This document shows positions 1 to 64,000 of a stretch of DNA of 64,000 nucleotides, in pieces. The position numbers were made by a program, and so were the translations under genes. The DNA is taken from NCBI RefSeq assembly GCF_024296685.1, contig NZ_CP100763.1, forward strand, positions 372,001 through 436,000, read 5' to 3'. The stretch comes from Natrinema marinum. GTDB taxonomy: Archaea; Halobacteriota; Halobacteria; Halobacteriales; Natrialbaceae. The stretch's first letter is position 1, and each line of letters opens with the position of its first letter. Under the pieces are notes generated by a model. The model saw only the letters and a list, made by a program, of their open reading frames with translations. It made no database searches and was not told where the DNA came from.

Positions 1-1
1 G

Positions 2-460
2 GACGGCCTGCTCGAGGCCCTCTCGAACGAGGCCAGCGCCGCCGGCCTGCTCTCGATCGGCGGCCCCTTCGACGACCTGTTCAAGGAGCGCGCCGGCCTG
101 ACCTACTACAACGCCGACGAGTACGCGGATCAGGTCGAACACGAAGCGCAACTGGGGCTCGACGGCTCCTGGTCGCTGTACCCCAAACAGACCATCCAGG
201 CCAACACCGTCCACATGCCCACCCCCGAGGAGCTCGAGCGCGACGTGAGCAAGATCGAGCGCTTCAACGAGGCCAAACGCGAGGGCACCGGTGCGGTCAC
301 GCTCGACGGCCAGATGGTCGACGAGGCCACGTTCAAGAACTTCAAGAACACGGTCCAACAGGTCCGCGCCATCGACGAGATGCGTCCCGACCAGACCGAG
401 GAGTACTACGACGCCGACCTGCTGACGCGCGCCCGCGAACTCGAGCTCTCCTACAACTGA
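2..460 (+). CDS. HpcH/HpaI aldolase / citrate lyase beta-type protein (C-terminal part)
   Basis: The reading frame is already open at the window edge, so only the last 152 residues are present. They match the end of the CitE/malyl-CoA lyase TIM-barrel family: a Gly-rich strand (LLSIGGPFDD), then GLDGSWSLYPKQ, where family members bind the next substrate-handling loop, then a helical tail with GTGAVTLDGQMVD. Haloarchaea use such an enzyme as L-malyl-CoA/beta-methylmalyl-CoA lyase in the methylaspartate cycle, which is the most likely role. Haloarchaeal malate synthase is a more distant relative and fits less well. Substrate cannot be settled from the tail alone. Confidence 0.75.
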   Translation, partial: DGLLEALSNEASAAGLLSIGGPFDDLFKERAGLTYYNADEYADQVEHEAQLGLDGSWSLYPKQTIQANTVHMPTPEELERDVSKIERFNEAKREGTGAVTLDGQMVDEATFKNFKNTVQQVRAIDEMRPDQTEEYYDADLLTRARELELSYN

Positions 461-578
461 GATCGCCGACGCTCTCGAATCGTCGAGTGAACGATTTTTA
501 ATTCCGTCGACGCAACCGTCCAGCGGGCCGCATTGCGATTTCCGTCGGCGCGAGGTCGGGGTACCACTGCGGAGGCGC

Positions 579-698
579 GCGCTGTGTCACGACGAGCGAC
601 CAGCGAGTCGTGACTCGACGCTGTGCGAGGGATGAGCGAGCGGAGCGAGCGAATCGGTTGGGGAGGACGTGGAAATTCCCTGTTGCCACGATAGCAGG
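579..698 (+). repeat. Dispersed structured repeat, copy A
   Basis: An intergenic element with a perfect 8-bp hairpin (586-593 pairing with 607-614) followed by a conserved block at 627-698 that reads GAGGGATGAGCGAGCGGAGC at its start and ends GCCACGATAGCAG. The same block recurs at 26751-26828 after a different hairpin. It sits 3' of the lyase gene. No credible coding frame covers it. It may be a small mobile repeat or a structured RNA; the sequence alone does not decide. Confidence 0.7.
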
Positions 699-798
699 AC
701 GAAACCCCCTTCTCGGTGCTCTCAGTTCAAGAATTGCATTCTCGAGGCCACGGTAGCGTACTCGAGAGGTCTCCCCCCTCTCGTTCGTTGGCGAAAAC

Positions 799-878
799 CG
801 GTGGGGATGGGATTTGAACCACGCCCAGACGTGCTCGCTTCGCTGCGCGCGACTGGTCTGATTCAAATCCCATCGACC
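799..878. repeat. tRNA-Ser 3'-end fragments in inverted pair
   Basis: Bases 799-820 are an exact 22-base copy of 913-934, the discriminator, acceptor 3' strand, T-stem and T-loop of the neighbouring tRNA-Ser. Bases 860-878 repeat most of that segment in the opposite orientation. The two fragments form an inverted pair around a spacer of about 39 bases. No anticodon arm or 5' half is present, so this is not a second tRNA gene. It resembles the att debris left where elements integrate in the 3' half of tRNA genes. Confidence 0.75.
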
Positions 879-912
879 TCGCTGTCGCTCACGGTATTGT
901 TCGCGACAGCAA

Positions 913-996
913 CGGTGGGGATGGGATTTGAACCCATGAGGCTTGACAGCCACCTGCTCTCAAGGCAGGCGCGTTAGGCCGCTCTGCCACCCCACC
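913..996 (-). tRNA. tRNA-Ser (UGA anticodon)
   Basis: Read on the minus strand, GGTGGGG pairs with CCCCACC as a 7-bp acceptor stem. The anticodon arm is CCTGC-CTTGAGA-GCAGG with anticodon UGA, and the long variable arm has a GGCT/AGCC stem, as expected of a class II serine tRNA. The T-arm is ATGGG-TTCAAAT-CCCAT and the discriminator is G. CCA is not encoded. No intron is seen. Confidence 0.93.
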
Positions 997-1037
997 TCAC
1001 CCTCCGCTTCTCCACACGTTCAAAAAGGGTTGTCGGT

Positions 1038-1778
1038 CTATTCGCGCTCGAGCCCGCCGCCCTCCCCGACCCGCAGTCCGAGTTCGTCCACGAACGCCGC
1101 CGTCGCCTCGGCTCCCGGTCGGCCGGCGGCCCGGCGGGCCTCGAGTCCCACGACGGTCGCCCGTAGCCCGGCCGGCGTCGCCACGGTCGGCAGCATCGGC
1201 GCAAACCCGACGGCGAGCCCCGCATCGGCCCCACGGCGGGCCAGCGTGGACAGTTCCGGCGTCGCGTACGCACTCTCGAAGTCGATCGGTTCGGAAAAGC
1301 CCGCGAAGTAGGTCCGGCCCTCGTCCGCGGGGCCGAGCACCACGTCGTGCCGGCGGAGCGACATCGCCGCGCCGTCGATCTCCGTCCGGGCGACCAGCGG
1401 GGCCGTCGGCTCGAGCACGCCCACGCTCTGGGCACCCTCCCGCTCGAGCAGGTGCGTGACGGTGTTTCCGATCCGTGCCGAGCGGCTCGAGCCGACCTGG
1501 CGCTCGAATCGCACGTCGGCGTCCTCGCCGAGCGCGCCGAGAGCGAGCGATCGGACCTCGGCCTCGGGGTCGCCGTCCGCGTACGCCGCGGGCAGCGTCT
1601 CGGCATCACGGTAGTTGAGCAGGAGGTCGCCGCCGCTCGATGCGACGGCCCAGAGGACGTCGGCGACGGCGGCCTCGTACAGCGAGACGGCCTCGGCGTC
1701 GGACAGCGGCGTCTCCTCGACGAGCGAGGGAAGGACGAGCCCCTCCTGTGGCGGGTCGAGCGGAACGACGACGATCAT
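1038..1778 (-). CDS. DUF2064-type protein (glycosyltransferase-like fold)
   Basis: Encodes 246 residues beginning MIVVVPLDPPQEGLVLPSL. I chose this start because the upstream in-frame extension is Arg/Ser-rich, low-complexity and typical of a shadow frame. The pattern of an N-terminal beta strand, a mid-protein GNTVTHLLEREG segment, and a DVVLGPADEGRTYFAGF segment near residue 170 is that of the DUF2064 (COG3222) family, which has a nucleotide-diphospho-sugar transferase-like fold and no settled function. It is likely cytosolic and monocistronic, convergent with the lyase gene across the tRNA. Confidence 0.7.
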   Translation of the reverse strand: MIVVVPLDPPQEGLVLPSLVEETPLSDAEAVSLYEAAVADVLWAVASSGGDLLLNYRDAETLPAAYADGDPEAEVRSLALGALGEDADVRFERQVGSSRSARIGNTVTHLLEREGAQSVGVLEPTAPLVARTEIDGAAMSLRRHDVVLGPADEGRTYFAGFSEPIDFESAYATPELSTLARRGADAGLAVGFAPMLPTVATPAGLRATVVGLEARRAAGRPGAEATAAFVDELGLRVGEGGGLERE

Positions 1779-1911
1779 GCTGCCCACTCGGGGCGCGCGC
1801 TTCTTGAACGCGGCGCTTCCGGGGATCGATGGCCGGGATCGCGACGAGCGGACGCGGAGATGAGGGACGAAATGACGATGAATTATAATGGAGTAGCGTC
1901 TCAGAGGCGGT

Positions 1912-2133
1912 ATGGACGAACGAACGATCGCCGGACTGGTCGGGACTGCCACGATCGCCGTGCTGGCAGTCATCGGCGTCTTCGGCTTCAGTAGCGGTTA
2001 CCTGATCGATCCGCCCACCAGTATCTACCTCGCGCCGACGGTCGCCATCCTCGTCGTCGCGGTCCTCGTCGTCGGCGGCCTGGCCGCGCTCGGCGCCGGG
2101 TCGCGACGCTGGCGCGAGAACCCCTACTGGTAG
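1912..2133 (+). CDS. Small two-helix membrane protein
   Basis: A 73-residue protein with two hydrophobic segments, about residues 7-28 and 40-62, joined by a short loop (LIDPPTSIY), and a basic, aromatic tail (SRRWRENPYW). The positive tail suggests the C-terminus faces the cytosol. It is divergent from the DUF2064 gene and separated from it by 133 bases. No family is recognised; short haloarchaeal membrane proteins of this layout are common. Confidence 0.65.
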   Translation: MDERTIAGLVGTATIAVLAVIGVFGFSSGYLIDPPTSIYLAPTVAILVVAVLVVGGLAALGAGSRRWRENPYW

Positions 2134-2158
2134 CCGATTCTGCCGTCCCGGGGCTCTC

Positions 2159-2800
2159 TCAGCGTTCTCGCCGCCCTTTCGTCTGCCGATAATCCGACGC
2201 CATCAGTTCGACGAACGCCTCGAGCCACGCCTGCGTCTGGTCGTCCGTCTGGTCGCGAGGGTCGATCATCGGGACGAGTTCGAAGCCGCGGCCGCGGATT
2301 CGCTGTGCGTGGTCCTCGGGGAGCGTGAGGTCGTCGACCGGCGTCGTCGTGTACTCGGTTCCCAGTTCGGCGAGCGTGCGCTCACCGACGGGGACGAGGA
2401 TCTCGGGGTTGATCATCCTGATTTCGGCGTTGAGGAAGGGTTCGCAGTTGTCGACCTCCTCGTCGGTCGGCCCCCGCTCGGGGTCGCGACAGCGGGTGAG
2501 GGTCGTCAGATAGACGTTCTCGAGTTCGGGGCGCTCGGCCGGCGAGTCGACAGCACAGAGGCCGAGTCGCTCGAGCATGCGTCGTAGCCCACCGTCGCCG
2601 TCGCTGCCGCCTGCGCCAGCGAAAGGGACGCCGGTCTCGTCGGCCCGCGCCGTGGGCCGCTCGCCGACGAACAGGAAGTCCGCGCCCACGTCACCGTAGC
2701 CGTGGACGACCTGCGTGCGCGTCTCGCACAGCGCCGGACAGTTCCGACACGCCTCGTCCATCCCGAATGGGTTCGCTCGAGACCGTTGACTCGCGTCCAT
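2159..2800 (-). CDS. Uracil-DNA glycosylase superfamily protein, atypical active site
   Basis: Has 213 residues. Cys18, Cys21, Cys104 and Cys119 have the spacing of the 4Fe-4S ligands of family 4/5 uracil-DNA glycosylases. The first catalytic motif region is recognisable as GERPTARADETG at residues 46-57, followed by PFAGAGG. The strand that normally ends in the His-Pro-Ser/Ala motif instead reads VPMIDPR (about 176-182), with Asp where the conserved His should be. The fold is therefore clear but uracil excision is uncertain. It may act on another lesion or have a structural role. Confidence 0.75.
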   Translation of the reverse strand: MDASQRSRANPFGMDEACRNCPALCETRTQVVHGYGDVGADFLFVGERPTARADETGVPFAGAGGSDGDGGLRRMLERLGLCAVDSPAERPELENVYLTTLTRCRDPERGPTDEEVDNCEPFLNAEIRMINPEILVPVGERTLAELGTEYTTTPVDDLTLPEDHAQRIRGRGFELVPMIDPRDQTDDQTQAWLEAFVELMASDYRQTKGRRER

Positions 2801-2887
2801 ACTCGGTTCTCGTGGCTGGGACGCAAAAGCTGCGCGACTGGCCGAATCGGAGCGGTCGCCACGACGAGACCACTCCCAGCAACCGTG

Positions 2888-3829
2888 TCACTCTCGGGAC
2901 TGGGCCGTTTCGATCCACTCCGTGGCGCGGTCGGCCGAGATCTCTGCGGCCTCGGCGACGTGGTCCACCGCCGCGTCCGCGAGGTCGGCGACGCTCTCGA
3001 TGCCCGCGTCCGAGAGTCGCTGGGCGTACGTCTGCCCGACGCCGTCGATGCGCTGTACCCTCTGCTCGTTTGCATCGGTTTCTCGTTCGGTCGCCGTTTC
3101 GACCGCGCTCGTCGTTTCGATGGCTATCTCTTCGGTCGCCGCGGCGGCTTCGCCGGCCGGCTCCTGCGTGCCCTGTCGGGTCGTCTCGGCGATATCCTCG
3201 GTCTGTTGTTGGGCCAGTTCGACACTCTCTTCGACGCTGCGAACCCCGTTGATGGTCTGGTGTTCGGTTTCCAGCTGTGCGTCCAGGAGTGATTCGGTCG
3301 ATTCCACCAGAACGTGATGTTGCTGGTCGGTCAGTTCGTCGACCGCCCGGAGGAACCTCGACTCGAGCACTTCCAAGGCTGCGTCCTGCGTTCGTTCGAG
3401 CTCGTCGAACTGGGCTTCGACGACCGTCCGCATGTTGGGCCCGTCCCCGTCGAGTGCCGACTCGAGGGCGTCGAACTGGACGTGAAGGAGCTGCTGGGTC
3501 AGTTTCGCGCTCTGCTCGAACTGGCCGTTCAGCAGTTGCATGGTTCCCTCAGCCCCTTCTTCGAACTGCTCGTCGACGCTCGATCGAACGTCGTATCGGT
3601 CCTCGTCGAGCGCCGACTCGAACGCCTCGAGTTGCGCATCGAAGAACGCTCGAGCGAGTTCCGTCGCCTGACGCTGTGCGCTTCGCTGGGCTGCGAAGCC
3701 GGTCCGGAGGAATCTCTCGGCCGCGTTCTCTTGGATCTCGAGGCTCTGCTCGAGCAGTTGCTGGCCGTGCTTGATCGACCGGCGTTGCAACTCGAACGTC
3801 GCTTCGATGGGGGTCGTTGCGTTTGTCAT
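2888..3829 (-). CDS. Phasin-like coiled-coil protein with C-terminal helix-hairpin-helix domain
   Basis: Has 313 residues from MTNATTPIEATFELQ. Residues 1-215 are almost wholly helical and Gln/Glu-rich, in the style of polyester-granule phasins or other amphipathic scaffold proteins. A stretch of about 26 residues (66-91, QLEAFESALDED...) is repeated at 118-143 (QFDALESALDGD...), 52 residues apart, a clear internal duplication. An Ala/Thr/Glu-rich linker (about 216-255) leads to a helix-hairpin-helix domain at about 258-310 (RIDGVGQTYAQRLSDAGI), of the kind that binds DNA or protein. The start follows a TATA box at 3902-3908 with a leader of about 50 bases. Confidence 0.7.
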   Translation of the reverse strand: MTNATTPIEATFELQRRSIKHGQQLLEQSLEIQENAAERFLRTGFAAQRSAQRQATELARAFFDAQLEAFESALDEDRYDVRSSVDEQFEEGAEGTMQLLNGQFEQSAKLTQQLLHVQFDALESALDGDGPNMRTVVEAQFDELERTQDAALEVLESRFLRAVDELTDQQHHVLVESTESLLDAQLETEHQTINGVRSVEESVELAQQQTEDIAETTRQGTQEPAGEAAAATEEIAIETTSAVETATERETDANEQRVQRIDGVGQTYAQRLSDAGIESVADLADAAVDHVAEAAEISADRATEWIETAQSRE

Positions 3830-3901
3830 GAGTGTGGCGGATCGGTGACGGCGCTTGCCGCGTCCGTCGCCGGGTCCTACCCCGGCGTACACCTGTCAAT
3901 G

Positions 3902-3908
3902 ATATAAA
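3902..3908 (-). promoter_or_regulatory. TATA box of the phasin-like gene
   Basis: The minus strand reads TTTATAT here, about 76 bases before the ATG at 3829, implying an untranslated leader of about 50 bases. The rest of the interval 3909-4127 holds no gene that I can support. Confidence 0.55.
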
Positions 3909-4127
3909 CAACTCCCCTAAATGGTTTTAGTCACCATTGAACACCTCTGAGCGGAACCTCCACTGGAGGCGTCGCGTTTCAGTGCACCCAACAGCCACCG
4001 CTGCGTCCGCTGGCGCGGCCGTCCGTCGGCCTCGGAGTGGTCGGTCGAACGAGACCGCGAGCAGGCGCGTCGAGCCGTCTCGAGCCGCCCCGGTTTGGAA
4101 CCACAGCAGGAAACGATGAGACGAGAA

Positions 4128-4390
4128 TTAGCGCTCGAGACCGCCGCGTTCGCCGACCTCGAGGATGTACTTCACGTTGCGGACGATCACCTCGGGCGAG
4201 GTTTCCTCGGACTCGTCGTACAGGTCGCTCGTTCGATAGAGGATGTTCGCGAGTTGGTCGCGCTCGCTCGAGTCGCCGCGAATCTCGTCGGCGACCTCGC
4301 GGAGGAGGGTGACGCGTTCGGGGTCGGGTTCGAACCCGTCGGCGACGGCAGGGGTCGCCTCCCCGCCGTCATCGTCGGCTTCGCCGGTGG

Positions 4391-4394
<4 letters not shown>
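4128..4394 (-). CDS. Conserved haloarchaeal protein of unknown function
   Basis: An 88-residue acidic, probably soluble protein. After a disordered acidic N-terminus (about 1-25) it is helical, with EPDPERVTLLREVADEIRG and an ILYRTSDLYDE segment. Its ATG overlaps the stop of the Mrp gene by four bases (ATGA), so it is translationally coupled to the iron-sulfur carrier ATPase and may act with it. I do not recognise a named domain. Confidence 0.75.
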
Positions 4395-5467
<1,073 letters not shown>

Positions 5468-5513
5468 GCCAGTAGGTACTGCCGGGCGTCGAAAAGGGTT
5501 GTGTTCCCACCTT

Positions 5514-5650
5514 TTTATCGGAGTCCTCGGGCGGCGTTGCCGCCCTCGGACCCCGACAAAAATCTGGACCAAAAAAGCCGCTCGCTCCCTACCACACGGG
5601 TGCAGGCCCTTACGGCGCAAAGCGCCATACGGTTGGTCGTTCGGGGGTGC
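5514..5650 (-). ncRNA. Candidate structured RNA element between zinc-ribbon gene and mrp
   Basis: On the minus strand two strong hairpins are visible. One (5608-5632) is an 11-pair stem with a UUU loop, one G-A mismatch and one wobble. The other (5518-5556) is a 9-bp stem with one G-U pair, a tandem GA/GA step, a 7-bp GGGCGGC/GCCGCCC stem and an AAC loop. Between them lie two T-rich runs, at 5573-5578 and 5557-5562. The tandem GA step makes sense as sheared pairs only in minus-strand RNA, so the RNA strand is inferred to be minus. It could be a 3' UTR or terminator of the upstream gene, a leader of mrp, or a dispersed repeat. Confidence 0.55.
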
Positions 5651-5670
5651 AACGCTCGTACAGTTCGCCT

Positions 5671-5991
5671 CTACGCGTTGAAATCGAACCGCGGCCCCCC
5701 GTAGGTCGGCGGATCGGGCTCGAGTTCGACCCCCTGTTCGTAGCGCACGAAGTTGAGATAGAACGGGCGGCCACAGCCCTCGACTGGGTCGCCCTCGAGG
5801 TCGGTGACGGGGCCGTCCTCGCCGCAGAGAAATTCGATCCCGTCGGCGTCCTCGAAGTCGTCGTCCGGGCCGGCATACTCCCAACCCGGTTGCGGGGCCG
5901 TAGTCACGGAGCGGTCGGCGAGGTCTGGGCTGCGCTCGACGCTCACGACGGCATCGCAGTGGGGGCAGGTGTATCGAACGGTGACTGTCAT
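5671..5991 (-). CDS. Zinc-ribbon protein of unknown function
   Basis: A 106-residue protein that opens MTVTVRYTCPHCDAVVS, with a CPHC knuckle. The second pair is less regular: FLCGEDGP and VEGCGRPFYL supply Cys residues around positions 65-85. The middle is acidic (GPDDDFEDADGIEF). This looks like a small zinc-stabilised domain that binds nucleic acid or protein. It lies 5' of mrp on the same strand, with the structured element 5514-5650 between them. Function unknown. Confidence 0.75.
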   Translation of the reverse strand: MTVTVRYTCPHCDAVVSVERSPDLADRSVTTAPQPGWEYAGPDDDFEDADGIEFLCGEDGPVTDLEGDPVEGCGRPFYLNFVRYEQGVELEPDPPTYGGPRFDFNA

Positions 5992-6084
5992 CGGCCGTCC
6001 TAGGGCGCTCGCGGACGTAAGGCTGTGGCCCGCGGCGTGTCGCCACCCGGAACACCTTTCCCGCTGACGAGAATTCGTCCACGT

Positions 6085-6936
6085 ATGATCGACGAGACGG
6101 CCGAGGAAATCCGTGAGATGCAGACCCACAGCTCCTCGGTGGTGGCGGCGAACGCCGCGCGCGCCCTCGAGGAGCTGACCGAGCGGGAGTTCGCCACCGT
6201 CGAGGAGTACGTCCGCGCGCTCGAGCGCAACGGCTCGGTCCTGCGGCGAGCCAACCCTTCCCATGCCTCGCTGCAAAACGCCGTCCGCGAGGTGGTCGAC
6301 GATGTGACCGACGCCGACCTGGACAGCGTGGAGGCGGCCCGCCGGCTCACCAGCGAGAAGATCGAAGACGTCGTCACGCGGATCGAATCCGGCAAGCGAC
6401 TCGCGGCCGAAAACGCCGTCGAGCACCTCACGGACGGCGCGACGCTGCTGACTCACGACTACTCTTCGACGGTGCTCGAGGCCCTCGAGCAGGCGACCGC
6501 GGCCGGCAAGACGTTCGAGGTCTACGTCACCGAGGCCCGGCCCCGGTACCTGGGGCGCAAGACCGCCCGGACGCTGGCCGACGTGGACGGCGTCGAGGCG
6601 ACGCTGCTGGCCGACAGCGCCCACGGGATCTATCTCGAGGAGTGCGACCGCGTCGTCGTCGGCATGGACTGTATCGTCGACGACACCCTCTACAACCGCG
6701 TCGGCACGTTTCCGATCGCGGCGACGGCCGCCCAGGTGGACGTGCCGGTCACCGTCCTCGGCTCGGCGTCGAAGATCGTCAGCGAGGGGTTCGTCTTCGA
6801 GAACGAGTTCCGGCCGGGCAGCGAAGTGATGGCCGAACCCGCCGACGGCTTCGACGTGAAAAACCCCGCCTACGACGCGACGCCGACGGCGTTGCTCGAG
6901 AGCGTGATCACCGACGAGGGGCGACAGGAGTTCTGA
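6085..6936 (+). CDS. eIF2B alpha/beta/delta family protein; possible ribose-1,5-bisphosphate isomerase
   Basis: Has 283 residues. The N-terminal half is helical (MIDETAEEIREM...), and the C-terminal Rossmann-like half carries the family signatures TLLTHDYSSTVLEAL, VYVTEARPRYLGRKTA, GMDCIVDDTLYNRVGTFPIA and VTVLGSASKI. In archaea this family includes ribose-1,5-bisphosphate isomerase of the AMP-degrading pentose bisphosphate pathway as well as eIF2B-like proteins. Members are hard to tell apart by eye. The start at 6085 is preferred to upstream in-frame starts because family similarity begins there. Confidence 0.8.
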   Translation: MIDETAEEIREMQTHSSSVVAANAARALEELTEREFATVEEYVRALERNGSVLRRANPSHASLQNAVREVVDDVTDADLDSVEAARRLTSEKIEDVVTRIESGKRLAAENAVEHLTDGATLLTHDYSSTVLEALEQATAAGKTFEVYVTEARPRYLGRKTARTLADVDGVEATLLADSAHGIYLEECDRVVVGMDCIVDDTLYNRVGTFPIAATAAQVDVPVTVLGSASKIVSEGFVFENEFRPGSEVMAEPADGFDVKNPAYDATPTALLESVITDEGRQEF

Positions 6937-6957
6937 CGGCCCCGACGCGACGCGCGA

Positions 6958-7653
6958 TCAGTCCCGTTCGCCGAACGCTCGCGGCGAGCCGTCCGTCGGG
7001 CTGGCCCACGCGACCGCGTTGCGGAGCACCCGGCGAACGTCCTCGTTCTCGTAGATCGGATACGTCTCGTGGCCCGGCCGAAAGTAGAAGATGCGCCCGC
7101 TGCCGCGCCGGTAGCAACAGCCGCTGCGGAACACCTCGCCGCCTTCGAACCAGCTGACGAACACCTGCCGATCGGGCTCGGGCACGTCGAACGGCTCGCC
7201 GTACATCTCCGTCCGGGGGAGTTCGATCGACTCCGCGAGCCCGTCGGCGATCGGATGACCCGGATCGACGATCCACAGGCGCTCGGTCCCGCCATCCTCG
7301 CGGTACTGCAGGCTACACGTCGTCCCCATGAGTCGCTTGAAGATCTTCGCGTAGTGGCTCGAGTGAAGCGCGACCAGGCCCATCCCCTCGAGGACGCGCT
7401 CCTGGACCCGGTCGACGATTACGTCGGCGACCTCGTCGTGGGCTTCGTGGCCCCACCACACCAGCACGTCGGTCGATGTGAGCACTGCGTCGGTGAGGCC
7501 GTGATCGGGATCGTCGAGCGTGGCGGTTCGGACCGTGTGCTCGTCGGCGAGCGCATCGGCGATCGCCGCATGGATCCCGTCGGGATAGACGGCCGCAACC
7601 TCGTCGTCCGCTCGCTCGTGTCGGTACTCGTTCCAGATCGTGACTGCTGCCAT
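6958..7653 (-). CDS. ThuA domain protein (class I glutamine amidotransferase-like fold)
   Basis: Has 231 residues from [14 protein letters not shown]. It shows the ThuA/trehalose-utilisation pattern: [27 protein letters not shown], a strand with [10 protein letters not shown], and [14 protein letters not shown] near the C-terminus. The family has a glutamine-amidotransferase-like fold and is found with sugar-related dehydrogenases. Here a Gfo/Idh/MocA oxidoreductase is divergently transcribed next to it, a pairing common in sugar or polyol catabolism. The start is set by GGAGG eight bases before this ATG; an ATG 15 bases upstream lacks that spacing. Confidence 0.85.
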
Positions 7654-7930
7654 AGCGGTGTCCTCCATCGTCGCCGCCCTTAGCTCGGCCGGTCAGCGCC
7701 GGATACGTTCACGAAATAATATAACAAATCAAATCTAACGCCCGGTCTTGGCGAGTAATAGTCTAGTTTTACCGGAATGATGGCCCGACTGTATGATTAA
7801 TCGGTCACAACTCTTATTTCGATCGCCGACCGCCTCTCTCTATGGACCGGGATCGCACTCAAACGTCATCGAAATACTTGATTTCTCACTACTCGCTCGT
7901 CGGTGTGGGCGCGAAATCGGGGGTTGAGAT

Positions 7931-9046
7931 ATGAACGGTGAGGAGATCGGCGTCGGCGTCGTCGGTCTCGGTGGAATGGGGACGCTCCACGCACAAAGCG
8001 TCCGCGACCTCGGCGCTGATGTCGTCGCGGGCGCGGACCTCGTCCCGGAGCAACGCGAGCGGTTCGCCGCCGAGTTCGACGCGGCGACCTACGAGACCCA
8101 CGAGGACCTCGTCGTCGACGACGCGGTCGACGCCGTCATCGTGACGACGCCGAACCGGTTTCACGAACCGATCACCGTCGCCGCACTCGAGGCCGGCCGC
8201 GACGTACTCGTCGAGAAGCCCCTCGCGCACACCTTAGAGAGCGCCGAACGCATCGCCGCGGCGGCGGCCAGAGCCGACGGGATCTGTATGGTCGGCTTCC
8301 ACAACCGCCACGCGGCGTCGATGGCTATGTTCGACGAACACCACGCCCGCGGTCGCTTCGGCGACCTGACCCACGTCGAGGCGAACTACGTCCGCCGACG
8401 CGGCGTCCCCGGTCCCGGCTCCTGGTTCACCGATCCGGAACTCGCCGGCGGCGGAGCGCTCCTCGATATCGGCGTCCACGCCCTCGATCTCGCCCTCTAC
8501 GCGCTCGACTTTCCCGAGATCACCGAGGTCAGCGGCGTCGCCCGGACGACGTTCGGGCCCCAAGCGGAGTACGCCGACCCCGACGGCTTCGGCGACAACT
8601 GGAACGCCGAGGCCGAGACATACGAGGTCGACGACTCCGTCAGCGCTTTCATCCGCACCGCCGAGGGACAGACCATCTCCCTCGAGGCCGCGTGGGCGAC
8701 GAACCGCGAAGGGAGCATGGACTTCCGCGTGCGCGGCACGCGGGCCGGCGCCCAGTTCGACATCGGCGACACCGACCTGCGGATCCTCGAAGCTGGCACC
8801 GCCGGCTGCGACCACTACGCCGACGTGGAGATGACCGGCGACACCGCGATGACCGGCTACGCCGAACAGGACGCAGCGTTCCTCGCGGCCATCGCCGCCG
8901 GCACGACGCCGGAGAGCAACACCATCGAGGAGGCCCTGACCGTCCAGCGCGTCATCGACGCGATCTACCGCTCGAGCGAGACCGGTCGAGCGACGACGGT
9001 GAGAGAGGCCGAGATCGAACTCGAGCAGACGACGCGAATCAAGTAG
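7931..9046 (+). CDS. Gfo/Idh/MocA-family NAD(P)-dependent oxidoreductase
   Basis: Has 371 residues. The N-terminal Rossmann motif is GVVGLGGMGTLHAQS (about 9-23). The family catalytic-region motif EKPLAHTLESAE is near residue 97, and GGGALLDIGVHALDLALYAL near 177-196 supplies the conserved Asp and His. Such enzymes oxidise or epimerise sugars, inositols or their phosphates in the cytosol; the exact substrate is unknown. Its divergent neighbour is a ThuA protein, which supports a role in sugar catabolism. The 277-base gap between them is A+T-rich and should hold both promoters. Confidence 0.9.
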   Translation: MNGEEIGVGVVGLGGMGTLHAQSVRDLGADVVAGADLVPEQRERFAAEFDAATYETHEDLVVDDAVDAVIVTTPNRFHEPITVAALEAGRDVLVEKPLAHTLESAERIAAAAARADGICMVGFHNRHAASMAMFDEHHARGRFGDLTHVEANYVRRRGVPGPGSWFTDPELAGGGALLDIGVHALDLALYALDFPEITEVSGVARTTFGPQAEYADPDGFGDNWNAEAETYEVDDSVSAFIRTAEGQTISLEAAWATNREGSMDFRVRGTRAGAQFDIGDTDLRILEAGTAGCDHYADVEMTGDTAMTGYAEQDAAFLAAIAAGTTPESNTIEEALTVQRVIDAIYRSSETGRATTVREAEIELEQTTRIK

Positions 9047-9226
9047 TCCGGTCCCCCGGTCGCACCGACGGCCACCCGAGATGTCCCGTCTCGAGGGCGA
9101 CCAGTGACGGGGCCCGGTTTTCTGTAACTACTCGTTCAGACGCACTGATCTGCGGTCAGAAAACGAAAAGCGAAGGCACGAACGGAGCCGAGGGCGGTCG
9201 CCCCGACTATCTGTCCAGAGCGCCGA

Positions 9227-9958
9227 TTACAGCACGTCGTCGAAGTCGTGGTGGCCGTGGATATCGACGCCCTCGTCGGTGATCTCACAGAGGAAGACGC
9301 CGTTACCGGAGCCGGTATCGCGCTCGACGGCCGATTTGATGCCGCGAGCGGCGACCGTCTTCGCTTCCTCGTTGGACATGTCTGGTTCGTAGGCCTGCTC
9401 TAGGTGACCGTAGGCGAGTTGCATGCCGGAGCCGGTGACGGTGTAGTCGTCTTCCATGACGCCGCCGGCGGGGTCGATGCTGTAGACGTGGCTGCCCTCC
9501 TCGTCGACGCCGCCCAGAATCGGGTGGATGGCGAAGAACGGGCCACCGCGGGCGAAGTTGCCCGCCAGCGTCGCGAGCGCGTCGATGCTCATGTCCTCGC
9601 CGCGGCGGGCCTCGTAGAGGTTGACCTCGGCGCGGAGACTCGAGATGAACGACTGGGCGCCGCCGACACTGCCGACGAGGGTCAGTGCGCCGGTCGGGTG
9701 GATCTGTTCGACCTTCTGGACGTTCTTGTTCGAGACGAAGCGGCCGCCGAGGCTGGCGCGCATGTCCGTCGCGATGACGACGCCGTCGGCCGTCGAGATG
9801 CCGATCGTCGTCGTTCCGGTCTTGTTGACGTTCTCGAGGTCGGCCCGCGTCAGATCGTTCTCCGGGAGGGAGCCGATCTCCGGCTCGTAGGGGTTCGGAT
9901 CGTCGGCCAACTGGTCGACCGTCCGGGAGAAGTCGGAGTCGTGTGTGGGCGTGCGCAT
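9227..9958 (-). CDS. psmB: Proteasome beta subunit precursor
   Basis: A 243-residue precursor of the catalytic 20S core subunit. The processing site is NKTG/TTTIG, so the propeptide is about 48 residues and Thr49 becomes the N-terminal nucleophile. Conserved features follow: the Asp of ATDMRAS (Asp17 equivalent), the Lys of SNKNVQKV (Lys33 equivalent), LVGSVGGAQS and the late GSG motif. The start at 9958 agrees with a TATA box about 29 bases upstream, giving a leaderless or nearly leaderless transcript. No alpha subunit gene is nearby in this window. Confidence 0.96.
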   Translation of the reverse strand: MRTPTHDSDFSRTVDQLADDPNPYEPEIGSLPENDLTRADLENVNKTGTTTIGISTADGVVIATDMRASLGGRFVSNKNVQKVEQIHPTGALTLVGSVGGAQSFISSLRAEVNLYEARRGEDMSIDALATLAGNFARGGPFFAIHPILGGVDEEGSHVYSIDPAGGVMEDDYTVTGSGMQLAYGHLEQAYEPDMSNEEAKTVAARGIKSAVERDTGSGNGVFLCEITDEGVDIHGHHDFDDVL

Positions 9959-9983
9959 TACCGGACAGATACGACCGGGACGG

Positions 9984-9990
9984 TATAAAA
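9984..9990 (-). promoter_or_regulatory. TATA box of psmB
   Basis: The minus strand reads TTTTATA, centred about 29 bases before the psmB ATG, the usual spacing for a leaderless haloarchaeal transcript. It supports that start over an in-frame ATG 45 bases upstream. Confidence 0.65.
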
Positions 9991-10122
9991 CACCGGCGGT
10001 CACTGCCCTCGTTTCCGCTTCCAGCGGTCGCGAGGTAAAGTCGACTCGAGCGCCGGTCGGCGGTATCGAAACGCGGTCGCTCGGGGACCGACGAACGGAA
10101 AACGCGGAACGCGGTTGGCCGA

Positions 10123-10293
10123 TCAGGGCTGGGTCGCCTCGTACGCTTCCTCGACGTTGGCGAGGACGCGGTGGATCGGGAGAGTCAGCCCGGCCTGGCG
10201 GGCGGCGATGGCGAGTGGCATTGCGACGATGCCGGTCACAATGCAGAGCTGGTACAGTGCGAACAGCGTCGCGCGGTACACGCGGGATATCAT
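10123..10293 (-). CDS. Small one-helix membrane protein
   Basis: Encodes 56 residues beginning MISRVYRATLFALYQLCIVT. A basic N-terminus precedes a single hydrophobic helix at about 8-33, and an amphipathic tail follows (HRVLANVEEAYEATQ). A good TATA box at 10325-10332 precedes it. The frame is complete, with a well-formed membrane helix, and I believe close relatives occur in other haloarchaea, although I cannot check that. It is the gene immediately upstream of psmB on the same strand. Function unknown. Confidence 0.75.
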   Translation of the reverse strand: MISRVYRATLFALYQLCIVTGIVAMPLAIAARQAGLTLPIHRVLANVEEAYEATQP

Positions 10294-10324
10294 CGGCGTT
10301 CAGCCGTGGCTCAGACGGAGGGAG

Positions 10325-10332
10325 TATATAAG
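10325..10332 (-). promoter_or_regulatory. TATA box of the small membrane protein gene
   Basis: The minus strand reads CTTATATA about 36 bases before the ATG at 10293, implying a leader of roughly 10 bases. Confidence 0.6.
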
Positions 10333-10638
10333 CCTTCTTGAAGGACGGATTTCATAATTATCTATCTGTCGCGAACGGGTCGGCGCAGTCGTGCGATTCA
10401 ATCTAGCTTTCTCCGAGCACAAGTGGAGGCGCACTCGAGGCGATCTACGCCTAAGCGGGCGCCAATCGATCCGGGGATTTCCCGTAAGTTATGGGAATCA
10501 TTCGATTCACGTGCGCACCGCTGCGTCGACGGCGCGCGCCTGCGAGAGCGTCGCAGTCGCCGTGTGAGCATGCCACAGTGGCGCGGACGAGCGGCGACGA
10601 ACCGCAAAGCAGGAAACCCCCCGGACCGACCACCACGT
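10333..10638. other. Gene-free interval
   Basis: Roughly 300 bases between divergent genes with no frame that looks like a protein. The only structure I see is a short hairpin, TTCCC (10479-10483) with GGGAA (10493-10497). The promoter of the UPF0212 gene must lie here but I could not pick a convincing TATA box. Confidence 0.5.
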
Positions 10639-10992
10639 ATGAGCAACTACCTCGTCGCGATGGAGGCGGCATGGCTCGTTCGTGATGTCGACGAGATCGA
10701 CGACGCGATCGGCGTGGCCGTCAGCGAAGCCGGGAAGCGACTCAACAGCGAAGACATGGACTACGTCGAGGTCGAAGTTGGCGCGACGGGCTGTCCGGCC
10801 TGCGGCGAGCCGTTCGACTCCGCCTTTATCGCTGCCGACACTGCGCTCGTCGGCCTCGGACTCGAGATGGAGGTCTTCAACGCCGATGGGGAAGAACACG
10901 CCTCCAGAATCGCGAAAAGCGAGGTCGGTGGCGCGCTGCGTGACGTGCCGCTGTCGGTCGTCGAAGTCGTCGAGGTTCCGGACGAGGACTGA
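10639..10992 (+). CDS. UPF0212 (DUF555) family protein
   Basis: Has 117 residues: MSNYLVAMEAAWLVRDVDE, GATGCPACGEPFDSAF (a CPACG zinc-binding-type knuckle near residue 52) and SEVGGALRDVPLSVVEV at the end. This order is characteristic of the archaeal UPF0212/DUF555 family, whose biochemical role is unknown. It is just upstream of an XRE-CBS regulator on the same strand (51 bases apart) and may share its transcript, though A+T-rich sequence in the gap may be a separate promoter. Confidence 0.88.
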   Translation: MSNYLVAMEAAWLVRDVDEIDDAIGVAVSEAGKRLNSEDMDYVEVEVGATGCPACGEPFDSAFIAADTALVGLGLEMEVFNADGEEHASRIAKSEVGGALRDVPLSVVEVVEVPDED

Positions 10993-11043
10993 GTTCGCCG
11001 ATCGACCCAAAGCTCTTTCTATAACCCTCGGTTATTTAGAGAC

Positions 11044-11583
11044 ATGGAACTTCCGACGCCCGCGGACCTCCGACAGCGCCGTACCGAACTCGGGCTCACG
11101 CAAAGCGAACTGGCGGACACGGCGGACGTCTCTCAACCGCTGATCGCCCGCATCGAGGGCGGCGACGTCGACCCGCGTCTGTCGACGCTCCGCCGGATCG
11201 TCAACGCCTTAGAGAAAGCCGAGAGCGACGTGATTCGGGCGGCGGACCTGATGAACGAGGCCGTCGTCAGCGTCGCGCCCGACGATTCTGTCAGCGAGGC
11301 CGCCCGCGAGATGGAAGAGGAGGCCTACTCCCAACTGGCGGTCATCCAGGACGGCATCCCCGTCGGCTCGATCAGCCAGACCGATCTGGTCCACTTAGAC
11401 TCGGAGGACCGCGACGAACCCGTCGAGGAGCACATGAGCGAGAGCTTCCCGACCGTCTCGAAGGACGCGACCCTCGACGAGATCAGCAACCTGCTCGAGC
11501 ACTACAAGGCCGTGATGATCACCGAGGCGGGCGAAACCGTCGGCATCATCACCGAGGCGGACATCGCCGCGCGGCTCTCCTGA
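11044..11583 (+). CDS. XRE-family helix-turn-helix regulator with two CBS domains
   Basis: Has 179 residues. Residues 1-58 are a Cro/C1-type helix-turn-helix (LRQRRTELGLTQSELADTAD, SQPLIARIEGGDVDP). Two CBS domains follow, about 68-117 (LMNEAVVSVAPDDSV) and 127-177 (HMSESFPTVSKDATLDE). CBS pairs bind adenosine nucleotides, so this is likely a transcription factor sensing adenylate energy state or a related ligand. This architecture is common in archaea. It precedes an APC permease by 93 bases, a possible target. Confidence 0.9.
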   Translation: MELPTPADLRQRRTELGLTQSELADTADVSQPLIARIEGGDVDPRLSTLRRIVNALEKAESDVIRAADLMNEAVVSVAPDDSVSEAAREMEEEAYSQLAVIQDGIPVGSISQTDLVHLDSEDRDEPVEEHMSESFPTVSKDATLDEISNLLEHYKAVMITEAGETVGIITEADIAARLS

Positions 11584-11676
11584 TCGCCCGTTCGATCCTC
11601 GAGCGCGCGTATCGCCCAACCCCATCCGACTACTGCCGGCCGAATATTCATCAGTTCGACCGTCGGGAATGCAATC

Positions 11677-12999
11677 ATGGCCGAGGAAGACGGCGAACTC
11701 GGATTTCTCGGAGCGGCCTCGATCGGGCTCGGTGGGATGATCGGCGGCGGCGTGTTCTCGGTGCTCGGCGTCGTCGCGACGATTGCCGGCGCTGCGGCGT
11801 GGCTGGCGTTTACCGCGGCGAGCCTCGTCTCGATGGCCGCCGCGTACTCGTATATCAAACTCAATCAACTCAGCGACGAGCGCGGCGGCTCGGTCTCGAT
11901 GATCGAAGCGTACGTGGGGAACTCGACGCTCGCCGGGATGGTGGGCTGGACACTGCTGTTCGGGTACGTGGGCGCGATCGCGATGTACGCGTTCGCGTTC
12001 GGTGGCTTCGCCGAGCGGCTGCTGGATGTCCACTCGGTCCTCGGGTTCTCCGCCCGGCCGCTGCTCTCCGCCCTCGCCGTCGGCGGGTTCATCGCGCTCA
12101 ACGTCGTGGGCGCGAAGGCGACGGGGACGACGGAGGAACTGCTGGTCGGGCTCAAGCTGGCGATCCTCCTCGCGATCAGCGGCTGGGGACTGTACTACGG
12201 CTGGACGGTCGACCAACTCGAGTACGGTTTCGGCCACCTGACGAACACGAGTTTCCTGACTGCGGTCGCGATCTCGTTCGTCTCGTTCCAGGGGTGGCAA
12301 CTCGTGATGTACGACCAGGAGAGCATCAAGAACCCGTCGAAGAACGTGCCGCGGGCGGTCTACGTTTCGATACTCGGGGCGATCGTCGTCGACAGCCTGG
12401 TCTCGATCCTCGTCACGAGCCTCGTCGCGACGAACGTGATCGCGAACCACCCCGAGATCGCGGTCGCGGAGGCCGTTCGTCCGTTCCTCGGCGGTCTCGG
12501 CTTCGTCTTCGTGGCCGTCGCGGCCCTCTTTTCGACCGGGAGCGCGATCAACGGGACGCTCTTCAGTGCCGCCCACTTCGCGAAGGGAATGCTCGCCGAC
12601 GGTCTCCTTCCGGATCGATTCGGCGACGCCGAACAGGAGGGCGTCCCGACACAGACGGTTCTGGTCATCGGCGTCGCCGCCGCCGCGTTCACCTTCTACG
12701 GCAGCCTTCAGGGGATCACCTCCTTCGGCTCGCTCGCCTTCATGGTCGTCTTCGGCGCGATGAGCTACCTCGCGTTCCGCCAGCGCGACGCCGAGGATGT
12801 CTCCGCGTTCGTTCCCGCGGTCGGCATGCTCGGCACCGCGACGCTGCTCCCGCTGTTGCTCTATCGCCTCTACACCGAGCAGCGGTCGGTGTTCGTGACC
12901 GTCGTCGCGCTCACCGCGATCGTCGTCGGCCTCGAGGTGCTCTACTTCGAACGCAACACGCTCGAGGACGGACTCCAGACGGTCGAAAACCGGATTTAG
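11677..12999 (+). CDS. APC-family amino acid/polyamine permease
   Basis: A 440-residue membrane protein with about 12 hydrophobic segments. The first helix carries the APC-superfamily GLGGMIGGGVFSVLG motif that lines the substrate site. Other family marks are FVSFQGWQLVMYDQESIKNPSKNVPRA in two parts around helix 6 and the intracellular loop, and FSTGSAINGTLFSAA near helix 8. It probably imports an amino acid or amine by proton or sodium coupling; the substrate is unknown. Unlike many haloarchaeal relatives it has no C-terminal UspA domain. Confidence 0.88.
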   Translation: MAEEDGELGFLGAASIGLGGMIGGGVFSVLGVVATIAGAAAWLAFTAASLVSMAAAYSYIKLNQLSDERGGSVSMIEAYVGNSTLAGMVGWTLLFGYVGAIAMYAFAFGGFAERLLDVHSVLGFSARPLLSALAVGGFIALNVVGAKATGTTEELLVGLKLAILLAISGWGLYYGWTVDQLEYGFGHLTNTSFLTAVAISFVSFQGWQLVMYDQESIKNPSKNVPRAVYVSILGAIVVDSLVSILVTSLVATNVIANHPEIAVAEAVRPFLGGLGFVFVAVAALFSTGSAINGTLFSAAHFAKGMLADGLLPDRFGDAEQEGVPTQTVLVIGVAAAAFTFYGSLQGITSFGSLAFMVVFGAMSYLAFRQRDAEDVSAFVPAVGMLGTATLLPLLLYRLYTEQRSVFVTVVALTAIVVGLEVLYFERNTLEDGLQTVENRI

Positions 13000-13086
13000 C
13001 GGGTCGGATCAACGCGGGGACCGGTCGGCACTCCGACGCGGCGCAGCGGAGACGCCGGAACGCGCCACCGGGCGATGCCCGCGAGT

Positions 13087-13500
13087 TCAGTCGACATCGG
13101 GACGAGGGGCGTTCTCGTATCTGATCATCTTTTCCGATTTATCGGAAATCGTCTCGTAGATTCGTTGCAAGGTCGCCTCGGCTGCGAGCAGGTTGTGATC
13201 CTCGAGGAACGCCCGTCCCTCGTCGGTCAGCCGGTAGAACGTCCAAGGATAGCCCTGTTGGCGTCGGTCGTTCGGGAGGGTGACCGCCTCGACGATTCCG
13301 GCGTCGATCAACTTCTGGACGTGCTTGTATACCGTCGCCTCGCTCACGCTCGGGTTCAGTTGCTCGAGTTCGTACAGCGACGGCAGCCCCTCTGGGTGTT
13401 GCAGGATGTTCGCGAGGATCGCGAACCGCGTCTCTTGGGTGACGAAGTGAACGAGTTCGCGCGCGTTCGCCCCCTTCGGCGTCCCCACGTCGGTACTCAT
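13087..13500 (-). CDS. Winged-helix transcriptional regulator
   Basis: Has 137 residues. The core ELVHFVTQETRFAILANILQ, SLYELEQLNPSVSEATVYKH and VQKLIDAGIVEAVTLPNDRR shows helices H1-H3 and the wing of a winged-helix domain of the ArsR/PadR kind. The tail (LLAAEATLQRIYETISDKSE) is a likely dimerisation helix. The start at MSTDVGTP avoids a weak Arg-rich extension. A perfect 9-bp inverted repeat lies 27 bases before this start, between it and the divergent gene, and suggests autoregulation. Confidence 0.85.
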   Translation of the reverse strand: MSTDVGTPKGANARELVHFVTQETRFAILANILQHPEGLPSLYELEQLNPSVSEATVYKHVQKLIDAGIVEAVTLPNDRRQQGYPWTFYRLTDEGRAFLEDHNLLAAEATLQRIYETISDKSEKMIRYENAPRPDVD

Positions 13501-13527
13501 ACGGGCCCGTACGGAACGCAGCGCCAA

Positions 13528-13551
13528 GTAGTTTACTCTGGGGTAAACTAC
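13528..13551. promoter_or_regulatory. Candidate operator: 9-bp perfect inverted repeat
   Basis: GTAGTTTAC is followed after six bases (TCTGGG) by GTAAACTAC, a perfect dyad in the divergent promoter region of the winged-helix regulator (minus) and the 182-residue protein (plus). Size and position fit a site for a dimeric winged-helix protein. Confidence 0.6.
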
Positions 13552-13637
13552 GGGGGCTCGAGCGCGCCGCGGTCAGTATCGGAAAAATCGGAAACGGGAC
13601 GGTAACGACTATCCGTAATTCGCGATAACTGATTCGT

Positions 13638-14186
13638 ATGACCGACGACGATCCGCCGGAGCCGGACGAGGTGTTGGCAAGCGCGACGGAACGACTCGAG
13701 AACGCGGAGCTTTCGCTGTCGGACAACGAGGAACTCCTCCACGAACTGAGCGAACTCCGGCCGCTCTACGAGACCGAGCGCTCGTATTTCGTCCTCGGGA
13801 ACTACGACCGGGAGCCGATCCGCCGGCTGAACCTGGTCGTCGATCGCCTGAACCGCCGACCGGACGCCTATGCCTTCCGGATGGTCGACGTTCGCGGCGA
13901 CTGGGACAACGGGATCGCGAAGTTCTGTCTGCTCGCGGACCTGGTCACCCACATCGTCGGCGTCGCGGAGCGCGAGCCCAGCGGCTTCCTCGTCGAGCAG
14001 GGACTCCTCGCCGGGACGACCGAGTATTTCGAAAAGACCCACGTGCTCAAGCGGACGTACCCCGAGGACGACCGACCCTACGGCTGGATGGAGGACGGCG
14101 TCTTCGACCTGCTCGAGACCGAGGAGCGACTGTACCGGTGGGAGACCGAGGCCGACCTCGTCGAGGCCGCCGAGTCGCTGCCGTGA
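13638..14186 (+). CDS. Conserved haloarchaeal protein of unknown function
   Basis: A 182-residue acidic, soluble protein, mostly helical, with features such as ELRPLYETERSYFVLGNYD, RRLNLVVDRLNRRPDAYAFR and FCLLADLVTHIVGVAEREP. The last segment, THIVGVAEREPSGFLVEQGL, looks like a compact alpha/beta element. It is divergent from a winged-helix regulator with a shared palindromic site, so it is a likely target of that regulator. I do not recognise the family. Confidence 0.75.
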   Translation: MTDDDPPEPDEVLASATERLENAELSLSDNEELLHELSELRPLYETERSYFVLGNYDREPIRRLNLVVDRLNRRPDAYAFRMVDVRGDWDNGIAKFCLLADLVTHIVGVAEREPSGFLVEQGLLAGTTEYFEKTHVLKRTYPEDDRPYGWMEDGVFDLLETEERLYRWETEADLVEAAESLP

Positions 14187-14223
14187 ACGCGGCCGGAGTG
14201 ACACCGGGTGCACGTCGATCGAA

Positions 14224-14880
14224 TCAGCCGTCGAACAGCGACGCGAGTAGCGTCGACTCGGCCTTCCGGAGGTGCTCCGCCGCGGTCGCGGTCGCGCAGT
14301 CGAGTTCGCGGGCTACGTCTTCGGTCGTCGCCGTCCGGGGCACGTCGTAGTAGCCGAGTTCGAGCGCGGTCGCGACCGCCTCCCGCTGGCGCTCGGAGAG
14401 GCGGCCGACGACGCTGTCGGCGGCGACGCGCTTCCCGCCGACCCGCTCGACGGTCACGCCGACGCCGTCGGGGACGCCGTCGACCGCGGCTTGAATGTCG
14501 GCCTCCGTCCCGACGATGCTGAACGTGTTCGTCCCGTCGTCGTTGCACTCGATCGGCGGCACCGTCATGAGGCTGCCGCGGGTGAAGTTCTCGAACAGCG
14601 AGCGGGCCGCCGTCGAGACCTCTCCCTCGAGAAAGCAATAGCACGCTCGGTCCGTGACCGGCAGTATCTCGTAATTCGACACCATCGGACTCTCGGCGAG
14701 TTCGCCTTCGAAGCGCCGATAGTCCCCCTCGAGTCGGAACAGAAAGCCCGTCGGCGGGCTCGAGACGTTCCAGTTGACGATCCGGGCTCGCTCTACGTAG
14801 TCGGCTCCGCCCGCGAGCCGCTCGTAAATCGGCGGCGCGTAGTCACCCCGCGGGTCCAGCGTGATGCGGACGCGTTTCAT
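14224..14880 (-). CDS. Bat-type helix-turn-helix regulator (HTH_10)
   Basis: Has 218 residues. The N-terminal part (MKRVRITLDPRGDYAPPIYE) is the ligand- or partner-binding module seen in many haloarchaeal regulators related to bacterio-opsin activator. The C-terminal HTH_10 domain is clear: LSERQREAVATALELGYYDVP followed by TTEDVARELDCATATAAEHLRKAE. It is presumably a DNA-binding regulator of unknown targets. The upstream in-frame region contains no credible protein, so the start is the ATG at 14880. Confidence 0.9.
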   Translation of the reverse strand: MKRVRITLDPRGDYAPPIYERLAGGADYVERARIVNWNVSSPPTGFLFRLEGDYRRFEGELAESPMVSNYEILPVTDRACYCFLEGEVSTAARSLFENFTRGSLMTVPPIECNDDGTNTFSIVGTEADIQAAVDGVPDGVGVTVERVGGKRVAADSVVGRLSERQREAVATALELGYYDVPRTATTEDVARELDCATATAAEHLRKAESTLLASLFDG

Positions 14881-15004
14881 GCGTTCGCGTTCGAAAACGC
14901 CCGTGAAATCACTTCGCCTCGACGACGGCCTCGAACGGCAGATGATAAACCCACCCGACCGATTCGGCCGAATCGATTCCACCCCGGCGGTCGTCCGACC
15001 GCAT

Positions 15005-15226
15005 ATGCAGCGAAACGTCGGCGGACTCGATCGAATCGTCAGGGCCGTCCTGGGAACGTGGTTGCTCGTCGTCGCGGGTGCGGCCCTGTTGACCGATCGC
15101 CGGACTACCGCCGCCGCAACGGCGATCGCCGGATCGGGCCTGCTGATCAACGCGGTGACCCGATTCTGCGGCGGAAACTTCGTGCTCGGCATCGACACGA
15201 CCGAAGGGTGCTGCTCGCGCGAGTGA
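15005..15226 (+). CDS. DUF2892 (YgaP-type) small membrane protein
   Basis: A 73-residue protein: MQRNVGGLDRIVRAVLGTWL, two hydrophobic helices (about 16-30 and 37-56), then a Cys-bearing tail (FCGGNFVLGIDTTEGCC). The opening NVGGLDRIVR and the twin helices match the DUF2892 family, often the membrane anchor of rhodanese-like proteins. No rhodanese is fused or adjacent here. It is divergent from the Bat-type regulator. Confidence 0.8.
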   Translation: MQRNVGGLDRIVRAVLGTWLLVVAGAALLTDRRTTAAATAIAGSGLLINAVTRFCGGNFVLGIDTTEGCCSRE

Positions 15227-15304
15227 CTCGAGCGGGCGGCGGCGATCCACGGGCAGGGCCGCCGGGCCGGAGCCTGCCACCCCCTGGCGCGACCGCCGAA
15301 TCGG

Positions 15305-16279
15305 CTACTGGTGACCCGACACCGGCACCGGTTCGTAGGGCTCCTCGAGGTACTCCATTTCGGAATCCGAAAGGCTGATCTCGAGGGCCTCGACGGCCTG
15401 CTCTAGGTGTTCGACGCTGGTCGTGCCGACGATCGGCGCGTCGACCCACTCTTTGTGGAGCAGCCACGCGAGGGCGATCTGGGCCATCGTGACTCCCTTG
15501 TCGTCTGCGACCTCCGCGACGCGCTCGTTGATCTCCGGACCGCCGCCCTCGCGGTAGGGGTGTTCGTAGAGGTATTCCTCGGACTCGCCGCGCGTCGTCG
15601 CGTCGATCTCCTCGTGGGGGCGGGTCAGATAGCCCCGCGCTAGCGGCGACCACGGAACGACGCCGACGTTCTCCTTGTCACACAGCGGCAGCATCTCGCG
15701 TTCCTCCTCCCGGTAGACGAGGTTGTAGTGGTTCTGCATCGTCGCGAAGCGCTCGAGTCCCAGCGAGTCGCTCGCGTGGAGCGCGTCGGCGAACTCGTGG
15801 GCCCACATCGAGGAGGCGCCGATGTACCGCGCGTGGCCCCTGCGGACCGCGTCGTCGAGCGCCCGGAGCGTCGTCTCGATCGGGGTGTTGTGATCCAGCC
15901 GGTGGATCTGATAGAGGTCGATCGTGTCCATCCCCAGCCGCTCCCGGCTGGCCGCCAGTTCCTGCTCGATCGCCTTCCGGGAGAGGCCACCGGAGTTCGG
16001 GTCGTCCTCGCGCATCCGGAAGAAGCCCTTCGTCGCGACGACGGACTCCTCGCGGTGGCCCTCGAGAGCGTCGCCCAGCACGCGCTCGGACTCGCCCATC
16101 GAGTACATGTTTGCCGTATCGAAGAAGTTGATCCCCAGATCGATCGCGCGGTCGATGATCTCCTTGCTCTCCTCGTCATCCAGGACCCACTCGCGCCAGT
16201 CGCTCGAGCCGAAGCTCATACAGCCCAGACAGATGCGACTCACCTGCATCCCGGTCGAACCGAGCGTCGTGTACTCCAT
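15305..16279 (-). CDS. Aldo/keto reductase
   Basis: Has 324 residues forming a TIM barrel of the aldo/keto reductase superfamily. The start MEYTTLGSTGMQVSRICLG is typical. The catalytic tetrad is visible as the Asp and Tyr of FFDTANMYSMGESE, the Lys of VVATKGFFRM and the His of YQIHRLDHNTP. It should reduce aldehydes or ketones with NADPH in the cytosol; the physiological substrate is unknown. The tail ends VPVSGHQ. Confidence 0.92.
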   Translation of the reverse strand: MEYTTLGSTGMQVSRICLGCMSFGSSDWREWVLDDEESKEIIDRAIDLGINFFDTANMYSMGESERVLGDALEGHREESVVATKGFFRMREDDPNSGGLSRKAIEQELAASRERLGMDTIDLYQIHRLDHNTPIETTLRALDDAVRRGHARYIGASSMWAHEFADALHASDSLGLERFATMQNHYNLVYREEEREMLPLCDKENVGVVPWSPLARGYLTRPHEEIDATTRGESEEYLYEHPYREGGGPEINERVAEVADDKGVTMAQIALAWLLHKEWVDAPIVGTTSVEHLEQAVEALEISLSDSEMEYLEEPYEPVPVSGHQ

Positions 16280-16371
16280 ACCGGCCGTACGGAAACCCGC
16301 GAAAAAAGCGTGCGTGGTGCGGCAAACGACAACACGCATCGAACGTCCCCTTCTCGGATCGTCGGGACGGC

Positions 16372-18243
16372 CTACCAGTGACCGAACAGCCGCTCGAAGA
16401 CGTTCCGATCGCTCGGTCGCTCGGCGAGCAGGACCGACCCCTCGACCTCGTTGACCACGTCCATGTGCAGGGAATCCGTCATCAGTCGCGAAATCACGCC
16501 TTCTTCGGTCGCGCCCAGCAGGACGAGCGGGTGATCGGCGGCCGCCCGACAGATGGTGTCCTCGACGTCGCCGGAATCGTCGACGACGAGTTCAGCGTCC
16601 TCGAGATCCCGCTCGGCGGCCCAGTCGGCGAGGAACTGCTCGCCGGCCTCGCGGTCGTCCGGGCCGGCGACGACGTGCAACAGCGTCACGTCGGCCCCGA
16701 TTTTCGTCTGTAGCGTCTGCGCGACCTCGGCACTCAGGTCGGAGTCCGGGCCGCCGGCGGTCGCCAAGAGGACCCGGGAGGTATCCAGCTCCCGATCTTT
16801 GAGGATGAGAAAGTCACAGGGGAGGTTGCTCGTCAGTTCGCTGATCCGGCGCTCGGCGCGGCCGGAACTCCAGGGTCGGTCGGTGCCCCAGCCGAGCAAG
16901 ACGAGGTCGGACCGCTCGCGTTCGGCGGTGGCGAAGACGTCCTCGAACGACCGGTGGGAGACGACCGTCGACGTCTCGCAGGGCACGTCGTAGGCGTCGG
17001 CCCGCTTCCGGACGTCCGCCATGCGCTCTTCGGATTCGGCGACGATCCGTTCGGTCTGGCCGGCCCCGTAGCGCATCGACGTCCGGTTGGGCATCTGGAC
17101 GACGTGGACGGCGTGGATGATCGCGTTCTCGCGGCCGCTGGCCAGCGTGCAGGCGAAGTCGACGATCGCCGACTCGGTCCGCGGGTTCGCGATGGGGACG
17201 AGGATACGATAGGCGTCCTCGTCGTCGCCGTGAATCTCGGTCGTGTTGATCAGCGGCACATAGGAGCGGCCCGCGTAGCCGCCGAACACCCACTCCCCGA
17301 TCGAGAGCTGTCTGTCGGCGCCCTCGAAGCGGGCCGACTCGAGGCGGTGTTCGCTGGTCTGGAAGTAGTTGACGACGGTGACGAGGGCGATGCCGCCGAT
17401 GGTGTTGCCCAGCAGGACCGGGAGGACGAAGCCGTAGAGCCCGGTCAAGAGGGCGAGTTCGCCGGCCAGCACCAGATACACCATCTCGGTAAAGGAGACG
17501 ACGACGTGGAACAGGTCGCCCAGCGGGATGGCGAGGAAGGCCATGTAGACGACGACGAGCCGCGAAATTGTGTCGCGGGAGGCGTAGACGATCCAGACGA
17601 CGCCGGCAACGATCAGGCCCGCGAAGGCCGCCTTCGAGAAGAGGGTCCACCACGCCGTCTCGACGCCGTGTCGGGAGAGTTCCATCGCGGCGTCCCTTGC
17701 TGCCTCGTCGAAGACGCCGCCGTACGAGAGCGCGATCGCGCCCAGGGCGCCGCCGGTGAAGTTGCCCGCCAGCACGATCGTCCAGTGTCGCAGCAAGGCG
17801 GGAACGCTGGCCAGCCGTTCCAGAGTCAGCGCGACCGGCGGCAGCGTGTTCTCGGTGTACAGTTGGTAGCCGCCGATGATGATATAGATGAAGCCGAGCG
17901 GATAGAGGAGTTTGCTCAGGATCGGATGGCCGTCGGTCGAGGCCGTCAGCGAGGCGTAGAGCAAGAACGTGATGGTGATCGCGAAGCCGGCCGCTAGACC
18001 GCTGAAGAACAGTTCGCGGCTTCCGGACGTGATCTCCTCGTCGGCCGCGGCGACGATCCGCTGGAAGATCTCGTCGGAGGAAAACCGGTCGCGGACGACC
18101 GCGCCGACCGCCGGTGCACCGCTTCTGGACCGCTCGACGGCCTCGCGGACCTGTTCCTGGTCGGTCCGGTCTCGGTCCGGTCGGCGTCGCTCGACCGGCG
18201 CGGAGTCCGTACGCCGCTGGTCGGGAGGATCGCGCTCGCTCAT
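16372..18243 (-). CDS. Formate/nitrite-type channel fused to two UspA domains
   Basis: Has 623 residues. A charged 50-residue N-terminus is followed by an FNT channel of six helices at about 70-295 (RELFFSGLAAGFAITITFLL, then LYTENTLPPVALTLE and GNFTGGALGAIALS, the family loop and half-helix motifs). Two universal stress domains follow, about 345-482 and 488-608. The second has a nucleotide-loop-like LLGATEEGVISRL segment. FNT proteins pass small monocarboxylates, nitrite or hydrosulfide. The UspA pair probably senses ATP/ADP on the cytosolic face and gates the channel. The gene stands alone. Confidence 0.88.
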   Translation of the reverse strand: MSERDPPDQRRTDSAPVERRRPDRDRTDQEQVREAVERSRSGAPAVGAVVRDRFSSDEIFQRIVAAADEEITSGSRELFFSGLAAGFAITITFLLYASLTASTDGHPILSKLLYPLGFIYIIIGGYQLYTENTLPPVALTLERLASVPALLRHWTIVLAGNFTGGALGAIALSYGGVFDEAARDAAMELSRHGVETAWWTLFSKAAFAGLIVAGVVWIVYASRDTISRLVVVYMAFLAIPLGDLFHVVVSFTEMVYLVLAGELALLTGLYGFVLPVLLGNTIGGIALVTVVNYFQTSEHRLESARFEGADRQLSIGEWVFGGYAGRSYVPLINTTEIHGDDEDAYRILVPIANPRTESAIVDFACTLASGRENAIIHAVHVVQMPNRTSMRYGAGQTERIVAESEERMADVRKRADAYDVPCETSTVVSHRSFEDVFATAERERSDLVLLGWGTDRPWSSGRAERRISELTSNLPCDFLILKDRELDTSRVLLATAGGPDSDLSAEVAQTLQTKIGADVTLLHVVAGPDDREAGEQFLADWAAERDLEDAELVVDDSGDVEDTICRAAADHPLVLLGATEEGVISRLMTDSLHMDVVNEVEGSVLLAERPSDRNVFERLFGHW

Positions 18244-18369
18244 TGTCAGGTACGAACCCGTAACGAGACGACGCGTTTAGTATCTGTTATTAGCGGCCGT
18301 TACTGGGGTCGCGGTCGGTGAGAGCGCCGACCGATCTCGAGCCGTCGAGCGCCTCACCCGGCTCGAGGC

Positions 18370-19467
18370 CTACAGCGAGTCGGGGTCGAGTCGGCCGACG
18401 CCCGACCGAAGTGCGAGGAATGCGGCGACGCCGAGCAGACAGTAAACCCCGAGCAGCCCCCAGGTCGTCGCCGTCTGGGTGCCGATGGCGAACTTCGCGA
18501 CGGTGTTCGCGGGGTGTTCGGGCAGCACCGTCGCGACGACCAGCGCGCCGACGGTGGCCACCGAGTAGAGCAGTTGGGCCTGTCGTCTGTCGGGTGCCCA
18601 CAGCGCGACCGCGACGCCGCCGGCGACGACGAGCAGCGACAGCGCGGCCACCAGCACGATCAGCGCCGCGGGGCTCGCGATCGAGGTGCCGTTGATCGAC
18701 AGCAAGAGGAGCCAGGCGACCGCCTGAATCGGTGCCAGCCCCGCCGTCGCCAGCAGCTTCGCGTCGATCACGTCCGCCAGCGAGAGTGGCGCGACCCGGA
18801 GTAACTCGAGGGTGCCCCGCTGGCGCTCCTCGATGAGCGAGTCGACGGCGATCGAGCCGCTGATGAACACCGGCAGGAACAGCAAGAGTGGCAGCAACAC
18901 GGTGTAGGTGAAGCCGACGTACGGGCTCGCGCCGACCTCGTCCGGAACGGGGAGCGGCGCTCGCTCGAGGCGGCCAGCGTTGGCGTTTCGCTCGCGCTCG
19001 ACGCGCTCGACTTGCTCTAAGGTGTCCCGAAGCTGGACGACGAGCAGCGTCGTCCGAATCCCTTCCTCGGGCGCGGTGACTCTGACGCTAAGCCGTCCAT
19101 CGTCGTTCCTGTTCGCGTCGAGGACGGCCGTGACTCGGCCGGTGTCGAAGGCCTCGTAAGCGGCGCTGCGGTCCTCGTAGAACGCCGCCGAGACGCCGTC
19201 GCGGTCGTCCGCGACCGCGAGCAGCGTGTCGGGATCGTCGCCGGTGACGGCGATCTCGGCCTGATAGCCGTCGACGGAGCCGGGATCGTACAGCGAGACG
19301 AGGCCGACGACCAGGAACGAGGAGAACGCCGCGATGAACAACTGGATCGCCAGCGCCAGGATGATCGTCTTCTCCGAGCGCAGCGAGCGTAGCTCTCGGC
19401 GGGCGACCGCCCAGCGCGATCCCCAACTCGAGCCCGACCCGCCGTCGCTGACGCGCTCACGCGACAA
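18370..19467 (-). CDS. ABC-2 type exporter permease
   Basis: A 365-residue membrane protein. It has one N-terminal helix (TIILALAIQLFIAAFSSFLV), an extracellular domain of about 150 residues and five or six C-terminal helices, the NatB/ABC-2 layout. The segment SLIEERQRGTLELLRVAPLS is the cytosolic coupling loop. Its first 11 bases overlap the upstream permease-protease gene, so the two are co-translated. It presumably forms a heterodimer with that protein and is driven by the ATPase at 21325-22242. The exported substrate is unknown. Confidence 0.88.
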   Translation of the reverse strand: MSRERVSDGGSGSSWGSRWAVARRELRSLRSEKTIILALAIQLFIAAFSSFLVVGLVSLYDPGSVDGYQAEIAVTGDDPDTLLAVADDRDGVSAAFYEDRSAAYEAFDTGRVTAVLDANRNDDGRLSVRVTAPEEGIRTTLLVVQLRDTLEQVERVERERNANAGRLERAPLPVPDEVGASPYVGFTYTVLLPLLLFLPVFISGSIAVDSLIEERQRGTLELLRVAPLSLADVIDAKLLATAGLAPIQAVAWLLLLSINGTSIASPAALIVLVAALSLLVVAGGVAVALWAPDRRQAQLLYSVATVGALVVATVLPEHPANTVAKFAIGTQTATTWGLLGVYCLLGVAAFLALRSGVGRLDPDSL

Positions 19468-21324
19468 GGGCGATCACCCCGAGGTTGTAGGCTGCGTGAA
19501 CCAGCGTGGCCGCGAGGAAGCCGGCGGCGTAGCCCGTCCGGCCGCGGCTCGCCCCGAGCGCCGAGAGGATCGCCGTCGCGACGTGCAGGGCCAGCGGCGC
19601 GAGAAAGACCGCGAGCAGGACGAGCGGGTCGCTAGAGACCGCAGGGCCGAACGCGGCGGCACCGACCGAGAGCTCGGGCAGGCCGACGAACTGGACGACG
19701 TGGGTGAGCTTCTCGCCGACGAAGAAGCCGGCTCCCGAGAGCGCACCGAGTACCGCGGCGGTCCGCAGCGTCGCGTCGAACCGCGAGCGGGCGAAGCCGG
19801 CGTAGACGTGGATGCTCTTCGCGATCTCCTCGACGCCAGCGGCGATGACGATGATAACCGGCACCGCGACCGCCTGCGGGACGGCAAAGAGGAGCGCGAC
19901 GGCGAGCAACTGGCTCGCGAAGACGAAGGGGATAAAGAGGATCGACAGCAGCGGAACACTCCGCCGGCCGCGGATACGGCTCGCGATCGCGTCGATCACC
20001 TTCGCCGGAATCGGCTTCTGGGCGAACATGTCCTCCTCGCGGTAGACGCCGATTCCGAGCAGGAAGAAGACGGCCGCGCTGCAATAGAACGGCGCAGTCG
20101 AGAACAGGTACTCGCCGGCGGTGGCGGACTGACTCTGCAGATCCATCACGACCAGCGTCAGCGGCGAGATCAGCGCGACGGCGTGGACATCGGTGAAGAT
20201 CGCCGGGATAAACGTGTACGTCGTCAGGAAGACGCTGATCGTGACCGTCACGAACGTCAGTTCTTTGAACGAGCGGGCGAGCATCGCGCCGATGAACGTC
20301 GAGCCGAGAAAGAGCAGGGCGATCGGCAGCGCCGCCGCGACGGCCAGCGGGCCGCCGCCGATCGCGACCGCGATGGCGACGACGATGGCGGCGAGGCCGC
20401 AGAGATACGGCAGGGTCTTGCCCGCCACGATCTCGAGGCGCGAGGCCGGCGAGACCAGCAGTAGTTCCCCGCGGCGCTTGACCCGCTCGTCCATGATCGT
20501 GCTCCCGTAGGCCTGGATGACGAAGTTCATCGGCACGACGAACAGGAAGGCGAGCACGAGCGACTGGAAGGGAAACGGCGGCGCGATCGAGCCGGGCGTC
20601 CCCGGAGCCGTCGACGCCGTCGAGCCGCCGCCGAGACCGGGAACTTGCAGGCGACCGTCCTCGCCGCTGTCGGCACCGGCTCCGCTGCTTCCGCCACTCG
20701 TGTCGGTCCGGCTCGGCTCGCCGTCGCCGCCGTCCGCGCCACCGGTTCCGTCGCCGGAACCACCTGCGGACCCACCGTCGCCGCTCCCGCCGCCGCTGGG
20801 CGACCCGCCGAGATCGCGGCTCTGGTAGTCCATCGAGACGAGAACCGGATAGGCGGCCGCTTCGTCGGACTCCTCGTCCATCAGTTTCGCGTTGTACGAC
20901 TCGACGGCGTCCCGGAACTCGTTGGCGGCGGCCTTGCCGTTCTCGCCGACGTAACCGATCCGACCGTCTCGCATTACGATCACGTCGGCGTTCGCTCCGC
21001 CTCCGCCGTCGGTCTCGATGTCCTCGAGCGGGAGCGCCCGGAACTGCTCGCTGTCGACGGCGGCGTCGTAGTAGGGGCTGTCCGCGTCGACGCCGACGAC
21101 GTAGATCTCTCGCTCGAGGCCGAGCCCAGAGTCGGCGACCGTCGCTCCAGCGGTCCCGACCGCGAGGACCATCACGACGAGGGCCACCGCCGTCTTCCGA
21201 TCGACGGTATCGGCGCTGCGGGAGACCTCCCAGCGCGCGATGCGGGCCGTACGCGCGGCGAAGACGCGGAGACGATGCGGAAGCCGCCGCAGACGCCCGA
21301 CGAAGCCGGGAGGACGGCCCTCGC

Positions 21325-21328
<4 letters not shown>
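19457..21328 (-). CDS. ABC-2 permease fused to PrsW-type intramembrane protease
   Basis: Has 623 residues in two halves. Residues 1-430 are an ABC-2 permease: a helix at about 47-65, a large outer domain with a Gly/Ser-rich stretch (174-250), the coupling loop MDERVKRRGELLLVSPASRL, and further helices. Residues 455-623 are a multi-helix PrsW-like metalloprotease with EEIAK (Glu500, Glu501, Lys504), FFVGE (Glu539), His582 and HAAYN (His611, Asn615). It overlaps the ATPase gene by four bases and the second permease gene by 11. The fused protease may cut the exported substrate or a membrane partner. Confidence 0.85.
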
Positions 21329-22242
<914 letters not shown>

Positions 22243-22362
22243 TGGATAGCGCGACCGAGGGAGTCACCCCAGTAAAGTCTAGCGGCCAACGACTGTCGGG
22301 GGTCGCCGACAGCTCGGCGTACGGACCAAACCACCAAAGCCGGGGATAGCGTAGTGATAGGT

Positions 22363-22797
22363 ATGACTCGAGTCCGGACCGCAAACACGCCGAACGGCCG
22401 TCGCCTCGAGGTTTCGACCGTCGTCGCCGTCCCGGCGGCCGACGCCTGGGACGCCATCGTCGATACGACCCGGTGGCCGGAGTGGTCGCCGATCGTTCTC
22501 GGCGTCGAGTCGACGGAGCGCCGGATTCGGACCGGGACGACCGGCCGGGTGCGACTCCCCGGCGTCTGGGTCCCGTTCCGGATCGCCTCGTGTGCCGAGC
22601 GCCGGTGGACCTGGCGCGTGACGGGGGTTCCGGCCGCCGGTCACCGCGTCGACGACCTTCGCGACGAGCGGTGTCGGATCGCGTTCGAACTGCCGCCATC
22701 ACAGGCGGGTTCCGCACCGATCAGCCTGCGCTCGCTCGAGAATCTGGAAGCGCTGCTCGAGGGCGACGAGGCGACCGGTCGAAGAGAGACGCCCTGA
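22363..22797 (+). CDS. SRPBCC (START/polyketide cyclase-like) protein
   Basis: Has 144 residues. The opening strand EVSTVVAVPAADAWDAIVDT followed by RWPEWSPIVLGVE is the classic start of an SRPBCC domain, which forms a deep hydrophobic pocket for lipids or other small ligands. The strand with FRIASCAERRWTWRVTGVPA lies mid-domain and a C-terminal helix follows (SLRSLENLEALLEG). Ligand and role are unknown. It is divergent from the ABC exporter operon. Confidence 0.82.
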   Translation: MTRVRTANTPNGRRLEVSTVVAVPAADAWDAIVDTTRWPEWSPIVLGVESTERRIRTGTTGRVRLPGVWVPFRIASCAERRWTWRVTGVPAAGHRVDDLRDERCRIAFELPPSQAGSAPISLRSLENLEALLEGDEATGRRETP

Positions 22798-22898
22798 TCG
22801 GTGGGTTTATCCGGTCCTCGTCAGTCTTCCACACCGAAAATGACTCGCGGTGAGACACGACGCGACGGCGACCGCCGACCGGTTCGCTGGGGGAGAGC

Positions 22899-23732
22899 AT
22901 GGTCTCAGTAGTCGAGTTGTTCGTTCGGATCGCCGGCGAGAATCCGGTCGTTCAGGGGCTCGTGGGCGGGATCGTCATTGCGACGTTGAACTTGCTCGGG
23001 GCGTCGCTGGTGCTCGTCTGGCGCGATCCCTCCGAACGCGCGCTCGACGGCGCGCTCGGGTTCGCGGCCGGCGTGATGCTCGCCGCCGCCTTCACCAGCC
23101 TCATCATTCCGGGGATCGAGCAGTACTCCGGCGGCGATCCGATTCCGACGCTCGTCGGCGTCGTCCTCGGGGTCGTCTTCCTCGACCGCGCCGACGGGCT
23201 CGTCCCCCACGCCCATTACCTGTTGACCGGGAACAGGCGCACGGACGAGGCCGACCCGAGCACGTCGCTGCCCCTCGAGAACGAGCGACTGACTCCAGTT
23301 ATCCTGTTCATCCTGGCGATCACGCTCCACAATATGCCCGAGGGACTGGCCGTGGGCGTCGGCTTCGGCTCCGGCAACGTCGAGAACGCGATTCCGCTCA
23401 TGCTCGCGATCGGGATCCAGAACGTTCCGGAGGGGCTCGCCGTTTCGGTGGCCGCGATCAACGCGGGGCTGGACCGGCGTTTCTACGCGGCCTTCGCCGG
23501 CCTGCGTTCCGGCGCGGTCGAAATCCCGCTCGCGGTGCTGGGCGCGCTGGCGGTGAGCGTCGTCGAGCCGCTGTTGCCCTACGCGATGGGCTTTGCCGCG
23601 GGAGCGATGCTGTTCGTCATCTCGGACGAGATCATCCCGGAGACCCACACTCGCGGCTACGAACGGATCGCCACGCTCGGCGTGATGGCCGGCGTGATCG
23701 TGATGCTCTATCTCGACGTGAGTCTGGGATAG
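22899..23732 (+). CDS. ZIP-family metal transporter
   Basis: A 277-residue protein with eight likely helices. The metal-site helices read TLHNMPEGLAVGVGFGSGN (helix 4, with the HNxPEG motif) and IGIQNVPEGLAVSVA (helix 5). The N-terminal repeat has GFAAGVMLAAAFTSLIIPG. The family imports zinc or other divalent metals. The loop between helices 3 and 4 is short and has one His pair (VPHAHYL). A purine-rich GGGGGAGAG just before the ATG supports the start. Confidence 0.92.
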   Translation: MVSVVELFVRIAGENPVVQGLVGGIVIATLNLLGASLVLVWRDPSERALDGALGFAAGVMLAAAFTSLIIPGIEQYSGGDPIPTLVGVVLGVVFLDRADGLVPHAHYLLTGNRRTDEADPSTSLPLENERLTPVILFILAITLHNMPEGLAVGVGFGSGNVENAIPLMLAIGIQNVPEGLAVSVAAINAGLDRRFYAAFAGLRSGAVEIPLAVLGALAVSVVEPLLPYAMGFAAGAMLFVISDEIIPETHTRGYERIATLGVMAGVIVMLYLDVSLG

Positions 23733-23764
23733 CGCCCCACTGCTGATTTCGACTGGAACTCGAT

Positions 23765-24394
23765 CTACGGCGGCCGTTCGATCGAGAACCGATCTCCCAG
23801 CCGTGCGTAGCGACTCCCCGCGAGCCGGCCGACGGCGTCGATCTCGTCGATGTCGATCTTCCTGTCGCTCGTCACGGACTCGTCGAGGTGGACGTGACGA
23901 ACTTCGCCGAGGACGAGCGTCGACCCGCCCACGTCGATCAGGTCGTGGAGGTCGCACTCGAAGGCGACCTTCGCGCCGGCGACGCGGGGCGGCTCGACGG
24001 CGGCCGACTCGGCGCGCTCGAGGTCGGCGTGATCGAACTCGCTCTCGCCGGCGGGCAGCGTGGCGCTGGTCTCGTTCATCGCCTCGGCCAACTCCTCCGT
24101 GACGAGGTTGACGACGAATTCGCCGGTGTCGCGGGCGTTGCGCGGCGTGTCCTTCAGCCCGTCCGCGCCGTCGACGGGCGCGAACAGCAAGACCGGCGGC
24201 GCGACCGACGCGACGGTGAAGAAGCTATAGGGCGCGAGGTTGTCGACGCCGTCGTCGCTCGTGGTGCTCACCCACGCGATCGGCCGCGGGACGACCGCGC
24301 TCGAGAGGATTCGATACAACGAGCCGTCGTGGTCGTCGACGTCGATTTCGAGGGCTGCTCCGTCCTCGCTGTCCGCCCGTCCGCCGTCCGTCAT
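23765..24394 (-). CDS. Flavin reductase family protein
   Basis: Has 209 residues with a split-barrel FMN-binding domain. SSAVVPRPIAWVSTTSDDGV is the typical opening, followed by NLAPYSFFTVASVAPPVLLF and KDTPRNARDTGEFVVNLV. The family reduces free flavin or carries FMN in small oxidoreductases. An HxlR-type regulator with an N-terminal Cys is divergently transcribed 135 bases away and is a natural candidate regulator, so a role in response to quinones, aldehydes or oxidants is plausible. Confidence 0.9.
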   Translation of the reverse strand: MTDGGRADSEDGAALEIDVDDHDGSLYRILSSAVVPRPIAWVSTTSDDGVDNLAPYSFFTVASVAPPVLLFAPVDGADGLKDTPRNARDTGEFVVNLVTEELAEAMNETSATLPAGESEFDHADLERAESAAVEPPRVAGAKVAFECDLHDLIDVGGSTLVLGEVRHVHLDESVTSDRKIDIDEIDAVGRLAGSRYARLGDRFSIERPP

Positions 24395-24529
24395 CGACGC
24401 CCCTCCGCCGGCCGCGTTGTGGCTGCAGCCGTCGACGCCGTCTTCCCGATTGCTACTAACACGATGTTACCCGGTTCGGATGCGAACTACTAAAGCGATT
24501 CGCGACGTAGGCATCACCGGATACTATCG

Positions 24530-24880
24530 ATGTCATCGCCACAGACGAAACCTCGCGAGCGAAATCAGGATGCCTGCCCCGTCATCGCCTCCCTCGAGCA
24601 GATCGGCTCGCAGTGGCGACTCGCCGTGCTCCACGAACTGTTAGACGGTGAGCAGCGATTCAACGAACTCAAGCGCTCGACCGGCGCGAACGCACGCACC
24701 CTCTCGCGGGTTCTCGACGATCTCGGCGAGATGGGCTTCGTCGAGCGTCGCATCGAGGAGGACGCCCCCGTCGCCACGTTCTACAGCCTCACCGACAAAG
24801 GCGAGTCGCTGGAGCCGGTCTTCGACGAAATCGAGTGCTGGGCCGGTGCCTGGCTCGAAGAGAGCGCGCTCGAGCACTGA
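24530..24880 (+). CDS. HxlR-family winged-helix regulator
   Basis: Has 116 residues. The hallmark DACPVIASLEQIGSQW includes the conserved N-terminal Cys, followed by RFNELKRSTGANARTLSRVL (recognition helix region) and GFVERRI (wing). HxlR/YodB-type proteins often sense electrophiles or oxidants through this Cys. The intergenic region holds two similar TACTAA stretches (GCTACTAA and AACTACTAA) that could be operator half-sites. The divergent flavin reductase gene is the likely target. Confidence 0.9.
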   Translation: MSSPQTKPRERNQDACPVIASLEQIGSQWRLAVLHELLDGEQRFNELKRSTGANARTLSRVLDDLGEMGFVERRIEEDAPVATFYSLTDKGESLEPVFDEIECWAGAWLEESALEH

Positions 24881-24911
24881 ATCGACAATTTAGAACGGCA
24901 CCGCGCCGGCC

Positions 24912-26069
24912 TCAGGTGTGGTCTTCGACGAACGCCTCGATCCGGTTGAGCGCTCGCTTGAGATCCTCGAGCCCGGTCGCGTAGGAGACCCGCAGGTGGC
25001 CTTCGCCGACGTCGCCGAAGACGTCGCCGGGGACGACCGCGACGCCCTGCTCACGCAGGACTTCCTCGGCGAACTCCTCCGCCGTGAAGTTCTCGGGGAC
25101 CTCCGGGAAACAGTAGAACGCGCCTTTGGCTTCGAAGACGTCCATCCCGATCTCCCGAAAGCGCGAGAGGACGAACCGCCGCCGCCGATCGTACTGCTCG
25201 ACCATCTCGCGGACATCGTTCTCGCAGGAGTCTAAGGCCTCGAGGGCGGCGTACTGGGCCGTCGTCGGGGCCGAAAGCATCGTATACTGGTGGATCTTGT
25301 TCATCGCGCCGATCGCGTCCGCGGGGCCGAGCGCGTAGCCAAGTCGGAGGCCGGTCATCGCGTGGGCCTTCGAGAAGCCGTTGAAGACGATGGTGCGCTC
25401 GCGCATTCCCGGAAGACTCGCGATCGAGGCGTGCTCGCCGTCGTAGGTCAACTCGGCGTAGATCTCGTCCGAGAAGACCGTCTGGTCGTGCTCGCGGGCG
25501 AACTCGGCGATCGGCTCGAGGTCTTCTTCGGGCATGATCGCCCCCGTCGGATTGTTCGGGTAACACAGCACCAGCACGTCCGCGTCGGCCGCGCCGGCTT
25601 CCTCGAGGCCCTCGACGGTGAGCCGGAAGTCGTCCGCCTCTTTCGTGGGGACGGGCAACACCTCGCCGCCGGCGAAGATCACGCCGGGCTCGTAGGAGAT
25701 GTACGCGGGCTGGGCGATCGCGACCGTGTCGCCGGGGTCGACGAACGCGCGGAAGGCCAGGTCGACCGCCTCGCTCGCACCGGCGGTCACGATGATCTCC
25801 TCGTCGGGATCGTAGCCCAGGTCGAACCGGTCTGCGACGTAGTCGGCGATCGCCTCGCGGAGCTCGCGCTTGCCTCGGTTGGCCGTGTAGGAGGTCTTGC
25901 CCTGTTCCAGGGACGTGATCGCGGCGTCGCGGGCCGCCCACGGCGTCGCGAAGTCGGGCTCGCCCACACCGAGGGAGATGACATCGTCGCGCTCCTCGGC
26001 GATCTCGAAGAACCGGCGGATGCCCGACGGCGGGACCGCTTGCACCCGCTCTGACAGTTCGAACGTCAT
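24912..26069 (-). CDS. Class I/II PLP-dependent aminotransferase
   Basis: Has 385 residues of fold type I. Visible landmarks are SLGVGEPDFATPWAARDAA, TAGASEAVDLAFRAF, the CYPNNPTGAI loop with the conserved Asn, SDEIYAELTYDG, and the Schiff-base Lys in IVFNGFSKAHAMTGLRLGY. Aspartate or aromatic aminotransferase activity is likely; the exact amino acid is not determined. The start lies two bases after the stop of the Lrp-family gene, so the two form an operon, and that regulator may control this enzyme in response to amino acids. Confidence 0.93.
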   Translation of the reverse strand: MTFELSERVQAVPPSGIRRFFEIAEERDDVISLGVGEPDFATPWAARDAAITSLEQGKTSYTANRGKRELREAIADYVADRFDLGYDPDEEIIVTAGASEAVDLAFRAFVDPGDTVAIAQPAYISYEPGVIFAGGEVLPVPTKEADDFRLTVEGLEEAGAADADVLVLCYPNNPTGAIMPEEDLEPIAEFAREHDQTVFSDEIYAELTYDGEHASIASLPGMRERTIVFNGFSKAHAMTGLRLGYALGPADAIGAMNKIHQYTMLSAPTTAQYAALEALDSCENDVREMVEQYDRRRRFVLSRFREIGMDVFEAKGAFYCFPEVPENFTAEEFAEEVLREQGVAVVPGDVFGDVGEGHLRVSYATGLEDLKRALNRIEAFVEDHT

Positions 26070-26071
26070 GG

Positions 26072-26557
26072 TCAGGGCGAAAAGGAGAGGCGGTCGTCGT
26101 CCTCGCCGTCGCCGAGTTCGATCCCGTTTTCCTTGTAGGAGGTCATCACGTAGTGGGTGACCGTCTGGGTGATCTCGGGGACGGGCGCGACCTTCTCGCT
26201 GATGAACTGCGAGACCTCGCGAATGGAGTCGCCCTCGACTTCCATGTCGAAGTCGTAGTCGCCGCTGACCAGCCGCAGGGCCGTCACCTGCGGGAATCGC
26301 GCGAGGCGCTCTGCGATGTCGTCGTAGCCCGTCTCGCGGTCGAGTCGGACGTTCAACTCGACCTCGGCGCGGACCCGCTCGTCCTCGAGCCGGTCCCAGT
26401 CGACGACCGCCTGGTAGCCACGCACCAGGCCCGCTGCCTCGAGTTCCTCGATTGCTGCTTCGACCTCGTCTTCCTCGAGGTCGGTCATTCGCGCGATATC
26501 GGCCGCGGAGTACCGCGCGTTCTCACGAAGCAACTCGAGCACCTCGCGTTCGCTCAT
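26072..26557 (-). CDS. Lrp/AsnC-family transcriptional regulator
   Basis: Has 161 residues. An N-terminal winged helix (LELLRENARYSAADIARMTD, then EVEAAIEELEAAGLVRGYQA) is joined to a RAM/AsnC effector domain (AEVELNVRLDRETGYDDIAE, ALRLVSGDYDFDMEVEG). The protein should bind an amino acid and regulate its own operon. The promoter region at 26584-26597 contains two copies of GTTCT five bases apart (AGTTCTAACGTTCT), a possible autoregulatory site, though this is weak evidence. Confidence 0.92.
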   Translation of the reverse strand: MSEREVLELLRENARYSAADIARMTDLEEDEVEAAIEELEAAGLVRGYQAVVDWDRLEDERVRAEVELNVRLDRETGYDDIAERLARFPQVTALRLVSGDYDFDMEVEGDSIREVSQFISEKVAPVPEITQTVTHYVMTSYKENGIELGDGEDDDRLSFSP

Positions 26558-26696
26558 ACTGCGTGGAAGCGCGAGCGCGAGTAAAGTTCTAACGTTCTCG
26601 CAGCGGTCGCCGGCCGGCGGGCGGGCGCAGTTCGACCTCGGCCCCGGAACACCCCCGTCGACGCGTCACTTCGGACTGGCCGATCGAGACGCGGTG

Positions 26697-26828
26697 GCGC
26701 GCGCTGTCAGTTCGGCCGAACGAAAGTGTGGCCGAACGACGACAGCGCGCGAGGGATGAGTGAGCGAGCGAAGCGAGCGAACGAATCGGCTGGGGAGGGC
26801 GCGGCGATTCCGTGTCGCCACGGTAGCA
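26697..26828 (+). repeat. Dispersed structured repeat, copy B
   Basis: The element opens with a two-part hairpin: GCGCGCTGTC (26699-26708) with GACAGCGCGC (26741-26750), enclosing GTTCGGCC (26710-26717) with GGCCGAAC (26730-26737). The block at 26751-26828 then repeats the block of copy A at 627-698, starting GAGGGATGAG and ending GTAGCAG, with one 8-base insertion. It lies in a 327-base gap that has no gene otherwise. In copy B the element runs antisense to both neighbours. Confidence 0.7.
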
Positions 26829-26884
26829 GACGCTTCTCCGTGCGACAGCCGACGAGTAACGGGCGACCGAAATCCGCGTCCGGA

Positions 26885-27466
26885 TTACCGATAGTTCTTG
26901 AACAACAGCGCCCGCACGTCGTCTTTCGTCTGCACCTGCTCGGTCGAGCCGTCGGGGAGTTCCACGTCGTACCGGTAGTCCGCCGAGTTCGACTCCGTCC
27001 ACTTGTCGTCGTGCGTCTCGAGCAGGCTCATCATCTCGTCTAGCATATCGTCGTCGTCGGCCGAGCCGTCGCCTGCGTCAGCGTCTGCTTCGTCCCCGTC
27101 ATCGTCGGCCGAGTCGCCCTCGCTCGAGTCGTCAGCGTCCGGCTCGAGTCCGTCGTCCCCTTCGTCTACTACCTCGCCCGCGTCCGGGGTCTCGTCCTCG
27201 ACGTAGGAGACTTCCTCGAGTTCGTGGGGGTCCGCCTCGCCGTCGATGGCGGCCCCGACGGACGCGGCCACGTCGTCGGTCGCCGAGGAGTCGAACTCGG
27301 CGGCGTCGACGTCGATCTCGACGTCCTCGTCGAAATTGTCGATCAGGAACTGGACGGCGTCCTGCTCGCGGACGAAGCCGTACTTACCGACGACCGATTC
27401 GGCGATCTCCTCGCGAAGGTGCTGGATAAAGGCGTACTGTTCGTCGGTGACCTCGAGCGTCTGCAT
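26885..27466 (-). CDS. Conserved haloarchaeal acidic protein
   Basis: Has 193 residues in three parts. The N-terminal helical domain (MQTLEVTDEQYAFIQHLREE, then SVVGKYGFVREQDAVQFLID) resembles a small DNA- or protein-binding helical module. A long Asp/Glu/Ser-rich disordered middle covers about 65-140. The C-terminal domain, of about 50 residues, includes DKWTESNSADYRYDVELPDG. Function unknown. The start MQTLEV is preferred to an upstream in-frame ATG because the extension is a poor His/Arg stretch. Confidence 0.78.
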   Translation of the reverse strand: MQTLEVTDEQYAFIQHLREEIAESVVGKYGFVREQDAVQFLIDNFDEDVEIDVDAAEFDSSATDDVAASVGAAIDGEADPHELEEVSYVEDETPDAGEVVDEGDDGLEPDADDSSEGDSADDDGDEADADAGDGSADDDDMLDEMMSLLETHDDKWTESNSADYRYDVELPDGSTEQVQTKDDVRALLFKNYR

Positions 27467-27623
27467 ACCCCGTGGATGATGCCGCGGGTACAAATATGTA
27501 CGTCGTCGCGACCGCCGTTCCCCGGTGTCGGCCGCTCGAGGACCGATCGATCGAGTTCACGACTTCGACGACCGGTCCACAGCAACGAAATTAAGGGGCT
27601 TCGGCTGGCAGCCCCGACTAGCT

Positions 27624-27851
27624 ATGGACGAGGTACTCGAACTCGTAGACATCGTCGCCGACTCCGGACTCGAGGGCGCGGTCGTCTGGCTCCTCCGGCT
27701 TGTGGGGCTGCTCGCCGTCCTCGCCGGTCTCGGCCTCTGGCTGTTGACCGAGATGGGACTGCTCGTCGTCCCGCTGGTCCTGCTCCTCGGCGGACTCGTC
27801 TTGCTCGTTGCCCCGAGCGTCCTCCTCGCGCTCGCGGAACTGTTCGGCTGA
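27624..27851 (+). CDS. Small two-helix membrane protein
   Basis: Has 75 residues. After an acidic start (MDEVLELVDIVADSG) there are two hydrophobic helices, about 19-42 and 46-70, very rich in Leu and Val, separated by the short TEMG turn. It is divergent from the acidic protein at 26885-27466 and convergent with a pyridoxamine-oxidase-like gene. No family is recognised. Confidence 0.7.
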   Translation: MDEVLELVDIVADSGLEGAVVWLLRLVGLLAVLAGLGLWLLTEMGLLVVPLVLLLGGLVLLVAPSVLLALAELFG

Positions 27852-27858
27852 CCCGCGA

Positions 27859-28308
27859 TCAGGGACGCGAAGGGACTTCCTTCCGTCCCGTCAGCGTCTC
27901 GGGGTCGAGACAGAAAAAGCGGAACGTGACTTCCTCTCGCGGCCGTTCGAAGATGTCGACCCGCGGGATCTGAATCGCCCACATTCCCTGAACCGTGCTG
28001 GACTCATAGGGCATCTCCTCGACGTTCTCGAGCGTTCCCGTCGCGACGACGCTTTGCCAGCCGCTGTCAGTCTCGCCGTAGGTGACGAACGAAGCGGGCC
28101 TGTCGACGAGCGCCCCTTTTCTGCTATCCCGAGGAAACGATAGCTGATAGTAGAACACCCGTTCGTCCGCGTTGTAGCCGTACGAGACCGGAATCGAGAC
28201 CGGCGGCTCGTCGGGGTCGGTCGCAAACGAGATGACCCCCGTCCCGCCGCGCCCGAGGAATTCGGCCATCTCCTCATCGGTCAGTGTGAGCCAGCGCAAC
28301 CCTTGCAT
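27859..28308 (-). CDS. Pyridoxamine 5'-phosphate oxidase-like FMN-binding protein
   Basis: Has 149 residues with a split-barrel fold: LTDEEMAEFLGRGGTGVISF, then PVSIPVSYGYNADERVFYYQ, RPASFVTYGETDSGWQSVVATG in two parts, and the tail RPREEVTFRFFCLDPETLTG. The family binds FMN, F420 or haem; haloarchaeal members of this small size are uncharacterised. True PNPOx activity is unlikely given the short length. Confidence 0.85.
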   Translation of the reverse strand: MQGLRWLTLTDEEMAEFLGRGGTGVISFATDPDEPPVSIPVSYGYNADERVFYYQLSFPRDSRKGALVDRPASFVTYGETDSGWQSVVATGTLENVEEMPYESSTVQGMWAIQIPRVDIFERPREEVTFRFFCLDPETLTGRKEVPSRP

Positions 28309-28471
28309 ATCCGGCTTGACGACGTAAAAACAGATAATACGTTGTCGCGGTCTGCCAAACAGTCACGACGGACTGTACTCACGTCGCGCTCACGCCTCCG
28401 ACCGATACGATCGAGCCGAGCGGACTACTGCGAACGTGACGATTAAGGTCGAACGACGGGAAGAAATCGGT

Positions 28472-29035
28472 ATGGTCCTGCAAGAATCCGATTCCGAACT
28501 CGAGGCCGGCGACGCCGCGCCGGACTTCGAACTCGAGGGCGTCGACGGCGAGACCCACTCGCTCGAGTCGTTCGCCGACGCGGAGGCGCTGTTGCTCGTC
28601 TTCACCTGCAATCACTGTCCGTACGCGAAAGCGAAGTTCGACCTCCTGAACGAACTGGCCGGCGAGTACGACGACGTCGCGGTCGTCGGGATCAACTCCA
28701 ACGACGCCGCGGAGTATCCCGCGGACTCGTTCGAGACGATGCGAGAGTACGTCGACGAGGGGAAGATCGAGTACGACGCCTATCTGCGCGACGAGAGCCA
28801 GGATGTCGCTCGCGCGTACGGCGCGGTCTGTACGCCCGATCCGTTCCTCTTCGCTCGCGCCGATGGCGAGTTTGAGCTGGTCTACCACGGCCGCCTCGAC
28901 GACGCGTTGAACCCCGACGACGAGCCGACTCGCTTCCACGTTCGCGAGGCCATCGAGTCCGTGCTGGCGGGCGAGTCGGTCGACCTCGAGTGGCAGCCGT
29001 CTCAGGGCTGTTCGATCAAGTGGAAAGCGGACTGA
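28472..29035 (+). CDS. Thioredoxin-like / peroxiredoxin (AhpC-TSA) family protein
   Basis: Has 187 residues. DAAPDFELEGVDGETHSLES leads into a thioredoxin fold with the active site TCNHCPYAKAKFD (a CxxC pair), and the cis-Pro loop is CTPDPFLFA with a third Cys. The C-terminus has QPSQGCSIKWK. The family includes resA/tlpA-like and redoxin proteins that reduce peroxides or disulfides. With no signal peptide it should be cytosolic. The start at 28472 is where similarity begins. Confidence 0.88.
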   Translation: MVLQESDSELEAGDAAPDFELEGVDGETHSLESFADAEALLLVFTCNHCPYAKAKFDLLNELAGEYDDVAVVGINSNDAAEYPADSFETMREYVDEGKIEYDAYLRDESQDVARAYGAVCTPDPFLFARADGEFELVYHGRLDDALNPDDEPTRFHVREAIESVLAGESVDLEWQPSQGCSIKWKAD

Positions 29036-29112
29036 CCGTCGCTAGACCGTGACGGTCTCTGCCGGCGACGGCCGGACGCTCGATTTTAGTGGTGGCCGTG
29101 GTAGGCAGGGGC

Positions 29113-29895
29113 ATGAGTGAGCCCCGCGGTAACGCGCTCGGCGAGACGCTCGCGGCCGGCGAGGTCGCGCTCGGCGTTCTCGAGAACACGTACAGCCCGA
29201 CGGCCGTCGAACTCCTCGCGACGATCGGCGTCGACTTCGTCTGGATCGACCTCGAGCACGGCGGGCCGAGCCCGTGGGACGGCGAGCGACTCGAGGCCCT
29301 CCTCCGAGCGGCCGACGGCACCGACACCGAACTGCTGGTTCGGGTTGCCGATACGGACCCGGCGCTCGTCCGGAAGGCCCTCGACGCCGGCGTTCGGAAC
29401 GTCTTCCTCCCGCGGGTCGGCAGCGCGGAGGAACTCGAGCGCGCGGTGCGAGCCGGCCGGTTCGAGTACGACGGCGAGCCGGGTCGGCGCGGGCTGGCGA
29501 GTCCCCGCGCCCGCCGCTGGGGGATGGTCGACGACTACGTCGAAAGCGAGGACGAGTCGGTCGTCGTCGGCGTCACGGTCGAAACGGAATCCGCGCTCGA
29601 GGACCTCGAGGCTATCCTCTCGGTCCCGGAACTCGGCTTCGTCTTCATCGGCCCGCTGGACCTCTCGGTGTCGCTCGGCCACCCCGGCGAACTCGATCAC
29701 GACGAGGTCGAAGAGGCCGTCGAGACGATTCGGTCGGCGGCCGTCGACGCGGGCGTCCCCGTCGGCGGGCTCGGGTTCGGGATGGACGACGTCAACGAGA
29801 AAGCCGAGAACGGTTATCAGCTGCTGAATATCGGTACGACAACCGGGGCGCTGCAATCGAGCGTGACCGGCTGGCTCGAAGCGTACAACGGGTGA
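29113..29895 (+). CDS. HpcH/HpaI-type aldolase
   Basis: A 260-residue TIM barrel. Landmarks are VALGVLENTYSPTAVELLAT, DFVWIDLEHGGPSPWDG, LVRVADTDPALVRKALDAGV (the metal and 2-oxo acid-binding region), VGVTVETESALEDLEAILSV with the metal-binding Glu, and GFVFIGPLDLSVSLG with the metal-binding Asp. It probably cleaves or forms 2-keto-3-deoxy or related acyl intermediates with a divalent metal. The gene is convergent with the OYE-type reductase. Confidence 0.9.
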   Translation: MSEPRGNALGETLAAGEVALGVLENTYSPTAVELLATIGVDFVWIDLEHGGPSPWDGERLEALLRAADGTDTELLVRVADTDPALVRKALDAGVRNVFLPRVGSAEELERAVRAGRFEYDGEPGRRGLASPRARRWGMVDDYVESEDESVVVGVTVETESALEDLEAILSVPELGFVFIGPLDLSVSLGHPGELDHDEVEEAVETIRSAAVDAGVPVGGLGFGMDDVNEKAENGYQLLNIGTTTGALQSSVTGWLEAYNG

Positions 29896-29910
29896 CCGGC
29901 GCTCGACGGT

Positions 29911-31029
29911 TCAGCGCCGAACCGCGCGCCGGTACTGTACCGGCCACTCCTCTCTGACCGCCTCCGGGTCGCGCTCGAGCGCCTCCGTCGCGCGGAGCCC
30001 GAAGTACGGATCGCGCAAGAACTCCCGGCCGACGAGGACGAGGTCAGTCCGGCCGTTGCGCACCAGCGCGTCGGCCTGCTCGGGTTCGGTGACGCCGCCC
30101 ACTGCGCCGACGGCGACGTCGGCTCCCTCGCGAACGCGCTCGGCGAGGGGCACCTGGAAGTTCGGGCCGCCGGGGACCGACTGCTCGGGGTGGAGTCCGC
30201 CCGAACTGACGTCGACCAGATCGACGCCGAGGGCGGCGAGGTCGTCGGCCAGCCGAACCGACCCCTCGATATCCCACGAGTCGCGGTCGTCGAGCCAGTC
30301 CGTCCCCGAAATCCGAACGAAGAGCGGCTTGTCGTCCGGCCAGACGTCTCGGACCGCGGTGACGACCTCTCGGACCAGCCGCGTGCGGTTCTCGAAGCCG
30401 CCGCCGTAGTCATCCTCGCGGCGGTTCGTGACCGGCGAGAGGAACTCGTGGAGCAGGTAGCCGTGAGCCGCGTGGACCTCGGCGATCTCGAACCCCGCCT
30501 CGAGCGAGCGTTCGGCCGCGGCGCGGTAAGCGTCGATCACGCCCTCGATGTCGTCCTGGTCGGCCTGCCGCATCGCCGGCCGGTCGCCGTCGAACGGCGG
30601 GTAGGCCGCCGGCGACGGCGAGAGGACCTCCCAGCCCGACGCGCCGCTCGGGCCGGTCCCGTCGGGCTGGATCGGCACGTGGCCCTCCCAGGGTCGTTCC
30701 TTGCTGGCCTTGTGACCCGCGTGGGCCAACTGAATCGCCGGCACGCCGCCCTGTTCGCGGACGAACTCGGTGATCGGCTCGAGCGCGGTCGCGTGCTCGT
30801 CGCTCCAGATCCCGAGGTCGTGGGGCGTGATCCGCCCCTCGGGGGAGACGGCGGTCGCTTCGGTCATCACGATGCCGGCGCCGCCGACGGCGCGGCTCCC
30901 GAGGTGAACGCGGTGCCACTCGGTCGGCAGCCCGTCGGGTTCGCAGGAGTACTGACACATCGGGGAGACGGCGATTCGGTTCCGACTCGTCACGTCGCGC
31001 AGCGACAACGGAGAGAGCGCGTCGGTCAT
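29911..31029 (-). CDS. Old-yellow-enzyme family NADPH:flavin oxidoreductase (YqjM/NamA-like)
   Basis: A 372-residue FMN TIM barrel. RNRIAVSPMCQYSCEPDG carries the Cys that tunes flavin potential in YqjM-like enzymes. AIQLAHAGHKAS supplies a conserved substrate-binding region, and FEIAEVHAAHGYLLHEFLSP holds the His pair for substrate binding. SPVTNRREDDYGG and FVRISGTDW follow. It should reduce activated alkenes using NADPH. Its start was placed at MTDALSPLSL because the upstream extension is Arg-rich. Confidence 0.92.
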   Translation of the reverse strand: MTDALSPLSLRDVTSRNRIAVSPMCQYSCEPDGLPTEWHRVHLGSRAVGGAGIVMTEATAVSPEGRITPHDLGIWSDEHATALEPITEFVREQGGVPAIQLAHAGHKASKERPWEGHVPIQPDGTGPSGASGWEVLSPSPAAYPPFDGDRPAMRQADQDDIEGVIDAYRAAAERSLEAGFEIAEVHAAHGYLLHEFLSPVTNRREDDYGGGFENRTRLVREVVTAVRDVWPDDKPLFVRISGTDWLDDRDSWDIEGSVRLADDLAALGVDLVDVSSGGLHPEQSVPGGPNFQVPLAERVREGADVAVGAVGGVTEPEQADALVRNGRTDLVLVGREFLRDPYFGLRATEALERDPEAVREEWPVQYRRAVRR

Positions 31030-31158
31030 CGGCCGGCGATAGCCGCGGCGGGGAGAAAACGACCCTGAAGGGAGCGGCGATTGCCGGCTCGAGCGACGGT
31101 TCCGGGGCCTCCTCGAGCGGTCACACCTACTTATCCCGTTCGCGCACCCAGCACCGGT

Positions 31159-31971
31159 ATGTCCACGGATACGTCCCTCCTCGAGCGCTTCGACGCCGAT
31201 CGCCCCGTCGTCGGCATGGTTCACCTCCCGGCGCTACCTGGCGCACCTGGATTCGACGGCGACCGCGATGCCGTCCGAACGCGCGCGCTCGAAGACGCAC
31301 GGGCGCTCGAGGCCGGCGGGATCGACGGACTGATCCTCGAGAACTTCGGGGACGCGCCGTTCTATCCCGAGGACGTGCCGAACCACGTCGTCGCCGAACT
31401 AACCACCGTCGCGACGCGGGTGACCGACGCCGTCGACGTGCCGGTCGGGATCAACGTCCTCCGAAACGACGCGGCGGCCGCAGTGTCGATCGCCGCGGCT
31501 GTTGATGTCGATTTTGTCCGCGTCAACGTCCACGTCGGCACCGCCGCGACCGATCAGGGGGTCATCGAGGGGCGAGCCCACGAGACGCTCCGGCTCCGCG
31601 ATCGGCTCGCGGCCGACGTATCGATCCTCGCGGACGTTCACGTCAAACACGCGAGTCCGGTCGGCAATCGGGACCTCGAGCGCGCGGCGCTCGAGACGGT
31701 CGAACGCGGGAAGGCCGACGGAGTCATCGTCTCCGGCCCCGGAACGGGCGTCGAGACGCCGCTCGAAGATATCGAGCGCGTCGCCGGCGCAGTCGGCGAT
31801 CACGCTGCCGTGTTCGTCGGCAGCGGCGTGACGATCGAGACCGTCGGCGACTGCTTTGGATCCGGTGCGCACGGCGTTATCGTCGGTACCGCGCTCAAAC
31901 ACGGCGGCGAGACGACTGCGCCAGTCTCGAGCGAGCGCGTCGCGGAACTCGTGGCGGCCGCTCGAGGGTGA
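31159..31971 (+). CDS. BtpA/SgcQ family TIM-barrel protein
   Basis: Has 270 residues. PVVGMVHLPALPGAPGF near the start and DGLILENFGDAPFYPEDVPN, VPVGINVLRNDAAAAVSIA, DVHVKHASPVGNRDLE and a phosphate-binding-type GVIVSGPGTG are diagnostic of BtpA/SgcQ. The family is linked to photosystem I biogenesis in cyanobacteria and to sugar metabolism in bacteria; its chemistry in archaea is unknown. It is divergent from the OYE gene and convergent with the TctA-like gene. Confidence 0.88.
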   Translation: MSTDTSLLERFDADRPVVGMVHLPALPGAPGFDGDRDAVRTRALEDARALEAGGIDGLILENFGDAPFYPEDVPNHVVAELTTVATRVTDAVDVPVGINVLRNDAAAAVSIAAAVDVDFVRVNVHVGTAATDQGVIEGRAHETLRLRDRLAADVSILADVHVKHASPVGNRDLERAALETVERGKADGVIVSGPGTGVETPLEDIERVAGAVGDHAAVFVGSGVTIETVGDCFGSGAHGVIVGTALKHGGETTAPVSSERVAELVAAARG

Positions 31972-31976
31972 GACGA

Positions 31977-33215
31977 TTAGAGGCCGAGCATTAGCGGTCC
32001 GATGAGGACGCCCATCAGATGAACGCGCCGGGCGTGCAACCGAACCGGCACCATCCCGACGGCGGTCGCCGCGACGAAGATCGCGATCCCGACCGAGCCG
32101 GCAAAGAGGAACGCGAGGGCGAGCAACAGAGCGAGCACGGCGACCGACAGTTTCCAGTAGGCCAGCCGACCGACGAACTCGAGGTAGGCGTCCCCGAGAA
32201 CGATCACGAGGACGAAGCCGATCAGTCCCGCGAGGACGACGGCCGCGAGCAGGATCGGGAGCTCGAGGGGCGCGCCGACGGTCTCGAAGGCGACCATGAC
32301 GCCGGTCCGGGGCTGGCCGATGGCGACCAGCGCGAGGAGCGCGAAGATCGTGTTCGCCGTGTCGACGCCGCTGGTCGCAACGATATAGCCCCGATCGCTG
32401 GCTCCGTCCGGGACGGCGGCCAGCACCGCGACGGCGGCGATCGCCGCCGTGATGCCGGGCAAGTAGCCGACTGCAGCGCCCGCGAGCGTGCCCGCGACTG
32501 CCGTGACCCCGATCAGTCCCCGCGACATCGCGATCCCGTCGCCGGTCTGGCGGGGGAGCCCGCTCCCGCGGATCGCGTCGAGCAACACCGGGGCACCGAA
32601 GAGGCCAGCGAACAGCGGGGCGAGCGTGCCGCCCGCCTCGAGCGGGGCCGCCGGCGTGAGATCCAGCGCGAGCGCGCCGAGCCCGGTCGCCAGCGCAAAC
32701 GAGAGGAGGCCGCCGAACCGCCCGCGCCAGGTCGGCTCCGACGCGAGCAACGCGACCGCGATCGCCGCGAGAACGACCGACAGGTTCGCTTGTACCGTCG
32801 GATAGACGGCCGTGACGGCTCGAGTAACGGGTACGGAAAGCGGCACCGCCGCGAGAACGGCGAGGACGCTGCCGAGCGCGGAGAGCCGGATCGCCTCGTA
32901 GCCCCGGCCCGCGAGGACCAGCCGGTGGCCCGGCAGCGCGGTGATCGCCATCTCGGCGTCGGGGACGCCGAGCGCCATCGCGGGCACGGCGTTCAGGAAG
33001 GTGTGGACGACGCCCGCGGCGAGCATCGCACAGCCGACGAACAGCGGCGGGCCGGGGACCGACGGCGCGATCCCCGCGAGCAGGAGCGCGAAATTGTTGG
33101 CGTGGAGGCCGGGCACGAGCCCGCTACAGGTCCCGAGCGCCGAGCCGGCGAGCACCCACACGAGCAACTGCACCGTCAGCGCGGGCTGGGCGACGAACTC
33201 GAGCGGAGCGGCCAT
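31977..33215 (-). CDS. TctA-like / DUF112-type membrane protein
   Basis: A 412-residue polytopic membrane protein with about 10-12 helices. GSALGTCSGLVPGLHANNFA near the N-terminus is the Gly/Pro-rich TctA-type motif, and AVGYLPGITAAIAAVAVLAA repeats the pattern in the second half, so the protein has internal two-fold symmetry. It may transport organic acids, but no TctB or TctC partner is nearby. I chose the ATG at 33215, because a TATA box at 33241-33249 is 30 bases upstream of it and only about nine from the ATG at 33236. Confidence 0.82.
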   Translation of the reverse strand: MAAPLEFVAQPALTVQLLVWVLAGSALGTCSGLVPGLHANNFALLLAGIAPSVPGPPLFVGCAMLAAGVVHTFLNAVPAMALGVPDAEMAITALPGHRLVLAGRGYEAIRLSALGSVLAVLAAVPLSVPVTRAVTAVYPTVQANLSVVLAAIAVALLASEPTWRGRFGGLLSFALATGLGALALDLTPAAPLEAGGTLAPLFAGLFGAPVLLDAIRGSGLPRQTGDGIAMSRGLIGVTAVAGTLAGAAVGYLPGITAAIAAVAVLAAVPDGASDRGYIVATSGVDTANTIFALLALVAIGQPRTGVMVAFETVGAPLELPILLAAVVLAGLIGFVLVIVLGDAYLEFVGRLAYWKLSVAVLALLLALAFLFAGSVGIAIFVAATAVGMVPVRLHARRVHLMGVLIGPLMLGL

Positions 33216-33240
33216 CGTCGCTTCTGGCCGCGTCATCGGT

Positions 33241-33249
33241 TATATAGTC
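33241..33249 (-). promoter_or_regulatory. TATA box that decides the start of the TctA-like gene
   Basis: The minus strand reads CTATATAAC here. Its centre is 30 bases upstream of the ATG at 33215, the normal spacing for a leaderless transcript, and far too close to the ATG at 33236. Confidence 0.55.
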
Positions 33250-33361
33250 TCGGCCGGGGCGCGGGGTCGGCCGAGCCGTCGCTCGAGAGCGCTATCGCTC
33301 ACCGATCGGCGCGATAAAAAATCGGGATTGCAACTCGTCGAAACCGGATCGACGGCGCGAG

Positions 33362-33712
33362 TTATCCGAAGAGTTCGCCGAGGCCCTCGCCGCTGGCCTC
33401 TTCGTCTTCGTCGTCGTCGTCGTCCGTCGTGTCCGGCACGTCGCTGGTCTCCTCGACCTCTTCTTCCTCGCCGCCTTCGTCGGCAGCGGCCTCGCCACCC
33501 GCGGCGCCGCCTGCGGCGGCCCCGCCAGCGGGGACGGCTGCGGCCTCGGAGACGGCCTCGTCGATGTCGACGTCCTCGAGCGCGGCGACGAGCGCCTTGA
33601 CTCGGGACTCCTCGACGTCGACGCCGGCGGCGTCGAGCACGTCGGTCAGGTTGTCTTCGTTGATCTCTTCGCCCGATTCGTTCAGGATGAGTGCAGCGTA
33701 TACGTATTCCAT
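33362..33712 (-). CDS. rpl12: 50S ribosomal protein L12 (P1/P2 stalk protein)
   Basis: Has 116 residues, beginning [20 protein letters not shown], the archaeal P1 dimerisation domain. An Ala/Gly-rich hinge and an acidic region ([19 protein letters not shown]) follow; the last motif recruits translation factors to the stalk. It is the last gene of the L1-L10-L12 operon and follows L10 by 18 bases. Confidence 0.97.
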
Positions 33713-33730
33713 TGTTGTGTCCTCCGTTGA

Positions 33731-34777
33731 TTAGCCGAACATTTCGCCGAGACCAGCCGCGCCGTCGCCGTCGTCTTCGTCGTCGTCATCGTCGGTGTCG
33801 GCGTCTTCGGCCTCGGTCTCGTCTTCGGTCTGGTCGTCTGCCGATTCGTCGTCGTCGCCCTCAGCTGCCGCCGGTTCGGCGGCCGCCTCGACGCCCTGCA
33901 GTTCAGCAGGGAGCGCCTCCTCGTCGTCGATCTGGGCCGCGAGCGCACGCAGCTGTGCGTCGGCCTTGCTGACGAGGTCGGGCATGAGGTCTTCGTCCTC
34001 GATCGCGGCCTGCAGGCCGAGGCTCTTGGCCTCGCCCGTGGCCTTCGCGATGAGCGTCGGTGCCGTCGCCGCGGTCGGGAAGCTCGTGTTGATCGAGAGG
34101 TTCTGCGCGCGAGCGGCGGCCGTCGACACGTCGCTCCGGTAGGCCTCGACGTCGATATCGAGGTCCTCGGGGTCGAACAGCACGCCGTCTGCGATGACGG
34201 CGCGCAGGTCAAGCCCGACTTCCTTGGGCTCGATACCCAGTTCGTTGAGGACGTTCGCCAGATCCGCAGAGACTTCCTCGCCGGCCTCTAGGACCGTCGA
34301 GTCCTCCATGACCTGGATCGAACCCTCTTCGATCCGCGCGTTCGCGCCGATCTGCTGGAGTTCGCCGACGAACGGCCCTGGGTCGACACCGGTGTCCCCT
34401 TCGGGGATGACGATGTCGTTCGGGGCGACCTCGCCCTCGTTGATCGGGGCGGGCGTCTTCGACGCCTCGAGTTCCTTGTACAGCGAGAACGGGTTCTCGT
34501 TCGTTGCGACGAGCCCGACCTGGCCTTCGATGTGCTCGACCAGGTCGCCGAGTCCGGCGTCCTCGAGCGCGTGCGTCTGCAGGGTGTTGCGGCTAACGCG
34601 CAACACGGCGGTGCCGTGCAGGTCGCGGCGCATGTCTTGGAGCTGCTTCGAGGGGATGCCGGCGATGCCGACGACGCCGACGCTCTCGTAGTCAGCGATG
34701 AGCTGTTCGAGTTCGTCGACCTCTTCTCGCTTCCACTGGGGAAGGTTCTCGGTCTTGCGTTCGGCCTGTGCGCTCAT
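33731..34777 (-). CDS. rplP0: 50S ribosomal protein L10 (P0)
   Basis: Has 348 residues. The N-terminal rRNA-binding domain is evident ([40 protein letters not shown]), then the insertion domain ([20 protein letters not shown]). The helical spine that binds L12 dimers and the acidic C-terminal tail follow, ending AAGLGEMFG, which matches the L12 tail motif. It is the stalk base of the large subunit. The L1 stop and the L10 start are almost contiguous. Confidence 0.97.
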
Positions 34778-34778
34778 G

Positions 34779-35411
34779 TTAGGCCACCTCCACGGACGGC
34801 CCCATCGTCGTCTTCACGTAGACGGCGTCGATGTTCTGGGGGCCCTTCTCGAGGTCGGCGTGCAGGCGACGCAGGATGACGTCGATGTTGTCGGAGATCT
34901 CCTCGGCATCCATGTCCTCGGCGCCGACGAGGGTGTGGAAGGTTCGTCGGTCGCCGGAGCGAAGCTGCACGGTGTTCTTGAGTCGGTTGACGGTCTCGAC
35001 GACGTCGTCGTCGGGCGAGAGCGGGTCCGGCATCTTCCCTCGGGGACCGAGAATGGTACCCAGGTGCCGGGCGATGTCTTGCATCATCGCCTCTTCGGCG
35101 ATGAAGAAGTCCGTCTCGTCGGCCATGTCCTTGGCCTCGTCGTCGTCCAGATCGGCCACGTCGTCTCCCGAGAGGACCTCGTCCGCGGCCTCTTCGGCGC
35201 GGACAGCGGTTTCTCCCTCGGCGATGACGACGATACGCGTTTCCTGGCCGGTTCCGGACGGCAGGACGATCGACTCGTCGACGCGGTTCGACGGTTCGTT
35301 CAGGTCTAAGTCGCGCAGATTGATCGCGAGGTCGACCGTCTCGGTAAAGTTCCGATCGGGTGCGTCCTCGAGTGCGCGCGCTACTGCGGTTTCAATATCC
35401 GAATCTGCCAT
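34779..35411 (-). CDS. rpl1: 50S ribosomal protein L1
   Basis: A 210-residue L1 stalk protein. Start [20 protein letters not shown], then [28 protein letters not shown], and the second-domain [20 protein letters not shown]. It binds 23S rRNA helices 76-78 and, in archaea, also its own mRNA. It is the first gene of the L1-L10-L12 operon, preceded by GGAGGTGA four bases from the ATG and by a folded leader. Confidence 0.97.
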
Positions 35412-35475
35412 CGTTCACCTCCGTAGTACGCAGGAGTGCTCCTACGGGTCAGTGAAACAGGCGATGCCTGTCTCC
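35412..35475 (-). promoter_or_regulatory. Structured leader of the L1-L10-L12 operon
   Basis: In the mRNA sense, a hairpin ACAGGC-ATC-GCCTGT (35457-35471) is followed by CCGTAG (35442-35447) pairing with CTACGG (35421-35426). The 3' arm of the second runs into the ribosome-binding site GGAGGTGA, so the fold can mask initiation. Known archaeal operons of this type are repressed by L1 binding to such a leader. A TTTAAGT box at 35498-35504 gives a transcript start near 35475. Confidence 0.55.
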
Positions 35476-35701
35476 CTTGAACCGAGGGCCATCCCAAACT
35501 TAAACCCGTCGAACCACCGGAGACCCGTCACTCCACGCCGATCAGCGCCGCTCACCGCCGAACAGATGGTCTGGACTCGAGTCCACCGCGGTTCGTTTCG
35601 CCGAGCAGGTTTTCCAGCCGTACCGCAGCCGTCACCGGTCGGCTCTCGTCACTGTCCGCCTGACCGGAAGTTCTATAATGAATGATTGTATATCATGCAG
35701 T

Positions 35702-36310
35702 ATGTGGCCATTAGAGTTATATACTATGATTGCTGGACCGACACTTGGCTCGGTCGCAGCGGTCTCGGGGCACGGAGGGGCGCTCGAGATGTATCGATCG
35801 CTTGAGCCGCCCATTCGTGCGGGCATACAGTTCTTCGGGACGCTCCTCCTCGTGGTGGTCGTGCTCGGGCTGCTCCAGAGCCACGGCACGCGCGCGGTGA
35901 CGAAGTCCCGACGGAGTCCCATCATCTCCCTCTGTATCGGGCTGCCGGGTCTGCTGGTCGTCGGCGCGGTCGCGGGCGCCGGGATTTTCATCTCGGATAC
36001 GAGCGTCGGGCCCTTCTTCGCTGTGCCGATGGTGATCCTCGGGGCGACGGTCCTGCCGGTCGTCACGGCGATCGGGTTCACCGCTATCGGTCGGACCCTC
36101 GCGTCGCGACTCGGCAGCGATCGGCTGTGGGTCGGCATCTTTGTCGGCGCGGTCGTCAGCGGACTCGCCGGCCTGGCGCTTCCGGCGACCGTCGCCGTCG
36201 CCGGCGTTGCCGGCGCACTCGGCCTCGGGGCGACCGCTCGAATCACGTTCGGCGGCATCGGTGCGGGCCGGCCCGACGAGCGAACCATTCCGCCCGCGAA
36301 CAAGATCTGA
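35702..36310 (+). CDS. Multi-pass membrane protein of unknown function
   Basis: Has 202 residues with about four to five hydrophobic helices: around IQFFGTLLLVVVVLGLL, LCIGLPGLLVVGAVAGAGIF, PMVILGATVLPVVTAIGF and the Ala/Gly-rich segment LPATVAVAGVAGALGLGA. An RTLASRLGSDRLW loop is cytosolic by charge. A TATAAT-like box at 35672-35679 supports a leaderless start at 35702; an in-frame ATG at 35726 is the alternative. It is divergent from the L1 operon and is not part of it. Confidence 0.68.
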   Translation: MWPLELYTMIAGPTLGSVAAVSGHGGALEMYRSLEPPIRAGIQFFGTLLLVVVVLGLLQSHGTRAVTKSRRSPIISLCIGLPGLLVVGAVAGAGIFISDTSVGPFFAVPMVILGATVLPVVTAIGFTAIGRTLASRLGSDRLWVGIFVGAVVSGLAGLALPATVAVAGVAGALGLGATARITFGGIGAGRPDERTIPPANKI

Positions 36311-36469
36311 GACGGTCGATCGCCGCCGGTTCGTCGAAATTCGTCTCTTCGTTCTCCACCGTCGCTTCGAATTCCCGTCTGTCGACAGCCGCTGCTCGCG
36401 CTGTACGCTCCGTACAGATCGTTCGTTGTGAAAACGAAGCCGATTCGGTAAGTCGATACCGGGCCGCGA

Positions 36470-36958
36470 TTACGCTTCCGCTTCGCCCGCGAGCACGTCG
36501 TCGTACTCGCCGTCGTCGACTCGCTGCTTGAACTCTCGAGCGTCGTTGCCCTCGATGGTGACGCCCATCGAGGCGCAGGTGCCGACGACTTCCTTAGCGG
36601 CGTTGATCGTGTCGTAGGCGAGCAGGTCGGGGTGTTTCTGCTCGGCGATCGTCTTGACCTGTTCGACGGAGAGGTCAGCGACGAAGTCCTTCTGGGGTTC
36701 GCCGCTGCCGGTCTCGAAACCGGCTTCGTCCTTGATGAGCGCCGCCGTCGGCGGGACGCCGACGTCGATCTCGAAGGAGCCGTCGTCGTCGTAGTCGACG
36801 GTGACGGGAACTTCGGTGCCGTCGAACGCGGCGGTCTGGTCGTTGATCTCCTGTACGACGGCCTGCACGTCGACGGGCGTCGGTCCGAGCTCGGGACCGA
36901 GCGGTGGGCCAGGGTTGGCCTGCCCGCCCGGAACGAGCACTTCGATGGTTCCAGCCAT
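36470..36958 (-). CDS. rpl11: 50S ribosomal protein L11
   Basis: Has 162 residues. MAGTIEVLVPGGQANPGPPL is the conserved N-terminal domain, with the Pro-rich GPPLGPELGPTPVDV loop, and the C-terminal rRNA-binding domain contains EVVGTCASMGVTIEG. It forms part of the GTPase-associated centre. It is transcribed alone, 5' of and apart from the L1 operon, with its own TATA box. Confidence 0.97.
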   Translation of the reverse strand: MAGTIEVLVPGGQANPGPPLGPELGPTPVDVQAVVQEINDQTAAFDGTEVPVTVDYDDDGSFEIDVGVPPTAALIKDEAGFETGSGEPQKDFVADLSVEQVKTIAEQKHPDLLAYDTINAAKEVVGTCASMGVTIEGNDAREFKQRVDDGEYDDVLAGEAEA

Positions 36959-36981
36959 ATCCGTCACAACCCGTGCGCGAG

Positions 36982-36988
36982 TTTTAAG
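36982..36988 (-). promoter_or_regulatory. TATA box of rpl11
   Basis: The minus strand reads CTTAAAA, centred about 27 bases before the L11 ATG, so the transcript is expected to be leaderless. Confidence 0.55.
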
Positions 36989-37051
36989 GGTTGCTTTTTC
37001 GGGCAGTCCTCGTCTGTGACGATCTCACGTACCGATCGACGATCGCACCGG

Positions 37052-37354
37052 CTACTCCACGCTCTCCGCTCGCCACGTCGCGAACGACTCGAGGACGTCG
37101 TCCTCGTCGAATCGCTCGATACAGGGAACGTCGTACGGATGCAGTTCCTCGACGCGTGCGACGAGGTCGTCGTACGCGTCGTCGGTCGTCTTCGCGAGCA
37201 ACAGTGCCTCCTCGTCGCGGTGCACGTCGCCCTCCCAGCGGTAGGTCGAGGTCGTCGACAGCCGATTGACGCAGGCGGCGAGTCGCTCCTCGACCAGCGT
37301 CTCGGCCATCCCGTCGGCTGCCTCGGGCGGCGCGGTGATATACACGGTTGGCAT
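37052..37354 (-). CDS. cutA: CutA family divalent-cation tolerance protein
   Basis: Has 100 residues. The landmarks are MPTVYITAPPEAADGMAETL, LVEERLAACVNRLSTTSTYRW, the LLLAKTTDDAYDDLVARVEE helix, and HPYDVPCIERF, the CutA motif. CutA forms very stable trimers with a ferredoxin-like fold. Its link to metal tolerance is genetic rather than biochemical. The start was placed at MPTVY, where family similarity begins. Confidence 0.94.
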   Translation of the reverse strand: MPTVYITAPPEAADGMAETLVEERLAACVNRLSTTSTYRWEGDVHRDEEALLLAKTTDDAYDDLVARVEELHPYDVPCIERFDEDDVLESFATWRAESVE

Positions 37355-37445
37355 AGCGGCGGCTACGCTCGAGCAACGCAAAAGGGCACCGTCCACCCGG
37401 AGCGGGCCGTCTGCCACACCGGTCGTCGGCGGGGCGCAGCCGCGG

Positions 37446-37637
37446 TTAGCTGTCGGCGCTCTCGACCGGGTTGAACGTGCCGTTGATGTCCCACTCGTGG
37501 ATACAGTGGGGGTTGCCGACCTGCTTCTCGCCGTCTTCGCGGGCGAGTTGCCAGGCCTCGAGGTCCTCGTCCCATACTTCGCCGCGACCACACGCTTCGC
37601 AGACCCGCGCGGTCGGTGTTCGTACCTGTGCGCTCAT
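37446..37637 (-). CDS. HEWD family zinc-ribbon-like small protein
   Basis: A 63-residue protein with one CxxC knuckle (RVCEACGRGEV) and a closing HCIHEWDINGTFNP. The HEWD tetrapeptide names a small haloarchaeal family of unknown function. The Cys/His pattern suggests a single zinc site. A TATA box (TTATATG, minus strand) lies about 31 bases upstream of the ATG at 37637, near 37666-37672. Confidence 0.85.
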   Translation of the reverse strand: MSAQVRTPTARVCEACGRGEVWDEDLEAWQLAREDGEKQVGNPHCIHEWDINGTFNPVESADS

Positions 37638-37779
37638 TACCCAATCGTGGGAACTCGACACATATAACGGTATTCGTGTGCGGCAAGGACTGCGCCGTCG
37701 CTGGCGAATCGAGCGATCGGAAAACCGGGGCCGCTGTCAGTCCGCTGTCGTGTCCGTCGAGACCGGGGTCCGATGCCGG

Positions 37780-39291
37780 TCAGTAGACGGCGTCTTTGAT
37801 CTCCTCGCGGAGTTCGTCGAACTGCGCCAAGTAGTCGCGTCGCTCGGCGCGCAACTCGGCGAGCGCGTCCTCGTAGTCCTCGACGTGGTCGGGCACGTAG
37901 TAGTCCTCGATCTCGAGGCCGGGGACGGACTCGGGGATCGTCAGATCCATTCGGTCGTCGTGGGTCCAGTCGATGGTCCCGCGGGCGGCCTCCGTGAGCA
38001 CGGTGACGGACTCGGTGACGCCGATGTCCTTCGACTTCTCGCCGAGGTAGCCCGTGTTGATCACGTAACACTCCACGTCGAGGATGTCGATGAGTTCGTG
38101 GAAGATGTTGCCCTCCTCGCCCTCGGGGCCGACGATGAAGGGGTTCGTCCCGACGACGCGGATCGATTCCCCGGCACGGGAGGGATCGCCCGCGCTGGTC
38201 TCGATCGACTCGCCGAGCATGAAGGCGACGGCGGCCTGCTCGTCCTCGAGTTTGGCGACCGGCGGCATCAGCGGGTTTCGGGTGATGAAAAAGACCTGGT
38301 CCATCCGGCCGAGGTCGATCTCCTCGTCGGCGCTCTCGAGTTGGTCGCGCTGGACGATCGCCCGGGAGTTCGAGGTGTAGCGATCCTCGTCGAAGTGGAC
38401 GGTGCCGTCGTCGTCGACCGCGACGTTCTCCAAGATCGCGGACTCGTCGGTCGCGGCCTCGTAGAGTTCGGGCTGTTCCTCCTCACCCAAGCCGATCGTC
38501 TTGATGAACAGCCCCTGGCCCTCGCTGCCGGCAACGGAGCCGGTCGGCAGGAGTCCGCAGACGTCGTCTTGGAGCATGGCGGCGCTTTCGGGCTCCTCGA
38601 GCCAGCAGCCGTGGGAGGTCAGCGTCGACTTGCCGGTCGCGGACAGCCCCATGAACACCTGACCGACGGTCTGCAGTTCGCCGTCCTCGTCGCGGACGCG
38701 GACGCGCTTGCTGCCGGCGTGGAGGCCGAGGCCGCCCTGCTGTTTGATCCGGTACATGAACAGCCGGAGGAACGACTTCTTGGCCTCGCCGGTGTAGTCG
38801 CTGCCGAGCACGGCGGTAAAGCCGGTGTCGGGGAGGATGCGGATCGCGGTCTCGTCGTAGTCCGGCAGCTGGACGGTGTAGAGGTCGGGGTCCTGACCGT
38901 CGGCCGGCTCGAAGAGGTTCGCCCACGCGTAGGCGATCCGAGCGTGCTCGACCGGCACGAACAGGCGACAACAGAAGGTCGCGTCCGGATGGCGCCCCAT
39001 GAGTCGGTCGACACAGACGAGTTCGACCTCGTCGGTGCGGTCGACGGCGTCGTCGACGAGTTCGTGGTCGCGCTCGGAGAACTCGTCGTCGACGGCGTTT
39101 TTCGTCCGATCGGCGCTCCGCGAGCGGAACTCGCTGACGTACGACGGCGAGTCGAACTCGGTCGTCGTCTCGTCGGCCTCGGCGAGTTCGCGCAGTTCCG
39201 CGAGCGACGGGTTGTACCGGACGTTCGACGCTGTCGCTGGATCGGGAAGCTGTCGGACCAGCGGACGGGACTCCGTCCCGGTTTCAGACAT
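37780..39291 (-). CDS. pckA: Phosphoenolpyruvate carboxykinase (ATP)
   Basis: Has 503 residues. The kinase P-loop is GLSATGKST at about 215-223. The metal/substrate Lys region is LGSDYTGEAKKSF, and VFFITRNPLMPP and YVINTGYLGEKS lie in the C-terminal half. It converts oxaloacetate and ATP to PEP, CO2 and ADP for gluconeogenesis. The start at 39291 is supported by a TATA box 27 bases upstream; an ATG six bases earlier is less likely. It is divergent from the actin-like gene. Confidence 0.92.
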   Translation of the reverse strand: MSETGTESRPLVRQLPDPATASNVRYNPSLAELRELAEADETTTEFDSPSYVSEFRSRSADRTKNAVDDEFSERDHELVDDAVDRTDEVELVCVDRLMGRHPDATFCCRLFVPVEHARIAYAWANLFEPADGQDPDLYTVQLPDYDETAIRILPDTGFTAVLGSDYTGEAKKSFLRLFMYRIKQQGGLGLHAGSKRVRVRDEDGELQTVGQVFMGLSATGKSTLTSHGCWLEEPESAAMLQDDVCGLLPTGSVAGSEGQGLFIKTIGLGEEEQPELYEAATDESAILENVAVDDDGTVHFDEDRYTSNSRAIVQRDQLESADEEIDLGRMDQVFFITRNPLMPPVAKLEDEQAAVAFMLGESIETSAGDPSRAGESIRVVGTNPFIVGPEGEEGNIFHELIDILDVECYVINTGYLGEKSKDIGVTESVTVLTEAARGTIDWTHDDRMDLTIPESVPGLEIEDYYVPDHVEDYEDALAELRAERRDYLAQFDELREEIKDAVY

Positions 39292-39313
39292 ACACATAAT
39301 CCACCATCAGCCT

Positions 39314-39323
39314 GATAAATAAA
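39314..39323 (-). promoter_or_regulatory. TATA box of pckA
   Basis: The minus strand reads TTTATTTATC, centred about 27 bases before the ATG at 39291, as expected for a leaderless transcript. Confidence 0.65.
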
Positions 39324-39631
39324 CGTGAGGATTTCTCTCTTCGTATGCCATCGACTACCCAGTGACGGAGTGACGTGTGCTGTGTGCGCCCCTCAGCGAG
39401 CGGAAATTACCGATTTCCGATCCGTCGACGATCGACGGTGTGTCGACCTGCCACAAGTATCCAGATACGAGATAATTCTTGACGGGGCGGCGAGCAACGG
39501 GCGAGGACTGCAGAGCGAACCCGGGAGTCAGCGATTACACCGGCGCCGCGCCGACCCGCGGCGGCGTGCTGATTTTCACATCTGGTATTCCGGGGGGAAC
39601 CTCCAAGAGGGTGGTACGACTTGCCGAGGGC
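39324..39631. other. Long gene-free leader region of the actin-like gene
   Basis: About 300 bases between divergent genes. A perfect 7-bp dyad CCGTCGA-CGA-TCGACGG lies at 39422-39438. I see no gene. The promoter and any leader of the actin-like gene must lie here; the best A+T-rich stretch is GAGATAATTCTTGAC near 39468-39482, which would give a leader of over 100 bases. Confidence 0.45.
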
Positions 39632-42600
39632 ATGGACTACGGTCTCGATATCGGCCCAGGGGGGATCCGGGTCGCCACCGACGCCGGCGGCGATCCGACG
39701 ATCGACTCGGTCCCGCCGATCGCGCTGGCAGTCGACGACGCGCTTGAGGCGGCGGGGCTCTCGGAGGAGAGCGCCACCGTTAGCGCGGATGGAACGACGT
39801 ACGCGGTCGGTGGGGCTGCACGGACGGCCGCTGACGCGATCGACGAGGAACCCGAGTCGCTGTTTTCGGGCGGTAGCCTCGCGGTCGATTCGGGGGCACA
39901 CGTCACACCCGCGCTGTCAGCGCTCGTCGACGACGCCGTGGGGGACGCGACGGACGGCCGGCTTTGTTACACGACGCCCGGCCCGTTCGCCGATGCGGCG
40001 GCGACCGACGACCACCGCGAGACCGTCGCGTCGGTGCTCGAGGACCGCGGGTTCGATGCGACACCGATCCACAAGGGCTTCGCCGTCGTCTACGACCAGC
40101 TCGCGGGCGACAACTACACCGGTCTCGGGATCTGTCTCGAGGCGCGCTCGACCAGCGTCGCGCTCGCGTACTACGGCGTCCCGGCGATGGCCGTCTCGAT
40201 CGAGAAAGGCCGCGAGTGGATCGTCGAGCGCGCGGCCGGCGAGACCGGCCACGCGCCGGCACAGGTCGCCGGCGTCCTCGACGAGTTCGCGCTCGACCCC
40301 GACGCGGCGGGAGGCGGGATCGAAAGCGCGCTGGCACAGGCCTACGACGCCCTGCTCGGCGAGGTCATCGCAGCGATCGGCAACGCGGCCGACGAGAGCG
40401 ATGTCCAACAGGGGCTCTCGGTCCCCATCGCCATCGCCGGCGAGGGCGCTATCGACGGCCTCGAGTTCCTCGTCGGCGGCCGGTTCGACGCGGCCGCGCT
40501 CCCGTTTTCCGTCCGCGGTGCCCGGATCGCGGACGACCCCGCGGTGAGCGCCGCCAGAGGTGCTCTCGAAGCCGCCCGCGACGATGTCGAGGCGTACGAG
40601 GCGGTCACCTGGTCGGCGGCCGACGACGGCGAATCTGACGAGACGCCGAGCGGCGCCGACGCGACGACCGAGGGCGAGCGGACGGCGCTGTCGTTCGACG
40701 AGTCGGCGATCGCCGACACGGCGGCCGACGATCGGACCGACGACGCCATCGAGCAGCTGTTCGACCGGCTCGCCAACCGCGACGACGAGATCCGAGCCGT
40801 CCGCGAGGACCTCGAGTCAGCGTTCGACGACCTCGAGTACGTCGAGGAACGGGCGGCCGCGGTCGACGACGTCGACGATCTCGAGGAGCGCCTCGAGGCG
40901 TTCGCCGACGACCTGACGGACCTCGAGACGGAGAGCGAGACGCACGCGAGCGCCGACGCCGTCGACGCGCTCGACGACGAACTCGGGTCGCTGTCGACGA
41001 CGATCGACGACCTGGAAGCCGACGTGGCCGACGTGGATGCGGCGCTCGCGGAGGCCGAGACGGCCGCGGCCGACGAGCGATCGGCGCTCGAAGACCGGGT
41101 TGACGAAGTGGTCGGCGACTTCGAGGACGTGGCCGATCGGACCGAGACGCTCGAGGACGACCTCGAAACGGTTCGGACGAGCCTCGACGACCTCGCGGCG
41201 ACCGCTGCCACCGAGTCGTCGCTCGAGGACGTCGAGGGGACCGTCTCGGAACTCGCCGACGCGATCGACGACCTGGATGTGGCTGTCGATCGGGCCGAGA
41301 CCCGACTCGACGGGTTCGCCGGTCGACTGGAGGAACTCGGAACCCGGATCGACGGCGTCTCGGAGCGACTCGAGGCGGAGAGCGAGCGAACCGACGAGCG
41401 CTTCGACGCACTCGAGTCGACGATCGACGCGGAGACCGACGCCGTCGACGAGGAACTCGCCGCGGTGCGCGAGACGCTCGCCGACCGGACCGAGGCGCTT
41501 GAGGCAGACCTCGACGCCGCTCGAGACGCGATCGGCGATCTCGAGGACGTAACCGCCGACGCCGACCGGGTCGACGCCGTCGCCGCGGATCTGGCCGATC
41601 TCGAGACGACCGTCGAGGACGAGTCGGCCGCCATCGAATCGGTGGCCCAAGACGACCTGCCGGCCCTCGAGGCGACGGTCGACGAGCTCGACGAGGCGGT
41701 GACTGGCGTCTCGGAGCGACTCGACGATGTTGACGCGCGTACGGCGACCGAAGAGTCCGTCACGGCGCTCGTGGCCGATCTCGACGCGGTCGAAGCGGCG
41801 GTCGAGACGCTCGAATCCGATCTTCGCTCCCTCGACGACGCGCTCGAGGAGCGGATCGACGACGCAGTCGCGGGCGTCGAAACGGAACTCGACGCAGCGA
41901 CGGATGTGCTCGAAGACGATGTCGAGGGGCTGACGACTAATTTCGACGCGCTCGAGGCGACCGTCGAGCGACTCGACGACGAGGCGGTGACGGACGAGGA
42001 ACTCGCCACTGCGCACGAATCGATCGACGACCACGGCGACGAACTCGAATCGGTGGCCGCGGAGGTCGACGACATCGCGACGGACCTCGCGGCCGTCGAG
42101 GAGCGACTCGACGAGGTCGACCGAGAGCTCGCCACCCGGCTGGAGGACGTTCGAAGCACGGTCGACGAGCGGATCGACGAGACGCAGGACGCAGCCGACG
42201 ACGCACGGGCGGAACTCGACGACAGAATCGACGAGACGCAGTCGGCCCTCGACGAGCGGATCGACGAGGTGCGATCGAGGCTCGAGGAGCATCGCGACGA
42301 GACCGAGGCCGTTCGAACAGCCCTCGAGGAAAACGTGGCTGCACTGGAAGCCGCCCTCGAACGCGAGACCGACGCGCTCACCGACGACCTCGGCACGCTC
42401 GAAGAGCGCGTCGACGACGGCGAGCGCAGGGCAGACAACCACGAGCGCCGCGTGGACGACCTCGCGTCGACGCTCGAGGAGGTCGACAGCGGGGTCGACC
42501 GTATCGACGACGATGTCGGGGCGCTCGCGGGACGGGTCGACGAGGCGGCGAGCGAGGACGATCTCGAGTCGCTCGAGAACGATCTTTCGGCCCTCGGCGA

Positions 42601-43033
42601 CCGCTTAGCGTCGCTCCGGTCCGAACACGACGACCTCGCTCGGACCGTCGCCGCCGGCCCGGACGAGTCGGCGGTGCAGGCCTTAGACGAGGTCCGGACG
42701 CTCGACGATGACGTCGACTCGCTGGACGAGCGGGTGACGACGGTCGCCGACGGGCTCTCGCGTCTCGAGGAGCGGGTCGAGTCGATCGACGCGCGACTCG
42801 ACGAACGCGGGGCCGGCGAGGACGATCTCGAGGCACTGCGAACGGAACTCGCGGACCTCCGAGCCGACGCGACCGCCGAGACGGCGCTCCCGTCCGCGGT
42901 CGCGGCCGGTGGCGGAGGCGCGGGGATCGTCGCCGGAGGCGTCACCACGCTGGCCGGCGACGCCGTCGTCGGAGCCGGCGCAGTCGCTCTCGGCCTCGTC
43001 TTACTCGGCGTCGCGATGCTACGGGCCCGCTGA
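39632..43033 (+). CDS. Actin-like ATPase domain fused to a very long coiled coil and a C-terminal membrane anchor
   Basis: Has 1133 residues. Residues 1-325 resemble an actin/MreB/ParM-fold ATPase: a first phosphate-type loop MDYGLDIGPGGIRVATDAGG, a second GLGICLEARSTSVALAYYG (about 164-182), and an adenosine-site-like IAIAGEGAIDGLEFLVGGRF (267-286). An acidic linker (326-370) leads to roughly 700 residues of Glu/Asp/Leu/Arg coiled coil, with near-repeats such as DERIDETQ around residue 850. Residues 1086-1133 are Gly/Ala/Val/Leu-rich and hydrophobic, ending AMLRAR, a probable membrane anchor. Haloarchaeal actin homologues such as salactin and volactin are precedents, but identity to either is not shown. 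A cytoskeletal or DNA-positioning role is inferred. Confidence 0.75.
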   Translation: MDYGLDIGPGGIRVATDAGGDPTIDSVPPIALAVDDALEAAGLSEESATVSADGTTYAVGGAARTAADAIDEEPESLFSGGSLAVDSGAHVTPALSALVDDAVGDATDGRLCYTTPGPFADAAATDDHRETVASVLEDRGFDATPIHKGFAVVYDQLAGDNYTGLGICLEARSTSVALAYYGVPAMAVSIEKGREWIVERAAGETGHAPAQVAGVLDEFALDPDAAGGGIESALAQAYDALLGEVIAAIGNAADESDVQQGLSVPIAIAGEGAIDGLEFLVGGRFDAAALPFSVRGARIADDPAVSAARGALEAARDDVEAYEAVTWSAADDGESDETPSGADATTEGERTALSFDESAIADTAADDRTDDAIEQLFDRLANRDDEIRAVREDLESAFDDLEYVEERAAAVDDVDDLEERLEAFADDLTDLETESETHASADAVDALDDELGSLSTTIDDLEADVADVDAALAEAETAAADERSALEDRVDEVVGDFEDVADRTETLEDDLETVRTSLDDLAATAATESSLEDVEGTVSELADAIDDLDVAVDRAETRLDGFAGRLEELGTRIDGVSERLEAESERTDERFDALESTIDAETDAVDEELAAVRETLADRTEALEADLDAARDAIGDLEDVTADADRVDAVAADLADLETTVEDESAAIESVAQDDLPALEATVDELDEAVTGVSERLDDVDARTATEESVTALVADLDAVEAAVETLESDLRSLDDALEERIDDAVAGVETELDAATDVLEDDVEGLTTNFDALEATVERLDDEAVTDEELATAHESIDDHGDELESVAAEVDDIATDLAAVEERLDEVDRELATRLEDVRSTVDERIDETQDAADDARAELDDRIDETQSALDERIDEVRSRLEEHRDETEAVRTALEENVAALEAALERETDALTDDLGTLEERVDDGERRADNHERRVDDLASTLEEVDSGVDRIDDDVGALAGRVDEAASEDDLESLENDLSALGDRLASLRSEHDDLARTVAAGPDESAVQALDEVRTLDDDVDSLDERVTTVADGLSRLEERVESIDARLDERGAGEDDLEALRTELADLRADATAETALPSAVAAGGGGAGIVAGGVTTLAGDAVVGAGAVALGLVLLGVAMLRAR

Positions 43034-43112
43034 CGTCGATCAGAAGGTGCGACGACTCGGACCGACGCCACCGCTCCTCGAGCGTCGGTCCGAACGACTA
43101 CCGCCGAAGTCG

Positions 43113-43244
43113 TCAGTCGCGAACCGGTTCGACGTTGCGCATCTCGCCGCCACACCGACGGCACGTGCTCAACAGCGCGTCGCCGACCGTCTCCCGCCGG
43201 CCACACTGCACGCACTCGTACTCGCGTCGGGCCTCGAGAGTCAT
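43113..43244 (-). CDS. Mini zinc-ribbon (rubrerythrin-like) protein
   Basis: Encodes 43 residues: MTLEARREYECVQCGRRETV, then a second knuckle CRRCGGEMRNVEP. Two CxxC pairs form one zinc-ribbon of the rubredoxin/rubrerythrin type and nothing else. It is paralogous to the 46-residue protein at 45767-45907 (YECxxCGxRET...CxxCxGxxRN in both). The 3' end is convergent with the actin-like gene. Confidence 0.82.
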   Translation of the reverse strand: MTLEARREYECVQCGRRETVGDALLSTCRRCGGEMRNVEPVRD

Positions 43245-43360
43245 ATGGTACCGTTACTCATGCTCTCTATTAACTCTTTTCGTGGTAAATCGAGGAAACA
43301 GCCGGCGGTGGCGGTAACCGACGCCCGTAGGCTGACCGGAATACCGCGTAGGTCGGCCGG

Positions 43361-44590
43361 CTACGGCCGCTTCTCGGAAACCCAGAGCAGGCAACCGAGC
43401 GCGGTCGCACAGACGATCGACGACGCGAGCAGCCAGAAGGCGGCCTCGAAACCGGTTGTTTCGGCGATGGCACCGACGACGGCGGGTGCGATCGCGCCGG
43501 CACCCATCAGGAGTGTGCGGACGACGCCGAGTCCGCCGCCGGCGACATCGTCCGGGATGGCTGACATCAGGTAGGCGCCCCTGACGGGGCGAAAGCCGTG
43601 CGAGCCGATGCCGACGGCGACGAGCAGCCCGCCGAGCAGGACCGGCGCTCCCGTACCGGTCAGCGCGACGAACGCGACGAGCGCTACCGACGCGAGGCCG
43701 AGCGTCGCGACGACGATCGGCAGCCGGCCGATGCGATCGCTGAGGTTACCGGTCACTAGCTGGACGAAACTCGCGAGGAAGAGGCCGCTGTAGAGTAAAC
43801 TCGCGGTCGCCGGCGCGAGGCCCGCCGCCACCGTCAGGTACCGCGGCGCGAACGCGACCAGTCCGTTGTACGTGAACGAAAAGAGGACCGTCAGCAGGGC
43901 AAAGGCCGAGAACCGCCAGTTTCGAAACAGTACAGCGTATCGACGGAGCCCGCCGTCCGCTCCGCTCGAGTTCGCGTCGATCCCGCTGGTTTCCTCGGGA
44001 AGTCGCATCGGAACGCGGAGTCGGAACGCCACCGCGAGCGCCAATCCGACCAGACCGGCACCGAAAAAGAGCAGCCGCCAGCCCACGACCGGGCCGACGG
44101 CCAGCGACGCGACCGCGACGACCGCTGTAGGGGCGACGACGCCGCTCAAGGCACCGAATGTATCGAGAACGCCGAGCGCCCGCCCCGTCCGGGCGGGGTA
44201 GGCTCGAGCGAGGAGCCGGACGGCGACGGTCTTGTGCGCGCCGGTGCCGGCCCCGATCACGAGCATCGCGCCCACGACGACGAGGAAGGGCGAGTCGACG
44301 GCAAGCGCGAGCGACGCGGCGGCCGCAACGACCGCGCCCGCCGTGATGACGGTCACGGCACCTAGCCGGTCGGCGAACACACCCGAGGGAAACTGCATGG
44401 CGGCGTAGACGAGCATGAGCCCCGAGAACGCGGTTCCGAGGACGGCGTCCGAGACGCCGAAGGTCGCCCCGAACGTGTCGAACAAGGGCGGAAAGGCGTA
44501 CCGGAGGAACTTCGCGAGAAACCAGATCGCGGCCGTCAGGACGAGCGCGTCGTAGCGGGTGAGCCGACCGGCCGCGTGTCGAACCGACAT
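43361..44590 (-). CDS. MFS transporter
   Basis: A 409-residue protein with 12 predicted helices. The loop 2-3 motif reads GVFADRLGAVTVITAGAVVA, the equivalent in the second half is NLSDRIGRLPIVVATLGLAS, and helix 5 has VLDTFGALSGVVAPTAV. It is a secondary transporter of the major facilitator family with unknown substrate, perhaps an efflux pump or sugar/organic acid carrier. Confidence 0.9.
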   Translation of the reverse strand: MSVRHAAGRLTRYDALVLTAAIWFLAKFLRYAFPPLFDTFGATFGVSDAVLGTAFSGLMLVYAAMQFPSGVFADRLGAVTVITAGAVVAAAASLALAVDSPFLVVVGAMLVIGAGTGAHKTVAVRLLARAYPARTGRALGVLDTFGALSGVVAPTAVVAVASLAVGPVVGWRLLFFGAGLVGLALAVAFRLRVPMRLPEETSGIDANSSGADGGLRRYAVLFRNWRFSAFALLTVLFSFTYNGLVAFAPRYLTVAAGLAPATASLLYSGLFLASFVQLVTGNLSDRIGRLPIVVATLGLASVALVAFVALTGTGAPVLLGGLLVAVGIGSHGFRPVRGAYLMSAIPDDVAGGGLGVVRTLLMGAGAIAPAVVGAIAETTGFEAAFWLLASSIVCATALGCLLWVSEKRP

Positions 44591-44736
44591 TCCTCTCGCC
44601 GAGAGTCACGACCGGACGACCGAGTATCCTCCGGTCGCGGTCCCTGACTGCATCGACGGCTGGTACCAAACCGATCGATCTTCAACTGTTGGCATTATAT
44701 CCCATACAAATTGTAATAGACCTTAACGGACGAGAC

Positions 44737-44743
44737 TTATATG
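44737..44743 (+). promoter_or_regulatory. TATA box of the small zinc-finger protein gene
   Basis: Reads TTATATG, centred 30 bases before the ATG at 44770, so the transcript is nearly leaderless. Confidence 0.6.
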
Positions 44744-44769
44744 ATAGTTCCTGATAGACTCGAGTACCA

Positions 44770-44952
44770 ATGACTGCGAACACGACGACGGACTGGGTCG
44801 ACCCGATTACCTGTCCATTCTGCGGCGACGAACTCGCCTCGCCGGGCGCCGGCTTCATCGACCACATCCACGACAACGCCGACTGCGAGGACGGCTTCGA
44901 CCACTGGCGCGAAAACATCGCCGGCGACCTCGCCGGCGAGTGGACCGGCTAG
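44770..44952 (+). CDS. Small C2H2-like zinc-finger protein
   Basis: Has 60 residues. The ITCPFCGDELASPGAGFIDHIH segment has a CxxC pair followed by His residues at the right distance (IDHIHDNADC) for a C2H2-like finger. The tail is acidic and aromatic (FDHWRENIAGDLAGEWTG). Small single-finger proteins of this kind are common in haloarchaea and may be regulators. Targets unknown. Confidence 0.82.
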   Translation: MTANTTTDWVDPITCPFCGDELASPGAGFIDHIHDNADCEDGFDHWRENIAGDLAGEWTG

Positions 44953-45066
44953 TCGAACCGAATCGTCCGCGAGTCCAAGCGGTTGCGGGTATCGTTCTCA
45001 GCGGTCTGGCTGTCACGACGCCACCTCGAGCGCAACGCGGAAGTCACGACGGCACCGAGCCATCGT

Positions 45067-45654
45067 ATGGGCTTTCACACCTTCCCGATCGAGCGGGCGG
45101 AGTCCCTCGAGGACCCTGAGCGCTATCGGTACTGTTCTCGCGAGGAGTTGCTCGCGATGCTCGAGCCGGCGGCCGACGGTGTCGTAGCCGACCTGGGTTC
45201 CGGGACGGGCTTTTACGCCGACGACGTCGCGCCGTTCGTCGACACGCTGTACGCGGTCGACGTCCAGACGGCGATGCACGACTACTACCGAGAGAAGGGG
45301 GCTCCCGACGCCGTCGACTTCGTGACGGCCGAAATCTCGTCGCTCCCGTTCGAGGACGACCAACTCGACGGAGCGTACTCGACGATGACCCACCACGAGT
45401 ACGCGTCGCCACCGACGGCCGACGACGGCGATACGCCGACCGATAGCGCATTGACCGAACTCGCGCGCGTCATCCGTCCCGGCGGTCGGCTCGTCACCGT
45501 CGACTGGTCGGCCGACGGCGCGGGGGAGGCCGGCCCACCGGTCGAGGAGCGGTTCGGACTCGCCGACGCGACCGCCGGACTCGAGGCCGCCGGGTTCGAG
45601 ATCGAACGCGCCTGCGAGCGGCCGGAAACGATCGCGATCGTCGCGACGCGATAG
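45067..45654 (+). CDS. Class I SAM-dependent methyltransferase
   Basis: Has 195 residues. Motif I is GVVADLGSGTGFYADDV, the acidic residue after strand 2 is in TLYAVDVQTAM, and motif post-I/IV is LPFEDDQLDGAYSTMTHHEY. RVIRPGGRLVTVDWS is motif VI-like. It is the UbiE/Methyltransf_11 type that methylates small molecules or metalloids; substrate unknown. The start at 45067 precedes the HTFPIERAESLEDPERY segment seen in related proteins. Confidence 0.9.
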   Translation: MGFHTFPIERAESLEDPERYRYCSREELLAMLEPAADGVVADLGSGTGFYADDVAPFVDTLYAVDVQTAMHDYYREKGAPDAVDFVTAEISSLPFEDDQLDGAYSTMTHHEYASPPTADDGDTPTDSALTELARVIRPGGRLVTVDWSADGAGEAGPPVEERFGLADATAGLEAAGFEIERACERPETIAIVATR

Positions 45655-45766
45655 TAGGATGGACGAACGACCAATAATCGAACGCATTTAGCCCCATCTA
45701 GTTATCTATATCGGATTGAACCGTATCGACGCAACGCTTTTTCGTGGTACTGTGTGTGTCAATCAC

Positions 45767-45907
45767 ATGGTATACGACGACCCGTACACGCCCGACCGAT
45801 CGCACTACGAATGCCTCGACTGCGGTCACCGGGAGACGAGCGACTCGCTCGAGGTCTGTCCCGAATGCGAAGGTACCGTCCGTAACATCGCCGTGGCGCG
45901 AGAGTGA
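45767..45907 (+). CDS. Mini zinc-ribbon (rubrerythrin-like) protein
   Basis: Encodes 46 residues: MVYDDPYTPDRSHYECLDCG, then RETSDSLEVCPECEGTVRN. Two CxxC knuckles form a single rubredoxin-like zinc ribbon. It is paralogous to the 43-residue protein at 43113-43244. The start at 45767 is preferred over an upstream in-frame ATG at 45716 because MVYDDPYT is the usual opening of this type. Confidence 0.85.
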   Translation: MVYDDPYTPDRSHYECLDCGHRETSDSLEVCPECEGTVRNIAVARE

Positions 45908-45928
45908 ACCGAACCGACGCGCTCGCCG

Positions 45929-46399
45929 TCAGTCGAAGTCGGGCAGGTCTTCCGGCGGCTCGTACTCGGCCTCCCAGTCGACGTACTCCTCTTTGAGAAT
46001 TACCGAGACGACCTGACCGAACTCCGTGAGTTCGGCGTTGATAGCGGAGACCGTCCCCCACGTGTCGAGGTCGGGGTGGTACTCGCGGGCCTGCCAGTCT
46101 TCCGGGATGCCGGGGGCGTGATAACCGACGCGATCCGCGAAGTCGTCCCAGAAGAAGTCGAAGCCGGCGAACAGGTCGAGGTCGCCGGCGATTCCGTACT
46201 CGCGCTCCCCGAGGTCGGTGTCCTCGCGCCACTCGTCGAAGGCCTCCGTCCAGGCCCCCTCCTCGAGGAACGCCTGTAACTCCTCGCGGCGGTAGTCGAT
46301 CTCCTCGGTCCCGTCGGCGCTGATCGTCGCGTCCTCGTACTCGTTCGGGTCGACGAACTCCAGTTCCGGCGGCTCGGGGGGTTCGACCTCGAGTGTCAT
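45929..46399 (-). CDS. Conserved haloarchaeal protein of unknown function
   Basis: A 156-residue, very acidic, soluble protein. The N-terminus is Pro/Glu-rich (EVEPPEPPELEFVDP), followed by helical segments (YRREELQAFLEEGAWTEAFD) and aromatic-rich DLDLFAGFDFFWDDFADRVG and HPDLDTWGTVSAINAELTEF. I do not recognise a family. It is divergent from the HAD phosphatase gene. Confidence 0.75.
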   Translation of the reverse strand: MTLEVEPPEPPELEFVDPNEYEDATISADGTEEIDYRREELQAFLEEGAWTEAFDEWREDTDLGEREYGIAGDLDLFAGFDFFWDDFADRVGYHAPGIPEDWQAREYHPDLDTWGTVSAINAELTEFGQVVSVILKEEYVDWEAEYEPPEDLPDFD

Positions 46400-46516
46400 G
46401 GCCGATCGTAGGTCGGGTCGGCGGATAAGAATTCCCACCTCGCGTTCCCTCGACGGTCACGTCGGCCGACCGACCGATCCCAACACTCAATCGCCGGCCG
46501 ACCGTACTCGCGAGCG

Positions 46517-47296
46517 ATGACCGACTACGAGGCGGCGATCCTCGACGTCGACGGGACGATCGTCCGGGGTGACGACCTCCTGCCCGGCGCGACTGACGGC
46601 GTGCGCGCGCTCGAGGCGGCCGGCTGTTCGCGACTGCTCTTCTCGAACAATCCGACGCGGGGCAGCGACCACTACGGCGCGAAGCTCGCGCCCCACGGGA
46701 TCGACGTCGATCCGAACACCGTCCTCACGTCTGCGACGGTCTCGGCCGAGTACCTCGCCGCGACCCACCCCGACGAGCGGGTCTTCGTGGTCGGCGGCGA
46801 GCGTCTCGAGGCGATCTTAGAAGACGCGGCCGTCGAACTGACGAGCGACCCCGACGCGGCCGACGTCGTCCTCGGTTCGTTCGACAAGAACTTCTCGTTC
46901 GGCACGCTCTGGGAGGCCCTGCGGGCGCTCGAGGGCGACGTTCCGTTTTACGGCACCGACCCCGACGCGACGATTCCGATCGACGAGGGCGAGATCCCCG
47001 GCTCCGGGGCGATCCTCGCCGCGATGGAGGCCGTCGCCGGCCGCGAACCCGACGCGATCCTCGGCAAACCGTCCTCGGTCGCGGCCGCCGCCGCCATGGA
47101 CCGACTGGGTGTCGATCCGACGACGACCCTGGTCGTCGGCGACCGACTCGACACCGACATCGCCCTCGGGAATCGCGCCGGCATGGAGACCGCGCTCGTC
47201 CTCACCGGCATCACCGACCGTGCGACCCTCGCCGCGTCCGACATCGAGCCGGATCACGTCCTCGAGTCGCTGGCCGCCGTCGAGACGCTTCTCTGA
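46517..47296 (+). CDS. HAD-superfamily phosphatase, subfamily IIA (NagD-like)
   Basis: Has 259 residues. Motif I is AAILDVDGTIVRGDD, motif II is in CSRLLFSNNPTRGSDHYGA, the IIA cap follows, and motif III is KPSSVAAAAAMDRLGV with VVGDRLDTDIALGNRAGMET as motif IV. NagD-like enzymes dephosphorylate small phosphates such as sugar phosphates, glycerol phosphate or nucleotides. Substrate is not determined. Confidence 0.92.
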   Translation: MTDYEAAILDVDGTIVRGDDLLPGATDGVRALEAAGCSRLLFSNNPTRGSDHYGAKLAPHGIDVDPNTVLTSATVSAEYLAATHPDERVFVVGGERLEAILEDAAVELTSDPDAADVVLGSFDKNFSFGTLWEALRALEGDVPFYGTDPDATIPIDEGEIPGSGAILAAMEAVAGREPDAILGKPSSVAAAAAMDRLGVDPTTTLVVGDRLDTDIALGNRAGMETALVLTGITDRATLAASDIEPDHVLESLAAVETLL

Positions 47297-47378
47297 TCGC
47301 TGTCCGGCGGTGACGCGCCGCCTTCATCGGGTGAACTCGAGAGACATATTTATCCGTCACAGTCACGATATGCAACAC

Positions 47379-47606
47379 ATGAAAGAACGACTCAAGCAGA
47401 TGTTGCTCCGCGCTCGCTACGCGGCGATGGGTGCGGCGATCGGCGCAGCGGTCGGCGGACTGTTCAGTCGAAACGCCGCGAGCACCGGCGGCGCGATCGG
47501 CGGACTCGTCGGCGCGACGGTCGCCGACACGCGTGGCACGCTCGAGGGCGTGTTCGAGGAACTGCAAGAGCGAGATCCCCGATCGAAAGATATCGAACTC
47601 GAGTAA
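47379..47606 (+). CDS. Small Gly/Ala-rich membrane-associated protein
   Basis: Encodes 75 residues: MKERLKQMLLRARYAAMGAA, a basic helix leading to a Gly/Ala-rich hydrophobic stretch (about 16-50, GAAIGAAVGGLFS and GGLVGATVADT, glycine-zipper-like), then an acidic tail. A TATA-like box at 47345-47353 is about 29 bases upstream of this ATG and supports it over an ATG nine bases earlier. Glycine zippers often pack in membranes. Confidence 0.72.
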   Translation: MKERLKQMLLRARYAAMGAAIGAAVGGLFSRNAASTGGAIGGLVGATVADTRGTLEGVFEELQERDPRSKDIELE

Positions 47607-47766
47607 ACGACGCAGTTTCGTCGACTCGGCGGCGTTCGAACAGGTCAGCCTGACGAACGTATCACCGTCGCGTCCTTCCTCGTTCCGGTCACCTGCGGCC
47701 GACTGATCCGACCGGGTACCGTAGTAGACGCATCAGTGCAGGCTCGATCATATCCCACCGCCGACT

Positions 47767-47781
47767 GAGTATACCATACTC
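47767..47781. promoter_or_regulatory. Perfect 6-bp inverted repeat abutting a start codon
   Basis: GAGTAT-ACC-ATACTC ends immediately before the ATG of the 112-residue membrane protein. In a leaderless gene this position covers the transcription start and the ribosome entry point, so a repressor or an RNA hairpin could act here. Confidence 0.45.
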
Positions 47782-48120
47782 ATGGCTACCGTCGAGACTG
47801 TCCTGTCGTCGATTTTCAGCACGATCCCTGAACTTCACTCCGGACAACTCGGCCTGCTCTCCGGCGTGCTCGTCGGTCTCCTCTACTGGCACGGCCACCG
47901 TCGGTCGTCGCTCGCCCTCTTGACCGCGTTCTACCTGCTGGCGCTCGGGGTCGTGCCGGCACCCTCGAGGGGACTGGTGGTAGTGCAGGCCAAACCCTGG
48001 TACTTCTGCTCGTTTCTGGTCTTTACGTCGCTGAGCGCGATCGGTGGTCGGCTCGCATGGGCGAGGATCGGCCGCTCGAGTCGGCCGCGTGTGCCGGAGG
48101 TCGGACAGCGCGAGATCTAA
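47782..48120 (+). CDS. Membrane protein of unknown function
   Basis: Has 112 residues with three probable helices: about 23-36 (LGLLSGVLVGLLYW), 42-58 (SLALLTAFYLLALGVV) and 71-90 (KPWYFCSFLVFTSLSAIGGR). The C-terminus is basic (RIGRSSRPRVPEVGQREI). Similar small membrane proteins occur in haloarchaea without known function. The start codon directly follows a perfect inverted repeat. Confidence 0.75.
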   Translation: MATVETVLSSIFSTIPELHSGQLGLLSGVLVGLLYWHGHRRSSLALLTAFYLLALGVVPAPSRGLVVVQAKPWYFCSFLVFTSLSAIGGRLAWARIGRSSRPRVPEVGQREI

Positions 48121-48210
48121 CGGTCGTCTTCTGACACGCGATGATCTGTTTTCACTTCCCGTCGAACACACGAACTTATTGACAAACAAAATATGAAAAA
48201 TATGTTATAT

Positions 48211-48312
48211 AGTCCCGGGCGGATTCGAACCGCCGTCATGGGCTCACTTCCGTGACGGCCGGAACCGGACACGTCCAAAGGCCCATATGATTGGCCACTA
48301 CACCACGGGACT
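48211..48312 (-). tRNA. tRNA-Gln (UUG anticodon) with an intron
   Basis: On the minus strand AGTCCCG pairs with CGGGACT, and the T-arm is GGCGG-TTCGAAT-CCGCC. The anticodon stem TGGGC/GCCCA encloses CTTTGGA, so the anticodon is UUG. Between the anticodon loop and the 3' half of the stem there are about 30 extra bases (48248-48277) with a fold suited to archaeal bulge-helix-bulge splicing. Haloarchaeal tRNA-Gln(UUG) is known to carry such an intron. Confidence 0.93.
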
Positions 48313-48343
48313 GCTTCTACTTCGTTCGTCGCCCCGCGTACCT

Positions 48344-48365
48344 CGCAAATCCGTACGGATTTGCG
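48344..48365. repeat. Perfect 22-bp palindrome between tRNA-Gln and the HNH gene
   Basis: CGCAAATCCGT followed directly by ACGGATTTGCG is an uninterrupted perfect palindrome. Right beside it (48369-48380) is a 12-base copy of the tRNA-Gln 5' end. The palindrome could be a dimeric-protein site, a cut site or a cruciform; it lies upstream of the tRNA in its transcription direction. Confidence 0.7.
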
Positions 48366-48368
48366 TAC

Positions 48369-48380
48369 CACCACGGGACT
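48369..48380 (-). repeat. Partial copy of tRNA-Gln 5' end
   Basis: On the minus strand AGTCCCGTGGTG repeats the first 12 bases of the tRNA-Gln exactly, 68 bases upstream of the real gene, and then diverges. It is a direct repeat in the tRNA orientation. Confidence 0.65.
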
Positions 48381-48415
48381 TCACTTGCGGGATAGACTGC
48401 CGTCGCACAATAGTG

Positions 48416-49198
48416 TTACTTTTCGTCGACAGCCGAGACGGCTATCTGTCCATCCTCGGCACGCCGATGACAGCTCCGACAGAGCGTGATCACGTTATCC
48501 ATCGTGTGTGCGTCTTCGACGTGCTCGAACGACCGGACGGGCTGTAGATGATGGACGTCCGGATTTCGACCGAGTTCTTCGTCGTCTGCTCCGCAGTGTT
48601 GGCACTCGTAATCATCCCGCTCGAGCGCTCGGCTTCGAATCTGCCACCACTTCTGCCCGTAATTGATCGAGCCGCCCTCCCACTGGTGGTGTTCGGGCCC
48701 GACGACGTTCTCAGAGAGCCAGTCGCCGTAGCACTCGAGCGTGCAGAACGGCCCTCGCTTCTGCCGTTCGAGTCGTGCTGGCCGGACTTCGAGGGACTCG
48801 CCGCAGGCACGACACTCGGTAACCACTCGTTCCCCCTTTTCTGCGTAATTCTCCGGAAGTAACCCGTCGACCCCCTCGACACACGCCGAACAATAGATAC
48901 CCTTTTTCGATGACGGATAGAACGAGAACGTCGATCCACAGCACGTACACGTCGCCGTTTCCTTTCCACCTTTCCAGTTGCCGTTGTACTCACCGCCGTT
49001 GGGATTGCAGTCGTCGCAAAACTCGAGTCGCGCTTTTGGATCGTAAAATTCGGACGCGCAACCCGTACACGTTCGATTCGGAAGCGGCTCGTCGTGGACT
49101 TTGGTATGGTGCTGGCGCATACCCTGTTCCGTGTTTAACGACTTTCCACACGTCGGGCAATCCATACGGGGCTTGGCTTCGGTATCCTGTATAAACAT
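48416..49198 (-). CDS. HNH endonuclease with several zinc fingers
   Basis: Has 260 residues. It begins with a C2H2 finger (MDCPTCGKSLNTEQGMRQHH), then three or four CxxC-type knuckles (CTGCASEF, CTCCGSTF, CRACGESL). Two short NxWxGG/HxWxGG segments (NGNWKGGK and EHHQWEGG) resemble motifs of homing-associated endonucleases. The HNH nuclease is at about 205-255: YECQHCGADDEELG, DVHHLQPVRSF, DNVITLCRSCHRRAEDG. The gene looks more A+T-rich than its neighbours, suggesting transfer. It is beside the intron-bearing tRNA-Gln. Anything from a homing nuclease to a restriction or phage-defence nuclease is possible. Confidence 0.85.
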   Translation of the reverse strand: MFIQDTEAKPRMDCPTCGKSLNTEQGMRQHHTKVHDEPLPNRTCTGCASEFYDPKARLEFCDDCNPNGGEYNGNWKGGKETATCTCCGSTFSFYPSSKKGIYCSACVEGVDGLLPENYAEKGERVVTECRACGESLEVRPARLERQKRGPFCTLECYGDWLSENVVGPEHHQWEGGSINYGQKWWQIRSRALERDDYECQHCGADDEELGRNPDVHHLQPVRSFEHVEDAHTMDNVITLCRSCHRRAEDGQIAVSAVDEK

Positions 49199-49291
49199 GA
49201 GGCCACGCCGACAGAGAATGCAGTGCGATCGTGCTTCCGAACGTTCAGTTGCTCGATGACGAGGCGGCTACCAGAGAAGCCGTGTAATCAC

Positions 49292-50437
49292 TTACAGGTA
49301 GCCTTCCTCGGCCAGCCGTTCGATACCCTCCTCGAGCCGCTCTTCGCTCGCAGCGTAGGAAATACGCGCGTAGCCGGGCGTGCCGAAGGCGCTGCCCGGC
49401 ACCGTGGCGACGTGGGCGTCCTCGATCGCGCCCTCACACCAGGCCTGGTCATCGTCATCCACCGGGAGCATCATGTAGAACGCGCCTTCCGGCACTGCTA
49501 CGTCGACATCGTACTCGGCAAGCAGGTCGACGACCAGATCGCGGCGCTCTTCGAAGGCGTCGACCATCTCCGTAACGGCCTCCTCGGTCTCGAGCGCCTC
49601 GAGGCCGGCGTGTTGGACGAAGTTGACGGCAGACGAGACCGAGTGGCTGTGGAGTTTGCCGGCCTGATCGACCAGTTCCTCGGGGCCGGCGAAGTAGCCG
49701 AGCCGCCAGCCGGTCATCGAGTAGGCCTTCGAGAAGCCGTTGACCGTAATCGTTCGGTCGGCCATTCCCTCGAGCGTACCCAGGCTCGTGGGGTCGACGC
49801 CATAGGTGATCTCCTTGTAGATCTCGTCGGAGATGACGGTGATGTCGTGCTCGACGGCCAGGTCGCGGACACCCTCGAGCGCGGCGTCGGAGTAGACCGC
49901 GCCGGTGGGGTTCGACGGCGAGTTGACGATCAGCAGTTCGGTGTCGTCCGAGACGGCGGCCGCGAGGTCGTCGAGGGCCGGCTCGAGCCGGAAGTCCGAG
50001 TCGGAGAGGTCGACGCGGGTCAGGTCGCCGCCGGCCATTTTGACCATCGCCTCGTAGGAGACCCACGCGGGGTCCAGCAGGGCGACTTCGTCGCCCTCCT
50101 GAATCAGCGCCTGGACGATCTCGTAGAGGGCCTGCTTCGCGCCGGGCGTGACGATGATCTCGTCGGCGGTGTGCTCAAGGCCGTCGTCGGCGAGTTTGTC
50201 GGCGATCGCCTCGCGAAGTTCGAGGATGCCGGCGGAGGTGGTGTAGCCGGTGTGGCCGGCGTCCATCGCGTCCTTGCCCGCTTCGATGATGTTCTCGGGC
50301 GTGGGGAAGTCGGGCTCGCCGACGGAGAGGTCGACGACGTCCGCGCCGTCGGCCTCGAGTTCGGTGGCGAGCGCGGAGATGGCGAGCGTTGCGGACGGTT
50401 CGACTCGGGTTACGCGGTCGGTGAATTCCATCGTCAT
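49292..50437 (-). CDS. PLP-dependent aspartate/aromatic aminotransferase
   Basis: Has 381 residues of fold type I. ATLAISALATELEADGADVV, LSVGEPDFPTPENIIEAGKD, TPGAKQALYEIVQALI, NSPSNPTGAVYSDA and the Schiff-base Lys in TVNGFSKAYSMTGWRLGYF are all present. It probably makes aspartate or a related amino acid from the 2-oxo acid. It shares four bases with the end of ribH and is translationally coupled to it; the reason for that pairing is unclear. It is distinct from the aminotransferase at 24912-26069. Confidence 0.93.
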   Translation of the reverse strand: MTMEFTDRVTRVEPSATLAISALATELEADGADVVDLSVGEPDFPTPENIIEAGKDAMDAGHTGYTTSAGILELREAIADKLADDGLEHTADEIIVTPGAKQALYEIVQALIQEGDEVALLDPAWVSYEAMVKMAGGDLTRVDLSDSDFRLEPALDDLAAAVSDDTELLIVNSPSNPTGAVYSDAALEGVRDLAVEHDITVISDEIYKEITYGVDPTSLGTLEGMADRTITVNGFSKAYSMTGWRLGYFAGPEELVDQAGKLHSHSVSSAVNFVQHAGLEALETEEAVTEMVDAFEERRDLVVDLLAEYDVDVAVPEGAFYMMLPVDDDDQAWCEGAIEDAHVATVPGSAFGTPGYARISYAASEERLEEGIERLAEEGYL

Positions 50438-50871
50438 TGTGGATCGGAATCGGTCGCGGGACTGGGATCGGGGAGTTCGTCGGCGAGATCGAGCGCACCG
50501 TCGACGGCTTTGGCGGCGTTCCCGACGCGCTCGCGGGCTTCGGCGGCGGACATGCCGGGGCCCGTCACGCCGAGGGTCACGGGCGTGTCGCGCTCGAGGC
50601 TCACGTCGGAGAGCCGCTGGGCGGTGGCGTCGGTGATCACCTGATCGTGATCGGTGTCGCCGGTGATGACGGTGCCGACGACGGCGACGGCGTCGACTGC
50701 CTCGCGGCGGGCGAGCCGGTCGGCGGCCAGCGGGGCGTCGTACGCCCCCGGCACGTGAACCGTCTCGTACACCTCCGCGCCCGCGGCGGTGGCCGCCTCG
50801 AGTGCCTCTTGCTCCATCTGCTCGGTGATCGGCCGGTTGAATTCCGCGACCACCAGTCCGAGCGTGGTCAT
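50434..50871 (-). CDS. ribH: 6,7-dimethyl-8-ribityllumazine synthase
   Basis: Has 145 residues. LGLVVAEFNRPITEQMEQEA is the start of the lumazine synthase fold, VYETVHVPGAYDAPLAADRL holds the pyrimidine-binding region, and VVGTVITGDTDHDQVITDAT carries the catalytic His region, with TLGVTGPGMSAAEARERV near the end. It condenses ribityl-amino-uracil with 3,4-dihydroxybutanone phosphate, the penultimate riboflavin step. Its stop overlaps the aminotransferase start. Confidence 0.93.
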   Translation of the reverse strand: MTTLGLVVAEFNRPITEQMEQEALEAATAAGAEVYETVHVPGAYDAPLAADRLARREAVDAVAVVGTVITGDTDHDQVITDATAQRLSDVSLERDTPVTLGVTGPGMSAAEARERVGNAAKAVDGALDLADELPDPSPATDSDPQ

Positions 50872-50996
50872 AGGCGAGCGGTGGGGAGGGCGGGTAAAAG
50901 AGGTACCGTTCTCGGACGATTGCACGCCGGCGCGTCGCCGCCGGATCGAGCGTCGGTCGTCAGAACTACGAGCCGGAGAGCGCTCGCGGAACGCCG

Positions 50997-51824
50997 TTAC
51001 GACGCATCGTCGCTTCGGATCGTCACGCTCCCGTTGGTCGTCTCGATCTGGAGACGCCGCGCTCCGTCGCCCAGCGTCGCCTCGAGATCCCCGTTGCTCG
51101 AGATGTCCGAGCCGTCGAACCCCTCGATCGTCACGCTCCCGTTGGTCGTCGAGACGCTGACCGTCGCGTCGAGCGACGGCGGTGCGCGAACCGTCACTTC
51201 GCCGTTAGTGGTGTCGGCGGTGAGATCGCCGCCGTTCGCCGCGAGGGCTACGTCGATGTTGCCGTTGGTCGTCTCCGCCTGCAGGTCGCCGCTGACCCCG
51301 GCTGCGTGAACCGCCCCGTTGGTGCTGTCCGCGACCAGTCCGCCATCGACGCCCTCGATGTCGATCCGGCCGTTCGTCGTGTCGGCGACCAGTTCGCCCG
51401 TCACGTCGCGGACTTTCACGTCGCCATTCGTCGTCTCTGCGCGCGCGAGTCGGATCCCCGCCGGGACCGTCGCCTCAAGGTCCACCTTGGAATCGGGACC
51501 GAACAGGAACGGCGTCCCCTCTCGATGCGTCTCGACCGTGAGATGGCCGTCGCTCCGGCTGTCCTCGAGGGTTAGCGACTCGAGGGCGTCCTCGGTCGGG
51601 GCTGCCTTGTGCCCCCGAATCTCGATCTCCTCTCCCTGATTCCCCTCGACGGTGACGGCGCCGTTCTCGGCGATCAGCGAGAGCGCATCGACGCCGTCGG
51701 TCCCGTAGGTATTCGTCACGGTCTCCGTCGCGCTCCGGCCGGTCGCGAGACAACCGGCGAGCGATCCGAGTACCCCGAGACTCCCTCCGGCGAGCAGCCG
51801 TCGTCGTGAAAGGTCGCGTCTCAT
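50997..51824 (-). CDS. Tat-exported lipoprotein with TTNG beta-solenoid repeats (DUF4097-like)
   Basis: Has 275 residues. The twin-arginine signal is LSRRRLLAGG and the lipobox is LAGC with Cys25, so it should be a lipoprotein on the outer face. After a jelly-like N-terminal half, a TTNG (once STNG) turn occurs seven times at about 131, 149, 167, 185, 205, 226 and 262, mostly 18-21 residues apart, each followed by a beta strand. This is a right-handed beta-solenoid of the DUF4097 type. Binding partner and role are unknown. Confidence 0.85.
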   Translation of the reverse strand: MRRDLSRRRLLAGGSLGVLGSLAGCLATGRSATETVTNTYGTDGVDALSLIAENGAVTVEGNQGEEIEIRGHKAAPTEDALESLTLEDSRSDGHLTVETHREGTPFLFGPDSKVDLEATVPAGIRLARAETTNGDVKVRDVTGELVADTTNGRIDIEGVDGGLVADSTNGAVHAAGVSGDLQAETTNGNIDVALAANGGDLTADTTNGEVTVRAPPSLDATVSVSTTNGSVTIEGFDGSDISSNGDLEATLGDGARRLQIETTNGSVTIRSDDAS

Positions 51825-51972
51825 ACTCGTAGCCTTGTGTTGCCACCGGGATATGTAATACCTGTCAGTTTCCGACCTGGGTGTCCTGCACGAGGGTTTT
51901 TATATGAGGACTGGTTCCCCGGCTTCCTCGCGGCTCGGCGGCGAAGCGATCGGGTCTCGAGCGACGCTCCGT

Positions 51973-51986
51973 TTAAGAATTCTTAA
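51973..51986. promoter_or_regulatory. 14-bp perfect palindrome at the purK promoter
   Basis: TTAAGAATTCTTAA is centred 33 bases before the purK ATG, where the TATA box should be, so a protein bound here would block the promoter. The flanking bases do not extend the dyad. Confidence 0.5.
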
Positions 51987-52012
51987 GCGCGGGCGCGGAC
52001 AACCGGCGCGCA

Positions 52013-53221
52013 ATGACGACGTTACGGACGCCGGGGCCGACGATCGGCGTCGTTGGCGGTGGACAGCTCGGGCGGATGCTCGCCGAAGCGGCCGCGCCGC
52101 TGGGCATCGAGGTGGTCGTGCTCGATCCGACGCCGGACTGCCCAGCAGCGCCGGTCGCCCGCGACCAGCTCGTCGCCGAGTTCGACGACGAGGCGGGTAT
52201 TCGCGAACTCGCCGAGCGCGCGGACGTGCTCACGTTCGAGATCGAACTCGCCGACCAGGACGCGCTAGCCCGAATCAGCGAAGAGACGGGGACGCCAGTT
52301 CACCCGAACCCGGCGACGCTCGAGACGATTCACGATAAACTCGTTCAGAAGCGAGAACTCGAGGACGCGGGCGTTCCGGTGCCACCGTTCCGTGCGGTCT
52401 CGGACGCCGACGACATTCGCGCGGCGATCGACGACTACGGCGCGCCCGTGATGCTCAAGGCCCGGACCGGCGGCTACGACGGTCGGGGCAACGTCCCGGT
52501 CGAGTCGAAAGCCGACGCCGAGGCCGCCCTCGAGTCGGTTGCCGGCCCCGCGATGGTCGAGTCGTTCGTCGACTTCGAGCGCGAGGTCTCGGTCATCGCG
52601 GTCAAGGGCGAGGGCGAAATCGCGACTTTCCCGCTCGGCGAGAACGTTCACGAGGAGGAGATCCTCCGGGAGACGATCGTCCCGGCGCGCTCGAGCGAGA
52701 CCGTCACCGAACGCGCCCACGCGGTTGCCCGCGACGTGCTCGAGGTGATGGAAGGCCGCGGCGTGTACGGGATCGAGCTGTTCGAAACGCACGAGGCGCG
52801 GAGCGCCTCGAATAGCTCGAGCGGCGACCAGCCGCGAGAGGGTGGCGAGATCCTGCTCAACGAGATCGCGCCGCGGCCGCACAACTCCGGCCACTGGACG
52901 ATCGAGGGGGCGCACAGCTCCCAGTTCGAACAGCACGCTCGTGCGGTGCTGGGCTGGCCGCTTGGCTCGACCGACCTGCGTTCGCCGACGGTCTCGAAGA
53001 ACCTGCTCGCGGACGTCGAAGCGGAGCAGCCAGCACAGTTGAGCGACATCGACGAGATCCTCGAGACGCCCGGCGCAAACCTCCACTGGTACGGGAAGCG
53101 CCAGGCCCGTCCCCTGCGGAAGATGGGCCACGTGACGGTGACGGGCGACGCCGATGCCTCGGCCGACGACCTCCTCAAGACCGCGCGCGACCTCGAGGAC
53201 GCGGTGACGTTCCGATCGTGA
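52013..53221 (+). CDS. purK: 5-(carboxyamino)imidazole ribonucleotide synthase
   Basis: Has 402 residues with an ATP-grasp fold. The start is GVVGGGQLGRMLAEAAAPLG; the ATP-grasp core has VMLKARTGGYDGRGN, FERE, GIELFET and NEIAPRPHNSGHWTIEGA. It makes N5-CAIR from AIR, bicarbonate and ATP, the step before PurE. About 13 extra residues (EARSASNSSSGDQ, near 260-275) sit between the GIELF strand and the NEIAPRPHNSGH motif. The DNA of that insert contains a 7-bp hairpin (52793-52809). The start follows a palindromic promoter site. Confidence 0.95.
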   Translation: MTTLRTPGPTIGVVGGGQLGRMLAEAAAPLGIEVVVLDPTPDCPAAPVARDQLVAEFDDEAGIRELAERADVLTFEIELADQDALARISEETGTPVHPNPATLETIHDKLVQKRELEDAGVPVPPFRAVSDADDIRAAIDDYGAPVMLKARTGGYDGRGNVPVESKADAEAALESVAGPAMVESFVDFEREVSVIAVKGEGEIATFPLGENVHEEEILRETIVPARSSETVTERAHAVARDVLEVMEGRGVYGIELFETHEARSASNSSSGDQPREGGEILLNEIAPRPHNSGHWTIEGAHSSQFEQHARAVLGWPLGSTDLRSPTVSKNLLADVEAEQPAQLSDIDEILETPGANLHWYGKRQARPLRKMGHVTVTGDADASADDLLKTARDLEDAVTFRS

Positions 53222-53298
53222 CTGCTCGAGTGCGAGCGGGCCGAACCGCTCGCCCTGTTTACCACCGTTTCAAGTCACTCCCCGGACCACCACCAGCC

Positions 53299-53934
53299 AT
53301 GAGCGATAGCGTCAGCGACCTCATCGACCGCTTGCACCGCGAGGCCGACCAGGACCGCCCGTCCGAAGAGACTCCCGACGTGGGGATCGTAATGGGCAGT
53401 GACTCCGACCTCGAGACGATGATGACCGGCGGCCGGCGGCGCGGGGCTTACGACGCCTTCGTGGACGAACTCGGCTTCGCCGAGCAGACGGACTACGAGA
53501 GCCCGCCCGAAGAACGGTTCACGTTCGAAACGTACGTCACCTCCGCCCACCGCACGCCCGACTTAATGACGGCTTACGCCGAGACGGCCGAGGACCGCGG
53601 GCTCGAAGTCCTCATCGCCGGCGCGGGCGGCAAGTCCGCGGACCTGCCGAACATGACCGCGTCGATCGCGTACCCGCTGCCGGTCATCGGCGTCCCCGTT
53701 CAGGAGAAGTCCGTCGACAGCGTTATCGGGATGCCGACCGGCGCGCCGCTGGTCGCGGTCGACGCGGGCAAGTCGTTCAACGCCGCGCTCTCGGCCGCTC
53801 AAATCCTCGCTCGGCAACACGAGACGGTCCGCGACCGGCTGGTCGCCTACCACGAGGAGCTGCGAGCGGGCGTCGGGAACGTTTCTCGAGAACTCCACGA
53901 CGGCGGCACGCCGGCGTTTCGGCAGCGCGACTGA
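53299..53934 (+). CDS. purE: N5-carboxyaminoimidazole ribonucleotide mutase
   Basis: Has 211 residues. VGIVMGSDSDLETM begins the catalytic domain, with TYVTSAHRTPDLMTAYAET carrying the His of the SAHR motif, and AGAGGKSADLPNMTASIAYP and PLPVIGVPVQ follow. It moves the carboxyl group from N5-CAIR to CAIR in purine synthesis. It is 77 bases after purK and same-stranded, so the pair is an operon. An unusual insertion GGRRRGAYDAFVDELGF lies between the first strand and the SAHR motif. Confidence 0.95.
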   Translation: MSDSVSDLIDRLHREADQDRPSEETPDVGIVMGSDSDLETMMTGGRRRGAYDAFVDELGFAEQTDYESPPEERFTFETYVTSAHRTPDLMTAYAETAEDRGLEVLIAGAGGKSADLPNMTASIAYPLPVIGVPVQEKSVDSVIGMPTGAPLVAVDAGKSFNAALSAAQILARQHETVRDRLVAYHEELRAGVGNVSRELHDGGTPAFRQRD

Positions 53935-54085
53935 GACGGTGCAAAGCCGATCGCTCCGTCGTCTCGAGGGCGATTCGGGGAGCGTCGATCCCGTTCGTCG
54001 GAGGACCGTCCGGTTTCCGTGCGCGTATCACTCTGTTTCCGTCTCGAGTAATCCCGGATTACCGACCCGGCCAATCTTCAAGCAG

Positions 54086-54100
54086 CTATATATAGTTTAA
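54086..54100 (+). promoter_or_regulatory. Distal TATA-rich box upstream of the nuo operon
   Basis: CTATATATAGTTTAA is a strong A+T run about 125 bases before nuoA. It could be a second promoter giving a leader of about 105 bases. It is separate from the proximal box at 54180-54186. Confidence 0.45.
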
Positions 54101-54179
54101 GGTGATTATTCACGACGATCGTTTCGGGCTGAAGTCACGCTACGGGCCCGCGTCCCCCCGAAAAACGAAGAATCAACCC

Positions 54180-54186
54180 TTATATG
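54180..54186 (+). promoter_or_regulatory. Proximal TATA box of the nuo operon
   Basis: TTATATG is centred about 35 bases before the nuoA ATG at 54218, implying a leader of about 9 bases, and rules out the in-frame ATG at 54188 as start. Confidence 0.6.
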
Positions 54187-54217
54187 CATGCGGTTTGAAG
54201 CTCCGAACGTTACCGAG

Positions 54218-54622
54218 ATGAATGATTGGATCGCCATCGGGGCGCTGGCGCTCGTCGGAGTACTGATACCGTTCGGGATGATGGCGGTATCGTACCTCCT
54301 GCGGCCCACCGTGCCCGAAACGAGCAAACGCGCCACCTACGAGAGTGGCGAGATTCCGACCGGCGGGACGCGCATCCGGTTTAACATCCAGTACTACATG
54401 GTTGCGCTTCTGTTCGTCGTCTTCGATATCGAGACCGTCCTCCTGTTCCCGTGGGCGGTCGTCTATCGGGATGCGCTCGCGGCGGATATCCCGCTCGTCC
54501 GCGCACTCGGGCCGATGCTGTTGTTCGTCGCCATCCTGCTCGTCGGACTCGCGTGGGCGTGGCGCAACGGCGCGGTACAGTGGGCACGGACACCACGCCA
54601 ACTGGACACAGACAGACTATGA
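54218..54622 (+). CDS. nuoA: Complex I subunit A
   Basis: A 134-residue, three-helix membrane subunit. MNDWIAIGALALVGVLIPFG is helix 1, and the loop TYESGEIPTGGTRIRFNIQY is the conserved NuoA loop that contacts the quinone pocket, followed by YMVALLFVVFDIETVLLFPW. It is the first gene of the nuo operon and overlaps nuoB by four bases. Confidence 0.95.
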   Translation: MNDWIAIGALALVGVLIPFGMMAVSYLLRPTVPETSKRATYESGEIPTGGTRIRFNIQYYMVALLFVVFDIETVLLFPWAVVYRDALAADIPLVRALGPMLLFVAILLVGLAWAWRNGAVQWARTPRQLDTDRL

Positions 54623-55326
54623 GCAGCGATCAACCACGCCAATCGATCCACGGCAGCACCGCACCGTCGACGGACACCCGCGACTCGCGGATCGGCGAGG
54701 GTGCCGACGACAGATTCAACTCCAAGCTTCGGGAGGCCTTCGGCTCGACCCCGTTCATACTCACGAAGTTCGACAAGTTCATGAACTGGGTTCGGGGCAA
54801 CTCGATGTTCATGCTGCAGTTCGGGATCGCGTGTTGTAGCATCGAGATGATGCACACGTACGCGATCAAACACGACCTCGACCGCTTCGGCGCCGGGGTC
54901 CCCCGCGCGTCGCCGCGCCAGGCCGACGTGATGATCGTTCCGGGAACGATCGTCTCAAAGTTCGGCCCGCGCATGAAGCGGGTCTACGACCAGATGCCCG
55001 AACCCAAGTTCGTCGTGGGTATGGGCTCGTGCACGATCTCCGGGGGTCCCTTCCAAGAGGGCTACAACGTCGTCAAAGGCGCCGAGGAGATCATTCCCAT
55101 CGACATCCACGTCCCCGGCTGCCCGCCGCGACCGGAGGCGCTCGTCTACGGCATCGCCAAACTTCAGGAACGGATCCGCAACGGCGAGTCAACCCCCGTC
55201 GTCGTCAAACCCTACGAACTCGAGGAGTTCGGCGACCTGCCGAAAGACGAACTCGTCCAGAAACTGGCCGACGACATCGACGAGGACGACCTCGTCATGC
55301 GCTACAACTGGGCTGATTCGCCATGA
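54619..55326 (+). CDS. nuoB: Complex I subunit B (N2 cluster)
   Basis: Has 235 residues. Ligands of the terminal 4Fe-4S cluster N2 are in FGIACCSIEMM, GSCTISGG and HVPGCPPRPEAL. The N-terminal 45 residues are a haloarchaeal, Ser/Asp-rich extension. It transfers electrons to quinone together with the NuoD domain. Its start overlaps the nuoA stop, and its stop overlaps nuoCD. Confidence 0.97.
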   Translation: MSSDQPRQSIHGSTAPSTDTRDSRIGEGADDRFNSKLREAFGSTPFILTKFDKFMNWVRGNSMFMLQFGIACCSIEMMHTYAIKHDLDRFGAGVPRASPRQADVMIVPGTIVSKFGPRMKRVYDQMPEPKFVVGMGSCTISGGPFQEGYNVVKGAEEIIPIDIHVPGCPPRPEALVYGIAKLQERIRNGESTPVVVKPYELEEFGDLPKDELVQKLADDIDEDDLVMRYNWADSP

Positions 55327-56984
55327 GCACGGGACTCGAGCGAGACCAGGGCCCACCGATCGAAGTCTCCGAAGACGAACTCGAGGCGCTGATCGGGGAT
55401 CGCGCGCTCGCACGCGACGATCACCTAAACGCATCGGGCTTCGTTATCCGGCCGGACGACGTCCAGAGCGTCCTCTCGGATCTGCGCGACGAGGCCGGGT
55501 TCGACCACCTGGCCTGTCTGACCGCCCAGGAGTACCCCGACCGCTACGAGTCGATCTACCACCTCCGGAAGTACGCCGATCCGACCCAGGAGGTGAGCGT
55601 CGTCGTGCCGACGACCACCGACGAGCCGGTCAGCCAGACCGCAGAGCCGGTCTTCAGGACCGCCGACTGGCACGAGCGCGAGGCGTTCGACCTCGTCGGC
55701 ATCGACTACGAGGGCCACCCCGATCCGCGCCGGATCCTCCTGCCCGAAACCTGGCAAGGACACCCGCTCTCGCGGGGCTACGACCAGGAGAAACCCCAGA
55801 TCGTCACGCTCACGGAACACGCCAACCCGGTCCAGCCGGACCACCACGACGACGAGTCGGACACGATGTTCCTCAACATCGGTCCCCACCACCCGGCGAC
55901 CCACGGCGTGCTCCACATCGAGACGGTGCTGGACGGCGAGACGGTCGTCGATGTCGACCCCGACATCGGCTATCTGCACCGCTGTGAGGAGCAGATGTGC
56001 CAGCAAGGGACGTATCGCCACCAGATCATGCCCTACCCCGACCGCTGGGACTACGTCTCGGCCGGTCTGTTGAACGAGTGGGCCTACGCGCGTACGGCCG
56101 AGGACCTCGCGGACATCGAGGTCCCCGACTACGCGCAGGTCATCCGGACGATGGGCGCGGAACTGTGCCGGATTGCCTCACACATGCTCGCGCTGGCGAC
56201 GTTCGCGCTGGACGTCTACGGCGACTTCACCGCCATCTTCCAGTACGGCATGCGCGACCGCGAAGTCGTCCAGGACATCTTGGAGGACCTGACCGGCCAG
56301 CGGCTCATGTTCAACTACTTCCGACTCGGCGGCGTCGCGTGGGACCTGCCCGAACCCCGCGAGGAGTTCATCGAGAAGACGCGGGACTTCCTCGACGGGC
56401 TTCCCGCGAAGGTCGACGAGTACCACGACCTGCTGACCGGAAACGAGATCTTCCAGGTTCGAACCCACAACACCGGCATCTTAGAGCCCGAGGTCGCCAA
56501 ACAGTACGGCTGTACCGGGCCCGTCGCCCGCGGCTCCGGCATCGACTACGACCTGCGTCGGGACGACCCCTACGGCTACTACGACAACCTCGAGTGGGAT
56601 GTCGTCACCGAGGACGGCTGTGACAACTACAGTCGCGTCCTCGTTCGCATGCAGGAAGTCGAGGAGTCCGCGAAGATCATCGAGCAGTGTATCGACCTGC
56701 TCGAGGACTGGCCCGAAGACGAGCGGACGGTCCAGAGCAACGTCCCGCGAACGCTGAAGCCGGACGCGGACACGGAGATCTACCGCAGCGTCGAGGCCGC
56801 GAAGGGCGAACTCGGCATCTACATTCGCTCGGACGGGACGGCCAAGCCGGGCCGGTTCAAGATCCGGAGTCCGTGCTTCCACAACCTCTCGGCGCTGCCC
56901 GAGATGTCCGAAGGCGAGTACGTGCCCGACCTGATCGCGTCGCTGGGAAGCCTCGACATCGTCCTCGGGGAGGTGGACCGCTAA
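55323..56984 (+). CDS. nuoCD: Complex I subunits C and D as one fused protein
   Basis: Has 553 residues. Residues 1-175 are the NuoC domain (FDHLACLTAQEYPDRYESIY, REAFDLVGIDYEGHPD). Residues 180-553 are the NuoD domain, starting LNIGPHHPATHGVLHIETV, with EEQMCQQGTYRHQIMPYPDR, IASHMLALATFALDVYGD and the C-terminal SLDIVLGEVDR. It lines the quinone channel with NuoB. Fused CD is also known in other prokaryotes. Confidence 0.96.
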   Translation: MSTGLERDQGPPIEVSEDELEALIGDRALARDDHLNASGFVIRPDDVQSVLSDLRDEAGFDHLACLTAQEYPDRYESIYHLRKYADPTQEVSVVVPTTTDEPVSQTAEPVFRTADWHEREAFDLVGIDYEGHPDPRRILLPETWQGHPLSRGYDQEKPQIVTLTEHANPVQPDHHDDESDTMFLNIGPHHPATHGVLHIETVLDGETVVDVDPDIGYLHRCEEQMCQQGTYRHQIMPYPDRWDYVSAGLLNEWAYARTAEDLADIEVPDYAQVIRTMGAELCRIASHMLALATFALDVYGDFTAIFQYGMRDREVVQDILEDLTGQRLMFNYFRLGGVAWDLPEPREEFIEKTRDFLDGLPAKVDEYHDLLTGNEIFQVRTHNTGILEPEVAKQYGCTGPVARGSGIDYDLRRDDPYGYYDNLEWDVVTEDGCDNYSRVLVRMQEVEESAKIIEQCIDLLEDWPEDERTVQSNVPRTLKPDADTEIYRSVEAAKGELGIYIRSDGTAKPGRFKIRSPCFHNLSALPEMSEGEYVPDLIASLGSLDIVLGEVDR

Positions 56985-56985
56985 C

Positions 56986-58083
56986 ATGACCGGCGTGCAG
57001 ACAGCGGCCGCGATGCCGACGGTGCCGCTGCAGGATACGGTCTTGCTCCCCGAGCGGATCGGGGAGCTGACCGGGTTGGATCAGTTCGGTCTCGGCGGCG
57101 AGTTGCTCGCGACGTTCATCGCGGCCTTCGTCATCGGGAACCTGATGCTCGCGATGACCGGCGTCGCGGGGCCGTGGGCCAAGCGGAAGATCACCGCCGC
57201 GTTCACCGACCGGATCGCGGTCAATCGGCTCGGGCCGGCGGGCATCTTCATCATCGTCGCCGACGCGGTTCGGCTCCTCTCGAAGGAGCTGATCGTTCCC
57301 GAGAACGCGGATCGGCCGGCTTACGACCTCGCGCCGATCGTCGTCGCGGCGTCGGCGCTGCTCGGCTTTGCGGTCATTCCGATGGGGAGTGGCATCCACC
57401 TCGCGGATCCCGAAGTCGGGCTCGCCTACGTCTTCGCGGTCTCGGGCATCGCGAGCGTCGGGCTGGTGATGGCCGGCTACGCGTCGTCGAACAAGTACTC
57501 GCTGATCGGCGGGCTCCGTGCGGTGGCACAGAACATCGCCTACGAGATTCCGCTCGTCGTCACCGGGATGTCGGTCGTGATCTTCGCCGGCACCTTGCAG
57601 ATGGGCGAGATCGTCGCGGCCCAACACGAGACGCTGGTGGAAGTCGCGGGCGTTTCGATTCCGACGTGGTACGCGCTGGTCAACCCCTTCGCGTTCGTCC
57701 TGTTCCTCGTCGCGAACTTCGCGGAGGTCGGCCGCAACCCCTTCGACACGCCGGAGGCCCCGACCGAGATCGTCGCCGGCTACCAGACCGAGTACTCCTC
57801 GGTCTACTTCGTGTTGATCTACCTCGGGGAGTTCCTCCACATCTTCCTCGGCGGCGCGATCATCGCGACGATCTTCCTCGGCGGCCCCGCCGGGCCGATC
57901 CTGCCGGGCATCGTCTGGTTCATCATCAAGATCTGGGCGGTGTTCTTCGCGACGCAGTGGCTGCGCTCGGCGGTGCCTCGAGTGCGTATCGACCAACTGA
58001 TCGAGATCGGCTGGAAGGGACTGCTCGTCCTTTCGTTTGCCAATCTCGTGCTTACCGCGGTAATCGTGGGGCTGATAGCATGA
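56986..58083 (+). CDS. nuoH: Complex I subunit H
   Basis: A 365-residue membrane subunit with eight or nine helices. Conserved landmarks are GPAGIFIIVADAVRLLSKE, AVAQNIAYEIPLVVTG, RNPFDTPEAPTEIVAGYQTE and RSAVPRVRIDQLIEIGWKGL. It couples quinone chemistry to the proton or sodium channels. It follows nuoCD by one base and overlaps nuoI by four. Confidence 0.96.
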   Translation: MTGVQTAAAMPTVPLQDTVLLPERIGELTGLDQFGLGGELLATFIAAFVIGNLMLAMTGVAGPWAKRKITAAFTDRIAVNRLGPAGIFIIVADAVRLLSKELIVPENADRPAYDLAPIVVAASALLGFAVIPMGSGIHLADPEVGLAYVFAVSGIASVGLVMAGYASSNKYSLIGGLRAVAQNIAYEIPLVVTGMSVVIFAGTLQMGEIVAAQHETLVEVAGVSIPTWYALVNPFAFVLFLVANFAEVGRNPFDTPEAPTEIVAGYQTEYSSVYFVLIYLGEFLHIFLGGAIIATIFLGGPAGPILPGIVWFIIKIWAVFFATQWLRSAVPRVRIDQLIEIGWKGLLVLSFANLVLTAVIVGLIA

Positions 58084-58541
58084 TCGGGATACTCAAATCG
58101 ATGGCAACGACGATGAAACACGCGCTGGACGGTTCCACCTTCACGGTGGAGTATCCGGAGACCGCACCCGACGTGTCGCCGCGCTTTCGCGGCGTCCACA
58201 AGTTCAGTCAGGAGCGGTGTATCTGGTGTCGCCAGTGTGAGAACGTCTGTCCGAACGACACGATCCAGATCGTTACGAACGATCAACGACAGGGCGAACA
58301 GTACAACCTCCACATCGGACAGTGCATCTACTGCCGGCTCTGCGAGGAGGTCTGCCCCGTCGACGCCATCCTGCTGACGGAGAACTTCGAGTTCACCGCG
58401 GACACGAAACACGACTTCGTCTACAACAAAGAGCAGCTGAAGGCGGTGCCGTGGTACAAGGACATCGATCCGCTGGCCTCGCGCGAACCAGACCGGGGTG
58501 CGTGGGTCGGCGAAGGAGAGGGAGAGGTCGACTACCAGTAA
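58080..58541 (+). CDS. nuoI: Complex I subunit I (two 4Fe-4S clusters)
   Basis: Has 153 residues. Two ferredoxin motifs are complete: CIWCRQCENVCP and CIYCRLCEEVCP. The N-terminal helix (ILKSMATTMKHALDGSTFTV) anchors it to the arm. It passes electrons to the N2 cluster of NuoB. In the absence of an NADH module the upstream donor must be another redox protein. Confidence 0.97.
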   Translation: MIGILKSMATTMKHALDGSTFTVEYPETAPDVSPRFRGVHKFSQERCIWCRQCENVCPNDTIQIVTNDQRQGEQYNLHIGQCIYCRLCEEVCPVDAILLTENFEFTADTKHDFVYNKEQLKAVPWYKDIDPLASREPDRGAWVGEGEGEVDYQ

Positions 58542-58582
58542 CGGGTCCGCCCGTCCCGCAAACGGGCACCAACTACCAATAC

Positions 58583-58858
58583 ATGAACTACGAGCTGATC
58601 GCGTTCGCGCTGTTCGCCGGCGTCACGCTGGCCAGCGCGGTGGGTGTCGTCCTCGTGCAGGACCCGTGGCATTCGGCGCTCCTGCTGGGTGTGGCGCTGC
58701 TCAGCGTGGCGGTCCACTACGTGATGCTGGCGGCGGAGTTCGTCGCTATGATGCAGGTCCTCGTCTACATCGGCGGGGTCCTCGTCCTCATCACGTTCGC
58801 CGTCATGCTGACCCAGCGCGACGACTCCGAGACCGACACAGAGGTGGTACAGACATGA
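58583..58858 (+). CDS. nuoJ1: Complex I subunit J, N-terminal half
   Basis: Has 91 residues and three helices, MNYELIAFALFAGVTLASAV, SALLLGVALLSVAVHYVMLA and VLVYIGGVLVLITFAVML, ending in an acidic tail. This is the first half of NuoJ, with the conserved helix 3 QVLVYIGGVLVL that carries the pi-bulge. The second half is a separate overlapping gene, so nuoJ is split here. Confidence 0.93.
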   Translation: MNYELIAFALFAGVTLASAVGVVLVQDPWHSALLLGVALLSVAVHYVMLAAEFVAMMQVLVYIGGVLVLITFAVMLTQRDDSETDTEVVQT

Positions 58859-59274
58859 CGACCGGGCCGAAACTCCGACTCGGCAAGACCCTCGTTCCGG
58901 GGCTGCTCGCCGTCGGGCTGTTCGCCGTGATGGCGCTCATCGCGGTGAACACGGCGTTCGAACCGATGACACAGGCCGCGGGCGCCGGCTTCCCCGACGA
59001 CGTTTCGATCACGGCCGAACTCGGCTACGCGCTGTTTGGCTTCGACGAGCTGCAGGAAATCGGCGGCACCGAGCCGTTCCTCGCCGCCGTCTTGCTCGTC
59101 GCCGTCGCGCTCGACGCCGCGCTCGACGCCTCGCTCGTCCTCGCGAAACGCGAAGAGGGCGGCGAACCCGTCGCCGCGCTCTCGACGACCGGCGAGGTCT
59201 CGAGCCCCAGCGAGGGGGCCCAACCGGCCGTCGCCGACGGTGGGGAGTCCGAGACGGGAGGTGAGACCCGATGA
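58855..59274 (+). CDS. nuoJ2: Complex I subunit J, C-terminal half
   Basis: A 139-residue second part of the split NuoJ. It has two helices (about 15-32, PGLLAVGLFAVMALIAVN, and about 75-95, PFLAAVLLVAVALDAALDAS) and an Ala/Gly/Glu-rich C-terminus that looks disordered. ELGYALFGF just before the second helix is typical of NuoJ helix 5 entry. It overlaps both neighbours by four bases. Confidence 0.9.
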   Translation: MTTGPKLRLGKTLVPGLLAVGLFAVMALIAVNTAFEPMTQAAGAGFPDDVSITAELGYALFGFDELQEIGGTEPFLAAVLLVAVALDAALDASLVLAKREEGGEPVAALSTTGEVSSPSEGAQPAVADGGESETGGETR

Positions 59275-59576
59275 CCGTCGACGTACAGTACTACGTGCTG
59301 CTGTCGATGGCGCTGTTCTGTATCGGGCTGTTCGGCATTCTGACGCGTCGCAACGCACTGTTGTTCCTGATGTCCGTCGAACTGATGTTGAACGCGGCGA
59401 ACGTCAACCTGATCGCGTTCGCGTTCTATCACGGCAACCTCACGGGCCAGCTGTTCGCGCTGTTCACGATGGCGCTCGCTGCCGCCGAGGTGGCCGTCGG
59501 ACTCGGGATCATCCTGGTGCTGTACCGCAACTTCCGTGACATCGATGTCACGGTTCCGGCGACGATGAGGTGGTAA
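59271..59576 (+). CDS. nuoK: Complex I subunit K
   Basis: A 101-residue subunit with three helices. MTVDVQYYVLLSMALFCIGL, LFLMSVELMLNAANVNLIAF (with the essential Glu in VELMLNAAN) and FALFTMALAAAEVAVGLGII (second conserved Glu) are all as in bacterial NuoK. It is part of the proton path between NuoH and NuoN. Confidence 0.96.
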   Translation: MTVDVQYYVLLSMALFCIGLFGILTRRNALLFLMSVELMLNAANVNLIAFAFYHGNLTGQLFALFTMALAAAEVAVGLGIILVLYRNFRDIDVTVPATMRW

Positions 59577-59577
59577 A

Positions 59578-61626
59578 ATGGCAGCAACAGCAACAGGACC
59601 GTTCGGATTCGCACCGGCGATCGCAGTGCTCCCGCTCGTGGCCTTCGTCGTCACGCTGCTGTTCGGGAAACACCTGCCGAAGAAGGGGGCGATCCCCGGC
59701 ATCATCGCGACGGGGGGCTCGCTACTGATCTCGCTCGTCATGTTCGCGAGCGTCGCCGGCGGGAACGCACATCACACGACGCTGTACGAGTGGACGGCCG
59801 GCGCGGCCGCGAGCGAGACCGGCGTGGAGACGATCGCGTTCTCCTTCGGAGTGCTGATCGATCCGCTCTCGGCGCTCATGCTGGTGATCGTCTCGCTGGT
59901 CGCCTTGCTCGTCCACGTGTTCAGCCTCGGCTATATGAACGCCGAAGGCGAGACCGGGCTGGCGCGGTACTACGCCGAACTCGGCCTCTTTACGTTCAGC
60001 ATGCTCGCCTTCGTCTTCGCGGACAACCTGCTGATGGCGTTCATGTTCTTCGAACTGGTGGGGCTGTGTTCGTATCTGCTGATCGGCTTCTGGTTCCGCA
60101 CCGAGTCGGCCCCTTCGGCCGCGAAGAAGGCGTTCCTCGTCACCCGCTTCGGTGACTACTTCTTCCTGATCGGGGTCGTCGCCATCGCGGCGACGTTCGG
60201 CACGGTCGGCTTCGCCGGCGAGGGGTCGTTCGTCACCGCCGCGGAGACGGCGATCGACGACGGCGCGACGCTGTTCGGGTTCGACGCCCAGACCTGGGTG
60301 ACGATCACCGGACTGCTCGTGCTCGGCGGGGTGCTGGGCAAGTCCGCACAGTTCCCCTTCCACACGTGGCTGCCCGACGCGATGGAGGGTCCGACCACCG
60401 TCTCCGCGCTCATCCACGCGGCGACGATGGTCGCGGCCGGCGTCTACCTCGTCGCACGGATGTTCGGCTACTACGCGCTGAGTCCGACCGCGTTGGCGAT
60501 CATCGCCTTCGTCGGCGGCTTCACCGCCTTGTTCGCCGCGACGATGGGCGTCGTCAAAGACGACATCAAGCAGGTGCTGGCGTACTCGACGATCAGCCAG
60601 TACGGCTACATGATGCTCGGTCTGGGCGTCGGCGGCTACGTCGCCGGGGTCTTCCACCTCATGAACCACGCCTTCTTCAAGGCGCTGCTCTTCCTCGGTG
60701 CCGGTGCCGTCATCGTCCTCATGCACCACGAACAGGACATGTGGGAGATGGGCGGCCTCAAGGACAAGGCACCCATCACCTACTACACGTTCCTCGCCGG
60801 CGCGCTCGCGCTCGCGGGGATCGTTCCCTTCTCTGGCTTCTGGTCGAAAGACGAGGTGCTCTACGACGCGCTGATCGTCGGTCTAGAGCAGCCCGTAATC
60901 CTCGCGGCCTACGCGATGGGCCTCGTGGCGGTGTTTTTCACCGGCTTCTACACGTTCCGGATGGTCTTCCTGACCTTCCACGGCGAACCGCGGTCGGAGA
61001 CCGCGGAGGACCCCCATCCGGTCGGCTGGGCCATCAAGGTCCCGCTGCTCGCGCTGGGCGTCCTCGCGGCCGTCACCGGCCTCGTGAACATGGCCCCAGT
61101 CGCGAAGCTCGTCGCGATCGACATCACGTTCCTCGAGTTCTGGCTCGACGGCGAGTACGGCTACGTCGAGGGGCTGACCTACCACGCCTACCACGAGACG
61201 GTCGCCTTCGAAGAAGGCGCGATCGGCTCCGAGACAACCACGCTGCTGGTGAGCGCCGGGCTCTCGCTCGGACTGGCGCTTGCCGGCGCGTTCGCGGCCC
61301 ACACGCTGTACAACGTACCCGAGCCGGAACGTCACACCCGGAAACTCGGGGGCGCGTACCGCGTCCTCAAGAGCAACTACTACCAGGACGAGTACCAGGT
61401 CTGGCTCGCTCGCGGATTCACGCTGCCGCTGGCTCGAGCCGCAGACCGGTTCGACCAGACGGTCATCGACGGCGTCGTCAACGGCACGTCGACGATCAGT
61501 CTGTTCGGTAGTAACTGGATGAAACGGCTACAGACGGGTATCGTGACTAACTATGCGGCGCTGTTGGTCGCCGGGTTCATCGGCTTACTGCTGATCCTCG
61601 GCGCGCTTGGAGGGTGGTTCGTATGA
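59578..61626 (+). CDS. nuoL: Complex I subunit L (antiporter-like)
   Basis: A 682-residue antiporter-type subunit. Family motifs are LMAFMFFELVGLCSYLLIGF, FHTWLPDAMEGPTTVSALIH and YSTISQYGYMMLGLGVGGYV, with the channel Lys residues. The C-terminal part includes the long amphipathic lateral helix region (RVLKSNYYQDEYQVWLARGF) that holds the membrane arm together. It overlaps nuoM by four bases. Confidence 0.97.
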   Translation: MAATATGPFGFAPAIAVLPLVAFVVTLLFGKHLPKKGAIPGIIATGGSLLISLVMFASVAGGNAHHTTLYEWTAGAAASETGVETIAFSFGVLIDPLSALMLVIVSLVALLVHVFSLGYMNAEGETGLARYYAELGLFTFSMLAFVFADNLLMAFMFFELVGLCSYLLIGFWFRTESAPSAAKKAFLVTRFGDYFFLIGVVAIAATFGTVGFAGEGSFVTAAETAIDDGATLFGFDAQTWVTITGLLVLGGVLGKSAQFPFHTWLPDAMEGPTTVSALIHAATMVAAGVYLVARMFGYYALSPTALAIIAFVGGFTALFAATMGVVKDDIKQVLAYSTISQYGYMMLGLGVGGYVAGVFHLMNHAFFKALLFLGAGAVIVLMHHEQDMWEMGGLKDKAPITYYTFLAGALALAGIVPFSGFWSKDEVLYDALIVGLEQPVILAAYAMGLVAVFFTGFYTFRMVFLTFHGEPRSETAEDPHPVGWAIKVPLLALGVLAAVTGLVNMAPVAKLVAIDITFLEFWLDGEYGYVEGLTYHAYHETVAFEEGAIGSETTTLLVSAGLSLGLALAGAFAAHTLYNVPEPERHTRKLGGAYRVLKSNYYQDEYQVWLARGFTLPLARAADRFDQTVIDGVVNGTSTISLFGSNWMKRLQTGIVTNYAALLVAGFIGLLLILGALGGWFV

Positions 61627-63140
61627 TGATCGAGATACTGCTCGCGGTGACACTGGTGGGCGCGCTGGTCACGTTCGTCGCGCCGAATCGTATTGCTGGA
61701 AAACTGGCCTTCGCGATCAGCCTCGTCCCGGCGGCGCTGTCGCTGTGGCTGTTCGCCGCCTTCGATGGCAGCGGGAACGCCCTGCTCGACGGCGAACTCG
61801 CCTTCGAGTCGCAAGCGTCGTGGCTCGAGGTCGGCGACTACACGGTCTCGTGGTTCGTCGGGCTCGACGGGATCAGCATGCCGCTGGTCGTCTTGACGAC
61901 GATCCTCTGTACGCTCGCGATCGTCAGTTCGTGGACGCCGATCGACGAGCGTGAATCGCAGTTCTACGGCCTGATCCTGTTCATCGAGGCGATGCTGATC
62001 GGCGTCTTCTCCGCGCTGGATTTCTTCCTCTGGTTCGTCTTCTGGGAGGCGGTCCTGATCCCGATGTACCTGTTGATCGGGATCTGGGGCGGCCCACGCC
62101 GGAAGTACGCCGCGATCAAGTTCTTCGTCTACACGAACGTGGCGTCGCTGGTGATGTTCGGTTCGTTCATCGCGCTGGTCTACGGGCTCGACGTCTCGTC
62201 GTTCGCGCTACCTGAGATCGCGACGGCGATGCTCGAGGGGGGTCCCGACGGCCTCTTCGGCCTCGGCGGGTCGGCGCTGGCCTCGATCGTCTTCGTTGGC
62301 CTGTTCCTCGGCTTCGCGGTGAAGGTGCCCGTCGTCCCCTTCCACACGTGGTTGCCGGACGCTCACGTCGAGGCGCCGACACCGGCATCCGTGTTGCTGG
62401 CCGGGGTCCTGCTGAAGATGGGGACCTACGCCCTGCTGCGGTTCAACTTCACGATGTTCCCCGAGCAGGTCGAGGCCTACGCGGTGCCGATCGCGGCAGT
62501 CGCGGTGATCAGCGTCATCTACGGCGCGATGTTGGCGCTCGCTCAGACCGATCTGAAACGGATCGTCGCCTACTCCTCCGTGTCGTCGATGGGCTACGTC
62601 ATCCTCGGACTGGTCGCGTACACCCAGTTCGGCGTCGGCGGCGCGACGTTCCAGATGGTCTCCCACGGCCTCATCTCGGGGCTGATGTTCATGGCCGTCG
62701 GCGTCATCTACAACGCCACTCACACCCGGATGGTCACCGACATGTCCGGGCTGGCCGATCGGATGCCGATCGCGGTCGGGATCCTGATCGCCGGCGCGTT
62801 CGGCTACATGGGGCTGCCGCTAATGAGCGGCTTTGCCGCCGAGTACTTCATCTTCTTCGGCGCCTTTGGCTCTGATCTGCTGGCGTACTCGCCGCTGTTC
62901 ACCGCGCTCGCGATGTTCGGCATCGTCATCGTCGCGGGCTATCTGCTGTTCGCGCTCCAGCGGACGGTGTTCGGGCCGTATCGACTCGAGACCGACTACG
63001 AAGTGGGCCGTGCGCCCGTCCACGACGTGGCCTCGATGGTCGTCCTGCTGGGTCTGATCATCGCGCTGGGCGTGGCCCCTGACCTGATCTTCGACATGAT
63101 AACCGACGCAGTCGACCCGATCATCGGAGGTGAGCTCTGA
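61623..63140 (+). CDS. nuoM: Complex I subunit M (antiporter-like)
   Basis: Has 505 residues and 13-14 helices. SWFVGLDGISMPLVVLTTIL, FFLWFVFWEAVLIPMYLLIG (catalytic Glu region), PFHTWLPDAHVEAPTPASVL and RIVAYSSVSSMGYVILGLVA are diagnostic. The ATG at 61623 overlaps the nuoL stop, which fits the tight coupling in this operon, and is used in preference to an earlier in-frame ATG. Confidence 0.97.
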   Translation: MMIEILLAVTLVGALVTFVAPNRIAGKLAFAISLVPAALSLWLFAAFDGSGNALLDGELAFESQASWLEVGDYTVSWFVGLDGISMPLVVLTTILCTLAIVSSWTPIDERESQFYGLILFIEAMLIGVFSALDFFLWFVFWEAVLIPMYLLIGIWGGPRRKYAAIKFFVYTNVASLVMFGSFIALVYGLDVSSFALPEIATAMLEGGPDGLFGLGGSALASIVFVGLFLGFAVKVPVVPFHTWLPDAHVEAPTPASVLLAGVLLKMGTYALLRFNFTMFPEQVEAYAVPIAAVAVISVIYGAMLALAQTDLKRIVAYSSVSSMGYVILGLVAYTQFGVGGATFQMVSHGLISGLMFMAVGVIYNATHTRMVTDMSGLADRMPIAVGILIAGAFGYMGLPLMSGFAAEYFIFFGAFGSDLLAYSPLFTALAMFGIVIVAGYLLFALQRTVFGPYRLETDYEVGRAPVHDVASMVVLLGLIIALGVAPDLIFDMITDAVDPIIGGEL

Positions 63141-64000
63141 TGGCGGTCGTGCAACTCCCCGAGTGGGCGGCGCTCGCACCGGCGCTGATTCTCGCCGGGA
63201 CGGCGCTCGTCCTGTTCCTGCTAGATAGCATCGATCCGCGCTCGACGAACCGGCCACTGCTGGCCGGCACCGCCGTCCTCGGCTCGCTGGCCTCGCTGGT
63301 CGTCGCCGTCTGGTTTACCGCAGCCGGCGTCGGCGCGACCGGCATCGAGAACTACGGCGTCATCGATATCATGGACGGCCAGTTCGTCGTCGATCGGCTG
63401 GCGCTGTACTTCATGATCATCATCGCGACCGTCACCGCGCTCGTCGCGGTCGCGAGCTACGACTATCTGCGGGATCACACCTACCAGGCGGAGTACTACT
63501 CGCTGGTGATCCTCGCCGCCACCGGCATGTCGATGATGGCGGCCTCGAACAGTCTCGTGACGATCTTCATCGCCCTCGAGCTGACGAGCCTGCCGTCGTA
63601 CGCGCTGGTCGCAATCTTGAAGGACAACCGCGGCAGCGTCGAGGCGGGATTGAAGTACTTCCTGATCGGCGCGCTGTCGTCGGCGATCTTCGTCTACGGC
63701 GTCTCGCTGGTCTACGGCGCGACCGGCTCCCTGCAGCTCGAGGCCGTCGCGACCGGTCTCACCAACGCCGGCGAGATGGGCGGCCTGCTCGGGCTTGGCA
63801 TCCTGATGCTGATCGGCGGCATCGCGTTCAAGACCGCCAGCGTCCCCTTCCACTTCTGGGCGCCGGAGGCGTACGAGGGTGCGCCCGCGCCGATCTCCGC
63901 GTTCCTCTCGTCGGCCTCGAAGGCCGCCGGTTTCGTGCTCGCCTTCCGCGTGTTCACGACGGCGTTCCCGCTCGAGGCGACGACCGCGGTCATCGGCGTC
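63141..64000 (+). CDS. nuoN: Complex I subunit N (antiporter-like), N-terminal part
   Basis: The first 286 residues are present before the window ends. DRLALYFMIIIATVTALVAV, TIFIALELTSLPSYALVAIL (with the conserved Glu) and ASVPFHFWAPEAYEGAPAPI are NuoN motifs, and GSVEAGLKYFLIGALSSAIF precedes the channel Lys helix. Start at the first ATG after the nuoM stop. The remainder and any downstream genes lie outside this window. Confidence 0.96.

Follow-up and report, generated by a model that had tools for sequence, protein, structure and literature searches.

Two haloarchaeal actin-fold proteins are among the closest described counterparts of the gene analyzed here. In Haloferax, volactin (VolA, HVO_2015; Pfam family PF25216) is reported to form filaments whose tips are attached to the membrane and whose behavior is that of dynamically unstable polymers (PMC10869688). 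Salactin of Halobacterium (PF25229), likewise an actin-fold protein, forms polar filaments and has a phenotype in DNA partitioning; it is reported to have a charged tail at its N-terminus, and neither a rod nor a membrane end is described (PMC10746226).

We analyzed a window of 64,000 nucleotides from the genome of Natrinema marinum (3.77 Mb, single contig) and identified a gene whose product belongs to the volactin family by profile, has the fold of volactin across its whole head, and falls in a sister clade of the short volactins. Compared with volactin, this long form adds a linker of ~50 residues, a coil of ~700 residues, and a membrane hairpin; it lacks the catalytic Glu and an intact second phosphate loop, is about 36% identical, and evolves much faster.

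Other actin-fold proteins reach the membrane by different means. MreB relies for this contact on a short helix or loop within the protein and on RodZ, and carries no rod. In FtsA and PilM, the actin fold serves as a membrane-linked recruiter, of FtsZ or PilN; FtsA combines a 1C domain with a short amphipathic tail and has neither a coil nor a 2-helix hairpin. To our knowledge, no described actin joins this fold to both a long rod and a membrane hairpin; none was found in literature searches or in the text consulted from the volactin and salactin papers.

Locus, upstream element, and descent

The sequence-only reading had placed the gene and its length correctly, as a single gene in one frame (Table 1). 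The conserved start codon is the ATG at 39632, with the alignment of relatives beginning at residue 1, and an in-frame TTG at 39479 is disfavored because it lies upstream of the conserved noncoding element. Chance was excluded as the origin of the frame because it is conserved in 88 of the 125 genomes of the family; a large antisense ORF (40342-43215, minus strand) would be only the GC-rich mirror of the coil. The gene stands alone, with pckA divergent upstream and an MFS gene convergent downstream. Many genera of the family have it in this slot, a pattern that speaks for old vertical inheritance. No operon partner was identified at the locus, the long form standing alone between these 2 neighbors in most loci, and no Rfam match was found at the long-form locus. 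Between the long-form gene and the MFS gene, a 43-codon ORF (43113-43244, minus strand; MTLEARREYECVQCGRRETVGDALLSTCRRCGGEMRNVEPVRD) was noticed by eye, encoding a small, zinc-ribbon-like protein with 2 CxxC motifs.

Table 1. Features of the long-form volactin locus, in window positions.
Feature	Position	Strand	Basis or detail
Conserved upstream element, 2 boxes	39573..39611	+	20 invariant columns (3 are the ATG, 17 outside it) in 32 loci
First box, TTTTCAnnTCTGGTAYT	39573-39589	+	Invariant columns among 32 loci
Second box around GGGGAACCTCCAAGAGGG, CCAAACnnCCAAKAGG-like	39594-39611	+	Invariant columns among 32 loci
Long-form volactin paralogue, probably membrane-tethered, 1133 aa	39632..43033	+	Single gene
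Actin-fold head, residues 1-317, Volactin PF25216	39632..40582	+	Pfam profile, AlphaFold, structure comparison
Phosphate loop 1, GLDIGPGGIR	39641..39670	+	Asp6 kept in 44/46 long forms
Lys148 in place of the invariant Glu of short and viral volactins	40073..40075	+	Catalytic residue lost
Degraded phosphate loop 2, TGLGICLEARSTS replacing TGLGISFGAGMTN	40118..40156	+	Motif alignment
Adenosine-site segment, AGEGAIDG	40427..40465	+	Second Gly in 41/41 long forms of the family; first Gly mostly replaced by Ala
Acidic low-complexity linker, residues 318-369, opening with conserved DDVEAYEAVTWS	40583..40738	+	Conservation among long forms
Motif DDAIEQLFDRLANRDDEI at rod start, candidate dimer seed or docking site	40739..40792	+	[LM]F[DE]RL in 38/41 family long forms
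Coiled-coil rod, residues ~372-1078, without Lys	40745..42865	+	Heptad periodicity
Membrane helix 1, glycine-rich (AAGGGGAGIVAGG), residues 1086-1108	42887..42955	+	Hydropathy
Membrane helix 2, residues 1111-1130, adjoining basic C-end (RAR)	42962..43021	+	Hydropathy

In the 32 loci, the spacing between the upstream element and the ATG is nearly constant. Its first box occurred once per genome, and upstream of the long form only, in 13 of 13 genomes with a match, and a search with this box for a co-regulated partner returned none. The element is probably a promoter or regulatory site, with a promoter, an operator, and an mRNA leader as candidates.

Among the 88 family genomes with a long form, 87 had frames of 539-1564 residues and 1 had a fragment of 275 residues; a further 36 genomes carried short volactin only, and 1 carried neither. 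Long forms of 780-909 residues were also identified in 5 genomes of 2 further families (f7 and f10). None was found outside these 3 families, and most of the haloarchaeal families sampled were without one. A second match of the short type was present in all 88 family genomes with a long form and likewise in the f7 and f10 genomes. In the window genome, a short volactin is encoded at G000:C1:833890-834861, 422 kb from the long form (411632). The long and short genes are often 45-90 kb apart in several genera (e.g., G005, G009, G014, G168, and G408), and this nearness may reflect the original duplication.

In a tree of 78 heads, all 46 long forms made up one clade (SH-aLRT 98), sister to the short volactins, with the branching order of the 5 outer long forms less secure within the clade on their long branches. 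The window protein fell outside the short-volactin clade and is therefore not a VolA orthologue. By this tree, the long form is an old volactin paralogue with a single origin by duplication. Short volactins across the order were 78-97% identical to that of the window genome, and long heads were 28-75% identical to the window head; judged by these identities, short volactin is nearly frozen and the long form has diverged fast. In genome G015, the long-form head is split over 2 frames (G015:C3:674556-675535), a possible frameshift or assembly error.

Actin-fold head, rod, and C-terminal hairpin

The N-terminus had been read as actin-like, and both profile and structure agree. The head matched the Pfam Volactin profile at 392.7 bits (cut-off 35; E 2e-117) over profile positions 1-321 of 321, and its AlphaFold model reached a pLDDT of 88 and a pTM of 0.88. 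This model was built on an input of 22 sequences, with viral volactins included and short haloarchaeal volactins from the genome searches left out, and replaced a poor model from 6 sequences (pTM 0.49). Over residues 1-323, structural Z scores were 26.9 to MamK, 25.3 to BeeR, and 24.8 to MreB, at 14-19% identity, and in the range of 23-27 to MamK, MreB, and actin; in Foldseek the best E was 3e-11, with FtsA and PilM among the matches. The 2-domain actin fold is thus present in the head by both model and Z score, which makes it a member of the actin superfamily. Against PDB sequences, a profile of the long heads gave only a marginal FtsA match (E 0.02), and the short-volactin profile matched BeeR and FtsA (E 0.003). 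The sequence-only reading had named both salactin and volactin as possible kin; the volactin half held, whereas Salactin PF25229 gave no match to the head among Pfam families at E up to 1. MreB PF06723 gave no match to the head either, and the match to PF06723 in the same genome was a DnaK-like protein (L001).

Conservation is uneven along the head. With subdomain borders that are approximate, being drawn from predicted secondary structure and the borders in MreB, pairwise identity among the core long forms was 37-49% in the N-terminal domain IA/IB parts, 67% in the hinge and IIA-N, 60% in IIB, 55% in the IIA helix, 75% in IIA-C, and 71% in the C-terminal part of IA, against 81-95% throughout in short volactins. 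By segment identity, domain II of the long-form head is conserved (55-75%) and the N-terminal parts of domain I are much less so, with subdomain IB the least conserved part. Invariant Gly and Pro positions and Trp196 were also identified in the long heads.

The nucleotide site departs from that of short and viral volactins. Glu152 (short-volactin numbering; INE of the connect-1 segment) was invariant in the 32 volactins compared, 16 short and 16 viral, and occurred in 0 of 46 long forms, where the 41 family members mostly carry Lys (18), Arg (11), or Thr (8). When short and viral volactins were profile-aligned with the DnaK-like protein of the window genome, Glu152 coincided with the INEP Glu, and the GAG loop with GGGT. 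We take this position to be that of the catalytic water in the actin/Hsp70 fold (Gln137 of actin). Gly176 of the second loop was kept in 3 of the 41 family long forms and in 3 of the 5 outer ones, and the remark that this loop is unusual for an actin proved apt. The actin ATPase motif set is therefore incomplete, with the Asp of loop 1 kept, the adenosine Gly partly kept, and loop 2 and the catalytic Glu lost. Because the Glu is absent throughout and loop 2 is degraded, ATP hydrolysis has probably been lost, and the earlier label of ATPase is not supported; nucleotide binding may be retained, Asp6 and the adenosine Gly being mostly kept.

The predicted long coiled coil was confirmed by a hydrophobic period of 3.54 in the rod (power 7.8 vs 1.8 ± 0.24 in shuffled sequences), similar in 11 relatives. 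The short repeats noted in it are heptads; no strong tandem DNA repeat was found. If fully helical, the rod would measure about 104 nm, at 0.1485 nm per helical residue. The sole conserved sequence of the rod is the stretch DDAI-x-QLFDRLANRD-x-EI (LFDRL-NRD) at its start; [LM]F[DE]RL was absent from all 5 long forms of f7 and f10, and neither the LFDRL motif nor the C-terminal hairpin had a convincing second occurrence in the window genome. Across long forms the rod spans 180-900 residues, and this pattern of a variable rod with conserved ends suggests a spacer between 2 working ends. Kinship of the coil with SMC or Rad50 was ruled out, the matches being coil-only and far under cut-off and the ATPase head missing.

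The hydrophobic C-terminus, already read as a membrane end, is a 2-helix hairpin rather than a single helix and was found by hydropathy at the C-end of all 46 long forms. In the rods, the 19-residue mean hydropathy was never >1.11. Hydropathy and the basic C-end suggest that the hairpin is inserted in the cytoplasmic membrane and that the head lies on the inner side.

Proposed role beside short volactin

We propose, with a probability of about 45%, that the long form is a membrane-tethered, hydrolysis-deficient volactin paralogue working with the short volactin of the same cell. The hairpin would be seated in the cytoplasmic membrane, leaving both the head and the C-terminus in the cytoplasm, and the coil would form a parallel dimer holding 2 heads up to ~100 nm off the membrane. 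These heads could bind volactin filaments or filament ends through the conserved surface of domain II and, without ATP hydrolysis, would not turn over with the filament; they would thus serve it as a stable tether to the membrane, as a cap, or as a nucleus. This proposal draws on a Volactin-family head that has lost the catalytic Glu and retained domain II, on a single sister clade to short volactin whose members never occur without it, and on a hairpin present in every long form and joined to a coil that is free of conserved sequence except at its start, as expected of a spacer. The company of short volactin is weak evidence for a tether because nearly all family genomes have short volactin anyway. 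Counting against the proposal, the 2 genes lie in separate operons and no promoter box is common to them.

In Haloferax, it is the tips of the volactin filaments that reach the membrane, yet no long form was identified outside 3 families, so it is not a general tip anchor; as a tether, it would be a lineage-specific addition. It is also dispensable, since 36 of the 125 family genomes carry the short form alone. Within one large haloarchaeal family, the long form is a testable candidate for attaching volactin filament tips to the membrane, and it could be transferred to Haloferax volcanii, whose volactin has been imaged. Should it act on volactin, the duplication and disabling of the filament protein would have given archaea an actin-related accessory protein of their own. 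The polar filaments and chromosome positioning once suggested for this protein are the phenotype of salactin; nothing in the long form points there, a role in DNA partitioning is not implied, and the evidence favors an accessory role beside the ordinary volactin of the same genome.

A bolder version of the volactin tether, by analogy with Arp2 and Arp3, strikes us as rather unlikely. Here, a nonhydrolyzing, membrane-bound actin-related protein would nucleate or cap the dynamic and evolutionarily frozen volactin from the tip of a rod of ~100 nm, uniting actin, tether, and nucleator in one polypeptide with an actin/Arp-like division of labor. The analogy extends to the proposed logic of a divergent paralogue beside the main actin, and kinship beyond the fold is not claimed.

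It is unlikely that the head is a plain docking module, an actin fold reused on a membrane-bound spacer for another partner and independent of volactin. FtsA and PilM among the structural matches and the fast evolution of the head would suit such a module, and the LFDRL-NRD motif and the hairpin could be partner sites, but in most loci the gene stands without an adjoining partner in its slot between pckA and the MFS gene, and the long form is always found with its sister volactin.

We also doubt, somewhat more strongly, that the heads polymerize together, with rods and hairpins making a self-sufficient, membrane-linked cytoskeleton, which is what the sequence-only reading had suggested, minus the ATPase. 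Domain II carries a main longitudinal contact in actin-like filaments, and it is conserved here within a complete actin fold (residues 1-323) that may still bind nucleotide through Asp6 and the adenosine Gly. However, all 46 long forms have lost the catalytic residues, and conservation is lowest in subdomain IB, which forms part of the second longitudinal contact. The heads of close relatives also differ by 25-50%, whereas the filament actins of the family are nearly frozen.

A decaying duplicate heading for loss, without a selected function, is very improbable. Decay would fit the fast evolution, the lack of a long form in 37 of 125 family genomes, and the possible frameshift in G015, but the frame is open in 87 of the 88 family genomes with a long form, the chromosomal slot is kept in many genera, and the Gly, Pro, and Trp196 positions, the upstream box, and the hairpin are all conserved. 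Least credible is an SMC-like or chemoreceptor-like coiled coil that acts on DNA or in signaling and whose N-terminus is coincidental, as the matches to SMC, Rad50, and ASRP profiles cover the coil only and fall below curated cut-offs (ASRP, 109.9 of 300 bits; SMC, 94 of 567), the protein has no Walker A motif anywhere, and no signaling domain occurs among the best 25 Pfam matches.

Further matches to the volactin family

Many haloarchaeal genomes of family f12 and others had only weak matches to the Volactin profile (positions ~233-319) in frames of ~350-400 residues, which are probably salactin-like actins. One genome of family f4 (G143) encoded 2 full short volactins with identical scores and a third copy in 2 frames (G143:C4:12424-12774 and 12765-13352).

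Volactin-family actins were also common on viral contigs, with 203 relatives in one scan of IMG/VR (L093-L173; e.g., L120:5001-6002 and L103:5001-6014) and Pfam Volactin E values down to 1e-68. No match to PHROGs v4 was found for them. These proteins, which begin MAKGLDVGTS, share 35-38% identity with the short volactin of haloarchaea along the full length and keep the catalytic Glu and loop 2 intact. Their neighbors include phage DNA polymerase, clamp loader, and HNH genes, and they are possibly a phage-borne actin family. Further members were identified in the uncultured phage records LR745208.1 and LR756511.1, of 485 and 595 kb.
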